Part shown: piece after piece, positions 1-64,000 of the stretch
Position numbering within the stretch: the first letter of the stretch is position 1
Layout of the letters: the number at the start of each line of letters is the position of its first letter
From: Shewanella psychromarinicola
GTDB lineage: Bacteria; Pseudomonadota; Gammaproteobacteria; Enterobacterales; Shewanellaceae
Direction of reading: 5' to 3'
Assembly: GCF_003855155.1 (NCBI RefSeq)
Contig: NZ_CP034073.1
Location: 3,348,001 to 3,412,000, forward strand
Length of the DNA: 64,000 bases
Made by a program: the position numbers and the translations under genes
Notes under the pieces: generated by a model
Databases searched by the model: none
What the model was told of the DNA's origin: nothing
Seen by the model: only the letters and a program-made list of their open reading frames with translations

Positions 1-40
1 GGATGTATCATATTGCCTTTTATTTGTTAAGGATCCGTAA

Positions 41-1963
41 ATGACCGAGTATTTCCTACAAGCTTTTATTTATTTAACCGCTGCGGTAATCGCTGTTCCC
101 TTAGCCAATAAATTAGGATTAGGTTCAATACTCGGCTACCTCATTGCCGGGGTTGTTATTGGGCCAATTATCGGTTTAGTCGGCAGTGAAACCAACACGA
201 TTCAACACTTCGCCGAATTTGGCGTGGTGATGATGTTGTTTTTAGTTGGGTTAGAGCTTGAGCCTAAAATGTTATGGGCGATGCGCAACCGTTTACTGGG
301 GCTTGGTGGCTTACAAGTTGTTGGGACTATTTTGGCCGTGATGGCCTGTGCGACTTATGCTGGATATGGGCTCAGTACAGCGTTAACCATAGGGTTAATT
401 TTTTCCCTTTCATCTACCGCAATTGTGTTGCAAACCTTATCTGAAAAACGCCTCAATAAAACCCATGCCGGAAAGAACGCATTTTCGGTCTTGCTGTTTC
501 AAGACATAGCCGTCATTCCCATGTTGGCCTTTATTCCGTTATTAGCCTTACCTGAGTTAGTTGAGAAAGCCCAAGCTGCTGTTAGTAGTATGAGTGAACA
601 ACACGAGCAGTTAAGTCTCGTGGCTTCATTACCAGGTTGGGCATATGCCATTGTACTGGTATTAGCTATTGGTGCTGTGGTGTTAGGTGGGCATTATCTC
701 AGTAGGCCATTATTTAGGATGGTAGCGGACTCAGGAGTACGCGAAATATCTACTGCCGCAGCGCTTATGTTGGTGATTGGGATTGCAGCGTTAATGAGTT
801 TGGTTGGTATTTCACCCGCATTAGGTACCTTTTTGGCGGGCGTGGTACTGGCTAATAGTGAGTTTAAACATGAACTAGAGTCCAATATTGGGCCTTTTAA
901 AGGATTGTTATTAGGACTGTTTTTTATCACCGTGGGTGCTGGGATTGATTTTTCGGTGTTATTTGCCGATTTTAGCGAGATTATCTTAATGACCTCTGGG
1001 GTGATGCTAATTAAAGGGATTGTACTTTATTTATTGGCATTAATTTTTCGAATTAAAGGCAGTGATCGTTGGTTATTTGCCTTAAGTCTTGCTCAAGCGG
1101 GTGAGTTTGGCTTTGTATTATTAAGTTTCAGCGTGCAACAGCATGTGTTGCCTGCAGAGCTGGCACAAACCTTGTCGATAGTGGTCGCGTTATCGATGTT
1201 TTTAACCCCAGGGTTGTTCATTTTGTTCGAAAAGGTGATCTTTCCTCGTTTTCAGAAAAAAACCAATCAACGCGCCCAAGATAATATTGACGAGGTTGGC
1301 TGTGTGGTGATTGCTGGTATTGGTCGTTTTGGCCAAGTTGTTAATCGATTATTGATTTCCAATGGCATTAAAACGGTGGTGCTTGACCATCAAGCCTCAC
1401 AAGTTGACTCGATTAGAAAAATCAATACTAAAGCCTATTATGGCGATGCTACCCGTCCAGCTTTATTAACAACAGCGGGTATTGCCCAGGCTTCCTTGTT
1501 TGTTGTCGCCATCGATAATCGTGAAAGCAGTGTTGCGTTAGTGAAATATTTACATCATACCTACCCCAAACTTAACATCGTTGCGAGGGCATTCGATCGC
1601 GGCCACGGGCATTTATTAAAAGAAGCGGGCGCCGATATTGTTGAGTCAGAAACCCATCATTCTGCACTTGAAGTGGGCGCGGCGTCATTGCGCTTATTGG
1701 GCTATTCTGACGATTTTGTCAGTAAGCGAAAGTCGACGTATAAACGGGTTGAAAAAGAAGCATCTAAACGTCTATATGCACAATGGTTAACGGAATCAGA
1801 GGGTGAGCGGTTCAGCAATGACTTTTTAAACCTGTTTATGCGATACGAAGAACGATTAAAGCAGGCAATGGCAGAAGATTTTGAAGTGCAAACAGCGAAT
1901 GAGGCTTATAAATCAGAGACCGAATCAACCTCTAGTAGTGAATACAATAAACATAACAAATGA
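41..1963 (+). CDS. KefB/KefC-type monovalent cation:proton antiporter (CPA2 family)
   Basis: Inner-membrane antiporter of the CPA2 family, which exchanges K+ (or Na+) for protons. About twelve hydrophobic segments fill residues 1-400. A cytosolic RCK/TrkA-N nucleotide-binding domain follows from about residue 420, with the Rossmann glycine pattern AGIGRFGQ. The last 80 residues are charged and probably cytosolic. The 640-residue length is close to KefC (620) and KefB (601) of E. coli. The ATG is preceded by AAGGAT at 29-34. No KefF/KefG-type accessory oxidoreductase is visible nearby, although the DNA upstream is outside the window. Gating by glutathione adducts, as in true KefB/C, is therefore not shown. 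The gene converges with metG at a shared terminator. Confidence 0.85.
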   Translation: MTEYFLQAFIYLTAAVIAVPLANKLGLGSILGYLIAGVVIGPIIGLVGSETNTIQHFAEFGVVMMLFLVGLELEPKMLWAMRNRLLGLGGLQVVGTILAVMACATYAGYGLSTALTIGLIFSLSSTAIVLQTLSEKRLNKTHAGKNAFSVLLFQDIAVIPMLAFIPLLALPELVEKAQAAVSSMSEQHEQLSLVASLPGWAYAIVLVLAIGAVVLGGHYLSRPLFRMVADSGVREISTAAALMLVIGIAALMSLVGISPALGTFLAGVVLANSEFKHELESNIGPFKGLLLGLFFITVGAGIDFSVLFADFSEIILMTSGVMLIKGIVLYLLALIFRIKGSDRWLFALSLAQAGEFGFVLLSFSVQQHVLPAELAQTLSIVVALSMFLTPGLFILFEKVIFPRFQKKTNQRAQDNIDEVGCVVIAGIGRFGQVVNRLLISNGIKTVVLDHQASQVDSIRKINTKAYYGDATRPALLTTAGIAQASLFVVAIDNRESSVALVKYLHHTYPKLNIVARAFDRGHGHLLKEAGADIVESETHHSALEVGAASLRLLGYSDDFVSKRKSTYKRVEKEASKRLYAQWLTESEGERFSNDFLNLFMRYEERLKQAMAEDFEVQTANEAYKSETESTSSSEYNKHNK

Positions 1964-1970
1964 ACTATCA

Positions 1971-2015
1971 AGCCAAACAAAAAAGACCGCCAAAGCGGTC
2001 TTTTTTTGTTTGGCT
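1971..2015. terminator. Bidirectional rho-independent terminator between the antiporter gene and metG
   Basis: Arms AAAAAAGACCGC (1979-1990) and GCGGTC plus a T run (1995-2007) enclose a CAAA loop. The symmetry extends outward through AGCCAAAC/GTTTGGCT to 1971-2015. A-run and T-run flank the GC stem, so it can work on both strands, which suits the convergent genes. Confidence 0.9.
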
Positions 2016-2024
2016 AGTTGAGTG

Positions 2025-4076
2025 TTACTTCACTCGCATCCCCGGCTGTGCGCCTTCATGGGGTTCTAGAATAAACAAATCTTTACCACCAGGACCTGCA
2101 GCTAACACCATGGCTTCAGAATCACCAAACTTCATCGTGCGCGGCGCAAGGTTCGCCACCATCACGGTCAGTTTACCGACTAAGTCTTCAGGTGCATAAG
2201 CCGACTTAATACCGGCAAATACTTGCTTAGTTTCACCGCCTAAGTCTAATTCAAGTCGGAGTAACTTATTGGCTTTCTCGATATGTTCCGCTTTGCTGAT
2301 CCGCGCAATACGTAAATCGATTTTAGCGAAATCATCAAAGCTAATTTCTGGGCTAATAGGATCGAGTTCTAATTGATTAACCGCTTGCTTAGGCGCGTCT
2401 GTTTTAGGCGCGTCGGTATTGGTTGCTTGCAAGTTTTCTTTAGACTCATCGATGATAGCTTCAATGCTCTTAGGTTCAATACGCTGCATTAAAGGTTTAA
2501 ATGGCGCGATTTCATGACCCGCTAGATCTTGGCCTAAATTATCCCATGTTAAGGTTAACTGTAAAAAGTCTTCAACATTTCCGGCCAGTTTAGGCAATAC
2601 AGGCTTAAGGTAGGTAACCAAAATTCTGAACAGGTTTAATGCATTGCTGCATACCTGATGGGCTTCTTCTTGTTTATCTTCTAGCTTGACTAATTGCCAA
2701 GGCGCCGCATCAGCAACGTAGGCATTAGCCATATCGGCCAAGGCCATGATTTCGCGCATCGCTTTACCAAATTCACGGTTTTCATAGCATTGAGCAATGG
2801 TTTCGCTTTTGGCTAAAAATATGTCGCTTAAGCTGCTGTCTGCAACCTTGGCTAATTTGCCTTCAAAACGTTTACCGATAAAACCGGCCGTGCGTGAGGC
2901 TAGGTTAACCAATTTGCCGACTAAATCTGAGTTAACTCGCTGGGCAAAGTCTTCTAAATTCAAATCCAAATCATCAATACGGCTAGTTAATTTAGCGGCG
3001 TAGTAATAACGCAGGTATTCAGGATCTAAATTGTCTAAATAGGTACGCGCTTTAATAAACGTGCCTTTTGATTTAGACATTTTTGAACCGTTGACCGTGA
3101 CGTAACCGTGAGCATAAACACTGGTGGGTTTACGGAACCCAGCACCTTCTAACATTGCAGGCCAGAATAAACTGTGGAAATAAACAATGTCTTTACCGAT
3201 AAAGTGATACACCTCGGCGCTTGAGTCTAGGCTCCAAAAATCGTCAAAATTTACATCATCACGCTTGTTACATAAGTTTTTAAACGAACTCATGTAACCA
3301 ATGGGAGCGTCTAACCAGACATAGAAAAATTTACCGGGTGCGTCTGGGATTTCAAAACCAAAGTAGGGCGCATCACGTGAAATATCCCATTGCTTTAGGC
3401 CTTGCTCAAACCATTCGTTAAGTTTATTCGCCATTTCTTGTTGCAATGAACCCGAATGGATCCATTCTTTTAGCATGCCTTCAAATGCAGGCAGGTCAAA
3501 AAAGAAATGTTCGCTGTCTTTCATAATGGGCGTTGCACCCGACACGGCTGATTTTGGATTGATCAAATCAGTGGTGTTATATGTCGCACCGCAGTTTTCA
3601 CAGTTATCACCGTATTGATCTTCAGACTTACATTTAGGGCAGGTGCCTTTGACAAAACGGTCTGGTAAGAACATTAACTTTTCAGGGTCAAATAATTGTG
3701 AAATAGTTTTGGTTTTGATGTAACCGCTGTCGCGTAATTTTAGATAAATCTCACTGGCTAGGGCACGATTTTCGTCACTGTGAGTCGTGTGGAAATTATC
3801 AAATTGAATGTTGAAATCGGCGAAATCTTGTTGATGCTCTTTTTGAACTTGAGCAATCATTTCTTCTGGTGTAATCCCCATTTGCTGTGATTTCAGCATA
3901 ATAGGTGTGCCATGAGCATCGTCGGCACAAATGTAATAGCATTCATGACCACGTAATTTTTGAAAACGTGACCAAATATCCGTTTGGATATATTCAAGCA
4001 TGTGGCCTAGATGGATTGGGCCATTGGCATAAGGGAGGGCACTTGTGACCAGTATTTTACGCTGCGATTTTGTCAT
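2025..4076 (-). CDS. metG: Methionyl-tRNA synthetase
   Basis: Class I aminoacyl-tRNA synthetase that charges tRNA-Met in the cytosol. The HIGH-type motif is HLGH near residue 21 ([11 protein letters not shown]), and the KMSKS loop appears as KMSKSKG near residue 335. Between them sit the paired CxxC zinc knuckles CPKC and CENC near residues 146-161. After the anticodon-binding helical domain comes a C-terminal EMAP/Trbp111-like tRNA-binding and dimerisation domain (about 580-683, starting [12 protein letters not shown]). At 683 residues it matches the long dimeric form (E. coli 677). It is transcribed divergently from apbC across a 156-bp gap, as metG and mrp are in E. coli. Confidence 0.97.
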
Positions 4077-4232
4077 TTTGTCTCGATATCAAATTACACC
4101 AATAATATTGCCTGATACTAACTGATTAGCAGACTTTTTTCAGCAAAACATGACGTAAAAAAGCTTATTAGTCGCTATTTTTTTACCAAGTTCTGATACA
4201 CTTGTACAAATTTCTCGTTCGGAGTCGCCGTT

Positions 4233-5348
4233 TTGGTCAATACGCATACAAATTATCAATTAAGTGATGAATTATTGTCACCAGTGTTGGATATTTTAGA
4301 AGCATTTGAAGATCCTTATTTACACAAAGGCTTAGTCAGTGCAGGGTGTGTGACAGCATTGTCTATAGAAGGAAAACGCCTACAATTGGGCTTAGTTTAT
4401 CCTTACCCGTGTATGACACAATACCGCGACATCGTGATGGCTGTGACTAATAAATTAGCTGTACTTGATGCGATTGATGAAGTGGAATGTGAAATCGATT
4501 TTCAGCCGCGGGTATATTCAGCACTCCCTGCTATTCCTCCGCTTCCTAATGTAAAGCAAGTGATTGCGGTAGCTTCTGGTAAAGGCGGTGTGGGTAAATC
4601 AACCACCGCAGTTAATCTCGCATTAGCCTTAAAAGCTGAAGGCGCCGAAGTGGGCATTTTAGATGCCGATATTTATGGCCCGTCTATCCCACTGATGTTG
4701 GGTATCCCTAATTTTCGTCCAGAATCGCCAGATGGCATACATATGACCCCGGCGTTGGTGCATGGCATTTCTGCTCAATCAATCGGTTTTATGCTTAGTG
4801 GTGATGAAGCTGCAGTATGGCGTGGTCCAATGGCGGCAGGGGCGCTAGCGCAACTGTTAAATGAAACACAATGGCCTGAACTGGATTATTTAATCATCGA
4901 TATGCCGCCTGGAACCGGTGACATTCAATTAACGCTATCGCAAAAAGTGCCAGTGAGCGGTGCTGTCATTGTGACGACGCCACAAGATATTGCTTTAGCG
5001 GATGCCAAAAAAGGCATTACCATGTTTAATAAAGTTAATATTCCTGTATTGGGAATTGTTGAAAACATGAGTTTTCATCTTTGCCCTGAATGTGGTCATA
5101 AAGAACACCCCTTTGGCACTCATGGTGGCAGTCAAATAGCTGAGCGTTATAACGTGCCACTATTGGGCTCACTGCCATTACACATCAATATTCGTGAAGC
5201 CATGGATAATGGTACACCGAGTGTGATGAGCGAACCAGAAAGTGAAGTGTCTGGGATATATCGCGAAATTGCTCGTAAGCTTGGAGCTGAATTAGCGCTT
5301 CAACAAGTACAATCAGTCGTAAACATTAGCATATCAGAAGACGAATAA
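4233..5348 (+). CDS. apbC: ApbC/Mrp-family iron-sulfur cluster carrier ATPase
   Basis: Cytosolic P-loop ATPase of the Mrp/NBP35 group that carries or inserts Fe-S clusters. An N-terminal MIP18/DUF59-like segment covers about 1-90. The deviant Walker A GKGGVGKST lies near residue 117, and a CxxC pair (CPEC) near 288 is the expected cluster-binding site. The start is read as TTG at 4233 because GGAG sits at 4221-4224, eight bases upstream, and no in-frame ATG precedes the conserved region. It heads the long operon, nine bases before udk. The start codon is the least certain part. Confidence 0.93.
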   Translation: MVNTHTNYQLSDELLSPVLDILEAFEDPYLHKGLVSAGCVTALSIEGKRLQLGLVYPYPCMTQYRDIVMAVTNKLAVLDAIDEVECEIDFQPRVYSALPAIPPLPNVKQVIAVASGKGGVGKSTTAVNLALALKAEGAEVGILDADIYGPSIPLMLGIPNFRPESPDGIHMTPALVHGISAQSIGFMLSGDEAAVWRGPMAAGALAQLLNETQWPELDYLIIDMPPGTGDIQLTLSQKVPVSGAVIVTTPQDIALADAKKGITMFNKVNIPVLGIVENMSFHLCPECGHKEHPFGTHGGSQIAERYNVPLLGSLPLHINIREAMDNGTPSVMSEPESEVSGIYREIARKLGAELALQQVQSVVNISISEDE

Positions 5349-5356
5349 GGTAAGAG

Positions 5357-5995
5357 ATGAATTCTCAGCAGTGTGTCATTATTGCGATTGCCGGTGCGTC
5401 GGCTTCAGGTAAAAGTTTAATTGCTAAAACAATTTTTGAAGAATTGTGCCGTGATTTAGGAACCAATCAGATTGGTGTGATCAACGAAGATGCCTATTAT
5501 CATGACCAAAGTCATTTGACGATGGAAGATCGTGTCAAAACCAATTACGATCACCCCAAAGCGTTAGATCATCAGTTGTTAGCGACTCACTTAACTCAGC
5601 TAAAACAGGGTGAAGCAGTAAGTATTCCTTGTTATAGCTATACTGAGCATACTCGTACCAGCGAGACGCTCACCATGCAGCCTAAAAGAGTGATTATCGT
5701 AGAAGGCATTCTATTATTAACCGCTCCTAAATTACGTGAGTTAATCGATGCCAGTGTGTTTATGGATACGCCATTGGACATTTGTTTTTTACGTCGGTTA
5801 ACCCGTGATGTTGCTGAACGTGGTAGAACAATGGAAACGGTTATTTCACAGTACAAACGCACTGTGCGGCCAATGTTTTTGCAATTCATTGAGCCGTCAA
5901 AGCAATATGCCGATATTATCGTTCCACGGGGTGGTAAAAATCGTATCGCAACTGATATTTTAAAAGCTAGAATTCAGCATTTATTGGCTAAATAG
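5357..5995 (+). CDS. udk: Uridine/cytidine kinase
   Basis: Phosphorylates uridine and cytidine to UMP and CMP in the pyrimidine salvage pathway. The P-loop GASASGKS is near residue 13, and the substrate loop and lid follow (NEDAYYHD, then [10 protein letters not shown] near 157). The 212-residue length is that of E. coli Udk (213). It follows apbC and precedes dcd in the same direction, the same udk-dcd order seen in E. coli. Confidence 0.96.
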
Positions 5996-6018
5996 CCTTA
6001 TCTAGGAGAGAGTGCAGT

Positions 6019-6603
6019 ATGCGTTTAACCGATATTGAAATTGAGCAATGTTTAGATAATGGCACCATTAGCATCGATCCGCGTCCTGGTGTGGAAGCGA
6101 TTTCGGGGGTGAGTGTGGATGTGCGTTTAGGCAGCCAATTTCGGGTATTTAAAGACCATACCGCACCTTATATTGATTTAAGTGGCCCAAGTGCAGAAAT
6201 GCAAATAGCACTTGATCGGGTTATGAGCGACAAAATTGAAATTGCCGAGAATGAGGCCTTTTTCCTTCATCCTGGTCAATTAGCCTTAGCGGTAACCTAT
6301 GAAAGTGTAACATTACCAGCAGATATTGTGGGTTGGTTAGATGGTCGCTCTTCACTTGCGCGCTTAGGCTTGATGGTGCATGCGACTGCGCATCGTATTG
6401 ATCCCGGTTGGCAAGGCAAAATAGTCTTAGAATTCTTTAACAGTGGTAAATTACCGTTGGCGCTTCGTCCTGGGATGACGATAGGAGCGCTCAATTTTGA
6501 ACGCTTAAGTTCAGCGGTTGCTCGCCCTTATAACACACGTAAGAGTGCCAAATATAAAGATCAGCAAGAAGCCGTAGCCAGCCGGATCAGCCAGGATACA
6601 TAA
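6019..6603 (+). CDS. dcd: dCTP deaminase
   Basis: Trimeric enzyme that deaminates dCTP to dUTP, feeding dTMP synthesis. The family signature is present: [10 protein letters not shown] near residue 110, followed by [10 protein letters not shown] and LEFFNSG, which carries the catalytic glutamate. The length of 194 (E. coli 193) is normal. A strong AGGAGAG lies just before the ATG. Its TAA overlaps the ATG of pabC by one base, implying translational coupling. Confidence 0.96.
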
Positions 6604-7436
6604 TGGCGCTGGTTTGGGTTAATCACGTTGAAGACGGCACGATCAATCCATTTGATCGTGGTGTAGCTTATGGCGATGGTGTGTTTGCGTCTATGCGTAC
6701 CGCGTCGGCTGATATGCCTGCAGGAATTTTATTTCTTGACGAGCACTTGTCTCGTTTGCAACAAAGCTGTGAGCGTTTAGGTATTGAGTGGTGTGTCAGC
6801 GACTTACTCATCCAACAGCTGACCCAACTCGCTCAGCAATATCCTCAACATTGCATCAAGTTAATATTGACGCGCGGAGTGGGTGGACGTGGCTATCAAG
6901 CACCTTTGAGAGCCAATGTGACTGAAGTCGTGTCAGTTCATGCCATTCCTGATCATTACCATCATTGGCAGCAAAGCGGTATTACGCTAGCATCATCACC
7001 CATTCATCTTGGCAGGCAACCACTTTTAGCGGGAATGAAACACCTTAACCGATTGGAACAGGTGCTCATAAAGTCTCAACCTCTACCTAGCACACACCAA
7101 GATTGGTTAGTGTTTGACTGTGATTGTAATGTGATAGAGTCATCTGTTGCCAATATTTTTATCGTCAAAAATGATCAGATATTTACCCCAGCAATAACCC
7201 ATGCAGGCGTAAGCGGAGTGATGCGAGAAATACTGATTGATACTTTGCTTTGCCATGGAATAGCAGTCATGGCAACGCAACTTAAGCTTAGTGATATTCA
7301 AGCCGCTGACAATGTATTGATAACGAACAGTTTATTTGGCGTTATTGATGTATCTGCCATTGACGATTTTCAATTTAGCCCTTGGACGCAGACATCGCGA
7401 TTCAGGCACGTTCTGAGTGTGAATTTATCATCATGA
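6603..7436 (+). CDS. pabC: Aminodeoxychorismate lyase
   Basis: PLP enzyme that converts 4-amino-4-deoxychorismate to 4-aminobenzoate and pyruvate for folate synthesis. The fold-IV pattern is seen: FDRGVAYGDGVF near residue 18, the PLP lysine in GMKHLNRLEQ near 142, and the downstream ESSVANIF. Length is 277 residues, against 269 in E. coli. It overlaps dcd by one base and mltG by four (ATGA), so it is the middle of a tightly packed operon. Branched-chain aminotransferases share the fold, but the size and the mltG-tmk-holB context favour PabC. Confidence 0.92.
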   Translation: MALVWVNHVEDGTINPFDRGVAYGDGVFASMRTASADMPAGILFLDEHLSRLQQSCERLGIEWCVSDLLIQQLTQLAQQYPQHCIKLILTRGVGGRGYQAPLRANVTEVVSVHAIPDHYHHWQQSGITLASSPIHLGRQPLLAGMKHLNRLEQVLIKSQPLPSTHQDWLVFDCDCNVIESSVANIFIVKNDQIFTPAITHAGVSGVMREILIDTLLCHGIAVMATQLKLSDIQAADNVLITNSLFGVIDVSAIDDFQFSPWTQTSRFRHVLSVNLSS

Positions 7437-8446
7437 TTAAAACGTTAAAAATTTTTATATTAGCGAGTGTTATCCCTTTCTTTGTCGTGTTTTGCCTCGG
7501 TGGATATTGGCTCATATCCGGCTTAATTACTTATCAAAAGCAGCCATTACAGTTAACCGAAATTCAAACATTGACGGTAGAACCGGGTACCACTGTGATT
7601 AAGCTTGCGCAACAGCTTGAGCAACAATCATTGATTATTGATAGCTGGAAAGTCAAATACCTGGTTAAACTTGAACCTAAACTCGCCAATATTAAGACGG
7701 GATTATACCAAATGATCCCCGGCGATACGTTGGAAGCGTTATTAAGACGCTTATATTTAGGCCAACAAGTGGTTTTCAGCCTAACGCTAATCGAAGGTAA
7801 AACCATTGCTGAGTGGCAACAAACACTGGCCACCACTGAGCATTTAGCACAAGAGACCGATGCCTTTAATCAAGTCTTATTGAACCATGGTGATACTTCT
7901 GGTTTGCCCGAGGGTAAATTTTATCCCGAAACATTCCATTATCATGCTGATGATAGTTTACAGACAATTTTAAATCGCAGTTACACCATGATGCAGGAAA
8001 GCTTAGCGCAAGCATGGGAAGGGCGTGATCCTGATTTAGCCTTATCATCGCCGTATGAATTGCTGATTATTGCTTCTATTATTGAAAAAGAAACTGGCAA
8101 CCCTGAAGAGCGCGATTGGGTGTCTGCAGTATTTAATAATCGACTTAAAAAAGGCATGCGCCTACAAACTGATCCCACGGTGATTTATGGTATGGGTGAA
8201 CGTTATAAAGGCAATATCACTCGTAAAGATTTACGTGAAACTACCGCATTTAACACTTATAAAATTGATGGGTTGCCGCCAACGCCTATTGCGGCCCCTA
8301 GTCGGGCATCATTATTTGCAGCAGCAAGTCCAGCTAAAGTAAATTACTTGTATTTTGTGTCACGCAATGATGGCAGTCATGTGTTTTCATCAACGCTGAG
8401 AGCGCATAATAACGCCGTAAACGAATTTCAGAGAAACAGAAAATGA
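7433..8446 (+). CDS. mltG: Endolytic murein transglycosylase MltG (YceG-like)
   Basis: Inner-membrane lytic transglycosylase that cleaves nascent peptidoglycan strands and sets glycan length. One N-terminal membrane helix (about residues 5-28) is followed by a LysM-like region and the YceG catalytic domain. That domain contains IIEKETG with the catalytic glutamate, [17 protein letters not shown] and the C-terminal [11 protein letters not shown]. The reading frame is open from 7382, but ATG 7433 is preferred: it overlaps the pabC stop as ATGA and begins directly before the membrane helix. That gives 337 residues (E. coli 340). The 3' end overlaps tmk by four bases. Confidence 0.94.
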
Positions 8447-9090
8447 GTCAATACCAAGGCAAGTTTATTGTCATTGAAGGATTAGAAGGGGCAGGTAAAT
8501 CTAGCGCAATAGCCTTAGTCAACGATATTATTAGCCAGCATATTGGTCAGGCCCCTGTGTGCACTCGTGAGCCGGGTGGCACTCCACTGGCAGAAAAAAT
8601 GCGCGATTTAGTCAAAATTGTCGATGAAACCGATCCACTGTGTGACGAAGCGGAATGTTTGCTCATTTATGCTGCCAGAACGCAGCTAATTGCCAATGTG
8701 ATCAAACCGGCTTTGTCTGCAGGCGAATGGGTGCTCGGTGACCGACACAATCTCTCTTCATTAGCTTATCAAGGTGGTGGACGAGGTTTGATGCCCTTAG
8801 TAAAAGCGGTGAGTGATGCGTGTTTACGTGGTTTTAAACCTGATCTCACTCTATATTTAGACATTGACCCTACACTTGGATTAAGCCGTGCAGCGAGTCG
8901 TGGCAAGCTTGATAGAATTGAACAACAAGCTATTGATTTTTTTGAGCGAGCAAGGCGAACTTATTTACAACTAGCCCATGACGATGACAGCATAGTAGTG
9001 ATTGATGCCAGTCAATCAATGGAGCGGGTTCATGATGATATTCGTTTACAATTACAGCACTATTTGCCGGCGCTTATGGCTGAACAGTGA
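8443..9090 (+). CDS. tmk: Thymidylate kinase
   Basis: Phosphorylates dTMP to dTDP. The P-loop is [10 protein letters not shown] near residue 12, the DRH motif is [16 protein letters not shown] near 97, and the lid segment is [12 protein letters not shown] near 145. At 215 residues it is full length. The pabC-mltG-tmk-holB order equals that of E. coli. Confidence 0.97.
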
Positions 9091-9118
9091 TTAATATCGA
9101 TAAGGATAATGTGGCGAC

Positions 9119-10102
9119 ATGAGTGATTATCACATTGACCAATTACCTTGGTTAGCCGAGTCGCATCAACGTTTTGTTGATCAGCATTACCGTGGTAGAA
9201 GCAGTCATGCTCATTTGTTCAAAATAGATAAAGCTTTAGGGGGCGATAAGCTCGCTAAGGCTTGTGCGCAAACAGTACTTTGCCAACAACTCACGCCCGT
9301 TGGCGCTTGTGGCCAATGTAAAAGTTGTTTGCTACTGGCTGCAGGTAACCATCCTGATTTATATGTTATAGAGCCTGATGGCACTCAAATTAAAGTCGAT
9401 CAAATTCGTCAGTTATGCCAAGCGTTAACCCAAACGGCCCAGCAAGGTGGTGCGCGCGTCGCGATAATTGTCAATGCCGAGCGATTAAATTTAGCAGCAG
9501 CCAATGCACTACTGAAAACCCTTGAAGAACCCGGCGATGATGTTGTGCTCATTCTCCAAACGAATACATCAGCCCAGCTATTAGCGACCATTACGAGTCG
9601 TTGCCAAACGCTCAATTTTGTTGAACCCACTAAGCATGAGATCCACCAGTGGCTAGCTGCACAGCAGTTGTTACCCGCTGCCAATGCTGAGGGAAAAACC
9701 CATGATGTTACATGGTGTCTTAGTGTCGTTGGTGGACCTCTGGCGCTGGCAAACAGTTTAACCAGTCAGCATTATCAACAACTGCTGACATTTCGCCAAG
9801 ATTGGGCTCAAAGTTTGAAAACGGGTCATCTAAGCAATAGTCTATTGAAGGTGTCTGAGCAACAGATTGTTGATGCACTTAATGTTTTGTATTTGTACTT
9901 ACGCCAATATGTGTTAAAAAGTAGTAGCGTAAAAAATGATCCTGCGGGTTCTCAGTCGTTAAATCCGCTTGTTCAAGCCAAACTGATTGAGCTAGCCGGA
10001 AGAGTGATGAATATGTGTCACAAGCTTGAGACTATGCCGAGTGTCAACACTCAAGCCCTGTGTCAGCAATATGTACTCGCATTTAGGCAGCTAACCAATT
10101 AA
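9119..10102 (+). CDS. holB: DNA polymerase III subunit delta'
   Basis: Clamp-loader subunit that forms the delta'-tau/gamma-delta pentamer. The N-terminal AAA+-like domain carries a zinc module with CGQCKSC near residues 61-67 and the SRC motif (TSRCQ near 160). As usual for delta', a functional Walker A is lacking. Residues 210-327 form the helical collar domain. The 327-residue length is close to E. coli HolB (334). The gene is followed by a PilZ gene and a TatD gene, as in many gammaproteobacteria. Confidence 0.95.
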   Translation: MSDYHIDQLPWLAESHQRFVDQHYRGRSSHAHLFKIDKALGGDKLAKACAQTVLCQQLTPVGACGQCKSCLLLAAGNHPDLYVIEPDGTQIKVDQIRQLCQALTQTAQQGGARVAIIVNAERLNLAAANALLKTLEEPGDDVVLILQTNTSAQLLATITSRCQTLNFVEPTKHEIHQWLAAQQLLPAANAEGKTHDVTWCLSVVGGPLALANSLTSQHYQQLLTFRQDWAQSLKTGHLSNSLLKVSEQQIVDALNVLYLYLRQYVLKSSSVKNDPAGSQSLNPLVQAKLIELAGRVMNMCHKLETMPSVNTQALCQQYVLAFRQLTN

Positions 10103-10156
10103 AGACGTTTTGTTACACTGACTTTTATCCTATTTATGGAAATAAAATAATTATTT

Positions 10157-10483
10157 ATGGTCGATCTTGTTGTTAACTACGATACATTACACAAACTTTA
10201 TCGTGCTTACATGCCTTTTATTAAGCCTGCAGGTTTATTCATTGCGACTACAGAAAGTCATTTCTTAGGCCAAGAGCTTACTATTGCGTATCGATTACCT
10301 AATGCAACCCAAATAAACGAATTTAAAGGCTCTGTGGTATGGATTAATCCATTAGGCGCATCAGGCGGACGACCTGCGGGTATTGGGGTTAAAATTAAAA
10401 CAGATGTTGAAAGTCATAAACATCATATTGAAAAATTATTATCGAGCGAACTTGCCTCTGGTGATTTGACCTGCACTATGTAG
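10157..10483 (+). CDS. PilZ-domain protein (type IV pilus PilZ-like)
   Basis: A 108-residue single-domain protein of the PilZ family, in the position between holB and tatD where pilZ of Pseudomonas lies. The N-terminus YDTLHKLYRAYMPFIKPAGLFI and the central GSVVWINP match the type IV pilus PilZ subgroup. The RxxxR and D/NxSxxG residues that bind cyclic di-GMP in canonical PilZ domains are not evident, which fits the subgroup that acts by protein contact (FimX or PilB partners in known cases). Role in pilus biogenesis or twitching is inferred from family and neighbourhood. Confidence 0.85.
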   Translation: MVDLVVNYDTLHKLYRAYMPFIKPAGLFIATTESHFLGQELTIAYRLPNATQINEFKGSVVWINPLGASGGRPAGIGVKIKTDVESHKHHIEKLLSSELASGDLTCTM

Positions 10484-10526
10484 CTAGGTATTCTTGCGTA
10501 TTAGTTTTATTTGCGAAAGAATTCCC

Positions 10527-11315
10527 ATGCTAATTGATTCCCATTGTCACCTTGATCGCTTAAAAGCGGCCCCCGACTCAGCCAGTTTACAATCCATTAT
10601 GGACAATGCCAAAGCCCAAGGCGTTGACTATCTATTGTGCGTCAACGTCCGTCAGCAAGGCTTTGAAGCCATGCGAGACAAAATGTCTGCCTTTGATAAT
10701 GTATTTTTATCTTCTGGCGTACATCCTCTAGATGTGCAAGAAGGCTTGAATATTGAAGACATTAAACGTTTTGCAGAAGATCCTAGAGTGGTTGCCATTG
10801 GTGAGACTGGTTTGGATTATTTCTATGCAAATGACACAAAAACGTTGCAGCAACAGTGTTTCGAACAACAAATTGCCCTAGCCGTAGAGGTGGGTAAGCC
10901 GTTAATTGTCCATACACGTGATGCCCGTGAAGATACCATTAATATGCTAAAAGCAGGCCACGCCGACAAAGTAGGTGGCGTGCTACATTGCTTCACTGAA
11001 AACTGGGAAATGGCTAAAGCGGCGATTGATTTGGGCTTTTATATTTCTGTTTCAGGTATTGTGACCTTTAAAAATGCTGGTGAGCTTCGCAGTGTTATTC
11101 GCCAAGTGCCTAAAGACAGATTACTGGTAGAAACCGATTCACCTTATTTAGCGCCAGTGCCACATCGTGGCCGAGAGAATCAACCGGCTTATGTTCGTGA
11201 TGTGGCAGAGTTTGTTGCACAATTACGCGGTGAAAAGTTTGATGAATTAGCTCAGTACACCACAGATAACTTTTTTAACTTATTTAAAGATGCCGCTAAG
11301 TTAATCGGACGCTAA
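10527..11315 (+). CDS. TatD-family metal-dependent hydrolase (YcfH-like)
   Basis: Metal-dependent TIM-barrel hydrolase; the relatives are deoxyribonucleases or D-aminoacyl-tRNA deacylases. Metal ligands are recognisable: DSHCHLD at the N-terminus, GETGLDYF near 92, HTRDAR near 128, HCFTE near 153 and ETDSPYLAP near 202. The frame is open from 10494, but ATG 10527 is chosen because the conserved protein begins MLIDSHCH; this gives 262 residues (E. coli YcfH 265). It is the last gene of the apbC-to-tatD run. Confidence 0.93.
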   Translation: MLIDSHCHLDRLKAAPDSASLQSIMDNAKAQGVDYLLCVNVRQQGFEAMRDKMSAFDNVFLSSGVHPLDVQEGLNIEDIKRFAEDPRVVAIGETGLDYFYANDTKTLQQQCFEQQIALAVEVGKPLIVHTRDAREDTINMLKAGHADKVGGVLHCFTENWEMAKAAIDLGFYISVSGIVTFKNAGELRSVIRQVPKDRLLVETDSPYLAPVPHRGRENQPAYVRDVAEFVAQLRGEKFDELAQYTTDNFFNLFKDAAKLIGR

Positions 11316-11482
11316 TTCGAGTCGTTCACTCATTAACTCATTCACTGGTTACTCGATGAGTATTCTGCGCTTTGTGAGCAATAACCTCATTATAGGCATC
11401 GTTTTTGTTGCATCCGCTCCGAGGTCGGCAATGGCGCTTGCGTTGCTCTACCTCCAGCATCTGACCTCCATGGCAGGAGACA

Positions 11483-11515
11483 ATGGTCTATTTTGTTTGC
11501 AACAAAATAGACCAT
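11483..11515. repeat. 15-bp perfect inverted repeat with 3-base loop
   Basis: Arms ATGGTCTATTTTGTT (11483-11497) and its exact complement (11501-11515) are separated by TGC. There is no T-run after it on either strand, so it is not a typical terminator. It could be the core of a MITE or a REP-like element. Confidence 0.85.
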
Positions 11516-11763
11516 GCAGTCGTACTTCAACACGACCTAAGCCGTTAGATAGGGTTGAAACTTGCCTTTAATGAGCCATTCAAGTATGTCATATCTTAGT
11601 CGCTTGATCTTTGTTAAGGGAAGATCATTATTTCAACAACTTGTTTGAACTTAATAGCTTAAGCGCCCCAATGACATCGCGTCATTCATCATATGGGTAT
11701 AAAAACACATAACGATACTGATGTATTTTTGTTTATTGATGTGATCTATTGATTAAAAAATAG

Positions 11764-11802
11764 ATAAAAAAATGGCCCAAAACTATCCAGTTGTTTTGGG
11801 CC
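11764..11802 (-). terminator. Minus-strand rho-independent terminator, probably that of rsmF before IS insertion
   Basis: Arms GGCCCAAAAC (11774-11783) and GTTTTGGGCC (11793-11802) form a 10-bp stem with a nine-base loop. The A-rich run at 11764-11770 becomes a T-run on the minus strand. With the IS removed it lies roughly 240 bases downstream of the rsmF stop. Confidence 0.65.
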
Positions 11803-12007
11803 TAGGGAAAGGGCTCGATTAAGAGCCTTGCGCTACTGCTGAGGCATCATAAGAGTGCTTAAGATGCCAAAGACTGAATAAATCATTAATTAACTATAGT
11901 CAGACTTATTGAGTTTTGCATAAAAATTAATCAACAATGTTGGTTTTGGTCTGTTTTTTATCGCAAGATTTTGATTGTAAATGCTTTATTAACCCTAGCT
12001 GATGTGA

Positions 12008-12019
12008 TGGTCTCCTCCC
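12008..12019 (+). repeat. Left subterminal inverted repeat of the IS
   Basis: TGGTCTCCTCCC is the exact reverse complement of the copies at 12069-12080 and 13322-13333. The following CAATACGG also occurs next to the right repeat in direct orientation (13316-13323). Confidence 0.85.
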
Positions 12020-12068
12020 AATACGGCATCGATGTGCCATGATTGAAGTTGTTACACACAATCAAAAT

Positions 12069-12080
12069 GGGAGGAGACCA
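12069..12080 (-). repeat. Internal third copy of the IS inverted repeat, doubling as the transposase ribosome-binding site
   Basis: GGGAGGAGACCA ends two bases before the transposase ATG at 12083, so its GGAGG is correctly spaced to act as Shine-Dalgarno. It can pair with the left repeat at 12008-12019, which would hide that site in any transcript entering from the left flank. Confidence 0.75.
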
Positions 12081-12082
12081 AA

Positions 12083-13096
12083 ATGAAGATTACAACAATA
12101 GGGCTTGATATTGCAAAAAGATTTTTTCATGTTGTTTGCTGTAATAAGCAGGGTCGGTTAATTAACAAGAAAATGTTAACAAGAGCGCAAGTATTAGCTT
12201 TCTTTCAAACACACCCATCCTGTTTAGTTGCTTTAGAAGCCTGTGCAACGTCTCATTATTGGGCAAGAGAAATACAACAGTGTGGGCACCAGGTAAAACT
12301 TATTCCACCTCAACATGTAAAAGCCTTTTTAATTGGCAACAAAAATGACTATAACGACGCCTTAGCCATTGCTGTCGCGGCTAACCAGCCACATATTAAA
12401 AGTGTGGGAATAAAGTCGATAGAGCAACAAGATAATCAAGCACAGCATAAAGCACGCGAGTTGGCGGTTAGGCAAAGAACGGCATTATGCAACCAAATAA
12501 GAGGATTAATCGCTGAATACGGTATTGCGTTAACCCAAGGTGTAAACAATATACGTAAAAGTATCCCTCTCATGCTAGATGATGAGGCCTCGCCATTATC
12601 AGGGGCGTTTAAAGCCATACTTAGGCAGCTACAAAGCCAATTAACTGCATTAGATACGTGTATCGAAGCCTATAGCCAATTGATTGTTGAAGCAGTAAAG
12701 CGCAATGATATTTGTCAGCGAGTTCAAACCATACCAGGATTTGGCCCTATGGTATCGAGTGCTTATTTTAATGAAGTGGGTAATGGCAGTCACTATCGAC
12801 GAGGCAGGGATGTTTCTGCTTCCTTAGGTATCGTTCCCCGCCAGCACAGTAGTGGGGGTAAAGAGACGTTGCTAGGCATAAGTAAGCGAGGGAATAGTTA
12901 CTTACGGTGTCTGTTAATCCAAGGAGCAAAGGCTGTGGTATCAAGAGCTGGAACGAAAAAGGATAAATTAAGTCAATGGATAAACCGGCTTGTTCAAACT
13001 CGGGGGCATAACCGAGCCTGCGTTGCTTATGCCAACAAAATGGCGAGAATGGCTTGGGCTATTACCGTCTCAGGAGAAGATTATTCAGCAGAATAA
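12083..13096 (+). CDS. IS110-family (IS1111 group) DEDD transposase
   Basis: RNA-guided recombinase of the IS110 family, 337 residues. The RuvC-like N-terminal half shows the DEDD set: D in GLDIAK (residue 9), E in ALEACATSHYW (about 53), and the two D of NDYNDALA (about 91-95). The C-terminal Transposase_20 domain starts near VQTIPGFGPM (about 215). It contains the conserved GIVPRQHSSGGKE segment that carries the nucleophilic serine in this family. No frameshift or stop is seen. Confidence 0.95.
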   Translation: MKITTIGLDIAKRFFHVVCCNKQGRLINKKMLTRAQVLAFFQTHPSCLVALEACATSHYWAREIQQCGHQVKLIPPQHVKAFLIGNKNDYNDALAIAVAANQPHIKSVGIKSIEQQDNQAQHKARELAVRQRTALCNQIRGLIAEYGIALTQGVNNIRKSIPLMLDDEASPLSGAFKAILRQLQSQLTALDTCIEAYSQLIVEAVKRNDICQRVQTIPGFGPMVSSAYFNEVGNGSHYRRGRDVSASLGIVPRQHSSGGKETLLGISKRGNSYLRCLLIQGAKAVVSRAGTKKDKLSQWINRLVQTRGHNRACVAYANKMARMAWAITVSGEDYSAE

Positions 13097-13321
13097 GTAA
13101 ACCGCTCTTCAAAGAATTGCGTGGGTAGAGCAAAACGATGACATAACAGGTAAAACCTGCATATTGAAAACCTGATAACCTCAAAGAGCGAAAAGCCCGA
13201 CGAGCTGATAAGGACGATATGCGCGTAATACATCGAGGTCAGAAGCCAATAGCTTCATTAAAAGACCGTATATATGACAGCAATCCTGTCCCTGTTATCG
13301 ATGAGTTATACCTTGCAATAC
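13097..13321 (+). ncRNA. Candidate bridge/seek RNA region of the IS
   Basis: In the IS1111 group the guide RNA is encoded between the transposase stop and the right end. This 225-base stretch has no coding frame. It can form a 7-bp stem CGCTCTT (13103-13109) with AAGAGCG (13184-13190) enclosing a hairpin CAGGT-AAA-ACCTG (13147-13159). TAACCTCA at 13176-13183, just 5' of the closing arm, is the exact complement of right-flank TGAGGTTA (13338-13345). AGCTGAT at 13203-13209 equals left-flank AGCTGAT (11997-12003). Both are placed as target guides would be. The true RNA ends cannot be read from sequence. Confidence 0.6.
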
Positions 13322-13333
13322 GGGAGGAGACCA
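13322..13333 (-). repeat. Right subterminal inverted repeat of the IS
   Basis: GGGAGGAGACCA, exact complement of the left copy, lies three bases inside the inferred right end. Confidence 0.85.
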
Positions 13334-13354
13334 TATATGAGGTTAATTAGTGTG

Positions 13355-14809
13355 TCATAGACTTACGTTAACCTTGTCGCGGACTAATTCACGCGGTAAA
13401 TTGTTTTTCAGCCTATGGCCTAAGTGTTTTACGACCCCAAGTACGACCTTGTGATAACTCACTAACATTTCACCTCGTGGCATTATGGCTAAATGTTGCT
13501 GTACCGATTCATCAAAAGTAGTTATGGCAATATCACGACCCATTAAATAATCTTGTGCTTGCGCGGCACTCAATTCCATAGTTTTTGTTGGGTTATGTGC
13601 TGCTGCTGATAAAGCAATAACGGCTTCATGTTTTGCTTTGTAGCCTTTTTTCATTGCATCAGCGAGCTTAATGCCAATACGTTGAAAGCGCATTTTGCCA
13701 ATAAACGGTATAAATTGGGCTGGAAATAACCAATATTCATCATCACGTACCATGATCACGTCATCACTAGGTAACTCGAGACAGAAGTTGTTTTGAAAAT
13801 ATTGTATTAACTCCGTTTTTTGCTTTTCGTTTACGGGAGTAAATGGAAAGTTTTTTTGTAATTTTGGCTGTTTTTCTACTCGCTCGACTGAGGCTATTTT
13901 GCGGATTTTGGCGACAAAAAAACCTTCACTGTCGTAAATTTGTGGCCAAACATGTAGAAAACCTTCTTTAGTGCACGCTTGGTCTGCGCCATCAAATAAA
14001 TCTGTCAATGAGATAAATTCAACCGCATCAGGATATATTTGTTTTAAGTGTAGACAGATATGTTGGTTTTCTAACTGGCTTAGGGTGCAAGTAGAATAGA
14101 CTAAGGTCCCACCAGGTTTTAATGCCAAAAATGCAGATTCGATAAGATCTTTTTGGGTTTCGCCAATCGCAGTAACATCATCAATATCCCAATGTTTTAA
14201 TGCCAATGGATCTTTACGAACCGTTCCTTCGCCGCCGCAAGGAGCATCCAATAAAATAGTATCAAACGATTCAAATAAATACTCACCAAATACTCTGCCA
14301 TCAAAATGGGTCAGGGCAGTATGGCTTGCGCCCATTCGTAGCACGTTGGCATGCAATACTTTCACTCGACTGGCGGAGTATTCATTAGCAACTAATAAGC
14401 CACGGTTATTCATTAAGGCTGCTATTTGAGTGGTTTTAGAGCCAGGAGCTGAAGCAAGGTCTAAGACAATTTCAGGTGCGGTATCATTTGAAAAGAGTGC
14501 AGTTGGCGGCAGCATAGAGCTGGCTTCCTGGATGTAAAACAGCCCTTGAATATGTTCGATGGCATTGCCTAGCTGAATGTCATCTTTGCCTTCAATCCAA
14601 AATCCGTCCTCACACCAAGGTATCGGTGAGAGTTGCCAGCCTGCTTGCGTCATGATGTTGATAAACGCGACGGTACTTATTTTTAGTGTATTAACCCGAA
14701 TGGATTGACGAAGCGGTTTATCACAATAAGCGATAAACTCTTCTAAAGATAAGTGGGCGGGTAACTCTTTCTCAATGTGCTTGATAAAGTTTGTATTTAA
14801 TTGGGCCAT
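13355..14809 (-). CDS. rsmF: 16S rRNA (cytosine-C5)-methyltransferase RsmF
   Basis: SAM-dependent methyltransferase of the NOL1/NOP2/Sun family; the E. coli enzyme (YebU) makes m5C1407 in 16S rRNA. The SAM site is LDLASAPGSKT near residue 116. The two motif cysteines are in DAPCGGEGT (about 188) and YSTCTLS (about 237). The C-terminal third (about 325-484) carries the YebU-type RNA-binding extension. Length is 484 residues (E. coli 479). In E. coli the order is msrC-letA-letB-rsmF; here a SpmAB-like gene on the opposite strand has entered between letB and rsmF, and an IS sits just past the rsmF stop. Confidence 0.95.
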   Translation of the reverse strand: MAQLNTNFIKHIEKELPAHLSLEEFIAYCDKPLRQSIRVNTLKISTVAFINIMTQAGWQLSPIPWCEDGFWIEGKDDIQLGNAIEHIQGLFYIQEASSMLPPTALFSNDTAPEIVLDLASAPGSKTTQIAALMNNRGLLVANEYSASRVKVLHANVLRMGASHTALTHFDGRVFGEYLFESFDTILLDAPCGGEGTVRKDPLALKHWDIDDVTAIGETQKDLIESAFLALKPGGTLVYSTCTLSQLENQHICLHLKQIYPDAVEFISLTDLFDGADQACTKEGFLHVWPQIYDSEGFFVAKIRKIASVERVEKQPKLQKNFPFTPVNEKQKTELIQYFQNNFCLELPSDDVIMVRDDEYWLFPAQFIPFIGKMRFQRIGIKLADAMKKGYKAKHEAVIALSAAAHNPTKTMELSAAQAQDYLMGRDIAITTFDESVQQHLAIMPRGEMLVSYHKVVLGVVKHLGHRLKNNLPRELVRDKVNVSL

Positions 14810-14933
14810 AATAATAAACGATAAATTATTTTTGCAGTGATTGGGTCGATCATATCACGGAATTGTACGCCCTGATCGGCAATGATTACTGTATATTGAG
14901 GTTATTAAAACCGACTGGGTTATGGAGATATAT

Positions 14934-16160
14934 GTGTTAAATAGAGTGTGGTTAGTATTTTTTATCATTGCCGCGTTGTCTATCGTGATCCAATTGGTAA
15001 ATGGCAACGTCAATGTATTAAGCGAGTCGGTTACTGCTTTGTTTGCCAGTGCCAAATTAGCGGCAGACATCTCAATTGGCTTGATTGGTGTGCTAGCGTT
15101 ATGGATGGGCCTTATGCAGGTGGGTGAAAAGGCCGGTGTAGTGGGTTTGTTTGCCCGTATATTCGAGCCTTTACTCTCCAAGTTGATGCCTGAGGTTCCT
15201 CGTGGCCATGTGGCGTATGGGAGTATTAGCATGAATCTGACTGCGAATATGCTGGGGTTAGATAATGCCGCAACCCCCTTAGGCTTAAAAGCAATGCATG
15301 ATCTGCAAACGCTTAACCCGGTCAAAGCGGTTGCAACCAATGCCCAAATTTTATTTTTAGTGTTAAATACCTCCTCGGTAACGTTAGTCCCAGTGACAGT
15401 GTTTCTCTATCGCGCGCAACAAGGTGCTGCTAATCCTGCTGATATCTTTTTGCCTATCTTGTTGGCCACAAGTGTCTCGACCGTTGTGGGGCTGCTGGTT
15501 GTGGCTTTGGTGCAACGTATCTCGTTATTCAATAGTGTTATTTTGGCTTATGCTGCCATCATTATGAGTGTGTTCATGGCAGGTATGGCTTATTTAGTGA
15601 CATTATCGGCCGATGCAATAGGCCAAGTGTCTATGATTTTGGGCAACGGCATATTGCTATTGCTCATTCTAAGTTTTATTTTAGTCGCCGGTTATCGCAA
15701 AATTGCTGTGTATGAAGAGTTTGTCGACGGTGCAAAGCAGGGGTTCAGTCAAGCAATCCAGCTTATTCCTTATTTGTTGGCGATGTTATTAGCGATTGGT
15801 TTTCTGAGGGCTTCTGGCGCATTAGATTATGCTTTGCAGCTCTTAGCTAGCGTCGTTAGCGCATTGGGAGCCGATACGCGCTTTATTGATGCGATGCCAA
15901 CGGCATTGATGAAACCCTTTAGTGGTTCAGGCGCGCGGGCTATGATGCTAGAAACCATGAGTCACCATGGTGTTGACTCATTTGCTGGCCGATTAGCCGC
16001 AATCTTGCAAGGCAGTACCGAAACGACTTTTTATGTGTTGGCCGTTTACTTTGGTTCTGTCGGGATCCGTAATGGCCGTCATGCGTTGGCATGTGGTTTA
16101 ACTGCTGATATTGCCGGTATTACTGCAGCCATAGGCGTGTGTTATTGGTTTTATGGTTAA
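14934..16160 (+). CDS. SpmA-SpmB fusion: nucleoside-recognition (Gate) domain membrane protein
   Basis: Polytopic inner-membrane protein with two Gate-domain halves. Residues about 35-195 resemble SpmA (SMNLTANMLGLDNAATPLG), and residues about 265-408 resemble SpmB (FSGSGARAMM, GSTETTFYVLAVYFGS). In Bacillus these are separate spore-maturation proteins; in non-sporulating Proteobacteria the fused form has no settled function. ATG 14922 opens the frame, but GGAG (14924-14927) lies inside it and is well spaced for GTG 14934, so the GTG is preferred (408 residues; 412 from the ATG). It stands alone between rsmF and letB, both on the other strand. Confidence 0.85.
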   Translation: MLNRVWLVFFIIAALSIVIQLVNGNVNVLSESVTALFASAKLAADISIGLIGVLALWMGLMQVGEKAGVVGLFARIFEPLLSKLMPEVPRGHVAYGSISMNLTANMLGLDNAATPLGLKAMHDLQTLNPVKAVATNAQILFLVLNTSSVTLVPVTVFLYRAQQGAANPADIFLPILLATSVSTVVGLLVVALVQRISLFNSVILAYAAIIMSVFMAGMAYLVTLSADAIGQVSMILGNGILLLLILSFILVAGYRKIAVYEEFVDGAKQGFSQAIQLIPYLLAMLLAIGFLRASGALDYALQLLASVVSALGADTRFIDAMPTALMKPFSGSGARAMMLETMSHHGVDSFAGRLAAILQGSTETTFYVLAVYFGSVGIRNGRHALACGLTADIAGITAAIGVCYWFYG

Positions 16161-16201
16161 TAATAAAAAGTGTAAATGTATTTTAGTACGGGACAGTGAT
16201 A

Positions 16202-16231
16202 AAAAAGGCCGATAAATTTATCGGCCTTTTT
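16202..16231. terminator. Bidirectional terminator between the SpmAB-like gene and letB
   Basis: The sequence is a perfect palindrome, GGCCGATAAA followed by its complement, flanked by A5 and T5. It serves the two convergent genes. Confidence 0.88.
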
Positions 16232-16301
16232 GTGTTTGAATCGTTATTTAACCTCAACGGAGAAAAGGCTGTTTGATAAGCGTTTATTATCCCGAGTGAA
16301 T

Positions 16302-18947
16302 TTATTTAGCTTGTGTAGGTCGCCATTGTGTCCATTCATCTTGCGAATTTGCATGTAATGGGAAACGGCTTGTGGCATCGATACTATTACTGTCTGAGGT
16401 TGCATCACGTGTAGCAAATGCTATTCCGCCGGCAAGTATGGTCTCTAATGATCCCGTTTCTAACTTCGCGCCTGAAAATAATCCGACATCTAACTTAATC
16501 CCTGAAGCATCCCAAAACTGGCTGCTTTGGTTAATTAAATGAGCATATTCAGCATTGACATGGGCAAACAGCGTTATTTCAATACCTGAATCATCTAGCT
16601 GATAACCATCAATTTGGCCGACGTTAATGCCGCGAAAAAATAATGGCGTCCCCACTTTAATGGAACCCAGTTGATCATCAACTAATTGGAATACTACAGC
16701 ATCTTTGGGCACATTGGCTGCAAAACTAGCGTGCGCTAAGGCGACAAACGTATCAACTAATTCCAGACTCTTGCCAGGGATAACCCCAATATACGGCCCC
16801 GTTAATAATGCATCTAGTGCATTAATCCCAGCTAAAGAAATCTGTGCATCAATAATGAAGTATTCACTGTCATTGGTGCTGAAGTGATGTGCATATTGGC
16901 CAAACAAATACGCTGTTGCACTAAGCGTGTTTAAATCTTGGTTTAGCTTAACGTGTGTCACCTCACCAATTTGATGACCTTGGAAACGAATGGCGGCATT
17001 GGCAGTGATGTTTGCACTGACGGGTAAGGTGAGATTAATGACCTTAGCCTGCATAAGCGCATATGATTTTTTGTCATACAAGCGCAGATTCGGCTCACTG
17101 TGTTGAATATCAGCTATGTCATCTATGTGGCCAAGAGTAATACTGCCGTTAATAGCGCCTTTAAGTGGGGCGACATTAATATCAACGCCCGCGAGACTGG
17201 CATTGATGGCGACAGCATCGTTGCGCCAAAACACTGTATTGGGTTTTATTAGTGGAGCAAATTTATTGTCGATATTAATATCGATGTTAAATTTATCTGT
17301 GTTTGCTAACCAGTTAATTTTACTTACCGAGCCGATTTGCATTTTTTTATAATAAATAGGTGATCCTTCAGCTAAATCTGCCCCATCAATACTGGTCAAG
17401 GTTAAATGGGTCATTTGCTGCTGAGCATATAATGCCTTGGCTGACTCAATTGATTCATGCAGTTTCAATTTACTATTGACCGCAAGTAGGGCGCTGTTAT
17501 TACCTGGAATTAAGCTAATAGCCCCTTCAAGCATAGTGGTTACATCTCGAGTCTTAACACTTATGCCTTCTAATGAAGCATTTATGGATAATGCACTTTC
17601 AGGCACAAAGAAACTTCCCTTCGTGAGTAAATTTTTAAATTCAGGTAGAATTTCAATATGATACTCAACAGTTGAAAAATCTTGGCTTATGTTAGTACTG
17701 AGAATTTGGCCAATAGGTAATTGTTTATAACGCACTTGTGCACCATTACTGACACCAGTATGGGTATTGGCAACGACAGTTAGCTCAATTTTGTCTTCAC
17801 TGAGTAAGTCTGGTGCACCTGAAGCCAGTTCAAATTGCATCGCCTCAGTTGATGCCTGGCTACCAGGCAAAACATTAATCACACTTCCTGTAACGAGTCG
17901 ACTGACGTGTTTGACACCTTTTAATGATATTTCGGGACCACTTAACCAAAACTGACTATCTTTGGCAATTAACGCTTTGTACTGGTAGTTAACTCGAGCA
18001 ATGAATTGAACCCCGGTTGGCGTTAAGGATTTTTTCTCAATTTGACCAATAGCAATACCACGGTAGATGATAGCTGTCCCTTCGCTGACATCCTCACCAT
18101 TTGCCGCAGTTAGGCTAAAATCAATTCCACCGAGAGCCGTTTGTTGATCTTCATACAGGGTATATTCATCGCCATTTACCGCTTTTTCGGTATCAGTGCC
18201 ACTATCAAAACTAATTCCGCCTGCTAAAATTGACGCAATACTTTCGGTACTGACTTTGATGCCAGCTAATGAGGCATCAATCTTTAACCCCGAGACATTC
18301 CAAAAGTGGGAATCTTTATTGACTAAATGAGCATATTGCTCTTGAACAAATGCGCTGATAATAATTTGCTTGTTGCCGTGTAGACGGTAGCTGACCACAC
18401 TGCCGACAGGCGCTTGACGGAAAAATACTGGCGAGCCAACATCAATAGATCCCAGTCGAGGTGATTTTAGCTCGATCATGAGCCCTTCAATGCCGGGGAG
18501 GATTGCTGGCGCTTCTCGCTCAGCTTCGAATTCGGTTGCAGAGCGCCCATCTCCTGGCTGAATGGCAATATAATTGCCTGAAAATAAGGTGTCTAATCCT
18601 TCGACTCCAGTAATACTCGCTTTGGGTTTGACTAACCAAAAAAGAGTATTTTTGTTTAAAAATGGATCGGCGCGATAATCCATTACCACTTTGACGTTAA
18701 CCCCTCTGAGATCATCATCAATACCAATGTCGGTGACTTTACCTACCGACAAACCTTGGTATTTTACCAAGGTTTTACCAATATCGATCCCGGCGGCACT
18801 GGGGAAGTGGATCAAAACGTCAATGCCGGACTCATTAATGCTTTTTACTCCTAACCAAGCACCTAATATTAAGGCGACAACAGGCAATAACCATATTGGC
18901 GAGAATAATTTTTTCTTCACAACTTTAGGCGATTCAATTTGTGTCAT
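16302..18947 (-). CDS. letB: Seven-MCE-domain lipid transport protein LetB (YebT)
   Basis: Inner-membrane-anchored MCE protein that, in E. coli, stacks seven rings into a periplasm-spanning lipid tunnel. One membrane helix (about residues 17-36) is followed by seven MCE repeats. Each begins with a G-I/V-G-V/I-type core: near 46 (VKYQGLSVGKV), 160 (FFRQAPVGSV), 275 (IYRGIAIGQI), 390 (RYKQLPIGQI), 513 (YYKKMQIGSV), 635 (RFQGHQIGEV) and 748 (FFRGINVGQI). Length is 881 residues against 877 in E. coli, so the repeat number is conserved. Its start overlaps the end of the second letA half by 14 bases, indicating one operon. Confidence 0.95.
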   Translation of the reverse strand: MTQIESPKVVKKKLFSPIWLLPVVALILGAWLGVKSINESGIDVLIHFPSAAGIDIGKTLVKYQGLSVGKVTDIGIDDDLRGVNVKVVMDYRADPFLNKNTLFWLVKPKASITGVEGLDTLFSGNYIAIQPGDGRSATEFEAEREAPAILPGIEGLMIELKSPRLGSIDVGSPVFFRQAPVGSVVSYRLHGNKQIIISAFVQEQYAHLVNKDSHFWNVSGLKIDASLAGIKVSTESIASILAGGISFDSGTDTEKAVNGDEYTLYEDQQTALGGIDFSLTAANGEDVSEGTAIIYRGIAIGQIEKKSLTPTGVQFIARVNYQYKALIAKDSQFWLSGPEISLKGVKHVSRLVTGSVINVLPGSQASTEAMQFELASGAPDLLSEDKIELTVVANTHTGVSNGAQVRYKQLPIGQILSTNISQDFSTVEYHIEILPEFKNLLTKGSFFVPESALSINASLEGISVKTRDVTTMLEGAISLIPGNNSALLAVNSKLKLHESIESAKALYAQQQMTHLTLTSIDGADLAEGSPIYYKKMQIGSVSKINWLANTDKFNIDINIDNKFAPLIKPNTVFWRNDAVAINASLAGVDINVAPLKGAINGSITLGHIDDIADIQHSEPNLRLYDKKSYALMQAKVINLTLPVSANITANAAIRFQGHQIGEVTHVKLNQDLNTLSATAYLFGQYAHHFSTNDSEYFIIDAQISLAGINALDALLTGPYIGVIPGKSLELVDTFVALAHASFAANVPKDAVVFQLVDDQLGSIKVGTPLFFRGINVGQIDGYQLDDSGIEITLFAHVNAEYAHLINQSSQFWDASGIKLDVGLFSGAKLETGSLETILAGGIAFATRDATSDSNSIDATSRFPLHANSQDEWTQWRPTQAK

Positions 18948-19653
18948 TAGTGTGTTCCAAGCGGTCCCAGAGTAAACGAGTATCTAACACTCTTGCCGCG
19001 AGTTGAGTCAGTAAGATTACTAACGCAAACGCGGTAGCGGCAGGTGCAGGTTTTGCGTCTAATAGTTGCCCCATATTGACTAGGGCAACTGTTAATGAAA
19101 TCACGAATAAATCAAGCATTGACCAACGGCCAATCCATTCAATGATATGAAAACCCACCATCAATTTTCTTTTTGATACTGGAAGGTTAAAGCTGATAGC
19201 CGTTAAATAGGTGGCCAAACCAATAATTTTTAGCCAAGGCACTAATATACTGGCAGTAAACACAATAATAGCAATCGGGAACATGCCCGTTTTGACCAGA
19301 TGGCTAATACCACTAAAAATAGTGTCATGGGTAACCTCTCCCCGATTTGTCAGGAGGGTTATTGGGTAGATATTGGCGACAACAAGTAAAATTGTTGCGG
19401 TAACCAGTAAAGCCCAACTTTGCTGAATGCTGGCATAATTTCGACTACTTAACTGGCTAAAACAGCGTCGACAATGACTACTCGTCGTCAGATTAACCTT
19501 GCGACAAACGGGACATAAACATAAGCCCATTTTTTTCCCCTGCAAATGCGTGGGAGTATTCGCGGTCGGCGCGTCTTTAAACTCATCAACCGATTCGGTA
19601 GGGAGCAAGGTCGGTTTATCTGGGGGTGCAATAGGAAGATTAGTCATCAACAT
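18934..19653 (-). CDS. PqiA/LetA-like membrane protein, second half (split LetA)
   Basis: Integral membrane partner of LetB, 239 residues, matching the C-terminal half of E. coli LetA (YebS). A zinc ribbon (CPVC and CRRC near residues 47-65) precedes four membrane helices. One of them bears the VANIYPITLL segment typical of PqiA domains. The start overlaps the first half by 14 bases. An alternative ATG two codons in (19647) is possible. In E. coli the two PqiA domains are one polypeptide; here they are two genes, so the complex should assemble from separate chains. Confidence 0.88.
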   Translation of the reverse strand: MLMTNLPIAPPDKPTLLPTESVDEFKDAPTANTPTHLQGKKMGLCLCPVCRKVNLTTSSHCRRCFSQLSSRNYASIQQSWALLVTATILLVVANIYPITLLTNRGEVTHDTIFSGISHLVKTGMFPIAIIVFTASILVPWLKIIGLATYLTAISFNLPVSKRKLMVGFHIIEWIGRWSMLDLFVISLTVALVNMGQLLDAKPAPAATAFALVILLTQLAARVLDTRLLWDRLEHTNDTN

Positions 19654-20266
19654 AACCCCACATATGTTCTAGGTTATATTCACGTTGTAAAAATAAAATG
19701 ATGATAAACAACATCGTAAAACAGAAGGTACCCATACCGAAATACACATCTGAAAAATCAGATAATTGGAATGCCGACACTAAAAAGCTAATCACATAAA
19801 TTTCTAACATGGTCATTTGCGATATTAAGCCATGGTTTTTTAACAATGTGGTGTACGCTCTTTGCCAAAATGAACTGTGTAATTTTAGCTTTACAACGAC
19901 AACCTGAGTCAGAATCGACAATATTAATAATCCAGGGGCGATAACAGCCGCAACCATGACGGCTAAGCCGACAACCCAATAACCTTCAGACCAAACTGTC
20001 ACCGCGGCATGCATGACTGTTGTCGTGCGGACACTGCCAAGAAAGTGAATTTCTAATACAGGTAATAAATTGGCCGGAATAAAGATAACTAATGCTGCAA
20101 TGCATAACGCCAGCATGCCATTAATAGAACAATAAGGAGAATCATAAAGAGCAGTATGACAACGAGGACAAAGCGCTCTAGCACTAGAGGGCAAGGCTCG
20201 TTTTCTCACCGCCAAATCACATGATTGGCATAACGTTATAGAATCATGATCATCAAATTCATGCAT
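19640..20266 (-). CDS. PqiA/LetA-like membrane protein, first half (split LetA)
   Basis: 208-residue protein corresponding to the N-terminal half of LetA. A zinc ribbon (CQSC near 13 and CPRC near 34) is followed by four hydrophobic segments; FIPANLLPVLEI is the PqiA-domain signature. It is the first gene of the letA1-letA2-letB set. Zinc ribbons in both halves support a split duplication rather than a truncation. A frameshift artefact is unlikely because each half has its own start, and the two overlap in different frames by only 14 bases. Confidence 0.88.
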   Translation of the reverse strand: MHEFDDHDSITLCQSCDLAVRKRALPSSARALCPRCHTALYDSPYCSINGMLALCIAALVIFIPANLLPVLEIHFLGSVRTTTVMHAAVTVWSEGYWVVGLAVMVAAVIAPGLLILSILTQVVVVKLKLHSSFWQRAYTTLLKNHGLISQMTMLEIYVISFLVSAFQLSDFSDVYFGMGTFCFTMLFIIILFLQREYNLEHMWGYVDD

Positions 20267-20447
20267 GAAGAATTAGTCTAATCCATTGTGAAACACATTA
20301 TTGGGTAGCGAAGAGTTAAGCCTCTCTGCTTTGCCTTATATTGGCAGATAAATGAGTCTGTTGTTCAACAATCTCAATTTTCTGTGTTTGATAATATCAG
20401 AATAATCAGAACACTTGCATCATAAGTTAACTATGTGAGATTCTATG

Positions 20448-20467
20448 CACTGTATATAAAAACAGTG
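20448..20467 (+). promoter_or_regulatory. LexA operator (SOS box) upstream of yebG
   Basis: CACTGTATATAAAAACAGTG has the full CTGT-N8-ACAG core (20450-20465) of the gammaproteobacterial SOS box. It lies 11 bases before the yebG ATG and abuts the ribosome-binding site GAGG (20467-20470). Confidence 0.92.
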
Positions 20468-20478
20468 AGGATTACATC

Positions 20479-20772
20479 ATGGCAGTGATAACCCAATTTG
20501 TCGTGGTCAGAGAAGGGGTGGAGAAGATGACATTTATATCGAAGAAAGAGGCTGATGCCTACGATAAGATGCTTGATATTTCCGATAACCTGGTGCCGTT
20601 TCTTATTAAGGCGGACCTCGGACTTGATGAAAATAAATGCGAACAACTGGCATTTTATCTAGCAAACAATAAAGATGAGCTTTCTAACTTGCTAAAAGGC
20701 ATCGTACAGGTTAAAAACGCTCCTACAGCCAAAACCAAAAAGACTGCGGCTAAAAATACACCACTAGAATAG
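20479..20772 (+). CDS. yebG: YebG-family SOS-induced protein
   Basis: Small cytosolic protein of the YebG family, LexA-regulated in E. coli and of unknown biochemical role. The N-terminus MAVITQFVVVREG followed by KKEADAYDKMLDISDNL matches the family. At 97 residues it is the usual size, and the last 15 residues are lysine- and alanine-rich. The SOS box directly upstream supports both the identity and the start. It is divergent from letA and lies in the msrC-proQ-prc direction, a location different from E. coli. Confidence 0.92.
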   Translation: MAVITQFVVVREGVEKMTFISKKEADAYDKMLDISDNLVPFLIKADLGLDENKCEQLAFYLANNKDELSNLLKGIVQVKNAPTAKTKKTAAKNTPLE

Positions 20773-20821
20773 CGGCGTTAATCACTCTGTTTTCGAGTGA
20801 ATGTCAGCTTAAGGAATGGAA

Positions 20822-21280
20822 ATGAAAACCGAATTTTACCAAACATTAAATCGTCAAGCACAAGCTTTACTTGAAGGCGAAGATGATTTAATTGCGGCAA
20901 TGGCAAATTTTTCAGCGTTGCTAAACGACAACTTAGCAGACCTCAACTGGGCTGGTTTTTATATCAAGCGTGGTGAGCAATTAGTACTAGGGCCTTTTCA
21001 AGGTAAAGTGGCTTGTACCCGTATCATTATGGGTAAAGGTGTATGTGGCACTGCTGCAGCGGAAAATAAAACCCAACGAGTGGCAGACGTGCATCAATTT
21101 GACGGCCATATAGCATGTGATTCTGCCAGTAACTCAGAAATAGTGATCCCTGTTAGACACGGCCATGAGGTTGTGGCAGTGTTAGATATCGACAGCCCAT
21201 TATTGAATCGATTCGATCAAGATGATCAAATTGGTTTAGAATATATGGTAAAAAGCTTCGAAACTTGCCTATTTGGTTAA
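20822..21280 (+). CDS. msrC: Free methionine-(R)-sulfoxide reductase (GAF domain)
   Basis: Single GAF-domain enzyme that reduces free L-methionine-(R)-sulfoxide. The three cysteines of the family are present: CTRI and KGVCGTAA near residues 60-71, and HIACDSASNSEIVIP near 95. Length is 152 residues (E. coli 165). Two ATGs lie six bases apart. AAGGA at 20811-20815 directly touches the first and is correctly spaced for the second, so 20822 is chosen. It precedes proQ and prc, the E. coli neighbourhood. Confidence 0.92.
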   Translation: MKTEFYQTLNRQAQALLEGEDDLIAAMANFSALLNDNLADLNWAGFYIKRGEQLVLGPFQGKVACTRIIMGKGVCGTAAAENKTQRVADVHQFDGHIACDSASNSEIVIPVRHGHEVVAVLDIDSPLLNRFDQDDQIGLEYMVKSFETCLFG

Positions 21281-21557
21281 ATAGCGAACAATTTTGATTA
21301 AATCATGGTCGCATTCGCTGTCGCGGGCTTTATAATATGCCGCTGTACGCATTTGTGCTGGATTTACTGATGATCGATGATTAAGCTGACAGTAAGTTTG
21401 GTTAAATTGTTAAGGTTTGTTTCTATGACTTTAGCAAACGAGCGGATAGTGATATTTTGTACGTTGAGCCTTAACAGTAAGGTTTAACGAAAGATGAACG
21501 ACTGCATGGCAAATCTAATGCCGCATAATCAGTCCCTTTATTAACGTGGAAGTAAAA

Positions 21558-22169
21558 ATGGAATCAACAGACAAGTTGACCGACACCAACGCAATTTTAG
21601 CGTATTTATATGAAACCTTTCCTTTATGCTTTATTGCTGAAGGCGAAACTAAACCATTAAAAATTGGTTTGTTTCAAGACTTGGCTGAACGGTTAGCTGA
21701 TGATTCTAAAGTCAGTAAAACACAATTACGTGTAGCGCTTCGTCGTTACACAAGCAGCTGGCGCTACTTGAAAGGCGTTAAAGCGGGTGCCAAACGTATC
21801 GATCTTGAAGGTAATGAATGTGCTGAGTTAGAACAAGAACACATCGACCATGCTATTCTTACACTGAAAGAAAGCCAAGAGAAAGCCAAAGCCAAGCGTC
21901 AAGCGTTAGCGCCTAAAAAGCCTGCTAAGAAAGTTGCGCCTAAACGTGCTCCAGTGGTTAAGAAAGAACGTCCAGCTGCAGTAGTTGCGCCAGTCATTAA
22001 ACTTGTGCCTGCAAAGCTTGAAGATTTGAAACAAAAGCAACGTGTGAATGTTAAATTAGGAGCCACACCAGTACCCGGTGTTGTGACTGATATTAATAAA
22101 GAAGATGTGCTTGTTCAGTTAGATACTGGCTTATCCATCAAAGTACGTGCAGAACACATACTATTATAG
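21558..22169 (+). CDS. proQ: RNA chaperone ProQ
   Basis: FinO-family RNA-binding protein that stabilises many sRNAs and mRNAs. The N-terminal FinO/ProQ domain (about 1-115, with LKIGLFQDLAERL and RRYTSSWRYLK) is joined by a Lys/Ala/Pro-rich linker to a C-terminal Tudor-like domain (about 150-203). A GTG at 21546 opens the frame, but GGAAG (21548-21552) is well placed for ATG 21558. Length is 203 residues, against 232 in E. coli; the shorter linker explains the difference. prc follows 22 bases later. Confidence 0.93.
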   Translation: MESTDKLTDTNAILAYLYETFPLCFIAEGETKPLKIGLFQDLAERLADDSKVSKTQLRVALRRYTSSWRYLKGVKAGAKRIDLEGNECAELEQEHIDHAILTLKESQEKAKAKRQALAPKKPAKKVAPKRAPVVKKERPAAVVAPVIKLVPAKLEDLKQKQRVNVKLGATPVPGVVTDINKEDVLVQLDTGLSIKVRAEHILL

Positions 22170-22191
22170 AAAATTTAAGGAGTACTTGTTG

Positions 22192-24243
22192 ATGCGAAAA
22201 CTTACCTTGGCCGCGTCAATTGCCTGTTTATTTGTCGGCTTTTCGGCATGGGCAATTTCACCAACGATTCAAATCAGCGAGTTACCTAAACTAGCACAAG
22301 AGCCACAGCATAAAGTGGCTAGCAAGCGAGTAACAACTTTGTTTACTCGCTCGCATTATCACCGTTTTAATCTCGATAATGCATTTTCTGAACAAATCTA
22401 TTCTCGCTTTCTTGAGCAGCTTGATTATCGCCGTAATGTGCTGACTGCGGCAGACATTGCTAGCTTTAGTCAATATCAAAATCTGTTTGATAATATGCTC
22501 GAGTCAGGCAATATTAGCGCAGCATTTAAGATGTACGATGTGGTGCAAAAGCGTCGTTATGAACGTTTTTCTTACGCCTTGTCTTTGCTTGATAAAGAAT
22601 TTGATTTTACCAAAGCAGGCGATTCGTATGAATTTGATCGCAAAGATGCTGCTTGGCCAAAAGATGAAGCCGAAGTTAATGACCTTTGGCGTCAGCGGGT
22701 TAAATACGATGCGTTAAACCTAAAGTTAACCGGAAAAAAATGGCCTGACATTGTTGAAGTGCTCGAGAAGCGTTATAACAATGCCATTAAGCGTTTAAGC
22801 CAAACCCAAAGTGAAGACGTATTTCAAACCGTGATGAACGCGTTTGCTCGCAGCGTTGAACCTCATACAAGTTATTTATCTCCCCGCAATGCAGAACGTT
22901 TCCAAATGGAAATGAACTTAAGCCTCGAAGGCATTGGTGCTGTGTTACAAATGGATGATGACTATACCGTTATCAAAAGTTTAGTAGCCGGAGGCCCGGC
23001 CGCAAACAGTGAAAAGTTATCACCTGAAGATCGAATTGTCGGTGTTGGCCAAAAAGATGGCGATGTAGTTGACGTTATCGGTTGGCGTTTAGATGATGTT
23101 GTTGACCTGATTAAAGGGCCAAAGGGCAGTGAAGTTGTTTTACAAATTTTACCGAAAAAAGGTGGTGCGAATGCTAAGCCTTTTGAACTGGTCATTACCC
23201 GAGATAAAATTCGCTTAGAAGATCGCGCTGCGACCTCAAAAGTGGTTGAGCCTAAAGAAGGTCAATATGCGGATCGTAAAATTGGGGTGATCCAGATCCC
23301 TGGTTTTTATATGAATTTATCTCAAGATGTAGCCAAAGAAATTACTCAACTTGAAAAAGACAATGTTGAAGGCATTATTATTGACCTTCGTGGTAATGGC
23401 GGCGGCGCGTTAACGGAAGCAACATTACTGACAGGCTTGTTTATTGATAAGGGTCCAGTGGTTCAAATCCGGGATGCCAATGGTGGTATTAATCAAAATA
23501 GTGATAACGATGGTGTCAGTGCATACAATGGCCCATTAACTGTGATGGTTGATCGTTATAGTGCATCAGCATCAGAGATTTTTGCAGCGGCTTTACAAGA
23601 TTATGACCGTGCACTTATTGTGGGTGAATCGACTTTTGGTAAAGGAACCGTTCAGCAACATAAGAGTTTAGGTCGAATTTATGACATGTATGAAAAACCG
23701 ATTGGTCACGTGCAATATACCATAGCTAAATTTTACCGTATTAATGGGGGCAGTACTCAGTTAAAAGGCGTCACTCCTGATGTGAGTTTTCCGACTGCAT
23801 TAGCGCCTGGTGAATACGGCGAGTCAGAAGAGAAAAATGCCTTACCATGGGATAAAGTTCCAGTAGCTCAGTACAGCACGCTAGGAAATATTACCCCGAT
23901 GTTGATCCAAAATCTTGATGCGAAGCATAAAGAACGGATCAGTAAAGATGTTGAGTTCAGTTATATTTATCAAGATATTAATGAGTTTAAAAAACATCAT
24001 AAAGACAAAACGATATCGCTTGTTGAAAGCGAACGTATGGCCTCTCGTGAAGACGATGATAAGCGCGCTCTAGACCGGGCAAATGCTCGTAGAGTCCATG
24101 ATGGTTTGGCTGCGGTAAAGTCTTTAGATGACATAGAAAAGAGCGATGACAGTAAGTTACCTGATGCCTTTTTAGATGAAACTGCTTATATTACACTCGA
24201 TATGGCCGATGCTGAAAAAATGGCTAAAACAAGCCTAAAGTAA
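22192..24243 (+). CDS. prc: Tail-specific protease Prc
   Basis: Periplasmic serine protease that processes PBP3 and lipoprotein regulators of murein hydrolases. A signal peptide (about 1-22, MRKLTLAASIACLFVGFSAWA) is followed by an N-terminal domain, a PDZ domain (about 225-320) and the S41 core. The catalytic serine lies in RYSASASEIFA, the lysine in ESTFGKGTVQ. A C-terminal DUF3340-like region ends the protein. ATG 22192 is preferred to the open frame from 22147 because AAGGAG (22177-22182) precedes it and a signal peptide begins there. Length is 683 (E. coli 682). Confidence 0.95.
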   Translation: MRKLTLAASIACLFVGFSAWAISPTIQISELPKLAQEPQHKVASKRVTTLFTRSHYHRFNLDNAFSEQIYSRFLEQLDYRRNVLTAADIASFSQYQNLFDNMLESGNISAAFKMYDVVQKRRYERFSYALSLLDKEFDFTKAGDSYEFDRKDAAWPKDEAEVNDLWRQRVKYDALNLKLTGKKWPDIVEVLEKRYNNAIKRLSQTQSEDVFQTVMNAFARSVEPHTSYLSPRNAERFQMEMNLSLEGIGAVLQMDDDYTVIKSLVAGGPAANSEKLSPEDRIVGVGQKDGDVVDVIGWRLDDVVDLIKGPKGSEVVLQILPKKGGANAKPFELVITRDKIRLEDRAATSKVVEPKEGQYADRKIGVIQIPGFYMNLSQDVAKEITQLEKDNVEGIIIDLRGNGGGALTEATLLTGLFIDKGPVVQIRDANGGINQNSDNDGVSAYNGPLTVMVDRYSASASEIFAAALQDYDRALIVGESTFGKGTVQQHKSLGRIYDMYEKPIGHVQYTIAKFYRINGGSTQLKGVTPDVSFPTALAPGEYGESEEKNALPWDKVPVAQYSTLGNITPMLIQNLDAKHKERISKDVEFSYIYQDINEFKKHHKDKTISLVESERMASREDDDKRALDRANARRVHDGLAAVKSLDDIEKSDDSKLPDAFLDETAYITLDMADAEKMAKTSLK

Positions 24244-24258
24244 TTTATGATAACTGTT

Positions 24259-24285
24259 AAAAAACGCGCTTAAGGCGCGTTTTTT
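24259..24285 (+). terminator. Rho-independent terminator after prc
   Basis: ACGCGC (24264-24269) and GCGCGT (24275-24280) pair around a TTAAG loop, preceded by A6 and followed by T6. Confidence 0.9.
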
Positions 24286-24378
24286 ATTAATCACAATAAT
24301 TAATAATGATGCCAATTTTTTAAGTTTACACCCCAATATCATCAAACTGGCTTCAGTACTGTTCGACAAGGATCCTGT

Positions 24379-26940
24379 ATGAATCAAGCTCAAGAAAAAC
24401 ACCTAAAAGATTATGCAAAGCCTGCCTTTACCATTTCCCATATTGATTTGAACGTTATTCTCGATGGTAAAAACACTAAAGCCACTGCTGTCAGCAAAGT
24501 GATCCGTAATGGCGATCATCAACATGATTTAGTGCTTGATGGTGAACAACTTTCACTTAGTTCGGTGAAGATTAACGGTGTGGCGGCAAATTATCGTCAA
24601 CATGATAGCCAGTTGACGATCACCACAGAACAGACAGAATTTGAATTAGAGGTCATCACTTTACTCGATCCTGAGACTAACTCTAGTCTTGAAGGTCTTT
24701 ACATGTCAGATGGTGCTTATTGCACCCAATGTGAAGCTGAAGGATTTCGCCGGATCACCTATTTCTTAGACAGACCCGATGTTCTGGCTATTTATACCGT
24801 GCGCATTGAAGCCGATAAACAAGCATGTCCTTTTTTGTTAAGTAACGGTAATTTAATTGATAAAGGCGAGATGCCACGTTCGGGTCGTCATTTTGTACAA
24901 TGGCATGATCCATTTCCAAAACCAAGTTACTTATTTGCCCTCGTGGCAGGAGATTTTGATTTACTCAATGATACCTTTATCACGCTGTCTGGACGTGAGG
25001 TTAAACTGCAAGTATTTGTAGATAAAGGTAATCTACATAAAGCTAACCACGCAATGGCGTCATTGAAAAAAGCGATGAAATGGGATGAAACCCGTTTTGG
25101 TCTTGAGTACGACCTTGATATTTATATGATTGTTGCCGTTGATTTTTTCAATATGGGCGCCATGGAAAATAAAGGTTTGAATGTCTTTAATACCAAGTTC
25201 GTTCTGGCGGATAAAGCCAGTGCTACAGATGACGATTATCATGGTATTGAGTCTGTTGTTGCCCATGAGTATTTTCATAACTGGACCGGTAACCGAGTGA
25301 CGTGTCGTGATTGGTTTCAGTTAAGTTTAAAAGAAGGCTTAACGGTTTTTCGCGATCAAGAATTTAGTTCCGATGTGGGTTCTCGCGCCGTAAATCGAAT
25401 TCATGCTATCCGAGTGATGAAAAACCAACAGTTTGCCGAAGATGCCGGTCCTATGTCTCATCCTATTCGTCCTGAAAGCGTGATTGAAATGAATAATTTC
25501 TATACTGTGACGGTTTACGACAAAGGGGCTGAAGTGATCCGTATGATGCACACCATTTTAGGTGAGGAAGGTTTCCAAGCAGGGATGAAATGCTATTTTG
25601 AACGTCATGATGGCCAAGCGGTAACCTGTGATGACTTTGTTAATGCTATGCAAGACGCCAGCGGTAAAGATTTAAGCTTATTCCGTCGTTGGTATAGCCA
25701 AGCCGGCACGCCTGTGGTGACAGTTAAAGACAGTTTTAATGCAGACAAGGGTGAGTATCACTTAACCGTTTCTCAGCAAGTAATGTCACAAGGCGTTAAG
25801 GGGCAAACACTTCATATACCGTTCAGTGTTGAATTATTGGACAGTGCAGGGCAATCAATTGTCAATAAAGTGCTTGATGTGACTAAAGCCAGCCAAACAT
25901 TTGTGTTTGATGGACTGGACAATGCGCCTGTAGCCTCTTTACTACAAGACTTTTCGGCACCCGTTAAGCTGGTTTACGACTTTAGCATTGACCATCTTGT
26001 TCACCTTATGCGTTATGCCTCTAGCGAAGTGGCTCGCTGGGAAGCATCAGTACAATTAATCAGTCAAACCATATGGAACAACGTTGCTCAGTTGCAAAAG
26101 CAGCAAGTCATGATGGTTGATAATCGTGTTATTGAAGCATTCAGAGGTGTCATTTTAGACGCCAATATAGATCAAGCCTTAGTGGCTGAAATTCTCTCTA
26201 TTCCTTCGGCCTCAGCATTAATAGAGCAGGTGGATAATGTTGATTTAGATGCATTGGCTAAAGCCAGAGAGTTTGTTATTGAAGAGCTCGCATCAGCTTG
26301 TGAAGATGAGTTATTGGTTCGTTATCGAGAGCTATTGCTTGTTGATAATGCCGGTGCGCGGGCATTTAAAAATATTGCCTTATCATTACTATGCCAAGTG
26401 ACAGATACTCATGAATCATTAGTTGAAAAACAATACTATTCCGCTAGTAACATGACTGACAGCTTAGGTGCTTTGAAAGCGGCAGCTACGGCAAAATTAA
26501 CCTGTTTACCTATGTTACTCAGCGACTTTGAGTCTACGTGGCAATCAACCCCATTAGTAATGGATAAATGGCTTACTCTGCAAGCTTTAGTCAATAGTGA
26601 TGAGGTGATAGAACAAATTAAAACGCTGACCAAACATCCGAGTTTTAGTTTTTCAAATCCAAACCGTATTCGTTCATTAATTGGCGCTTTTGTGGCTGCC
26701 AATACCTATCAATTCCATCGTGCCGATGGTGAAGGGTATCGCTATTTAACCAAAATTTTAGTGAAATTGAATAAAACAAACCCACAAGTCGCATCACGAA
26801 TGATCACGCCATTAATTCAGTTTGCAAAGTTTGATCAACAGCGCCAACAATTAATGAAACAGTGTTTAGTCGAATTAAAATCACTGCCAGATTTATCGAC
26901 AGATTTGTATGAAAAAGTGACTAAATCGCTAGTAGAATAA
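24379..26940 (+). CDS. pepN: Aminopeptidase N
   Basis: Cytosolic M1-family zinc aminopeptidase. The exopeptidase motif GAMEN is in NMGAMENKGLN near residue 259. The zinc site is HEYFHNW near 295, with the downstream glutamate in LKEGLTVFRDQEF. The helical C-terminal domain completes 853 residues, against 870 in E. coli. The ATG follows AAGGATCC. It is a single gene bounded by the prc terminator and its own. Confidence 0.96.
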   Translation: MNQAQEKHLKDYAKPAFTISHIDLNVILDGKNTKATAVSKVIRNGDHQHDLVLDGEQLSLSSVKINGVAANYRQHDSQLTITTEQTEFELEVITLLDPETNSSLEGLYMSDGAYCTQCEAEGFRRITYFLDRPDVLAIYTVRIEADKQACPFLLSNGNLIDKGEMPRSGRHFVQWHDPFPKPSYLFALVAGDFDLLNDTFITLSGREVKLQVFVDKGNLHKANHAMASLKKAMKWDETRFGLEYDLDIYMIVAVDFFNMGAMENKGLNVFNTKFVLADKASATDDDYHGIESVVAHEYFHNWTGNRVTCRDWFQLSLKEGLTVFRDQEFSSDVGSRAVNRIHAIRVMKNQQFAEDAGPMSHPIRPESVIEMNNFYTVTVYDKGAEVIRMMHTILGEEGFQAGMKCYFERHDGQAVTCDDFVNAMQDASGKDLSLFRRWYSQAGTPVVTVKDSFNADKGEYHLTVSQQVMSQGVKGQTLHIPFSVELLDSAGQSIVNKVLDVTKASQTFVFDGLDNAPVASLLQDFSAPVKLVYDFSIDHLVHLMRYASSEVARWEASVQLISQTIWNNVAQLQKQQVMMVDNRVIEAFRGVILDANIDQALVAEILSIPSASALIEQVDNVDLDALAKAREFVIEELASACEDELLVRYRELLLVDNAGARAFKNIALSLLCQVTDTHESLVEKQYYSASNMTDSLGALKAAATAKLTCLPMLLSDFESTWQSTPLVMDKWLTLQALVNSDEVIEQIKTLTKHPSFSFSNPNRIRSLIGAFVAANTYQFHRADGEGYRYLTKILVKLNKTNPQVASRMITPLIQFAKFDQQRQQLMKQCLVELKSLPDLSTDLYEKVTKSLVE

Positions 26941-26991
26941 TGGTCGACATTCACGCTTATTTAGGGTGAATAATCGCGTGGCCTGAAATCG

Positions 26992-27019
26992 AAAAAAGGA
27001 GAGCTTGCTCTCCTTTTTT
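26992..27019 (+). terminator. Rho-independent terminator after pepN, within the leader of the DUF2835 gene
   Basis: AAAAAAGGAGAGC (26992-27004) and its complement (27007-27019) enclose TT. It ends two bases before the GGAG ribosome-binding site of the next gene. Confidence 0.9.
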
Positions 27020-27031
27020 ATGGAGTAAATT

Positions 27032-27247
27032 ATGGATTTTTTGTTTTCTCTCAACGTGAGTTATGAAGCATTTCTACCTTATTACCAAGGACTTGCAGAA
27101 AAAGTGCAGGTAAGGGACCACCAAGGTCGTGTTTTGCACATAAATGGTAAGTATTTTAGACCTTATTTAACCCTTCAAGGCATCCACGGACAGTTTAAAT
27201 TAGTCCTGAGTCCTGAAGGGAATTTTAAATCAATTACTAAATTATAG
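27032..27247 (+). CDS. DUF2835-family small protein
   Basis: 71-residue protein matching the DUF2835 family, which is found mainly in marine and soil gammaproteobacteria and has no known function. Its pattern is a YY-x-G-x-A segment near residue 19, then RDHQGRVLHINGKYFRPYLT and the GIHGQFKL core, which suggests a small beta-rich domain. It starts eight bases after GGAG and only 12 bases after the pepN terminator, so its transcript arises from read-through or from a promoter in the 50 bases after pepN. Confidence 0.8.
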   Translation: MDFLFSLNVSYEAFLPYYQGLAEKVQVRDHQGRVLHINGKYFRPYLTLQGIHGQFKLVLSPEGNFKSITKL

Positions 27248-27562
27248 AGTATTTACTTCAAACGTTTGATTCATTAGTTATGTGTTAAGTAGCCGTCCTT
27301 GAATACTTATAAGTCTATGAAAATAAACTTTTTTCATTAATTGTGGAATGATTGTAATTTTATCGTCGTTGATAATTCAAATATAGGCCTGTTTTATTTG
27401 ATCATATTTGGTCACACAGCGTTAATTTTCTTAAACATTTTCTTTTTTTTGACCTTGCTCAATATAGTTAAATGCTGTAACAATAGTGTTGCCTGTGGGC
27501 TAACAAGATGTTGGTTAAATTCCTATAACAACTAATCCAACAGGTTACGGAGATGAACTAAA
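27248..27562. other. 315-base AT-rich region upstream of the DUF1302 gene
   Basis: No gene is supported; the 64-codon open frame from 27341 is hydrophobic but has no family resemblance or ribosome-binding site. A T-rich tract (27441-27451) is seen. It presumably contains the promoter of the four-gene cassette, but no clean -35/-10 pair could be picked. Confidence 0.5.
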
Positions 27563-29611
27563 ATGAATATTGTTAAAAAAAGATTTAACAGGTCGACTCT
27601 CGCTTTGGGGGTGGTGTCGGCATTATGTTTGGGGATGAGTACTTCTGCTTCAGCGGTTTCATTTGATTGGGGTGATGTTCGGGGCACTTTTGATTCAACT
27701 TGGACTGTCGGCGCCAGCTGGCGTGTATCAGACCGTGATTGGAATGACCAAATCGGTAAGGTGAATCAACCACAATTTGATTGGTCAGGTTACTCTGCAT
27801 TTGGTGGTGCATTTGGTTCAACCAAATATACCTCAGCGGAGATTTGGGAGCAGCCAGGTTCTTATTCAAGCAACAATGATTTAAGTAATTTACTGTATGC
27901 ACAAGGTGATACCACTTCTGAGATCGTCAAAGGTCTTCATGAGCTGTCTTTAAAATATGAAAACTACGGCGTCTTTTTACGCGGTATGTATTTTTATGAC
28001 CGTAAGCTAAATGACGGTGATTATGATTTTAATGATCCATTAACGGGCAAAGAATTTGATCCTTGTGAAGACAACAAAGCATCAGAAGTGCAATGTAAAG
28101 ACATTCGCTTATTAGATGCATTTGTTTACGGTAACTGGAATTTAAACGACGGCGCAAATCCATTAAGTGTTCGCGTGGGTAACCAAGTGGTTTCTTGGGG
28201 TGAAAGTACCCTTATTTCTCACGGTATCGCTGAAATTAATGCTGTAGATTTAAACATCCTCAATGCACCTGGTGCAGAGCTTAAAGAAGCTTTCCGTCCG
28301 CAAGGTATGGTTTGGGCATCGTTAGGGCTAAGTGAGAACTTAAACCTTGAAGCATTTTATCAATATGACTGGCAACCAATTTGGGTCCCTACACCTGGTT
28401 CAAACTTTGCAACCAATGATTTCGCTGGTTTTGGCGGCTATAACCAAAATGCGCAATTGGGTTTCAACTCTAACCCAGACATCAACCAAGATTTCCTGAT
28501 TTCTGAATACACACGTCTATATGACGCGGCGGCAGCGAGCGGATTTAATTCGGCTTATGCAGCTTATATGTTGTCGTATTCAACCAAAGCAGCTTTAGTT
28601 AAAGATGCTGCAGATCCAAGTGATGATGGCCAATTTGGGGTTAAGTTAGGTTATTATTCGCCAGAACTAGGTGAAACTGAATTTGGTTTGTATTACATGA
28701 ACTACCATAGCCGTCGTCCACTTATTAGCGGTACAGCTTCTAATTTTACTGCCGGAGCTATTGGTCGTGATTATGGTCGTTTAGCACAAAGTGGTGGGGT
28801 TATTGACCGCGAGCTGTTGTTAAGCATGGAAACCTTTACTAAGTCACAAATTGTCTATCCTGAAGATATCCAATTGTATGGTTTTAGCTTTAACACCTTA
28901 GTGGGTGACACTTCCGTTGCCGGTGAAATTTCCCATCGTGTTGATGAGCCATTGCAAATAGATGACGTAGAGTTATTGTTTGCTGCTATGCCTCAGCAAT
29001 TAGCTAACGCAGGACTCCGCCCTGATCTTGATGGTATTTCGCAACTGGATGTTCCTGATCCTGGTGAAACGGTTGATGGTTTCATTCTCACTGATACCAC
29101 TCAAGCGCAAATGACCTTTACTCACTTGTTTGGTCCTACACTCGGTTTAGACAATTTGACCATGTTGGCGGAAGTGGGCGGCGTATGGGTCCATGATATG
29201 CCTGATTTTGATGAATTACGTTTAAATGGTCCAGGAACGGCTCGTTCTGGTGGTAATCCAGAAATGACCGGCATTATTGCGGCTGTGCATAATGGCCCAG
29301 AGACCAACCCATTCCCAACTGATTTTGCTTGGGGTTATCGTTTAGTGGCTAAAGCTGACTTTAACAATTTTTTTGCGGGTGTGAACATGTACCCAAGAAT
29401 TATCTTCTCTCATGATGTTGATGGTATTACACCGGATCCGATGTTCTTATTCACCGAAGGCAGAAAATCTGTTGCTCTGGGAGTGAACTTTGATTATCAA
29501 AGTCGTTGGGGTGCGGATATTTCTTACAACAGCTTCTTTGGTGGGGTAGGAACAACAAATGCCATGACAGATCGAGATTACATCTCTTTCAACGTCAAGT
29601 ATTCGATTTAA
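27563..29611 (+). CDS. DUF1302-family outer-membrane protein
   Basis: 682-residue exported protein of the DUF1302 family. A signal peptide occupies about 1-32 (ending STSASAVS), followed by FDWGDVRGTFDSTWTVGASWR, the usual start of the family. The remainder alternates short hydrophilic and aromatic segments and ends with an aromatic residue two from the end (YISFNVKYSI), which suggests an outer-membrane beta-barrel. It is 13 bases from the DUF1329 gene, an arrangement seen repeatedly in Proteobacteria. Substrate is unknown. Confidence 0.88.
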   Translation: MNIVKKRFNRSTLALGVVSALCLGMSTSASAVSFDWGDVRGTFDSTWTVGASWRVSDRDWNDQIGKVNQPQFDWSGYSAFGGAFGSTKYTSAEIWEQPGSYSSNNDLSNLLYAQGDTTSEIVKGLHELSLKYENYGVFLRGMYFYDRKLNDGDYDFNDPLTGKEFDPCEDNKASEVQCKDIRLLDAFVYGNWNLNDGANPLSVRVGNQVVSWGESTLISHGIAEINAVDLNILNAPGAELKEAFRPQGMVWASLGLSENLNLEAFYQYDWQPIWVPTPGSNFATNDFAGFGGYNQNAQLGFNSNPDINQDFLISEYTRLYDAAAASGFNSAYAAYMLSYSTKAALVKDAADPSDDGQFGVKLGYYSPELGETEFGLYYMNYHSRRPLISGTASNFTAGAIGRDYGRLAQSGGVIDRELLLSMETFTKSQIVYPEDIQLYGFSFNTLVGDTSVAGEISHRVDEPLQIDDVELLFAAMPQQLANAGLRPDLDGISQLDVPDPGETVDGFILTDTTQAQMTFTHLFGPTLGLDNLTMLAEVGGVWVHDMPDFDELRLNGPGTARSGGNPEMTGIIAAVHNGPETNPFPTDFAWGYRLVAKADFNNFFAGVNMYPRIIFSHDVDGITPDPMFLFTEGRKSVALGVNFDYQSRWGADISYNSFFGGVGTTNAMTDRDYISFNVKYSI

Positions 29612-29624
29612 AAGGATAATTATA

Positions 29625-30989
29625 ATGAAGAAACTGACGATATTATCGGCAGCAGTGATGATAGCACTGAGTGCACCTGCTGCGCTGGCGAAAGTATCAC
29701 AAGCTGATGCAGACAAATTGGGTACATCATTAACGCCCTTGGGTGCTGAAAAAGCGGCTAATGCTGATGGTTCAATTCCTGCTTGGAGTGGTGGTATTAG
29801 TAAGCCTATTGCTGGGTACACTAAGGGCATGCATCATCCAGATCCTTTCCCGAGTGACAAAGCGTTATTTACAATTACTAATGCAAATAAAGCGCAATAT
29901 GCTGAGTTTTTATCTCCTGGGCAGAAAGAATTATTTGAAGTATATCCAGATACTTACAAAATGAATGTGTATGAGAGCCGTCGTACTGCTGCAGTACCTC
30001 AATATGTCTCAGATGCGACCAAAGTCAACGCTGCCAGAGCTGAGTTAGTGTCTCAAGGCAACGGTATTACTGGCGCGACTATCGGTGTTCCTTTTCCTAT
30101 CCCTGCTAACGGTCTAGAAGTCATTTGGAATCATATTCTACGTTTTCGCGGTGTTGATGTAGAAACGTATCGAAGCCAAGCAGCGCCAATGTCTAATGGT
30201 TCTTATACATTGGTAGAAACTGCTGAGGCAATTCGCTTTGAATATTCTCGCCCTGAAGTGACCCTAGACAAACTTAAAGAAACGAATACTTTGTTCTACT
30301 TTAAGCAGGTGGTCACTCAGCCAGCGCGTTTAGCCGGTACTGCGTTGTTGGTAAAAGAAACCATGGATCAAGAAGCGTTACCACGCCAAGCTTGGACCTA
30401 TAACACTGGACAGCGTCGCGTTCGTAAAGCGCCTAACGTCGCTTTTGATACGCCAGGTACTGTGTCCGATGGATTGAGAACAACCGATGATTTCGATATG
30501 TTTAACGGTTCTCCAATGCGATATAACTGGGAGTTAGTCGGCAAAAAAGAACTTTACATTCCATATAATGATTATCGTTTACATTCAGATGCATTGAAAT
30601 ACGACCAAATTTTAAAACCTGGTCATATTAATCCTGAATATGCACGTTATGAAAAGCATCGCGTATGGGAAGTGAAAGCAACATTAAAAGAAGGAATGCG
30701 CCATACCTATAAGACCCGAGTGTTTTATATTGACGAAGATTCTTGGCAAATATCTGTAACGGATATATACGATAACCGCGATGAACTTTATCGTGTCGGT
30801 GTCGCTCATAGTATCAATTATTATGAAGTGCCTACTCTGTGGAGTACATTAGAAGTCTTCCATGATCTTCAATCACGTCGTTATTTAGCGATGGGTTTAG
30901 ACAATGAAGGTCGTATGTACAATTTTGATGCATCACTTTCTGAAGCTAACTTTACCCCGGACGCATTAAGACGTGCTGGTATTCGTTAA
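29625..30989 (+). CDS. DUF1329-family periplasmic/outer-membrane-associated protein
   Basis: 454 residues with a clear signal peptide (about 1-22, ending PAALAKVS) and the DUF1329 domain over most of the length. Recognisable segments are GAEKAANADGSIPAWSGG near residue 40 and the tryptophan- and tyrosine-rich second half. The fold is thought to resemble LolA/LolB-type lipoprotein carriers, which would suit a lipid-binding role; this is family-level inference. AAAGGATAA supplies the ribosome-binding site. Confidence 0.88.
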   Translation: MKKLTILSAAVMIALSAPAALAKVSQADADKLGTSLTPLGAEKAANADGSIPAWSGGISKPIAGYTKGMHHPDPFPSDKALFTITNANKAQYAEFLSPGQKELFEVYPDTYKMNVYESRRTAAVPQYVSDATKVNAARAELVSQGNGITGATIGVPFPIPANGLEVIWNHILRFRGVDVETYRSQAAPMSNGSYTLVETAEAIRFEYSRPEVTLDKLKETNTLFYFKQVVTQPARLAGTALLVKETMDQEALPRQAWTYNTGQRRVRKAPNVAFDTPGTVSDGLRTTDDFDMFNGSPMRYNWELVGKKELYIPYNDYRLHSDALKYDQILKPGHINPEYARYEKHRVWEVKATLKEGMRHTYKTRVFYIDEDSWQISVTDIYDNRDELYRVGVAHSINYYEVPTLWSTLEVFHDLQSRRYLAMGLDNEGRMYNFDASLSEANFTPDALRRAGIR

Positions 30990-31001
30990 TTAGCCATAAA
31001 T

Positions 31002-31025
31002 AAAAAAAGGGGCGTTTTACGCCCC
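31002..31025. terminator. Hairpin between the DUF1329 and YCF48 genes
   Basis: GGGGCG-TTTTA-CGCCCC (31009-31025) is preceded by A7. On the plus strand only TATAATAAA follows, so it is a weak terminator or processing hairpin in the operon direction. On the minus strand it has a proper T-run. Confidence 0.6.
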
Positions 31026-31051
31026 TATAATAAATTGTAAAGGAAGTTTGT

Positions 31052-32062
31052 ATGACGTTTAACATGCTTCGCAGTGTAGTGGCGATTGGGATTAGTGCAT
31101 GTTTATTTACTACTTCAGTAGATGCTCAACTCGATCCTCTTTCTGTTCAAATTCAACCCTTAGCTCAATCCTCTTTATTACTTGATATTGCCAATGCGGG
31201 CGACACACTTGTTGCGGTAGGCCAACGCGGTAATGTATTGCGCTTAGAGAATAATCAATGGCATCAAGTTGCAACTCCAGTATTATCTCAGTTAACCAAA
31301 GTTTTTTTCTTCGATGAGAAACAAGGTTGGGCCGTCGGACATGATGCAACCATCATTCACACCCAAGACGGTGGATTAACGTGGTCTGTGCAGATGCAAT
31401 CTGCTGACATTGAAAAACCCTTTATGGATGTGCGTTTCTACAGCCCTGTTGATGGTATTGCAGTTGGTGCGTATGGATTATTTTATCGCACCTCAGATGG
31501 CGGTAAAACATGGCTGGAAGAGTATCACCAAGAATTGCTCTTTGAAGAAGACGTATCCTATTTAAATGACCTTAAAGCCGAAAATGAAGCCTATTACTTA
31601 TCTCAGCGATCGTTTTTATTACCTCATTTTAACCGTTTAATTCGTTTGCAAGATAATCGCTTGTTGCTTGTCGGTGAGCAGGGCATGGTAGCGGTATCGG
31701 ATGATAATGGTCACACATTCTCAAAAACCAATTTTGACTATGATGGCTCAATGTTTAATGCCATTTCGGTTGGGGAAGATGTCTATGTAATGGGGCTTCG
31801 TGGTCATGTATTTAGGTCGGATTTAAGTCTATCAGAATGGCAACAAGTGGATTTACCTGTCCAATCATCAATCAATAGCGCACTTATTACACCTAGTAAT
31901 GACCTTTACCTAGTCGGAAATGCTGGGATTGTGTTGTCTGTCGATGATGGTAAAGCAACCATTGTTACCAGACGTCAAGGTGAAAATATTGTCGCAATTG
32001 CCAAAGACAGTAAAGGCCAGTTATGGTTTGCCGGTTCTAAGGGACTGTTCCAGCTTGACTAA
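31052..32062 (+). CDS. YCF48/BNR-repeat exported protein
   Basis: 336 residues, signal peptide about 1-25 (ending TSVDAQ), then a beta-propeller of YCF48/BNR type. Repeat signatures are GWAVGHDATIIHTQDGGLTW near residue 92 and GIAVGAYGLFYRTSDGGKTW near 132, with degenerate later blades. In photosynthetic organisms Ycf48 assists photosystem II assembly. Here the DUF1302-DUF1329-RND context implies a periplasmic scaffold or assembly role for the cassette, which is inference. Confidence 0.85.
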   Translation: MTFNMLRSVVAIGISACLFTTSVDAQLDPLSVQIQPLAQSSLLLDIANAGDTLVAVGQRGNVLRLENNQWHQVATPVLSQLTKVFFFDEKQGWAVGHDATIIHTQDGGLTWSVQMQSADIEKPFMDVRFYSPVDGIAVGAYGLFYRTSDGGKTWLEEYHQELLFEEDVSYLNDLKAENEAYYLSQRSFLLPHFNRLIRLQDNRLLLVGEQGMVAVSDDNGHTFSKTNFDYDGSMFNAISVGEDVYVMGLRGHVFRSDLSLSEWQQVDLPVQSSINSALITPSNDLYLVGNAGIVLSVDDGKATIVTRRQGENIVAIAKDSKGQLWFAGSKGLFQLD

Positions 32063-32111
32063 CTCTTGGGTTAGATTGGACAATTAAAACAACAATAATA
32101 GGGCCGAAAAG

Positions 32112-34418
32112 ATGTTAGAAAAACTGGTCAATGGATTTGAATCTCATTTATTCCGTAATCGGAAATGGGTCATAATTTCGTTTATTTTTATTACTATTTT
32201 TTTAGGGTATCAAGCCAGCCAATTAAAAATGGATGCGGCTTTTAGTAAAAATATCCCTCTCAATCACACTTACATGAAAACGTATACTAAACACCAGAAA
32301 GATTTTGGTGGTGCCAACAGCATTATGGTTGCGGTTGAAGACACTAGTGGCAATATATTCAATCCGGAATTTTTTGATGCACTGAAAAATGTACACGATC
32401 AATTATTTTTTATTCCGGGCGTAGAACGTTCTCAGGTTAAGTCTCTCTTTTCACCTTCAACTCGGTTTACCGAAGTCGTTGAAGATGGCTTTGCTGGCGG
32501 TCCGGTTATCCCGGCGGACTTTCGTAATGACGAGTACAGTCTTAACGTTGTGCGTAATAATATCGAAAAAGCCGGTATTGTTGGCCGACTCATTGGCAAT
32601 GATTATACCTCTGCCATGGTATCTGCACAGTTAATGGAGTTTGACCCGCAAACAGGTAAAGCCATTGATACTATTGCGTTTGCTAATCAGTTAGAACAAG
32701 AGCTTCGTGGCAAGTTTGAAAACGATAAAATTAAGATTCATATCATCGGTTTTGCAAAAATGGCAGGGGATGTTGCAGAAGGCGCCAAAGGCGTTCTGCT
32801 GTTCTTTTTGATAGCCATTGCCATTACCGCTGTGATGGTGTACTTATTCTCAAAATCGATAATGCTAACCATATTGCCATTAATGTGTAGTTTGGTTGCG
32901 GTATTTTGGCAATTAGGACTCTTAACTGTGGTCGGATTTGGCTTAGACCCCATGTCGATTTTAGTGCCATTTTTAGTGTTTGCCATTGGTGTCAGCCATG
33001 GGGTGCAGATGATCAATGCTGTACGTCGTCGTGTGCTTGATGGCCAAACAACGAAAGCGGCGTCTGCATCGGCTTTTCGCAGTTTATTAGTGCCCGGTGG
33101 GGTTGCGCTATTATCAGATACGGTCGGCTTTTTAACCTTACTAGCCATTGATATCGGTATTATTCGAGAGTTGGCAATTTCTGCATCATTAGGCGTAGCA
33201 GTCATTATTTTAACCAACCTTATTTTGTTACCTTTGGTGATTTCATATTTTGAATTACCGGTTAAACAAGATAAGCCACAGAAACGTCAAAAAATCGAAA
33301 AAATGTGGCGTGGACTGTCTAAGTTTGCTACCCCTAAATATGCTGTAGTGGTATTGATTTTGACAGCCATACTCTATGTGGTTGGTTTTCAGCAAGCTTC
33401 AAAAATGAAAATTGGTGATTTACAGGGTGGGGCACCTGCACTGCATCAAGATTCACGTTATAACCAAGATACCTTCTTTATTACCAAACACTTTTCGATT
33501 ACAACCGATGTAATGTCAGTGATTGTAGAAGCCAAACCTGAGGCTTGTACGTATCATTCCGTGTTAAGTCAAATTGATCAATTTGAGTGGATGGTAGCTA
33601 ATACACCTGGGGTTGAGTCAACGGCGAGTTTGGCGTCGATTGCGAAAAAAGTGAATGCTGGGTTTAACGAAGGTAATCCGCGTTGGGAAATTTTACCTCG
33701 TACCACCGCGAGTTTAGTGCAGGCTGTTGGCCAAGTGCCAACAACGTCAGGTTTGCTCAATGGTAATTGTTCAGTGATGCCAGTGTACTTGTTCTTAACC
33801 GATCACAAAGCTGAAACCATTGAGGTTGTGGTTAATAAAGTCAAGGCCGTTGCCGCACAGCTTAACTCTGACACACTACAATTTAAGCTGGCATCAGGTC
33901 CAGTAGGTGTCATGGCGGCCACAAATGAAGCCGTGAGCGAAGCTCAGCTACCCATGATGTTATATGTTTACGGTGCCGTGTTTGTATTGTGCTTAATTAG
34001 CTTTAAATCACTCAAAGCGACTATTGCGGTGATTATCCCGCTTTATGTGGTATCGACATTAGCGCAAGCGTTAATGACAATGCTTGATATTGGTCTAGCG
34101 GTCAGTACCTTACCCGTTATTGCACTGGGTGTAGGTATTGGTGTCGATTACGGTATTTATATCTTGTCGACGATGTCCAATAAACTCAGTAATGGCATGC
34201 CGGTGCAACAAGCGTATTTTGAAGCATTAGTTGAGCGCGGCAGTGCGGTTATCTTTACCGGCTTGACGTTAGCCATTGGAGTGAGTACTTGGTTCTTCTC
34301 AGACCTTAAGTTCCAAATGGATATGGGAATTTTGCTTACATTTATGTTTTTAGTGAATATGTTAGGAGCAATTATTATTCTACCAGCACTTTCAGCTATG
34401 TTTTGGCGAAAAAAGTAG
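32112..34418 (+). CDS. RND-superfamily (MMPL-type) exporter
   Basis: 768-residue inner-membrane protein of the COG1033/MMPL branch of RND transporters. It shows the two-fold layout: helix 1 (about 20-37), a periplasmic loop to about 220, helices 2-6 (about 225-375), helix 7 (about 403-421), a second loop to about 615, then helices 8-12. MMPL-type segments PFLVFAIGVSHGVQMI and GVGIGVDYGIYIL lie in the helix-4-type positions. This branch moves lipids and other hydrophobic molecules. It is last in the cassette and is followed by a strong terminator. Confidence 0.88.
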   Translation: MLEKLVNGFESHLFRNRKWVIISFIFITIFLGYQASQLKMDAAFSKNIPLNHTYMKTYTKHQKDFGGANSIMVAVEDTSGNIFNPEFFDALKNVHDQLFFIPGVERSQVKSLFSPSTRFTEVVEDGFAGGPVIPADFRNDEYSLNVVRNNIEKAGIVGRLIGNDYTSAMVSAQLMEFDPQTGKAIDTIAFANQLEQELRGKFENDKIKIHIIGFAKMAGDVAEGAKGVLLFFLIAIAITAVMVYLFSKSIMLTILPLMCSLVAVFWQLGLLTVVGFGLDPMSILVPFLVFAIGVSHGVQMINAVRRRVLDGQTTKAASASAFRSLLVPGGVALLSDTVGFLTLLAIDIGIIRELAISASLGVAVIILTNLILLPLVISYFELPVKQDKPQKRQKIEKMWRGLSKFATPKYAVVVLILTAILYVVGFQQASKMKIGDLQGGAPALHQDSRYNQDTFFITKHFSITTDVMSVIVEAKPEACTYHSVLSQIDQFEWMVANTPGVESTASLASIAKKVNAGFNEGNPRWEILPRTTASLVQAVGQVPTTSGLLNGNCSVMPVYLFLTDHKAETIEVVVNKVKAVAAQLNSDTLQFKLASGPVGVMAATNEAVSEAQLPMMLYVYGAVFVLCLISFKSLKATIAVIIPLYVVSTLAQALMTMLDIGLAVSTLPVIALGVGIGVDYGIYILSTMSNKLSNGMPVQQAYFEALVERGSAVIFTGLTLAIGVSTWFFSDLKFQMDMGILLTFMFLVNMLGAIIILPALSAMFWRKK

Positions 34419-34437
34419 CTAAAACATATGATTAAAT

Positions 34438-34465
34438 AAAAAAGGGAGCTTAGCTCCCTTTTTTA
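34438..34465 (+). terminator. Rho-independent terminator after the RND gene
   Basis: A6-GGGAGC-TTA-GCTCCC-T6 with a perfect stem; it closes the DUF1302-to-RND cassette. Confidence 0.9.
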
Positions 34466-34744
34466 TTTTGCATAGTTACGCTATGCAAACGACTTAAATG
34501 TCATTTTAAACACTAATCTATGCTGTCTACTAAATTTATAGAGGATGTACCACTAAAATTTTCCTCGATATAGCAGCAATTTAGTAATAAACTTTGCACA
34601 AGATCTCAGATATGAGTTTCTTTTGTTAAACAAAACGGTTATTGACGTGATATACACAAAATGACTCGGACCGACAGAATCAACAAGCCGAAACATCCAT
34701 ATAATTATAAGAGCGCTGCCATAGACGCTTAAGGAATCTGCACC
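34466..34744. promoter_or_regulatory. Leader and promoter region of gdhB
   Basis: About 280 bases without a gene. TATAAT at 34700-34705 may be a -10 element, but no good -35 was found at the expected distance. AAGGA (34731-34735) serves the gdhB ATG. Confidence 0.4.
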
Positions 34745-37700
34745 ATGGCCTTGAAAGATGCAATGCCTTCAGTACTACTGGAAAATGTAGTCAATTTAAT
34801 TTACACAAAAATCCCTCATTCTCAAGCCAAACAAGTTGAGCAATTTGCTAACTGCCTCTATGCCCAAATGTCAAAAGACGATCTCAATGCCCGTAATGAC
34901 AGTGATTTGTATGGTGCCGTAGTGAGCCTTTGGAATGCACTGAATAAAACGGCACAGGACAAAACACACATTCGTGTATTTAATCCTAGCCAAGCCAAAC
35001 ATGGTTGGCAGTCAACTCATAGCATTATTGAGGTTATCCAACTTGATATGCCTTTCTTGGTTGACTCGCTCTCAATGGCGTTAAATCGAATGGGCATCAC
35101 AGCTCATGTGATGTTGCATACGCCATTAGCGGTCGTGCGTGGTAATAACAAGGTGACAGATGTGTCATTTGTGAATGACGCGACAGATGGTAGCAATAAT
35201 GTGGCGGTATTCTTGGTCGAAATTGACAAGCAAAATAGTGATGCTGACATTAAGGCCATCGAAAAAGAAATACAAACAGTACTTGCTGATGTCACTGCAT
35301 CGGTCAATGATTGGCAATTAATGTCTGCTACATTAACCGAGACTATTAAGCAATTACCTTCACGTCCGTTTCCTGGTGAGAAAGCTGAACTTCAAGAGTC
35401 GATTGATTTCTTGAACTATTTGAACAACCACCATTTTACTTTGCTTGGCTACCGTTATTATGATTTAAAACGCGTTGAAGGCGATGTTGAGCTTGTTCCT
35501 AATATTGAATCTAGCTTAGGACTAATGAACCGTTCAAAAACCTCACACAGTGAGCGTGGTTTATTACTCTCAAGTTTATCTGATTCTGCTCGTAAAGAGG
35601 CATTAGATGAAAGCTTACTCGTTCTCACCAAAAGTTCTGCTAAAAGCCGTGTGCATCGTCCGGCTTATGTTGACTATGTCGGTGTTAAACGCTTCGATAA
35701 CAAAGGCAATGTCATTGGTGAAGATCGCTTCATTGGTTTATATGCTTCCAATCTTTATAACCGGAGTCCTCGTGAGATCCCATTACTGCGCGAAAAGGTT
35801 CAGCGGATCTTGGCCCGTTCAGGGCTAGCACCACGCTCACATGATTACAAAGCGTTAATGAACATCCTTGAGAACTTACCTCGCGATGAGTTAATTCAAG
35901 CGAAAGATGATGAGTTATCGGACATTGCTTATGGCGTGCTTGAAATGCAAGACCGCGATAAATTAAAGCTGTTCGTGCGTAAAGACGGTTATGGTCGTTT
36001 CTTATCGTGTTTAGTGTATGTGTCCAAAGATCGTTACAACACTAAATTACGTCAAGATACTCAACGCATTCTGGCACAGCATTTCCAGAGTAATGAAGAT
36101 GTTGAGTTCACAACCTATTTCTCAGAGTCAACCTTGGCTCGAACTCACTATATTATCAAAGTTGATAATAACAATATGGATGTTGATGTGATTGCCATTG
36201 AAAAAAATCTTATTGAAGCTGCTCGCTCGTGGGATGATAAATTGCACACAGCGTTAAATAATACTGTTGGGGAACAAGCCGGTACTGGCTTAACCAAACG
36301 TTATTTAAATACGTTCCCACCTAGCTATAAAGATGATGTATTACCTAGCTCTGCTGTTGTCGATATGCAACATTTAGAAGCATTGGATGACGATCACAAG
36401 TTAGGCATGTTGTTCTATCAACCACAAGAGTCGGCGTTAAACAACAATAAAGTTCGTTTAAAACTGTTCCATAAAGACGAACCTATTCACTTGTCCGATG
36501 TATTGCCAATGCTTGAAAACTTTGGCTTACGGGTGATTAACGAACGCCCGTATGAAGTCAAAACCAATGACGGTGCGACATTCTGGATTTTAGACTTCTT
36601 AATGACAGTGCAGGGCGCGGCAACAGAAAACCTAGCCGACAGCCAAGACCGTTTCCAAACGGCATTGTTGCAAGTTTGGCAAAAGAAACTGGAAGATGAC
36701 GGTTTTAATCGTATCGTACTGTCAACCGGTTTAAGCGGTCGTGAAGTGTCTATTTTACGTGCTTATGCTAAATATATGCGTCAAATTGATGCGACATTTA
36801 GTCAGTCTTACATTGAAGAAACTTTCAGCCGTTATCCTAAACTAGCGGACTTATTGGTGAAGATGTTCATCCGTAAGTTTAATCCTAAGTTAAAAACCCG
36901 GACGTTAAGCAAGTTCCTTGAACAAGTGAACCTACAACTTGATGATGTTTCAAGCTTGGATGATGACCGCATTATTCGTCGTTATTTAGATTTAATTAAC
37001 GCCACAATGCGTACTAACTTCTACCAAACGGCTGCAAATGGCCTAGCAAAAGATTACCTTTCGTTTAAGTTTTCGCCAATCTTGATCCCGGAAATGCCTA
37101 AGCCGTTACCTAAGTTTGAGATTTTCGTGTATTCACCTCGTGTTGAAGGTGTGCATTTGCGCGGAGGTAAAGTGGCCCGTGGTGGTTTGCGTTGGTCAGA
37201 TCGTCGTGAAGATTTCCGTACCGAAGTACTCGGTTTAGTAAAAGCACAACAAGTGAAAAACACCGTAATTGTCCCTGTTGGTGCAAAAGGTGGCTTTGTC
37301 TGTAAGCAACTGCCAACCGAGGGGGGCCGTGAGGCATTCTTCACTGAAGGGCAACAATGTTACCGCATCTTTATCCGTGCGTTGTTAGATATTTCTGACA
37401 ACATTAAAAACGGTGAAGTGGTTCCGCCAGTCGATGTTGTTCGCCATGACGAAGATGATGCTTATTTAGTTGTTGCAGCCGACAAAGGCACCGCGACCTT
37501 CTCCGATATTGCTAACGAGATTGCGATTGAATATGACTTCTGGTTAGGTGATGCGTTTGCCTCTGGTGGCAGTAACGGTTATGACCACAAGAAAATGGGT
37601 ATTACTGCTCGTGGTGCATGGGAATCAGTGAAGCGTCATTTCCGTGAGATAGGCGTAGATTGTCAAACTACACCCTTTAGCTGTGTCGCCATTGGTGATA

Positions 37701-39589
37701 TGGCGGGTGACGTATTTGGTAACGGCATGTTGTTATCGGAACAAACTCAATTGGTTGCTGCATTTAACCATATGCACATCTTTATTGACCCTACGCCAAA
37801 GATTGCAGAAAGCTATGCTGAGCGTCAGCGTTTGTTTGTGTTACCTCGCTCAAGCTGGGAAGACTACAACGCGAAACTGATATCTAAAGGCGGTGGGATA
37901 TTCCTACGTGCTGCCAAGTCAATTAAATTGACGCCAGAAATCAAGCGAATGTTAGACACTGACAAAGACGCCATGACCCCAAGTGAACTAATGAAAGAAC
38001 TACTGAAAATGCCAGTAGATTTGATTTGGAACGGGGGGATCGGTACCTATGTTAAATCGAGCAAAGAATCGCATTCTGAAGTCGGCGACCGTGCTAATGA
38101 TACTTTACGGGTTAATGGTAAAGAAGTTCGTGCCAAAATCATTGGTGAAGGCGGTAACTTAGGTTGCACTCAATTAGGCCGTATTGAATATTGCGCTAAT
38201 GGTGGCCGCATGAACACTGACTTTGTGGATAACGTTGGCGGTGTAGATTGTTCCGATAACGAAGTTAACATTAAGATTTTCTTAAACACCTTAGTGGCAG
38301 AAGGTGAGTTAACCGTTAAACAGCGTAACCGTTTACTTCAAGACATGACCGACGAAGTCAGCGAGATTGTGATCCAAGATTGTAAAAGTCAAACCCGTAC
38401 TATTTCAGTGACACAAGTCGATGGTGTGTCGCAGTTGAAAGAACAAATTCGTTTTATTCAGTATCTTGAAAAAGATGGCAAACTTGATCGTGCACTTGAA
38501 TTTTTACCAACAGATGACGATTTAGCTGAACGTTTAGCCAATGGCCGAGCGCTAACTCGTCCTGAAATATCGGTATTAGTCGCGTACGCTAAGATGGTAC
38601 TTAAAGAGCAATTAGTGACCCCTGAAATCACTGAAGATGCTTTTTTAAGTAAGTTGCTCGTCGCTTATTTCCCTAAAAAATTACAAGCTAAATACGCTGA
38701 CAAAATGACCGCGCATCCTCTACGAGGTGAAATTATTGCAACATCTTTAGCCAATGAATTGGTTAATGACATGGGCTTTAATTTTGTACAACGTATGCAA
38801 GATGAGACCGGTGCAACAGTTGCTGAAGCGGCAATTTGTTATACTATGGCTCGAGAAATCTTTGGCCTTGACGAGTTAACCGCTTCAATTAGTGATTTGA
38901 ATGGCGTAATACCTGCAGTAGTGCAGGGTGAAATGTTACATCAGTTACGTCGTAATATGCGCCGTGCGTGTCGTTGGTTTATCCGTCATCGTAATCGCGC
39001 TCATAATATTGATCAAACCGTTGCGTTCTTTAAGCCCGTGTTTGAACAGCTTAAAGCCAATGTCGATCAATATATGATAGCGGCTGAAGTGAACGTTATG
39101 TCTGCCGAGATTAATGCGCTGACCAACGAAAATGTTCCTCAAGCCGTCGCAGAAGTTGCGGTGAAAATGAGTACATTATTCTCTGCGTTAGACATTGCAC
39201 AAATTGCTCAAATTGAGAATAAGTCAGTTGAACTGGTATCAGAAACTTACTTCAAACTCGGTGCTAAAGTTGAGTTACATTGGTTCTTAGAACAAATCAG
39301 TGCCCAACCTGTTGCTAACCATTGGCAAGCACTTGCCCGTGCGGCATTCAGAGAAGAACTTGATTGGCAGCAACGTGCTTTAAGCTCTGCAGTATTACGG
39401 ACTTGTAGTGATACTTGTGATGCAGATAGTGTGATTAATCAGTGGATTGAACAAAATAAGTCTTTGCTCGAAAGATGGTATCACATGCTAGCGGATTTTA
39501 AGGTTTCTCAAACCCATGAATTTGCGAAGTTCTCAGTCGCCTTACGAGAACTGAACTTACTGATTTTGCATTGCGAAAGTCAGAAGTAG
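34745..39589 (+). CDS. gdhB: NAD-dependent glutamate dehydrogenase, large (180-kDa) class
   Basis: Catabolic glutamate dehydrogenase producing 2-oxoglutarate and ammonium with NAD+. At 1614 residues it is the large class found in Pseudomonas, Shewanella and others. An ACT-like regulatory region fills the N-terminal third. The catalytic core lies at about 780-1230, including [19 protein letters not shown] and the following [15 protein letters not shown]. Substrate and NAD contacts follow around [24 protein letters not shown] sequence. A long helical C-terminal domain completes it. No defects are seen. Confidence 0.95.
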
Positions 39590-39605
39590 TTTTTATAATG
39601 TGAAT

Positions 39606-39634
39606 AAACCCTGGCGATTGCTGGGGTTTTTTTT
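39606..39634 (+). terminator. Terminator after gdhB, immediately upstream of pyrD
   Basis: AAACCCTGGC-GATT-GCTGGGGTTT forms a 10-bp stem with two G-T wobbles, followed by T5. It ends about six bases before the pyrD ribosome-binding site AGGAG. Confidence 0.75.
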
Positions 39635-39650
39635 AGGTCTAGGAGAAAAC

Positions 39651-40670
39651 ATGTTTTACAAACTTGCACAAAAAGTAATGTTTCAGATGGACCCTGAGTT
39701 AGCTCATAATCTAGCGATTGGCAGTTTGAAAATTACCGGAAACAATCCGTTAAATTGTTTTTATCGTCAACAGGTTAAATCTGCTCCAGTAACCTGTATG
39801 GGGCTCACTTTTCCTAACCCTATTGGTTTAGCTGCAGGTATGGATAAAGATGGCGAGTCAATTGATGCTTTTCATGCTATGGGCTTTGGTCATATTGAAG
39901 TCGGGACGGTAACGCCACGTCCGCAAGCGGGTAATGATCAACCACGTTTGTTTCGATTAAAACCTGCCAAAGGGATTATTAATCGTATGGGCTTTAATAA
40001 TAAAGGTGTCGACAATCTGGTTCGTAATATGATGGCTAAGAAATCTGACATTATGGTTGGTGTGAATATAGGTAAAAACAAAGATACACCAGTAGAACAG
40101 GGTAAAGATGACTACCTGATCTGCATGGAAAAGGTTTATCAATATGCCAGTTATATTGCCGTTAATATTTCTTCTCCTAACACCCCAGGTTTACGTTCAA
40201 TGCAATACGGTGAGTTACTTGATGACTTATTAAGTTCAATTAAAGCCAAACAAACTGAGTTAGCCGCTAAACATGGTAAATATGTACCTGTGGCGTTAAA
40301 GATTGCTCCTGACTTGACCTCAGACGAAATTAAAGCGATTGCCGATTCACTGTTGAGTCATCAGTTTGATGGTGTCATTGCGACCAACACCACATTAAGC
40401 CGAGATAATGTTACCGGTTTAAAAAATGCACAAGAAACAGGCGGATTGAGTGGTAAACCTTTGGCTGACTTATCAACTCAAGTGATCAAGCAATTATCGA
40501 TCTATTTACAAGATAAGATCCCGATCATTGGTGTGGGTGGGATCAATAGTGCGGCAGATGCCTTAGCCAAATTTGACGCGGGTTCAGCCATGGTGCAGAT
40601 ATACACGGGTTTTATTTATCAAGGACCTAAACTGATTGATCAGATCGCTAGGGCTTACTGTACAAAATAG
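39651..40670 (+). CDS. pyrD: Dihydroorotate dehydrogenase (quinone), class 2
   Basis: Membrane-associated FMN enzyme oxidising dihydroorotate to orotate in pyrimidine synthesis, with quinone as acceptor. The class-2 N-terminal amphipathic helices ([20 protein letters not shown]) precede the barrel. FMN and catalytic segments include [10 protein letters not shown] near 61, [11 protein letters not shown] near 176 (with the catalytic serine) and IGVGGI near 296. ATG 39651 is used rather than the frame opening at 39600, because AGGAG precedes it and the class-2 N-terminus starts there; this gives 339 residues (E. coli 336). Confidence 0.95.
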
Positions 40671-40690
40671 CATCTAAAACACTAGGTTAT

Positions 40691-40736
40691 TGATCAAAAA
40701 TCATGCCGCGATCGAATTTTAGATCGTTCGATCGCG
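40691..40736. repeat. 10-bp inverted repeat inside a cluster of four GATC sites
   Basis: CGCGATCGAA (40707-40716) and TTCGATCGCG (40727-40736) form a perfect stem with a 10-base loop. GATC occurs four times between 40691 and 40732, once upstream, once in the loop and once in each arm. No T-run follows, so it is a poor terminator for pyrD. Confidence 0.8.
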
Positions 40737-40838
40737 CTAACACTATGAAATTTATGTTATATTTTTTATTTAAATTTTGATATTGCGTGAAATATAATCT
40801 ATTATAAATATGTGTTTAACATTTAGGTGTAAATAGTC

Positions 40839-41372
40839 ATGTTATTAATGCCAAATAAGGACTGGCATTGGGAATACAATGAAAGCTTAAACCAATTAAG
40901 TATTTCATTAGGTTCCGAGATGGAGTTCTTAACCCCATATAAAACAAAATTATTAATTCCTGATGCACTAACGGCTAAGGAATTTACCCTTGAACACGCA
41001 AAATTTTATATTAACATGCTCGAAACCTTACCTAAGGTTTTACATATCTCTGATGCAGGTATTGTACAAACCGCACTAAATGCCACCGCCGCCCATTTTT
41101 TATTACAATCGCAAATGCCAAAGTCTTGGTTTTTTGACGTGAGTGATGAATGTGTTTATTGCGATGTGGGTAAGTTATTTCAACTTAATTGTGGCTACTC
41201 TAAAGTATTAGGATTAGTGGTTGAAAATGGCTTACAAGCTGCAACCGTGATGATTTTATCGCAATACTGTCAGTTATCAGAAAATAAATCATTAGTGCAA
41301 TTTGATACTATAAAAGTGATGCATAATCGTTTACATCCACTGCGTAAAGCTAAACAAGTTGTCGCAGCATAG
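40839..41372 (+). CDS. zapC: Cell division protein ZapC
   Basis: 177-residue cytosolic protein of the ZapC (YcbW) family, which bundles FtsZ filaments. The pyrD-zapC order is the same as in E. coli (ZapC 180 residues). Family features include the acidic N-terminus DWHWEYN and the FSTxLxxKxLxPDAL-like block (FLTPYKTKLLIPDAL near 28). A weak AGGTG lies nine bases before the ATG. The 168 bases between pyrD and zapC hold the GATC-rich palindrome. Confidence 0.85.
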   Translation: MLLMPNKDWHWEYNESLNQLSISLGSEMEFLTPYKTKLLIPDALTAKEFTLEHAKFYINMLETLPKVLHISDAGIVQTALNATAAHFLLQSQMPKSWFFDVSDECVYCDVGKLFQLNCGYSKVLGLVVENGLQAATVMILSQYCQLSENKSLVQFDTIKVMHNRLHPLRKAKQVVAA

Positions 41373-42255
41373 TTAAGTTTATTGGTTTGATTTATTACCG
41401 CTAATTACCATTTTCAATGGCAACATGCTCTACATTACTTTCCCAAACAGGCTCTTCGCCTAGTCTCATTTTTGTTGTCTCAACAAATATATTCAATAGT
41501 GATGTTGTGTTTCTATTTGGATTGATAGCATTACCAGCGCCATCATAATCACTTAATTTGATAGCCTTGCAATAGTTGCATCAATCCACGTTCATTGATG
41601 TGTTTGTCCAACATGTAATGTCCTAACATTCTGCAACTTAGGCCAGATTTAATTGTATCTAAAATGAGCTCTTGTTGCTTGAGCTGATAGTGCCCTTTGC
41701 ACTCCCTTCATTAATCTTGATCCATTATGGGATGAATACTAATAGGCACGTTAATTACACCCGCCTATTATGAATAACATAAACTGCCGCCAATATATTC
41801 TATTCAGCATCAAATTTTAGTCTCGCTCTATTGATAATCAATTGTGGCGGATTTAGGATCATCATTTGATAGCAGACTGATTTATTGGTTATTAAATCAG
41901 AGTGTTTTTGTATGACCAATACTAAATTCGATGTTATATCTGTCATCTATTACTCAGTGAGCTTGCGTATCGGTAGACTACCAAAACAATTTACTGGTTT
42001 TTTTACGCCTTGTTGACTAAATAGTGTTGGATTAATGCTGTGTAATAAGCCTTTTGGTAGTGGCTAAAATAATGCCATTATACTGAGAGTGTCAGATGAA
42101 TATATAAGCTAGTTATAGCATGATGATCCGCATCCGCGACCTAATTCACATTTTTACTGGGTTAACATTGTGCTGATTAATGATTTCGGAAAATTATTGA
42201 ATCTTTGCAGCATCATCTGGGCTTGTTATCACGATGCTGCGATTTTTGGCTAAAC
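41373..42255. other. 883-base region without an intact gene between zapC and the broken SDR gene
   Basis: The first 330 bases carry a frameshifted minus-strand coding remnant (41401-41701). The remaining roughly 550 bases are AT-rich with stops in all frames, and nothing further is recognised. With the adjacent pseudogenes this marks an area of sequence decay. Confidence 0.6.
41401..41701 (-). pseudogene. Degenerate coding remnant of unknown family
   Basis: Two overlapping minus-strand frames read as continuous protein-like sequence. The first runs from about 41701 to a TGA at 41549 and includes LDTIKSGLSCRMLGHYMLDK. The second, in another frame, continues into SDYDGAGNAINPNRNTTSLL and ends EENG-like at TAG 41401-41403. 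Joining them at about 41553 gives roughly 100 residues with ordinary amino-acid composition. The family is not recognised. Upstream of 41701 all frames are stopped, so the 5' part is lost or scrambled. Confidence 0.5.
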
Positions 42256-42998
42256 TCAGCTCATTTTACGGATCATGCTGATCGGAGCAATACGCAGCAG
42301 CCAATGTAACATTGCCCACGGATAACTTGGCACATAGGCATTAGCCTTTTCTTTTTGGATGGCCTTTACCAAGGCTTTACAACCCGTCTCAGTGTCGACA
42401 ATAAAGGGGACTGTCTTCACTTTCTGGTTAATTTCACTGCGAATGAAACCGGGATGAACACAAGTGACTTTTATTGGGGTATCCATAACATCAATGCGCA
42501 TACCTTCAGACAATGAGGTTAAGGCTGCTTTGGTGGCGGCGTAAACGGTCATGGCACGTCTAAAACCACGTACTGCACTGATGGATGACATGGTCACTAG
42601 GTGGCCATTATTTTGTTCACGGAATATAGCCATTGCGGCTTCACATTGGGCAATAGCGGCAATAAAGTTGGTTTGCGCAGTTTGTAAGTTGGCTTCAAAA
42701 AAACCCGTCCCAATTGAAGCCCCTTTGCCCATACCTGCATTAACGATAACACGGTCCAGTTGTCCTAACTCTTGTTTAAACTGACTAAACACCTCAAAGA
42801 CTTGTGGGTGGTTGTTCACATCAAGGGACTTAATTAACACCTTGATATGGCCAATAGTTCTTGTTTTAATTGTTCAAGGCGGTCCATTCGTCTGGCGCAC
42901 AAGGCTAAATTATAGTCTTGCTTGGCAAATTCAATTGCCATGCCGCGCCCTAAACCCGAACTCGCCCCTGTTATCAATATATTTGTCCGTTTCATCAT
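42256..42998 (-). pseudogene. Short-chain dehydrogenase/reductase, broken by a frameshift
   Basis: An N-terminal frame starts at ATG 42998 (or 42995) with MKRTNILITGASSGLGRGMA, the NAD(P)-binding glycine motif. It runs 54 codons to a TAA at 42834-42836. The rest continues in another frame from about 42840 to 42256, beginning VLIKSLDVNNH and containing NAGMG, the SS-I-S-A stretch and the active-site YAATKAA. The junction near 42840 looks like loss of a few bases between LLAIS and VLIK. It could be a sequencing error, but neighbouring genes are also broken. Together the parts would make a protein of about 245 residues. Confidence 0.8.
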
Positions 42999-43102
42999 CT
43001 GCTCTTTTTATTTTATAATAGTTATTTATATAGTGATTGTCGTTAATGATTGTCTTTAATCTTTATGGCTCTGGGTAAATAAAACTCTAGGTGATTTAAT
43101 TA

Positions 43103-43804
43103 TTAAATCAAACTGTGTAAATGTCGCTGTTCACCACCAAAAAAACTATGCTCATTCATAGTGATTAAGCTTAATCGTTGTTGTTTTAGCTGTAATTGAG
43201 TCACGCTGCAATTAACTAATTGTTTATTGATATTAAAGAACTGGATTTCTGGTATTGATAAAACCTGCATAATAGCAGTACTTATTACGCCGCCAGAGGT
43301 GAACACAAATACCGTGTCATCTTGTTCTGTCTGAGTGGTGAGTTGTTGTAAGCCACTGGCCACTCTCTGGCTAAAGTGCTGCCAAGATTCGCTGTAATCA
43401 TGAGCATTAGGTGCTTGTTGCCATTGTAAAATGGCTTGGCTAAATAACTCAACAAATGCTCTCGTAGGTGAAGCTTGCTGGTGAAGATACTGCTTCATGG
43501 CTTCTGGTTTGGCTAATTCTGGGCGATAGACTGCAATCACGTTTTCATGATTAAACTCATTCCACTTTGCACTGATCTGTAATGGGTCGTGTAAAAAGGG
43601 GGGTGATAAGGTGGCTAAGCACGCATCACGAGTTTGTTGATGGCGGGTCATGTTGCCACAAATAACACGATTTGGGCGAATAGTGCGTTGATTAAAATGT
43701 TCGGCCAAGAGCCTAGCTTGGGTACGTCCTAAGTTCGACAAGTTGTCGTAATTATGGGCGCCAAAACTGGCTTGGCCGTGACGGATTAAATAAATGTTCG
43801 CCAT
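43103..43804 (-). CDS. Histidine-phosphatase (phosphoglycerate mutase-like) family protein
   Basis: 233 residues, beginning MANIYLIRHGQASFG, with the phosphohistidine RHG motif at residue 8. The segment where the second catalytic histidine normally stands (V-S/A-H-G-G) reads VFTSGGVIS, with serine instead; some members of this subgroup show the same change, so activity is uncertain. ATG 43804 is preferred over the frame opening at 43867, since AGGA precedes it and the family starts there. It lies two bases after the phosphotransferase remnant and 105 bases before the broken SDR, as the only intact member of the cluster. Confidence 0.82.
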   Translation of the reverse strand: MANIYLIRHGQASFGAHNYDNLSNLGRTQARLLAEHFNQRTIRPNRVICGNMTRHQQTRDACLATLSPPFLHDPLQISAKWNEFNHENVIAVYRPELAKPEAMKQYLHQQASPTRAFVELFSQAILQWQQAPNAHDYSESWQHFSQRVASGLQQLTTQTEQDDTVFVFTSGGVISTAIMQVLSIPEIQFFNINKQLVNCSVTQLQLKQQRLSLITMNEHSFFGGEQRHLHSLI

Positions 43805-43806
43805 GG

Positions 43807-44447
43807 TTATCCTTTTTGTTTCATTGCACGTTTGCAACGCCACATTAAATAATGAGACAAAATCCAAAACGGTTTAAACGCCGGATTACGAGTTTGCTTG
43901 TGGAGGTAGCGATAATAAATTTGTTGCACAATACCCGCTAAACGGAACAAACCAAACACTGCATAAAAGCGGAAATCATCAATGATGATATCCATTTTAT
44001 CGCAATAATATGCAACCACTTGTTGACGCGTTAGCATGCCGTCAAGATGTGTCGGTTGGCGGCGGGTCATCTGCGCTAAAAAATCATCATCCGCTTCAAC
44101 CCAATAGGCTAGGGTGTTGCCTAAATCCATCAACGGATTGCCGAGCGTGGCAAGCTCCCAGTCTAATATTCCTTTCACCTTGCCTATGTTATCGGGGTCT
44201 AACACTACGTTATCAAACCGAAAATCATTGTGGGTTAAACAAATGGTTGTTTGTGCGGGTTTATGCTGTTGTAACCAAGCCATAACACGTTTCCTGAGGG
44301 TGCATTCCATGTTTTAGCTTGAGCATAGTGCTGGCTCCAACCATCAATTTGGCGCAGGGTGTACCCTTCGCCTTTTCCTATGTGATTAAGACCAGCGGCC
44401 TCAATGTCAACGTTGTGCAATTCGATCAAACATTCACATTGGTGCAC
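43807..44447 (-). pseudogene. APH-type phosphotransferase (ACAD10-like), truncated and frameshifted
   Basis: The downstream frame (about 44310 to 43807) holds the catalytic half: LTHNDFRFDNVV with the catalytic aspartate, ILDWELATLGNPLMDLG with the DxD/DFG-like magnesium site, and the helical C-terminus. The preceding piece is in another frame (to about 44447): LIELHNVDIEAAGL and GKGEGYTLRQIDGWSQHY, the usual central region. The N-terminal 120 or so residues, including the glycine-rich ATP loop, are absent; sequence from another gene abuts directly. So there is a deletion as well as a frameshift near 44310. Confidence 0.8.
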
Positions 44448-44475
44448 ATCGTTGTGGTTTGTTGTTTATCGACTT

Positions 44476-44801
44476 TTAAGCCTTTAGGTCATTACCTTGT
44501 GATTGTGTCAGTAACCAAAACGGCTTATTGTTTTCGCCTTTAAAGGTTATGTCAGTCACTTGCGATGCATTAATCTGTGACTTATCAAAGCGCTTGTCCA
44601 TGATTTTCCATGGGGGTAATTGGGTACGTAAACTACTGCCAATATTCGTTTTAAAAAAACAGGGCATAATCTGCATACATTGATATTGTCATCGCAAAGC
44701 TCTAAGTGCAATGTTTCTGACTGCGGCACCACCGCGGCTTTTGAGACGTTATAGTTCGACATAAAAGGAATGGGGGAGGTTAAGGCGGCTTGTGATAACA
44801 G
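44476..44801 (-). pseudogene. Second short-chain dehydrogenase remnant (C-terminal half)
   Basis: The minus-strand frame from about 44801 reads SQAALTSPIPFMSNYNVSKA, with the SDR active-site YNVSK, then VVPQSETLHLELCDDNINV. It then shifts frame near 44670 into CFFKTNIGSSLRTQLPPWKI and FWLLTQSQGNDLKA before a TAA at 44476. This matches the second half of an SDR (PCFFKTN is the usual VCPxFFKTN). The N-terminal Rossmann half is not recoverable upstream, and the last residues of the normal protein are missing. Confidence 0.72.
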
Positions 44802-45385
44802 ATATAGCGCGACAGTTAACCAATGGGGAAGTGGATTTTGCCATTGATGTGACTCGAACTGTTAATTTCCTTTTAGCCCATAAAAGCTCCTTTCTGATCC
44901 TTTTTGTGTGTTGATTGACCGCCGATGTCATAGTATCAATGTCATAGTATCGATGTGGTGGTGAATCATTTATAAGACTGTAGCAGAAGGTGACTGAGTG
45001 ACAAGGTGTGAAATTGCCAATGCTTTGTTGAATGACCGTTATCAACTCGATTGGCCGATTGCTGATGTTAAGGTCACTAGATCTGTTGGGTTAGCGTCAC
45101 GACACAGTAGTGATATAGTCGACTATCGGCTAATTGAACCCGCCACTGCGGCACGGTATCATGCCCGAAAACGGGCAAGGAGAATACGGTAACCCTTAGA
45201 TGATAAAAAATTAAATAACTGATTATTATATTTATTTTTATATAAATATTGATAATTGCCTTGTAAACAACAATTAACCGACTGAGTACACTTTAGGCTT
45301 CTACTATTGTTGCCTAGCCTGAACCAACATAAATTCCAATTCTAATATCAAACCAGCCTAATAATAATAATCAAATGGTGCCTAT
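44802..45385. other. Intergenic region upstream of the chemoreceptor gene
   Basis: About 580 bases without a supported gene. Traces of the second SDR may extend to about 44880. An open plus-strand frame at 45000-45192 has no recognised family. A small hairpin GCCCG-AAAA-CGGGC lies at 45165-45178. The chemoreceptor promoter is presumably within the last 150 AT-rich bases. Confidence 0.45.
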
Positions 45386-47035
45386 ATGAACCCAACCAAT
45401 ATGTTTTTTCGCAAAACGACCATTGCTAACCGTTTACTGGGGATGTTGGCATTAGCTATTATTGCCACGATTGTGGTTTTTTGGTTTTCATTAACCCGAG
45501 TTGAAAACGTGTTAATTAACGAAAAAGAAGCCAAACTGAATGCTTTGGTTGACGTCGCTACCACCATAGCAGACAAATATTATCAAGATGCGCAGTCTGG
45601 GATCATCACTGAAGATGAGGCTAAAGTCATGGCCTTGGCGGCAATCGATAAGTTGAGATATTCGGGCAATGAATATTATTTCAGCATTGATACTCAAGGG
45701 GTAATGATCCAACATCCTTTTGCCAAGAAACTTGTCGATACCAACGTGTTATCAATGAAAGACCCAGACGGTGTAAAACTGTTCGCACAGATGATCCAAC
45801 GGACAGAGCAACAGGATTTTGCCCGGGTGGATTACATGTGGAACAAACCACAGCAAGAGCAAGCTAGCCCGAAAATGTCCGTGGTCAAGCGTTTTAGACC
45901 TTGGGGCTGGATCATCGGTACAGGTATTTATGTTGATGATATTCAAGCCGACAAAAACCATTTTATTACCCAATACTTAATATTACTCACGTTAGTTTGG
46001 TTACCAGTCATTTTGCTACTGTTTTTTATTATTCGAAGTATCTCTGTACCTATGATGGAAACCATCAACGCGTTTAAAAATATTGCTAAAGGTGAAGGGG
46101 ATTTGACCTTACGTTTATCTGAAGAGGGAAATGATGAACTCAAACATATTGCGCATCATTTCAACGTATTTATTAATAAAATCCAGAACGTTATTGTATC
46201 GGTGAGTCAGTCGGTTGATGAATCAAGCCGTTTAGCCAAAAACATGTCAATCATTGCACAACAAGCCAATCAAATTTCGACCAATGTACAAGCCGAAACG
46301 GCAAATGTTGCGACCGCCATTAATCAAATGTCAATGACCGCATCTGAAGTGGCTTCTAATGCACAATTAGCCGCAGACAGCACCCATCATGCTGACACTG
46401 AAGCAGATAAATCTGCTACCGTGGTTGATAACGCGATGCAAAAAATTTCAGAACTATCCAATGAGTTGGCGACAACAGAAGATGTTGCAAAAGGCTTACA
46501 AGTGAGTTCCGGTCGAATTGGGCAAATTCTTGATGTGATTGTGGGCATTGCCGATCAAACTAATTTACTCGCTTTGAATGCCGCTATCGAAGCGGCTAGA
46601 GCCGGCGAGGCGGGTCGGGGTTTTGCGGTTGTTGCAGATGAAGTTCGTACTCTTGCTAGCCGAACCCAAGCTTCAACAAGTGAAATTAATCTTATCGTCG
46701 ACGCAATCAGAAGTGCCATTAACAGTGTTAATGCCTCTGTTGCCAGAGCCAAAATAAAATCATCCGAAACGGTCAATGAAGCTCAGCAAGTTGTTGGTGC
46801 GCTTGATAATATTAAGTCTTCAATTGAGCAAATATCGCAAATGAATGTTCAAATCGCTGCTGCGACAGAAGAGCAAAGTACGGTTATAGCAGGGCTCAAT
46901 ATGAATATTACCCGTATTAATGACATGTCATTAGAAAATAGAACTCAAAATGAGCTCATTAATAATGGCAGTATGGATATTGAACAAGGTGCGATTGAGT
47001 TGCATGAGCTTGTGGATCAATTTAAGGTAAAATAA
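45386..47035 (+). CDS. Methyl-accepting chemotaxis protein with periplasmic Cache domain
   Basis: 549-residue chemoreceptor. Membrane helix 1 covers about 14-34. A periplasmic single-Cache (sCache_2-like) domain runs about 40-190 and includes [15 protein letters not shown] and the closing [15 protein letters not shown]. Helix 2 is at about 195-217 and a HAMP domain at about 218-272. The methyl-accepting coiled coil follows, with the conserved tip [19 protein letters not shown] near 392. No C-terminal CheR-docking pentapeptide (xWxxF) is seen. Cache domains of this type often sense small organic acids; the ligand here is unknown. Confidence 0.95.
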
Positions 47036-47045
47036 CAGCTTGCTC

Positions 47046-47074
47046 ATCGGGCTGATTGATTCAATTAGCCCGAT
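47046..47074. terminator. Hairpin between convergent chemoreceptor and small unknown gene
   Basis: ATCGGGCT (47046-47053) and AGCCCGAT (47067-47074) pair across a 13-base loop. No T-run follows, so termination is only possible, not clear. Confidence 0.5.
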
Positions 47075-47123
47075 TGATATGGTGATATTCTATAACGAAA
47101 TTGACACAGTTAGTTCATCAATA

Positions 47124-47438
47124 TTAACGTGATAATTGCACCATAATATTGATGACATCTTGATACGAGATATTGTATTTGCGTGAAAGATTAATGATTT
47201 TAGTTTTATAAGTTTGAATATGCTCTTGTTTAAGTAAGCCTATTTGTTTTTGTTCAACAATAGAATTTACCGTATCTTGCAAGATTAATAAGCGGCGCAA
47301 ACTAAAGTCCAACGAATCAATATACGCCGTCATTTGCTGTTTATTACGCGCATTTCCAAGGTTTGTTGTGGTGCGTTGTTCGAAGTCTAACTCATCAAAT
47401 GCATCCATCATTTGTTGTAAATTTAAATCTTCACTCAT
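47124..47438 (-). CDS. Hypothetical protein, 104 residues
   Basis: No family was recognised. It is hydrophilic, without signal peptide or membrane helix. The composition suggests two helical parts: an acidic start (MSEDLNLQQMMDAFDELDFE) and a basic, amphipathic C-terminal half ending ISYQDVINIMVQLSR. A small cytosolic regulator or coiled-coil adaptor is possible but unsupported. The gene is divergent from rraA across 194 bases, and convergent with the chemoreceptor. Its reading frame is the longest in the interval and has normal codon use, hence the call. Confidence 0.6.
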   Translation of the reverse strand: MSEDLNLQQMMDAFDELDFEQRTTTNLGNARNKQQMTAYIDSLDFSLRRLLILQDTVNSIVEQKQIGLLKQEHIQTYKTKIINLSRKYNISYQDVINIMVQLSR

Positions 47439-47632
47439 AAGTATGATTTTTTACGTTATTTTTGGAAATTATATGCATTTTTATCGAATAAGTCACTCTT
47501 TAACTTAGTTTGTGGATAGGTTCATAGACTAAGTTAACAGTACTTTTTTGAGTATAATAATGTATCGTTAACAAAACTTGTTGAATTGCCTAATAATTAG
47601 TAATCTAAGATTCAGATTTTCAAGGAGGACTT

Positions 47633-48127
47633 ATGTTAGATCTATTACCGAACTTATTCGATCATTACCCTGAACAATTAATATTATTGTCTAATCCATG
47701 GCAATCCTTTGGTGCCAAGCCTATATTTTATGGTGAAGTGGTGACCGTAAAATGCTTTGAAGACAATTCCAAGGTAAAATCTGAATTAGCTAAAAATGGG
47801 CAAGGAAAAGTATTGGTTGTTGACGGTGGTGGTTCAACCAGACGTGCGCTACTTGGTGACATGATCGCTCTAAATGCATGTAAGAATGGCTGGGAAGGTA
47901 TCATTATTAATGGTTGTATTCGTGACGCTGGAACCATCAACACCATGCAAATTGGCGTGCAAGCTTTAGGCACTAATCCAATTAAAACGGATAAAAAAGA
48001 CGTAGGTGAAGTCAATGTAAAAATTGAGATTGCGGGTGTCAGTATTTTTCCTGGAATGATGATCTACGCTGATTTAAATGGTGTTGCTGTCAGTAGACAG
48101 GCATTGGATTTAACTATTTTAGCTTAA
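47633..48127 (+). CDS. rraA: Regulator of RNase E activity RraA
   Basis: Protein inhibitor that binds RNase E and dampens mRNA decay; trimeric in E. coli. The RraA core is complete: FGAKPIFYGEV, VVDGGGSTRRALLGDMIA near residue 63, and GIIINGCIRDAGTI near 92. Length is 164 residues (E. coli 161). A very strong AAGGAGG (47622-47628) sits four bases before the ATG. RraA-like aldolases share these motifs, but the length and organism favour RraA. Confidence 0.92.
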   Translation: MLDLLPNLFDHYPEQLILLSNPWQSFGAKPIFYGEVVTVKCFEDNSKVKSELAKNGQGKVLVVDGGGSTRRALLGDMIALNACKNGWEGIIINGCIRDAGTINTMQIGVQALGTNPIKTDKKDVGEVNVKIEIAGVSIFPGMMIYADLNGVAVSRQALDLTILA

Positions 48128-48153
48128 AATAGCGACAGACAAGGAAGAGCAAA

Positions 48154-49977
48154 ATGAAAGTAATAAAGTGGTTTTTAGCGATAGTGCTAACCTTAGTGGT
48201 AGGTGTGACAGTCTATCTGACAATGTTTTTCGATTTAAATAATGTTAAACCGCAAATTGTCGATGCCGTAAAGAAACAAACTGGCCGCGACTTACAAATC
48301 ACCCAAGACTTAAGTTGGAGTGTGTTTCCCTCTTTAGGAATAAAGCTCGGGGGTATTTCGTTATCTAATCCAGATGGGTTTACGCCTGCATCAATGCTTG
48401 ATGTTAATGAGGCAGTGGCCAGTGTGGCACTGATGCCATTGTTTAGCCAACAGATTGAAATTGATTTATTAAAGCTAGACGGATTAACACTACATTTAGT
48501 GACTCAAAAAGACGGCAGAACCAGTTTTGATGGATTGGCGGCAAAAACCACTGCAGACAAGCCAAAAGCGACAGCAAGTAGCGACACAAAAGCAAAATTG
48601 TTGCAGACGTTGGACATTGGCGGCATTGAACTGACCAATACCAATATTAATCTCATTGATATGGCCAGCAATACCACCCAGACCTTCAGTTTAAAAAGCT
48701 TTACCTTAGGTCAATTCAGCCTAGGTCAATTCGCTGATTTTGCTTACGAGTTTTCTGCGACGCTTCCTGATATGCAGTTAACATCATCTGGCCAGGGTAA
48801 AGTTAAAGTCGACCAAGCATTAAAGAATGTCACTATTAATGATTTTGCTATGGTACACAAAGCCCAAGGCGACAGCTTACCGGGAAAAGCGGTTACCGCA
48901 GAGCTCACTACACAAATGACGCTGGCATTAGATGCCAAAACCATAGCGCTGCAATTGACCAAAATATCAGCTACGGACTTAGCCGCAACCGGTGATGTTA
49001 AGGTCAACTATGGCACTAGCATTCCGAAAATTGCGATGAATCTAGACGTTGGTGATATTGATGTGGATGCACTACTGCCACAGCAAGAAGACCAGGCCGA
49101 CAAGCCAGGGGAGAAAACCGACACTGCGCCGAGCCAAGAACCTGATTTATCAGCATTAAAGAGTATGGATTTAATCTTAAATTTGACCGCTAAATCAATA
49201 AAAGTCAGTAATATGCTGACGCAAAATTGGCAAATGAAACTGGCTATTAATAAAGGTGTATTAACCTTATCGTCGCTCACTGCCAATTTATATGAAGGTA
49301 AACTAGCGCTTAGCGCTAAGTTAGACGCTCGTAAAGCGGTGCCGACGTATCAGTTTGATAAAAAATTGACTGGCGTGCAAATTCTTCCATTATTAACGGA
49401 TGCGGCAGAAGTGGATTTGATTTCTGGTACAGCGAGCTTTGAAGTTAACGGCAGTGGCGCTAGTTTGATCCCCGATAATATGAAAAAAAATCTCGAAGCC
49501 GTGGGTAAGTTTGAAGTGGCAGATGGCGCGCTCTATGGGGTTAATATTCCGCAGATGATCCGCAGTGCACAGCAAAAATTAAAAGGTGATTTATCGGCAG
49601 ATAAAAAAGAAGCCTTAAAAACCGATTTTACCAGTTTAACCGGCAGCTTTACGCTTAAAGACGCTGTCGTTAACAACCCTGACTTAACGATGGCTTCACC
49701 GTTAATACGTTTAAAAGGTAATGGTACGGCAAACATTGCTACTGAAGCCTTGGATTACACGTTAACCACCAGTGTGGTGGGTTCCTTATCGGGTCAAGGT
49801 GATGCTGTTGATGAATCACTCAAAGGTGTTGATATTCCATTAACCATTAAAGGCACATTCCAAGATCCTAAGTTTGGTATTGATACCAAAGCGTTATTAG
49901 AAGGCCAATTTAAAGATGAGGCCGACAAAGCCAAAGAAAAGCTAAAAGAAGGATTGTTTAAAAAGCTTGGCATTTAA
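48154..49977 (+). CDS. AsmA-family envelope protein
   Basis: 607 residues with one N-terminal membrane helix (about 4-24), then a long periplasmic beta-rich chain. This is the AsmA architecture of bridge-like lipid-transfer or outer-membrane-biogenesis proteins. The FDLNNVKPQIVDAVKKQTGR segment after the helix and the C-terminal AsmA_2 block near 480-570 (PLIRLKGNGTANI) are typical. E. coli AsmA has 617 residues, but there asmA is next to dcd, whereas here dcd lies 42 kb away. A Lys/Asp/Pro-rich spacer is visible near 310-330. It follows rraA by 26 bases. Confidence 0.87.
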   Translation: MKVIKWFLAIVLTLVVGVTVYLTMFFDLNNVKPQIVDAVKKQTGRDLQITQDLSWSVFPSLGIKLGGISLSNPDGFTPASMLDVNEAVASVALMPLFSQQIEIDLLKLDGLTLHLVTQKDGRTSFDGLAAKTTADKPKATASSDTKAKLLQTLDIGGIELTNTNINLIDMASNTTQTFSLKSFTLGQFSLGQFADFAYEFSATLPDMQLTSSGQGKVKVDQALKNVTINDFAMVHKAQGDSLPGKAVTAELTTQMTLALDAKTIALQLTKISATDLAATGDVKVNYGTSIPKIAMNLDVGDIDVDALLPQQEDQADKPGEKTDTAPSQEPDLSALKSMDLILNLTAKSIKVSNMLTQNWQMKLAINKGVLTLSSLTANLYEGKLALSAKLDARKAVPTYQFDKKLTGVQILPLLTDAAEVDLISGTASFEVNGSGASLIPDNMKKNLEAVGKFEVADGALYGVNIPQMIRSAQQKLKGDLSADKKEALKTDFTSLTGSFTLKDAVVNNPDLTMASPLIRLKGNGTANIATEALDYTLTTSVVGSLSGQGDAVDESLKGVDIPLTIKGTFQDPKFGIDTKALLEGQFKDEADKAKEKLKEGLFKKLGI

Positions 49978-50291
49978 TTGATCGTCTTTGGATACTAGTG
50001 GCTGTAGGTCTTCTTTACGACTACAGCCTTGTGAAGGCGACTAGCGCTTATGATATACAATTGGTTATCTTGGTAAGCAAGATGTACTTAAGTCGCGGTA
50101 ATGACAGTGCAGATAAAGCATCAAAACGTCATTGAGCACGATGAACAGATTAGCATTTATCTGCCCACATTTTACTGCATAAAAAAAACGGACAGGTTAT
50201 CACTTGTCCGTTTTTTTATGTGAGGCTTGAAATCAGCACTGTGTCAAATTTTCAAGCTAAGATCACCACAATCACCCATTCGCTACAGTGA
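49978..50291. other. Intergenic region between the AsmA-family gene and mltD
   Basis: 314 bases between convergent genes. Only the bidirectional terminator at 50182-50217 is recognisable. Confidence 0.6.
50182..50217. terminator. Bidirectional terminator between the AsmA-family gene and mltD
   Basis: AAAAAAACGGACA (50182-50194) and its complement TGTCCGTTTTTTT (50205-50217) enclose a 10-base loop. Confidence 0.9.
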
Positions 50292-51845
50292 CTAGCTATT
50301 GGTCATGATCAGTTTTAATATTTGTCCAGGTTGGATCAAGGAACTGCTTTGTAAACTGTTCCATTCGATTAATTCAGCAACGGTAACCTTGTATTTAAGG
50401 GCAATACGCGATAATGAATCACCTGATTTGACTCGATAGTTAACGGTTTTCTCATTGCTAGCGTTGCTATTGGCGACTTCATTAGGAAAAATAACTAACG
50501 ATTTACCTATGGTTAATGTCGATTTTTTCTTAAGATTATTCCATTTAACTAATTGTGCCACGTTCACTTGTTGTGACTGTGCAATTTTCCATAACGAATC
50601 ACCAGACTTAACGGTATAAACTTGTTTATTTGGGCTAGATTTAACCACAGTTCGGCGAGCCAGCACTTGGTCCGCGATCATCGTCGCTAAATCGGGATCT
50701 TTTGCTGCAACAGGAATAATTAAAAACCTACCGGCAATAATATTATTGCCTTTAATGCCATTACTGCTTCTTATTAACGTTGCAGTCGTCTCAAATTGAT
50801 CGGCGATTTCGCTGATACTGTCACCAGACTTAATTTTATAACGAACCCAGTTAATGCGAGAGTTTGGTTCAATAGTGGCTAATGCTCGTTTAAAGGTTGC
50901 CGCTTTATCACTAGGCACAATCAATTGATGTGGCCCTTGTGGTGCCGTTGCCCAGCGCTTTAAACCCGGATTAATCGCTTTTAAATCATTGATGTCTATT
51001 TGAGCGAGATCTGCCGCTAAGTTAATGTCTAATTGGCTTTCAATATTGACCACTTCTATTTGTGGCGAATTATCGATAGCAATTAAATTGATACCGTATT
51101 TGTCAGCATGTTTAATCACATCTGCCAATGCTAATAATTGAGGCACATAGTGAGCGGTTTCTCGTGGAACAGATAATGACCAGAAATCGGTAGATTTTCC
51201 GCGAGCTTGATTATGTTTTATTGCATTGAATATTCGGCCTTCACCAGAATTATAAGCGGCAATGGTATATAACCAATTGTGATCCATTTTGGCGTAGAGG
51301 TATTCCATTAAATCTAAAGCCGCTTTTGTGGACGAGGCTATATCACGGCGTCCGTCGGACCACCAATTGGTTTTCACTCCAAAAGAAATCGCGGTCGGTG
51401 AGGTTAATTGCCATAGACCTGATGCGTGACTTGGAGAGTAGGCTAGTGGGTCAAATCCACTTTCAATAATCGGTAATAATGCGAGCTCTAAGGGTAAATT
51501 GCGTTGTTCAAGCTGTTCAACGATGTAATACAGATATGGCTTAGCACGTTGGGTCACAATCTCCAAATGCCGCGGATTATCGATGTACCATTGGCGGTAA
51601 TGATCCACCAATGTATTCTCGACAATAGGGAAACGCATTTGATTGCTGATCCTGAACCATAAGTTGTTAACTTCAGCAACTTGTTCTTCAATTTGATCAA
51701 GGGATACCGTCGCCGATTTTTTACTTTTAGCGTTAGATGTAACCGTCTGGGTTGTACTATCAGAACTTGGCTCTGAAGTGTAGAGTGTTTGGCACCCTGC
51801 TACAGCCAGCATACTGCCAGCTATAATAAATAAGTTAGCTTTCAT
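50292..51845 (-). CDS. mltD: Membrane-bound lytic murein transglycosylase D
   Basis: Outer-membrane lipoprotein that cleaves peptidoglycan glycan strands. The lipobox LAVAGC ends a short signal peptide. The SLT domain follows, with the catalytic glutamate in LLPIIESGFDP and the SHASGLWQLTSPTA segment. Three LysM domains end the protein, each opening with a Y-x-(I/V)-K-S-G-D-S motif (near residues 340, 405 and 470). A GTG at 51857 opens the frame, but ATG 51845 is preferred because it starts the lipoprotein signal directly and GAGGAA lies upstream. That gives 517 residues, against 452 with two LysM in E. coli. Confidence 0.94.
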   Translation of the reverse strand: MKANLFIIAGSMLAVAGCQTLYTSEPSSDSTTQTVTSNAKSKKSATVSLDQIEEQVAEVNNLWFRISNQMRFPIVENTLVDHYRQWYIDNPRHLEIVTQRAKPYLYYIVEQLEQRNLPLELALLPIIESGFDPLAYSPSHASGLWQLTSPTAISFGVKTNWWSDGRRDIASSTKAALDLMEYLYAKMDHNWLYTIAAYNSGEGRIFNAIKHNQARGKSTDFWSLSVPRETAHYVPQLLALADVIKHADKYGINLIAIDNSPQIEVVNIESQLDINLAADLAQIDINDLKAINPGLKRWATAPQGPHQLIVPSDKAATFKRALATIEPNSRINWVRYKIKSGDSISEIADQFETTATLIRSSNGIKGNNIIAGRFLIIPVAAKDPDLATMIADQVLARRTVVKSSPNKQVYTVKSGDSLWKIAQSQQVNVAQLVKWNNLKKKSTLTIGKSLVIFPNEVANSNASNEKTVNYRVKSGDSLSRIALKYKVTVAELIEWNSLQSSSLIQPGQILKLIMTNS

Positions 51846-51987
51846 TTGAAGATACACTTCCTCAAGTTTTCAGGCATTAAAATGGAACATACCAAATGCC
51901 TTCAAGACTTTTTTGGTCATGCTAATTCAATTTCGCATTGTAGATTAATTATTTTAACTTGTCTTATTAAACTGTTTTCATGTTGAT

Positions 51988-52767
51988 CTAAAAGTTGTTT
52001 TTCCATAATCTAATTTGTGTAAATGTTTGAATAGTATCTATTTCTTTTTCTTTTAGTTGGGCCGCAATTGCGTTCTGAGTCTCATGTAGGTGGCAACGTA
52101 AAAAAGGGTTGATGGCTTTTTCTGTGCCTATTGAGCTCGGAATAGTAGGTTTTTTTTGTGCTCTTAATCGTTTGACCTTGTCTGCATAATCAATTAATTG
52201 CTGATTATTTGGTGTGACATGTAGCGCAAATTTAAGGTTTGCCTCGGTATATTCATGGGCACAATACACTTTGGTGCTATCGGGCAGCTGTGCAAGCATT
52301 GAAAGTGATTTAAGCATTTGTTCCGCGGTTCCCTCAAATAAACGTCCGCAGCCCGCGCTAAATAAAGTATCACCACAAAACAGGCTTTCCTGTAGATAAT
52401 AAGCAATATGTCCTAAGGTATGTCCCGGAACCGCCATTATGGTTATTGGATCGAGATGGGGAACATTGAGAGTGGATTGTGATCCAACGTTAAGAGGATG
52501 AGTTAACGCTGCAATTTTTTCATTATCAGGACCATATACATTAAGCGCATGCTTGAAATGTTGCTGTAACATTTCAATACCGCCGGTATGATCAGCATGA
52601 TGATGAGTGATTAAAATTCCGACTAATTTAAGATCTGTTGTTGAGATATAATCAATAACACTTTGACCACAGCCAGGGTCAACGACGTAAGCATAGCGAC
52701 TGTTTTCTTGATGAATTAACCAAATATAATTATCGTTAAATGCAGTAATAGTATGAACGTTAAGCAT
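51988..52767 (-). CDS. gloB: Hydroxyacylglutathione hydrolase (glyoxalase II)
   Basis: Hydrolyses S-lactoylglutathione to lactate and glutathione, the second glyoxalase step. The metallo-beta-lactamase motif THHHADHTGG is near residue 54. Further metal ligands are in VPGHTLGHI near 108, FCGDTLFSAGCGR near 130 and CAHEYTEANL near 168. ATG 52767 is chosen over a TTG at 52779, giving 259 residues (E. coli 251) starting MLNVHTITAFNDNYIW. It is adjacent to mltD as in E. coli. Confidence 0.95.
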   Translation of the reverse strand: MLNVHTITAFNDNYIWLIHQENSRYAYVVDPGCGQSVIDYISTTDLKLVGILITHHHADHTGGIEMLQQHFKHALNVYGPDNEKIAALTHPLNVGSQSTLNVPHLDPITIMAVPGHTLGHIAYYLQESLFCGDTLFSAGCGRLFEGTAEQMLKSLSMLAQLPDSTKVYCAHEYTEANLKFALHVTPNNQQLIDYADKVKRLRAQKKPTIPSSIGTEKAINPFLRCHLHETQNAIAAQLKEKEIDTIQTFTQIRLWKNNF

Positions 52768-53133
52768 GATCTTACTCAAGTGATGATTGACTATCAGTTA
52801 GGGTAACGGATATCGTGAGACAATACCAAATTCATGGGTTATCGGGTAACACTTCGGCCATTTAGTGTGATGTCACGACATCACTGGATTGAAGGCACCG
52901 TTATCCTAGGTAACCGCTTCCTTGTTGTCTTGTTTGATAAAGGCGTCACTATTATTTCAACCATGAGTGAACTAAAAAGCTTGATTGACTCTGAGTGATA
53001 ACAACGTTAATCATGTTGGTATAGTGTTAATTTATGCCATGTTAGACAGTATTAATGATCGGTAGCTGAAAATTAAATAAGCTATGGTAGAGTTGACTCA
53101 GTAAATCTGACATTTTTAAAGTTGGCGGGCTCC
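52768..53133. other. Intergenic region between gloB and the methyltransferase gene
   Basis: 366 bases holding divergent promoters and one possible small frame (52834-52998). No other structure was recognised. Confidence 0.5.
52834..52998 (+). CDS. Possible 54-codon gene or gene remnant
   Basis: A plus-strand frame starts at ATG 52834 and ends at TGA 52996-52998. It reads as ordinary protein, with the segment GTVILGNRFLVVLFDKGVT and an amphipathic tail. The pattern is faintly like the end of a CheW-type domain, but this is only a resemblance. There is no good ribosome-binding site. The frame is open upstream only back to a TGA at 52816-52818, so it is either a short gene or the tail of a lost one. 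Confidence 0.3.
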   Translation: MGYRVTLRPFSVMSRHHWIEGTVILGNRFLVVLFDKGVTIISTMSELKSLIDSE

Positions 53134-53913
53134 ATGTTAAAACCCCATATTTGGCAAGACTTACCTTTTGGTGAATTGTTACAAGCCGAGATAGAAGCTA
53201 AATTAGCACCTTGGTGGCCGCGCATATTTGGCTATCATTTACTTAAAGCAGGGGCGTTAAGCAGCCAGCTAAACAGTCTACATTGCAATATTGCACGACA
53301 CTTTAGTGTTTATGACGGTGCGGATGCCAGTATTCAGGCCGATCCTCATCATTTACCGGTACAGCAAAGTGCCATTGATGCTGTGCTAAGTTGTTTTTTA
53401 CTGGAATTTGAATCGGATCCCTATCAAATTTTACGTGAATTCGATCGGGTGCTCATTAGCAGTGGTTATATTTTTATTGTTGGGTTTAATCCTATCAGTC
53501 CAGCTTTTATCGGCAAAATCCTGCCAAAATATCAAACTCAATTACCTTGGAATGGGCAATTTTTTATGCCATCAAGAGTTAAAGATTGGCTCGGATTACT
53601 GGGTTATCAAGTTTTAGCGGATGAACGCTTAATGTACCATTCGTTATTAGGGCAAAGCGGTGTCAATATGCCTTATCAAGCCAACAAACCTCAACAAACA
53701 CCATGGTGGCAAAAAAGTATTGCTAATTGGTTGCCCAGTACCGGCAGTGTCTATTTAATCGTGGCTCGAAAAATGACCACACCGCTTACGCCAATAAAAG
53801 ATAAATCAAAGCTAAAAGCACCTAATTGGTCAACCGCACCAACAGCAGGCCGCACTGGATTAACTCATACCCAACGTATTAAAAAACCATTGTTAAAACC
53901 GACAAAATATTAG
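53134..53913 (+). CDS. SAM-dependent methyltransferase-like protein (YafS-like)
   Basis: 259 residues with a class I methyltransferase core of the Methyltransf_11 type. The SAM-binding N-terminal loop is poorly conserved, while the later strands are clear: IDAVLSCFLLEFESDPYQILREFDRVL (post-I region) and IFIVGFNPISP. It occupies the slot of E. coli yafS between gloB and rnhA, where yafS is also a predicted methyltransferase of unknown substrate. ATG 53134 is taken over TTG 53122. The basic C-terminal 40 residues resemble a nucleic-acid-binding tail, which is speculation. Confidence 0.82.
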   Translation: MLKPHIWQDLPFGELLQAEIEAKLAPWWPRIFGYHLLKAGALSSQLNSLHCNIARHFSVYDGADASIQADPHHLPVQQSAIDAVLSCFLLEFESDPYQILREFDRVLISSGYIFIVGFNPISPAFIGKILPKYQTQLPWNGQFFMPSRVKDWLGLLGYQVLADERLMYHSLLGQSGVNMPYQANKPQQTPWWQKSIANWLPSTGSVYLIVARKMTTPLTPIKDKSKLKAPNWSTAPTAGRTGLTHTQRIKKPLLKPTKY

Positions 53914-53938
53914 CAATACATAAATCATAGTTAAGCCA

Positions 53939-54412
53939 TTACTCTGGCTTATAACCCGTATCGGCTTGTTGAGGCTTAGCTTCGGCGGCTTTTCGAGCCA
54001 ATACGTCACAACGCTCGTTTTCAATATGGCCTGCATGGCCTTTTACCCAGTGCCAGTCAATTTTGTGTAATTGACTGGCCGCATCTAAACGCTTCCATAA
54101 ATCGACATTTTTGACCGGTTGTTTGGTTGAGGTTATCCAACCCTTTTTCTTCCAACTATGGATCCAAGTCATAATGCCTTGACGCATGTACTGGCTATCA
54201 CTGGTTAAAATAATATTACATGGTTCATATAAAGCTTCTAAGGCAATAATCGGGGCTAAAAGCTCCATGCGGTTATTGGTCGTTAATGAGAACCCATCGG
54301 CTATTTCATGGTGTTGATGTTTATATTTCATTACCACGCCATAACCGCCAGGTCCGGGATTTCCTAAGCAAGAGCCATCAGTAAAGATATTCAGCTGTTT
54401 GAGTTCGGCCAT
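53939..54412 (-). CDS. rnhA: Ribonuclease HI
   Basis: Removes RNA from RNA-DNA hybrids. The four acidic catalytic residues are recognisable: D in FTDGSC (10), E in RMELLAP (48), D in TSDSQY (70) and D in [11 protein letters not shown] (134). Start 54412 gives [13 protein letters not shown] and 157 residues (E. coli 155); the longer frame from 54454 adds 14 residues not found in the family. It is divergent from dnaQ, as in E. coli. Confidence 0.96.
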
Positions 54413-54489
54413 CAAATTGTTACCATAGCGAAATATTCGCGCCAGTATACTCAATTTATACCAAGGCGAGGGCTGAATGAGTAAAAAAT

Positions 54490-55218
54490 ATGAACATAAT
54501 TTCCAGTGCTAGTCGTCAAGTCATTCTCGATACCGAAACAACCGGTATGAACCAAGCTGGTGGGCCAATACATATTGGTCACCGAATTATCGAAATTGGT
54601 TGTGTTGAAGTGATTAATCGTCGCTTAACGGGTCGAACGTATCACCAATATATTAATCCTGGTCAAGCGATTGATGAGGAAGCTATTCAAGTTCACGGTA
54701 TTAGCAATGATCGTGTTGCTAACGAACCGCGGTTTCACCAAATAGCGAAAGATTTCATCGATTTTATCGATGGCGCTGAAATTGTGGCTCATAACGCCAG
54801 CTTCGACGTGAGCTTTATGGATCATGAGTTTTCGAAACTCAATCCTATCGGGCCGAAAACCAAAGATATTTGCAGTATTTTAGACAGTTTGGCGATTGCG
54901 AAACGTTTACATCCAGGCCAAAAAAACAATCTAGATGCACTGTGTCGACGTTATGGTATCGATAACGGTCGCCGTACGTACCACGGCGCGTTACTCGATG
55001 CAGAAATTCTTGCTGATGTTTACTTAATCATGACGGGTGGACAAATTAAGTTTAATTTGTCTAATGAAAAAGCAGGCTATGAAGCTGGCGGAATAAAAAA
55101 AATCGATCCAGTTGCGTTTAATCTTAAAGTCGTCGGTGCGTCTGCCGATGAAATACTATTACATGAACAACGACTTGATCTCATTGCGAAGTCAGGTAAA
55201 TGTCTCTGGAGAGGGTAA
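54490..55218 (+). CDS. dnaQ: DNA polymerase III epsilon subunit (3'-5' proofreading exonuclease)
   Basis: Proofreading subunit of the replicative polymerase core. Exo I is [11 protein letters not shown] near residue 11, Exo II is [12 protein letters not shown] near 97, and Exo III is [14 protein letters not shown] near 161. The C-terminal tail, which binds the alpha subunit, ends KSGKCLWRG. Length is 242 residues (E. coli 243). The next gene starts within its last 19 bases. Confidence 0.96.
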
Positions 55219-56567
55219 ACCAACCTTATATGATTGCCACTCGCACCGGTTATCTTGCAATTGCTTGTTTATTTTCGCTTGGTCTCATCATGGCTTGGCA
55301 ACCTTATGCCCAAGCTTCAATGGTCATAGCATCCCAAGCTGCAGAACTTAAAAATCGTTTTCGAATCGATCATATGGTTGATAATCTAACCTTGGTGATT
55401 CAACGCACCTATGGTTCTGCTCCTGTGGTGGTGATTTTACCTGATGGCAGTAAATGGTATTCAAATCGTCATCCCCAGACCGTAAAATGGGTGGATGGTC
55501 TTGCTGCCGATATGATTTATATCGAAAAGCCGATGCCAGGGCCTTGGCAGTTACTCGGTAATGTGGTCCAAGGCTCGACCATCAAAAAAATCTCTAAGTT
55601 GGACATTGAGGTACAACCCTTGCCACAACCCCTATATCAAGGGGAAAGGCTGAAAGTGACCGCTAGACTCTTGGGTGATAAGTTAACCATGAGAATGCCG
55701 GGTTTAGATTACATGGTTGAGTGGACGGCTCGTTTTACCAGTGAGCGCCTTGCTAGCGATAATAATTTTGCAACAGGAACCATTATTGTTGGCGCGTATC
55801 AAGACAATGGTGAAAAGTTAGATGAAGTGCCAGACGATGGTATATTTACCGGTAACCCTAATTTACAACAACCCACCGGCCATTATGTGCTCAATGTCAC
55901 TGCACGAAATGATGTGTTTGAACGCGAATATGTGATGCCTTTTGAGCTTTCGCCACAACCGATAAACGTTAAAATGGAGCCCAATAGCGACCCATTAAAA
56001 GACATATGGCAAATACAATTATCGGTTGATGAATCTGTTGTTTTGTTAGCACAAACTCATTTTGAGTTTGAATTAGTGGGGCCTGCCGGGTTAAAACTGC
56101 CGATCACATTGCAAACCGTGACCAGTCCAGATCAAATTTTATATCTACCTAAAGTGACCAAGTTTGGTAGTTATCGGGTTAAAGGTTATGTGGTGTCGAC
56201 AACAGTCGATGGCCGTGAAATCGTCCTTAATTTACCAGAAATGTTTTTCAATTTAATCGAACCGGCTGCGCCTGCGCCAACAGCCCAAGCGCTGGCTGAA
56301 AAAGCGGCCATTCAGACTGCCATTGAAGAACAAGTGGCCAAGGATAATGCCATGTTTTGGATTATTACCATTAACGGGGTACTCTTTTTAGTCGGCGTTG
56401 TTGGTTTGGTGGTGTGGCGTAAAAAGCAGACATTGGCAAAGGCGATGGCAGCGGCAGAACAAAGGTTAAACAAAAATCGAGTCGATGAAGATAAGCCCAA
56501 AGACAGTATTCTTCAAAGCGTCGACTTAGATGATATTGATTTGAGTATCCCAGACGATAAAACCTAA
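55200..56567 (+). CDS. TIGR03503-like exported membrane protein of unknown function
   Basis: 455 residues, resembling the TIGR03503 family of conserved hypothetical proteins in Shewanella, Vibrio and relatives. A hydrophobic signal segment (about 15-39, ending PYAQA) is followed by a long periplasmic beta-rich region. A C-terminal membrane helix (about 379-400, WIITINGVLFLVGVVGLVVW) and a charged cytosolic tail end it. The middle carries a DDGIFTGNPNLQQPTGHY motif reminiscent of extracellular Ig-like folds. The start overlaps dnaQ by 19 bases; ATG 55230 is an alternative that would begin right before the signal segment. The function is unknown. Confidence 0.78.
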   Translation: MSLERVNQPYMIATRTGYLAIACLFSLGLIMAWQPYAQASMVIASQAAELKNRFRIDHMVDNLTLVIQRTYGSAPVVVILPDGSKWYSNRHPQTVKWVDGLAADMIYIEKPMPGPWQLLGNVVQGSTIKKISKLDIEVQPLPQPLYQGERLKVTARLLGDKLTMRMPGLDYMVEWTARFTSERLASDNNFATGTIIVGAYQDNGEKLDEVPDDGIFTGNPNLQQPTGHYVLNVTARNDVFEREYVMPFELSPQPINVKMEPNSDPLKDIWQIQLSVDESVVLLAQTHFEFELVGPAGLKLPITLQTVTSPDQILYLPKVTKFGSYRVKGYVVSTTVDGREIVLNLPEMFFNLIEPAAPAPTAQALAEKAAIQTAIEEQVAKDNAMFWIITINGVLFLVGVVGLVVWRKKQTLAKAMAAAEQRLNKNRVDEDKPKDSILQSVDLDDIDLSIPDDKT

Positions 56568-57046
56568 GCCGCCAACTCGAGTATTGTTTTACCAAATATT
56601 AGCGGCTGACAATGGACAATATGTTTTGTGTCTATCTAGCACTCCGTGAAAGGTTAGGACGCTTTATTAGAGATAGTCGGTCTATCACAAGTATCGAAGA
56701 CAAATGTGTAGTCCCATAAGCTCCGTCAAAATAAGACTAAAATCTCTACATCACGATAGACGTTTTTGCTTTAACACCAACAGCAGCAGTAGCTCAGTTG
56801 GGCCCACAATGTGATTTATATTGTTTGGCCCTAATTCCATGAGTGAATTCCATTAGTGAATTCCATTCGTGGTTTTTTCGCTTCATTATTAATGGGCCGC
56901 GGTCTGTCACTAAGGGCTCTGCGGGGTCATTCATTTAAAAATCAGTGGCAGATTGGTAATGCTTCAAAAAAGTGTTACTAACGTATGAGGATGCCACGAC
57001 TTAACCAAACGTAAACTTGATTTTTTTAGCACGCCTCTGGTGTCAA
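56568..57046. other. Intergenic region between the TIGR03503-like gene and the TonB receptor gene
   Basis: 479 bases between convergent genes. It holds a three-unit 13-bp tandem repeat (56833-56871) and an imperfect hairpin (56800-56831). No gene is seen. A tRNA D-arm-like string at about 56785 was examined and rejected. Confidence 0.55.
56833..56871. repeat. Three tandem copies of a 13-bp unit
   Basis: AATTCCATGAGTG, AATTCCATTAGTG and AATTCCATTCGTG follow each other without gaps; positions 9 and 10 vary. It is short and imperfect, possibly prone to copy-number change. Confidence 0.85.
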
Positions 57047-59188
57047 TTAGAATGCGAAACTAACATTGAGCTCCAATGAGCGGCCTGCACCGGCTATTGG
57101 TTCAAAGCCGTTACTGCTGTCTGCTTTGTATTGTGCAACACTGACACCGCCCAGCGGCAATTGATAATAGTCATCGAGTAGGTTGTTCACTGCGATGGTC
57201 ATTGTCACATCTTGCCATTGAATACTGCTGCTTAAGTTAAGCCGTGAGTAACAGTCTGTTGAGTTTTCTAAACGCTGACTATCAACGCGATCTTTGCTTG
57301 CAACCCATTGCCAGCTAACACTATTTTGCCAATCCCCCCGTTCTTGCTGTAAAGCCAACTCAGTTTGCAAAGGCTTTATTTGATATAAGGGCTCGTTACT
57401 GTCATTTCTTTCCCCGCGAGTCGCACTGACATTAGCGACCATTAGCCACTTACCACTGCTGTTTTCTGCTAGTTGATATTCAGCATCCATACGTGCGCCA
57501 AACAGGGTGGCGTCAACATTGGCAAATTGTAAAATATTACGCCGAGTATTGGCCATTGTGGTTTTGTTAAAATGACCTACCACATCGGCATCGATATAGT
57601 CTTTAATGGTGCTATACCAGGCGGTTGCACTAAAAGCTAAATCGTCTTGTACCAGCTTGTATGCTGCACTTAAGGTATGTGCCGTTTCGGCGCTAAGATC
57701 AGGATTACCAATATAGCCATTTGCATCACCGTACCAACCAATCATAGTCGTGGCCATGGTGCTTTGACCCCAGCTATAGCGTTCATATAAATTAGGCGCG
57801 CGGCTCTTTCTCGCTAAGCCTAATTCAATGACTTCGGTATCACTCAATTGATAACGCGCAAGCAGGGTAGCGTCGATAATATTGTCATTGCGCTTACGAT
57901 AAAGGTCATTGAACTCGTTAGCTGCGGTAGCATTCACATTTGTCATGCCCATCATGCTCATGGTGTTGTAGGGTTGTACTTCACCTGTGCTTGTTGACAC
58001 ATATTCATAGCGTACACCAGCCGACAGCCACCAACGACGATTTAAGGTTTGCTGCCATTCACCATAAAGAGCTGCGCGTTGACGCTTGCCGTCATTAATA
58101 TTGATATAATCATTGGGCCCCATCATGGTAGAACCATTAATAGCAGGCCAAGTATCATCAAGTTGATAAACATAATATTCTTGCCCAATCAGCAAGGTAC
58201 TGTCTGAACTTATGGGTAATAGCCAATGCAGTTGGTAGCTGTAATCTTTACCTGTGGTTTCCATTGGCATCATGCCGATTTTTTCGTCAGTAAAAAATCC
58301 CATTTCATGTTCAACACTGTGCCAATTGACTTGGGACGTGAACAGACCTTCGTTATCGAGTTGCAATTGATAGCGGGCTAAAGCGCCATAACTGTCATTG
58401 TTAGTCATGTCCATATATTGGTTGGCAAAACCTTGATAAGGAATATGCTGATGTGTGAGTTTAATGGCAATTTGTTGGCTATCGTCTTGCCAAGCTGCGG
58501 TTAAGGCATGATTTTGTGATTGGTATAGCGTGTCTAATACTTTATCGCCATGACCATCGGTATAGCTGTTTGCATCTTCAAATGAGCCTTGATAACTAAC
58601 ACTGAGTTCTTTGCTTGCTAGGGTCGCATTGACACCAGCTAAAAAGGCGTCGCTAGCGCTGCGATAACCTGCAGCCACATTACCGCTGTGCCATGTGACC
58701 GTATCGCTATTCGCAAAAATGGGATTTAAGCTACTGATTTTTATCACACCGGCAATATTATCGCCGCCAGCACTGACAGGAGATACCCCCGCGACCACCT
58801 GCGCAGAACTGATTTGATTTGCAGACACATAGGAGAGCGGCGGATTCATGTGATTGGCACATGATGCGGTAATGTCGCTGCCATCAATAAGTATCTTAAT
58901 GCGATCGCCCATCATGCCATTTAAAATAGGTAAGGCTGATACGCCACCGGCTTGTGAAAAATCGACGCCTTGTTTTTTGAGTAGATTTTCTGCTGAGCCT
59001 AACAGGTCTTTATGTGCAGTTTGTTGTCCGTGTACCGTGACGTGTTCAATGCGAGAGCTATCTTGTGCAGTGTACTGCTTAGCTATCACTTGTGGCGTAA
59101 TGGCAACACTGATCGCCAATGCGATTGATGAGTAAAGCCAAGGAGTATTGCTTAATACATTAAGTGTTTGCTCAGTCGATTTTGTCAA
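57047..59188 (-). CDS. TonB-dependent outer-membrane receptor, possibly for copper
   Basis: 713-residue outer-membrane receptor with a signal peptide and no long N-terminal signalling extension. A plug domain (about 45-165) contains NGMMGDRIKILIDG and CANHMNPPLSY, and a beta-barrel follows, ending in phenylalanine (LNVSFAF). The Cys/His/Met cluster in the plug and the Met-rich stretch MSMMGM near 410 recall the OprC/NosA copper-receptor group, which is inference. GTG 59197 opens the frame, but AAAGG is correctly spaced only for TTG 59188, so that start is preferred. The 12-bp inverted repeat just upstream suggests repressor control. Confidence 0.85.
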   Translation of the reverse strand: MTKSTEQTLNVLSNTPWLYSSIALAISVAITPQVIAKQYTAQDSSRIEHVTVHGQQTAHKDLLGSAENLLKKQGVDFSQAGGVSALPILNGMMGDRIKILIDGSDITASCANHMNPPLSYVSANQISSAQVVAGVSPVSAGGDNIAGVIKISSLNPIFANSDTVTWHSGNVAAGYRSASDAFLAGVNATLASKELSVSYQGSFEDANSYTDGHGDKVLDTLYQSQNHALTAAWQDDSQQIAIKLTHQHIPYQGFANQYMDMTNNDSYGALARYQLQLDNEGLFTSQVNWHSVEHEMGFFTDEKIGMMPMETTGKDYSYQLHWLLPISSDSTLLIGQEYYVYQLDDTWPAINGSTMMGPNDYININDGKRQRAALYGEWQQTLNRRWWLSAGVRYEYVSTSTGEVQPYNTMSMMGMTNVNATAANEFNDLYRKRNDNIIDATLLARYQLSDTEVIELGLARKSRAPNLYERYSWGQSTMATTMIGWYGDANGYIGNPDLSAETAHTLSAAYKLVQDDLAFSATAWYSTIKDYIDADVVGHFNKTTMANTRRNILQFANVDATLFGARMDAEYQLAENSSGKWLMVANVSATRGERNDSNEPLYQIKPLQTELALQQERGDWQNSVSWQWVASKDRVDSQRLENSTDCYSRLNLSSSIQWQDVTMTIAVNNLLDDYYQLPLGGVSVAQYKADSSNGFEPIAGAGRSLELNVSFAF

Positions 59189-59212
59189 AACGATCACCTT
59201 TTTCGGTCAAGG

Positions 59213-59249
59213 ATATGTACCATTGATGAATGCTATTAATGGTACATAT
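59213..59249. promoter_or_regulatory. 12-bp perfect inverted repeat upstream of the TonB receptor: candidate operator
   Basis: ATATGTACCATT (59213-59224) and AATGGTACATAT (59238-59249) are separated by 13 bases, so the half-site centres are 25 bp apart on similar faces of the helix. It lies about 25 to 60 bases before the start codon. It does not resemble Fur or Zur consensus boxes. The protein that would bind it is unknown. Confidence 0.6.
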
Positions 59250-59418
59250 GAGATTTGAAAAAATTATAACCTGCTAATAAACTTAATAAATGCGGCATAT
59301 TGTCGCACCTTTGTTTAAACTTGCGTCATAGGATGAGTTAATATTTTAATGACACATGAGTCAGGCTATCCACTACGCCGATAAGTGATGATATTGGTAC
59401 TATTTACACATTAAGGTC

Positions 59419-59448
59419 TTGTTATTTTGATACAAGCTTGCTTATACT
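59419..59448 (+). promoter_or_regulatory. Probable sigma-70 promoter of the thi operon
   Basis: TTGTTA (59419-59424) and TATACT (59443-59448) are spaced by 18 bases, putting the transcription start near the first base of the riboswitch. Confidence 0.6.
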
Positions 59449-59457
59449 GGCGGACAT

Positions 59458-59540
59458 CTTGTCGGAGTGCCATTATGGCTGAGACCGTTTATTCGGGATC
59501 CGTTGAACCTGATCAGGCTAGAACCTGCGAAGGAAACAAG
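59458..59540 (+). promoter_or_regulatory. TPP riboswitch (THI element)
   Basis: Thiamine-pyrophosphate aptamer upstream of thiC. The conserved strings are present in order: GGAGTGCC, GGCTGAGA, TGAACCTGATCAGG and CCTGCGAAGGAA. Helix P1 forms between CTTGT (59458-59462) and ACAAG (59536-59540). Binding of TPP should lower thiC expression. About 220 bases separate the aptamer from the thiC start, and the switch mechanism probably lies there. Confidence 0.95.
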
Positions 59541-59629
59541 CGTAATAATCATGATTATTGAGGAAGATAAATAAAGTATTAACAACAGAATAAGTGATGC
59601 TTAATCCCGGGTCTATTTATCGGTTTTGA

Positions 59630-61780
<2,151 letters not shown>

Positions 61781-61785
61781 TCACT

Positions 61786-63504
61786 ATGAATTCAACGACG
61801 CTTGTCAGTGAATACATAACGCCAACACCACCTATTGTTTGGACTATAGCCGGTTCAGACAGTGGTGGTGGGGCTGGTATTCAAGCTGATTTATTAACCA
61901 TGCAGGATTTATCGTGTCACGGGTGTAGCGTGATAACCACCTTAACCGCGCAAAACTCCGTTAGTGTAAGCCTGGTTGAGCCTGTTTCTGAACCTATGCT
62001 ATTGGCACAATTTGCGAGTTTACTGGCTGACTTACCGCCAGTTGCGATTAAAATCGGACTGTTGGCATCCCAAGCTCAGGTAGACCTATTGGCGGAGTGT
62101 TTGACTCAAATGCGAATGACGCGAAAGATTAGGCCGTTTGTGATACTTGATCCTGTGATGGTCGCCAGCAGTGGTGCTAGCTTTAATCCTATGGATCTCG
62201 ATTTTAGTCCTCTTATTGGCTTAATTGACTTATTAACCCCTAATCAACATGAATTACGCCGCTTATGTCGTCATTCCGTTTTGGCACAACATCGAACTGA
62301 TGAGATAGATGTTGAACCGCCTGTTGAGTCATCTAATAGATCATCTATTGAAATAAACACCGTTAGCACTTTGCAACAGCAGATGATCAACAACGCTAAG
62401 TGGTTATCAGATAGCTTTAACTGCCATGTACTCGCCAAAGGAGGTGATGCCCTGTGGCAGCACCAATTTGCGATAGATATTTATGTGAGTAAAGCCGTAA
62501 AGGGCGCCAGTATTGCCCACGATAATGCATCATTTACATTAACCAGTCCGCGGATAACCTTGAGCAATAATCATGGCAGTGGTTGTACATTATCATCTGC
62601 TATTGCATGCTTTATCGCCCATGATTTGGTGGTGCATGACGCTATCGTATTGGCAAAAGCTTATGTCAGTAAAGGCTTAGCATTAGGCTTCTGTCCTGGG
62701 CAAGGTGCTGGTGTGTTAGCCCGAACGGGTTGGCCCGATGATCTAGAGGTTATGCCGTTAATCAACTTAATCACATCAGGCAATCTAGCTCAAGCTTTTA
62801 CGGTTAAGCGCGCGGCGCATAATGGCTTTACAGGCTTGCTTCAACCGTTAGGTATTTATCCCGTTGTTGATGATCTTAATATCCTAAAACAACTGCTAGT
62901 AGTAGGTTGCAAGACAATCCAATATCGCACTAAGCTCGATCCAGATGCAGACTGTCAGCCGCGATTACCACTGGAAAACAATATCATCACTGCGATTAAA
63001 CTGGGTCGCGAGTTTCATGCTCAGTTATTTATCAATGACCATTGGCAATTAGCGCTTAAACACGGTGCTTTTGGGGTTCACTTAGGTCAAGAAGACATGG
63101 CAAGTGCAGATTTAAGCGCGATTGCCGATGGTGGACTTGCATTAGGCTTATCCAGTCACAGTTATTTTGAAGCCTTGTTAGCCCACCAGTATTCACCATC
63201 CTATATTGCCCTCGGGCATATTTTTGCCACCACCACTAAAAAAATGCCATCAGCCCCCCAAGGGGTCAATAAGCTGACTCGTTATGTCAGCTTATTTTCG
63301 CGTCATTATCCAACCGTAGCGATTGGCGGAATCAATCTCAGTAACCTTGCGTTAATTGCTAAGACAGGGGTGGGTGATGCTGCGGTTGTCAGGGCTGTGA
63401 CCACTGCTGTAGATCCCGCCAAGGCTTATCTAGCCTTGCATCACAAATGGCTACAGCTTACACGGTCGTTACCGCAAGTGAATTTATCTGCGGAGGGCGT
63501 ATGA
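61786..63504 (+). CDS. Bifunctional HMP(-P) kinase / thiamine-phosphate synthase (ThiD-ThiE fusion)
   Basis: 572-residue fusion. The N-terminal ThiD kinase (about 1-330) opens with TIAGSDSGGGAGIQADL and contains the ATP-site NNHGSGCTLSSAI near 261. The C-terminal ThiE part (about 350-560) has YPVVDDLNILKQLL, the QYRTK phosphate-site variant of QLR-K, INDHWQLALKHGAFGVHLGQ, LGLSSHSYFE, ALGHIFATTTK and VAIGGI. An insert of about 30 residues (around 165-195) separates ThiD motifs. It begins five bases after thiC and overlaps thiF by four (ATGA), so the pathway enzymes are co-translated. Confidence 0.92.
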   Translation: MNSTTLVSEYITPTPPIVWTIAGSDSGGGAGIQADLLTMQDLSCHGCSVITTLTAQNSVSVSLVEPVSEPMLLAQFASLLADLPPVAIKIGLLASQAQVDLLAECLTQMRMTRKIRPFVILDPVMVASSGASFNPMDLDFSPLIGLIDLLTPNQHELRRLCRHSVLAQHRTDEIDVEPPVESSNRSSIEINTVSTLQQQMINNAKWLSDSFNCHVLAKGGDALWQHQFAIDIYVSKAVKGASIAHDNASFTLTSPRITLSNNHGSGCTLSSAIACFIAHDLVVHDAIVLAKAYVSKGLALGFCPGQGAGVLARTGWPDDLEVMPLINLITSGNLAQAFTVKRAAHNGFTGLLQPLGIYPVVDDLNILKQLLVVGCKTIQYRTKLDPDADCQPRLPLENNIITAIKLGREFHAQLFINDHWQLALKHGAFGVHLGQEDMASADLSAIADGGLALGLSSHSYFEALLAHQYSPSYIALGHIFATTTKKMPSAPQGVNKLTRYVSLFSRHYPTVAIGGINLSNLALIAKTGVGDAAVVRAVTTAVDPAKAYLALHHKWLQLTRSLPQVNLSAEGV

Positions 63505-64000
63505 ACACTTTATCTGATAGGCACTATATCCAGTACTCGCGCACCATGTTACTGAGCAATATAGGGGAAGCGGGTCAACTTGCCATTATGAATAGCGCGG
63601 TGGTGATTGTCGGCGTTGGTGGATTAGGCCATGTAGTGGCGCATTACCTCGCGGCAGCAGGTGTTCAGCACATGCTGTTAATTGACCACGATGTTGTTGA
63701 GTTATCAAACTTACCAAGGCAACTGTTGTTCACGGCCGCAGATATTGGCCAAGCAAAAGTCAAGGTTGCAAAAAAGGTGCTAAGTGCTGCTTACCCTGAG
63801 ATCAACATCGATGTGCTAGCGGGAAAAGTCACGGCCCAGCATTTTAATAAGCTTGCCAAGCAACAGATGAGTAAAACCGTGGTGTTTGACTGCACTGATA
63901 ATGTCAGTGCTAGGCAGCTTATTAACCAAATGTGTGTTGAGCATCAATTGACACTGGTTAGTGGGGCGATCAGTGGTTATCAAGGACAAGTGTTTTGTAT
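63501..64000 (+). CDS. thiF: ThiF/MoeB/HesA-family sulfur-carrier adenylyltransferase, 5' part (cut by window end)
   Basis: Starts at ATG 63501 within the thiDE stop and remains open to the last base, about 166 codons. MNTLSDRHYIQYSRTMLLSNIGEAGQ-like opening is followed by the nucleotide loop VIVGVGGLGHVV near residue 35, the adenylation segment LIDHDVVELSNLPRQLLF near 61, and the DCTDN motif near 131. ThiF adenylates the sulfur carrier ThiS. The operon context selects ThiF among close relatives. The rest, including the CxxC zinc motifs and the catalytic cysteine, is beyond the window. Confidence 0.9.
   Translation, partial: MNTLSDRHYIQYSRTMLLSNIGEAGQLAIMNSAVVIVGVGGLGHVVAHYLAAAGVQHMLLIDHDVVELSNLPRQLLFTAADIGQAKVKVAKKVLSAAYPEINIDVLAGKVTAQHFNKLAKQQMSKTVVFDCTDNVSARQLINQMCVEHQLTLVSGAISGYQGQVFC

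Follow-up and report, generated by a model that had tools for sequence, protein, structure and literature searches.

The 64,000-nucleotide stretch of the Shewanella psychromarinicola genome analysed here (the window) contains an insertion sequence (IS) whose non-coding 3' region repeats bases from both sides of its own insertion site. This raises the question whether the region encodes an RNA that leads the transposase to its target. We consider it very probable (about 0.93) that the element is a member of the IS1111 group with an intact transposase gene and that a seekRNA (bridge RNA) encoded in its 3' non-coding region guides the transposase to this site. What was read directly from sequence comprises the element's ends and gene, the agreement of guides and flanks in this copy and in relatives, a covarying fold and the end-repeat used as landing site. 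Coordinates are window positions, and features lie on the plus strand unless stated otherwise.

The element, its gene and its copies

The element (12000..13337) is 1,338 bp in length and features perfect 13-bp sub-terminal inverted repeats, ATGGTCTCCTCCC on the left (12007..12019) and GGGAGGAGACCAT on the right (13322..13334), which is within the range of 11-13 bp for the IS1111 group. Its outer ends are inferred from the rule given for IS1111 ends in PMC11187229, according to which the repeats are followed outwards by 7 bp on the left and 3 bp on the right, here TGATGTG (12000..12006) and ATA (13335..13337). The pattern [TC][AG]ATGNN / ATA recurs in 54 of the 55 elements with defined ends, so that both extensions are regarded as part of the element. 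A non-coding stretch 3' of the transposase gene, another trait of the group, comprises 225 bases from the stop codon to the right repeat.

The transposase gene (12083..13096) is intact and codes for 337 amino acids. The protein contains the domains DEDD_Tnp_IS110 (PF01548) and Transposase_20 (PF02371) and matches NF033542 with an E value of 8.8e-91. The RuvC-like DEDD domain and the C-terminal PF02371 domain expected of an IS110/IS1111 transposase were identified by domain matches; the G--P----SG motif can be read as GIVPRQHSSG. Two solved chains, ISCro4 and IS621, match the protein by sequence, in both cases across the C-terminal part.

A second full copy (copy 2) was found in the host genome at G000:C1:4171319-4172664 and differs by a single base within the element. 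Both full copies are inserted in the same motif and in the same orientation, and the genome additionally harbours one right-end and one left-end fragment. A near-identity search of 72,556 plasmid records yielded no match to the element. Matches to the small RNAs SdsR/RyeB (minus strand) and SraC/RyeA (plus strand) are located at 11763-11906 and are followed, 93 bases further right and 5' of SdsR, by the start of the IS. The window also contains a TPP riboswitch match at 59453-59552.

Guide segments, flanking sequences and predicted RNA fold

The top-strand guide TAACCTCA (13176..13183) is the exact reverse complement of the right flank TGAGGTTA (13338-13345), with 8 of 8 bases matching, as an earlier note on this DNA had stated. 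The bottom-strand guide CGAGCTGA (13201..13208) has the same sense as the left flank plus TGA and agrees with CTAGCTGA at 7 of 8 positions. The note had instead given a left match of seven bases, AGCTGAT, at 13203-13209; it is identical to 11997-12003, but its last T belongs to the element's own left end. The spacing of 19 bases between the two stretches was confirmed, while the proposed overlap by one T has to be replaced by an overlap by TGA. Two target-strand matches are therefore present that overlap in the target, with the top-strand match located 5' of the bottom-strand match, which is the order described for IS1111 elements in PMC11187229.

A search for relatives yielded 166 elements, of which 79 distinct loci were kept; together with the two own copies, 81 loci were examined for ends. 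A repeat pair of the ATGG type (ATGA in one case) was found in 55, while 26 were left out as they had no pair, a pair unlike the element ends or a pair with another start. From the 55, we removed two whose right ends occur in tandem and six truncated by a contig end, which gave 47 elements; another three had fewer than 8 right-flank bases, so that 44 remained. The transposases of the relatives are 70-92% identical to that of the window element. The non-coding regions were aligned without reference to the flanks, and the guide slots were then read by column.

Across these 44 elements, 267 of 352 top-strand slot bases agreed with the right flank of the element itself, where permutation gave a mean of 134.2 (sd 8.8). 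For the part of the bottom-strand slot that corresponds to the left flank, five bases per element, the agreement was 193 of 220 (permuted mean 67.9, sd 8.2). Each total was reached by none of 20,000 permutations, corresponding to a z value of about 15; the relatedness of the elements is only partly removed by these permutations. The relation was also observed within sub-clades, where the counts refer to those six top-strand bases that vary and to the five bases from the left flank. The nine closest elements gave 51/54 and 37/45, respectively (reached by 4 and 9 of 20,000 permutations), 17 further elements gave 76/102 and 76/85, and 18 gave 68/108 and 80/90 (0 of 20,000 for each of the latter four values). 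When the right flank was slid by one base as a control, the top-strand total was still above the permutations (135/352 compared to 96.4), which we attribute to rows with a one-base misalignment; the remaining five flank slides were near or below the permuted values, none being clearly above.

The match is not perfect in every element. With a 1-nt shift allowed, at least 7 of 8 top-strand bases matched in 35 of 44 elements, at least 4 of 5 left-flank bases in 37 and both in 28, which leaves nine below the former and seven below the latter value. Left-flank mismatches are evidently tolerated, as the window copy matches at 4/5, copy 2 and L010 at 3/5 and L011 at 2/5. Unchanged guides beside different flanks had been named in the earlier note as an observation that would speak against a guide function; copy 2 touches on this on the left (3/5), whereas its right flank is unchanged (8/8). 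Taken as a whole, the bottom-strand slot agrees slightly better with the own left extension (303/352) than with the right flank (283/352), the two differing in the last three bases. Since these bases fit the own left extension somewhat better, fewer than eight bases of the slot may read the target.

A consensus fold of 35 sequences comprises 23 pairs, 19 of which show at least one double change. Both target guides are unpaired in it and flank a small hairpin within one closed loop. This predicted target-binding loop (13159..13222), to which single-sequence folds also point, is closed by the stem 13159-13166/13215-13222 and contains an inner CCT/AGG stem (13171-13173/13211-13213). The earlier note had placed the first guide just 5' of a stem arm; the hairpin between the guides (13186..13198) is indeed located there, with an A-C mismatch at one of its four pairs in the window copy. 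Single-sequence folding gave z values of -2.84 for 13140-13245 and -1.92 for 13118-13300, and in the minimum-energy folds of the window copy the two guides pair with each other over three bases.

A second stem-loop with the arms GGTC/GACC and GAAG/CTTC (13237..13267) is located between two predicted donor guides. One of them, TACATCG (13229..13235), would pair with the left extension, and the slot tracks this extension across clades (227/308 bases compared to 195.0 permuted). The other, ATATATGA (13270..13277), has the same sense as the right end plus core; its last bases track the first two right-flank bases in 89 of 94 cases (47 elements), compared to 69 of 94 for the left extension. A second loop matching the element's own ends is a feature of bridge RNAs, in which one RNA contains a target loop and a donor loop (PMC11208160), and is found here with a weaker signal than that of the target guides. 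The predicted fold follows this bridge RNA plan, combined with the guide order of the IS1111 elements in PMC11187229.

These results allow alternative readings of the matches to be weighed. For a single copy, chance matches of this length in a 225-base region, in which short words recur, are not negligible one by one, as the earlier note had pointed out. However, slots defined by a flank-blind alignment fit the respective flanks in 44 elements that occupy many different sites, and coincidence, rejected by the permutation tests unless the relatives are unrepresentative, is left with practically no probability. It is thus the relatives, not the window copy alone, that bear out the note's expectation of more than chance, and the guide-flank alignment it had proposed as a check, carried out on these 44 elements, strongly supports a seekRNA or bridge RNA. 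The matches could also reflect DNA-level homology or a capture of target bases by the element, since sequence matches alone do not separate RNA from DNA pairing. This is very unlikely, given that the guides are separate, of opposite sense and located in an open loop, within a fold that shows compensatory changes, and that RNA derived from the non-coding region co-purified with the transposase and was essential in four IS1111 elements and one IS110 element (PMC11187229).

The position of the junction was also contested. In the earlier note, the element was removed at the ATG shared by both junctions, leaving the empty site AGCTGATGAGGTTA. As ATG is common to both junctions, the two copies alone are compatible with this geometry, and the bottom-strand slot likewise fits the left flank plus the first bases of the left extension (303/352, as above). 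Against it stand the extension pattern in 54 of 55 elements, the right flanks of several relatives, which start without TG, and the frequency of candidate sites in the host genome. Lacking the extra bases, the site TTAACCCGAGCTSAGGTTAA was found 57 times at 56 places with up to 3 mismatches, compared to 0 for the reversed-pattern control, whereas the form corresponding to the note, TTAACCCNNNNTGATGAGGTTAA, occurred 2 times compared to 3 for its control. A crossover at ATG was rejected on the extension pattern and these counts and is extremely improbable. With ends located 7 bp (left) and 3 bp (right) beyond the 13-bp inverted repeats, the empty site should read AGC joined to TGAGGTTA, and the counts point in the same direction. 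It is therefore most probably CCCTAGC joined to TGAGGTTA, or, written longer, CCCTAGC joined to TGAGGTTAATTAG, and the uninserted sdsR-rsmF interval should read TTAACCCTAGCTGAGGTTAATTAG. Visual inspection of the eight nearest loci of the sdsR region (L087-L094) revealed no empty orthologous site; L090 continues through the interval without the motif, and L087 has two end-repeat copies elsewhere in the stretch.

The landing site and its use from both strands

When the left half of the target, TTAACCCTAGC (11989..11999), is rejoined with the right half, TGAGGTTAA (13338..13346), the site differs by 1 mismatch in 20 from a dispersed 20-bp repeat, TTAWCCCGAGYTGAGGTTAA. An IS982-family element carries this repeat at its ends, as do MITE-like repeats of roughly 200 bp. 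The target site of the window element would be TTATCCCGAGCTGAGGTTAA. With up to 1 mismatch, the motif was found in 68 of 129 genomes of the genus and the control in none. Among 29 motif loci retrieved from the host genome, 11 (7 distinct pairs) are accompanied by another copy, in many cases a weaker one, at a distance of 167-198 bp; such pairs are interpreted as the ends of a MITE-like repeat. Dispersed repeats of this kind in G000:C1 (e.g. L127, L128, L131 and L142) are about 200 bp long with near-palindromic ends of 20 bp. The Colwellia maritima genome with locus L008 features five end-repeat pairs spaced 983-984 bp; the only one that was read (L154) brackets an IS982-family transposase gene (NF033520, PF13612). 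No intact relative of this transposase was found in the host genome with the Colwellia query, which gave nine matches of 27% identity and one fragment of 32 residues. A literature search combining Shewanella, MITE and IS982 found no paper.

The bodies of these repeats are still present at several insertions. Copy 2 has a MITE-like body on its left flank, an IS982 body adjoins L008 (93% over 205 bp), L002 and L008 have a repeat body on the left, and L044 and L009 have a MITE-like body on the right. The flanks of the window copy match neither the MITE nor the IS982 body, indicating an insertion into a solitary end-repeat. L117 and L118, from the same genus, share their flanks with the Shewanella loci L044 and L009.

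The strand that is read differs between relatives. The rejoined sites of L001, L002 and L008 correspond to the plus strand of the end-repeat and are joined after its base 11 (0-1 mismatches). Those of L007, L009, L012, L013 and L044 correspond to its minus strand, where the junction follows base 14 (0-5 mismatches); for L012 the assignment is based on the site, as its guides were not read. Bases 12-14 form the core common to both readings, with TGA on one strand or the other. In L007, L009 and L044 the non-coding region is kept relative to the window element (94-96% identity upstream and 88-90% downstream of the guides), while the guide segment, with 50-56%, is not; L008 kept both guides and has a changed hairpin. 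The rejoined sites of L010, L011, L015 and L017 are unrelated to the end-repeat (9-10 mismatches). By eye, those of L016, L031, L060 and L061 and those of L037, L042 and L048 resemble additional repeats or hairpins, such as GTAGGT joined to TGGG and inverted arms around RGGA joined to TG. The end fragments L003 (G000:C1:125831-125974) and L004 (G000:C1:3300898-3300991) in the host genome are of the opposite-strand type; the bottom-strand guide of L003 resembles those of L007 and L009, and L004 has the left flank TTAACC.

We infer that the guide pair was rewritten in response to a G/C polymorphism of the end-repeat. Exact-pattern counts for TGA/TCA were 18/2 (G000) and 35/23 (G130) in genomes with the TGA-reading type, and 1/23 (G131), 6/13 (G097), 7/6 (G031), 4/0 (G129) and 0/0 (G132) in those with the opposite type. 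That the resident core variant fits the guide type of the IS is only partly borne out, since G129 is contrary to it, G031 even and G132 silent.

Transposase expression and relation to known systems

If the ends are joined as a circle, a -10-like box is formed at the junction, reading TATAAT in 22, TATGAT in 21, TACGAT in 6, TACAAT in 5 and another sequence in 1 of the 55 elements. In the window element, TGATGTG together with ATA completes this box, and TTGCAA (13313..13318), found upstream in 49 of 55 elements, would be the -35-like half of the predicted promoter; the spacer is the best of 16-18, and the counts stand without a shuffle control. Such a box would explain why the terminal extension is constant. 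The ends at 12000 and 13337 imply a circle junction of ACCATATA joined to TGATGTGATGG; the crossover at ATG would yield a TGA-less junction, CATAT joined to ATGTGATGG.

A third copy of the inverted repeat, GGGAGGAGACC (12069..12079), covers the ribosome-binding site of the transposase gene and ends 3 nt upstream of the start codon. In the leader of 45 of the 55 elements, the element's own repeat is found again with 9 or more of its 11 bases, compared to an expectation of 0.5 for shuffled leaders. The left repeat (12007-12019) and the third copy (12069-12079) are predicted to form a leader stem of 13 bp, in which the ribosome-binding site is essentially never unpaired; it is 13-17% unpaired if the RNA starts at 12013-12014. 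The third copy is thus predicted to bury the ribosome-binding site. A term look-up in the main texts of PMC11187229 and PMC11208160 gave nothing on such a hairpin, and a search limited to titles and abstract openings found no paper on it.

By analogy with the two 2024 studies (PMC11187229 and PMC11208160), the junction promoter of the circular form would drive both the transposase gene and the RNA transcribed from the 3' non-coding region. One loop of this RNA would pair with both target strands across the TGA core and the second with the element's own ends, and the transposase would recombine the circle into the site in one orientation without duplication. Insertion within an end-repeat would be expected to harm the respective IS982 or MITE copy.

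The seekRNA elements of the IS1111 family reported in PMC11187229 are ISEc11, ISPa11, ISKpn4 and ISPst6. The window element shares with them the DEDD transposase, the 3' non-coding region, the sub-terminal repeats with 7-bp and 3-bp extensions, the guide order and the junction promoter. Natural re-aiming, as for ISEc11 and ISXne4 (PMC11187229), is seen alike in the relatives analysed here. The target differs, and in the re-aimed relatives here the repeat and its core stay the same but are read from the other strand; moreover, the RNA was shown for those elements and is predicted from sequence here. IS621 of the IS110 type likewise combines target and donor loop in one RNA and has a related C-terminal transposase part, whereas its RNA is encoded 5' of the gene instead of 3' and the sub-terminal repeats are much longer here (PMC11208160). 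Judged by the title of Partridge and Hall (2003), IS4321 and IS5075 are also IS1111 elements landing in the terminal inverted repeats of another transposon; these are ends of Tn21-family transposons, whereas here they belong to an IS982-family element and to MITE-like repeats. The element is a new member of a kind of system described in 2024.

Taken together, the comparison provides an independent confirmation, from sequence alone, that IS1111 guide pairs follow the landing sites. The relatives form a natural series of related transposases with different guides, which shows what changes and what may mismatch upon re-aiming. The termini of another transposable element serve as landing sites for an RNA-guided transposon lineage, which enters them on either strand, so that strand choice can be tested directly by swapping the guide pair. 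It is conceivable, though we hold it only tentatively, that sister lineages read the end-repeat of a rival from opposite strands over the same 3-bp core, with guides rewritten following its G/C polymorphism, and that in these elements a third repeat copy keeps the transposase mRNA locked. If true, the strand switch would be a case of reprogramming that arose naturally as two selfish elements contend with each other.
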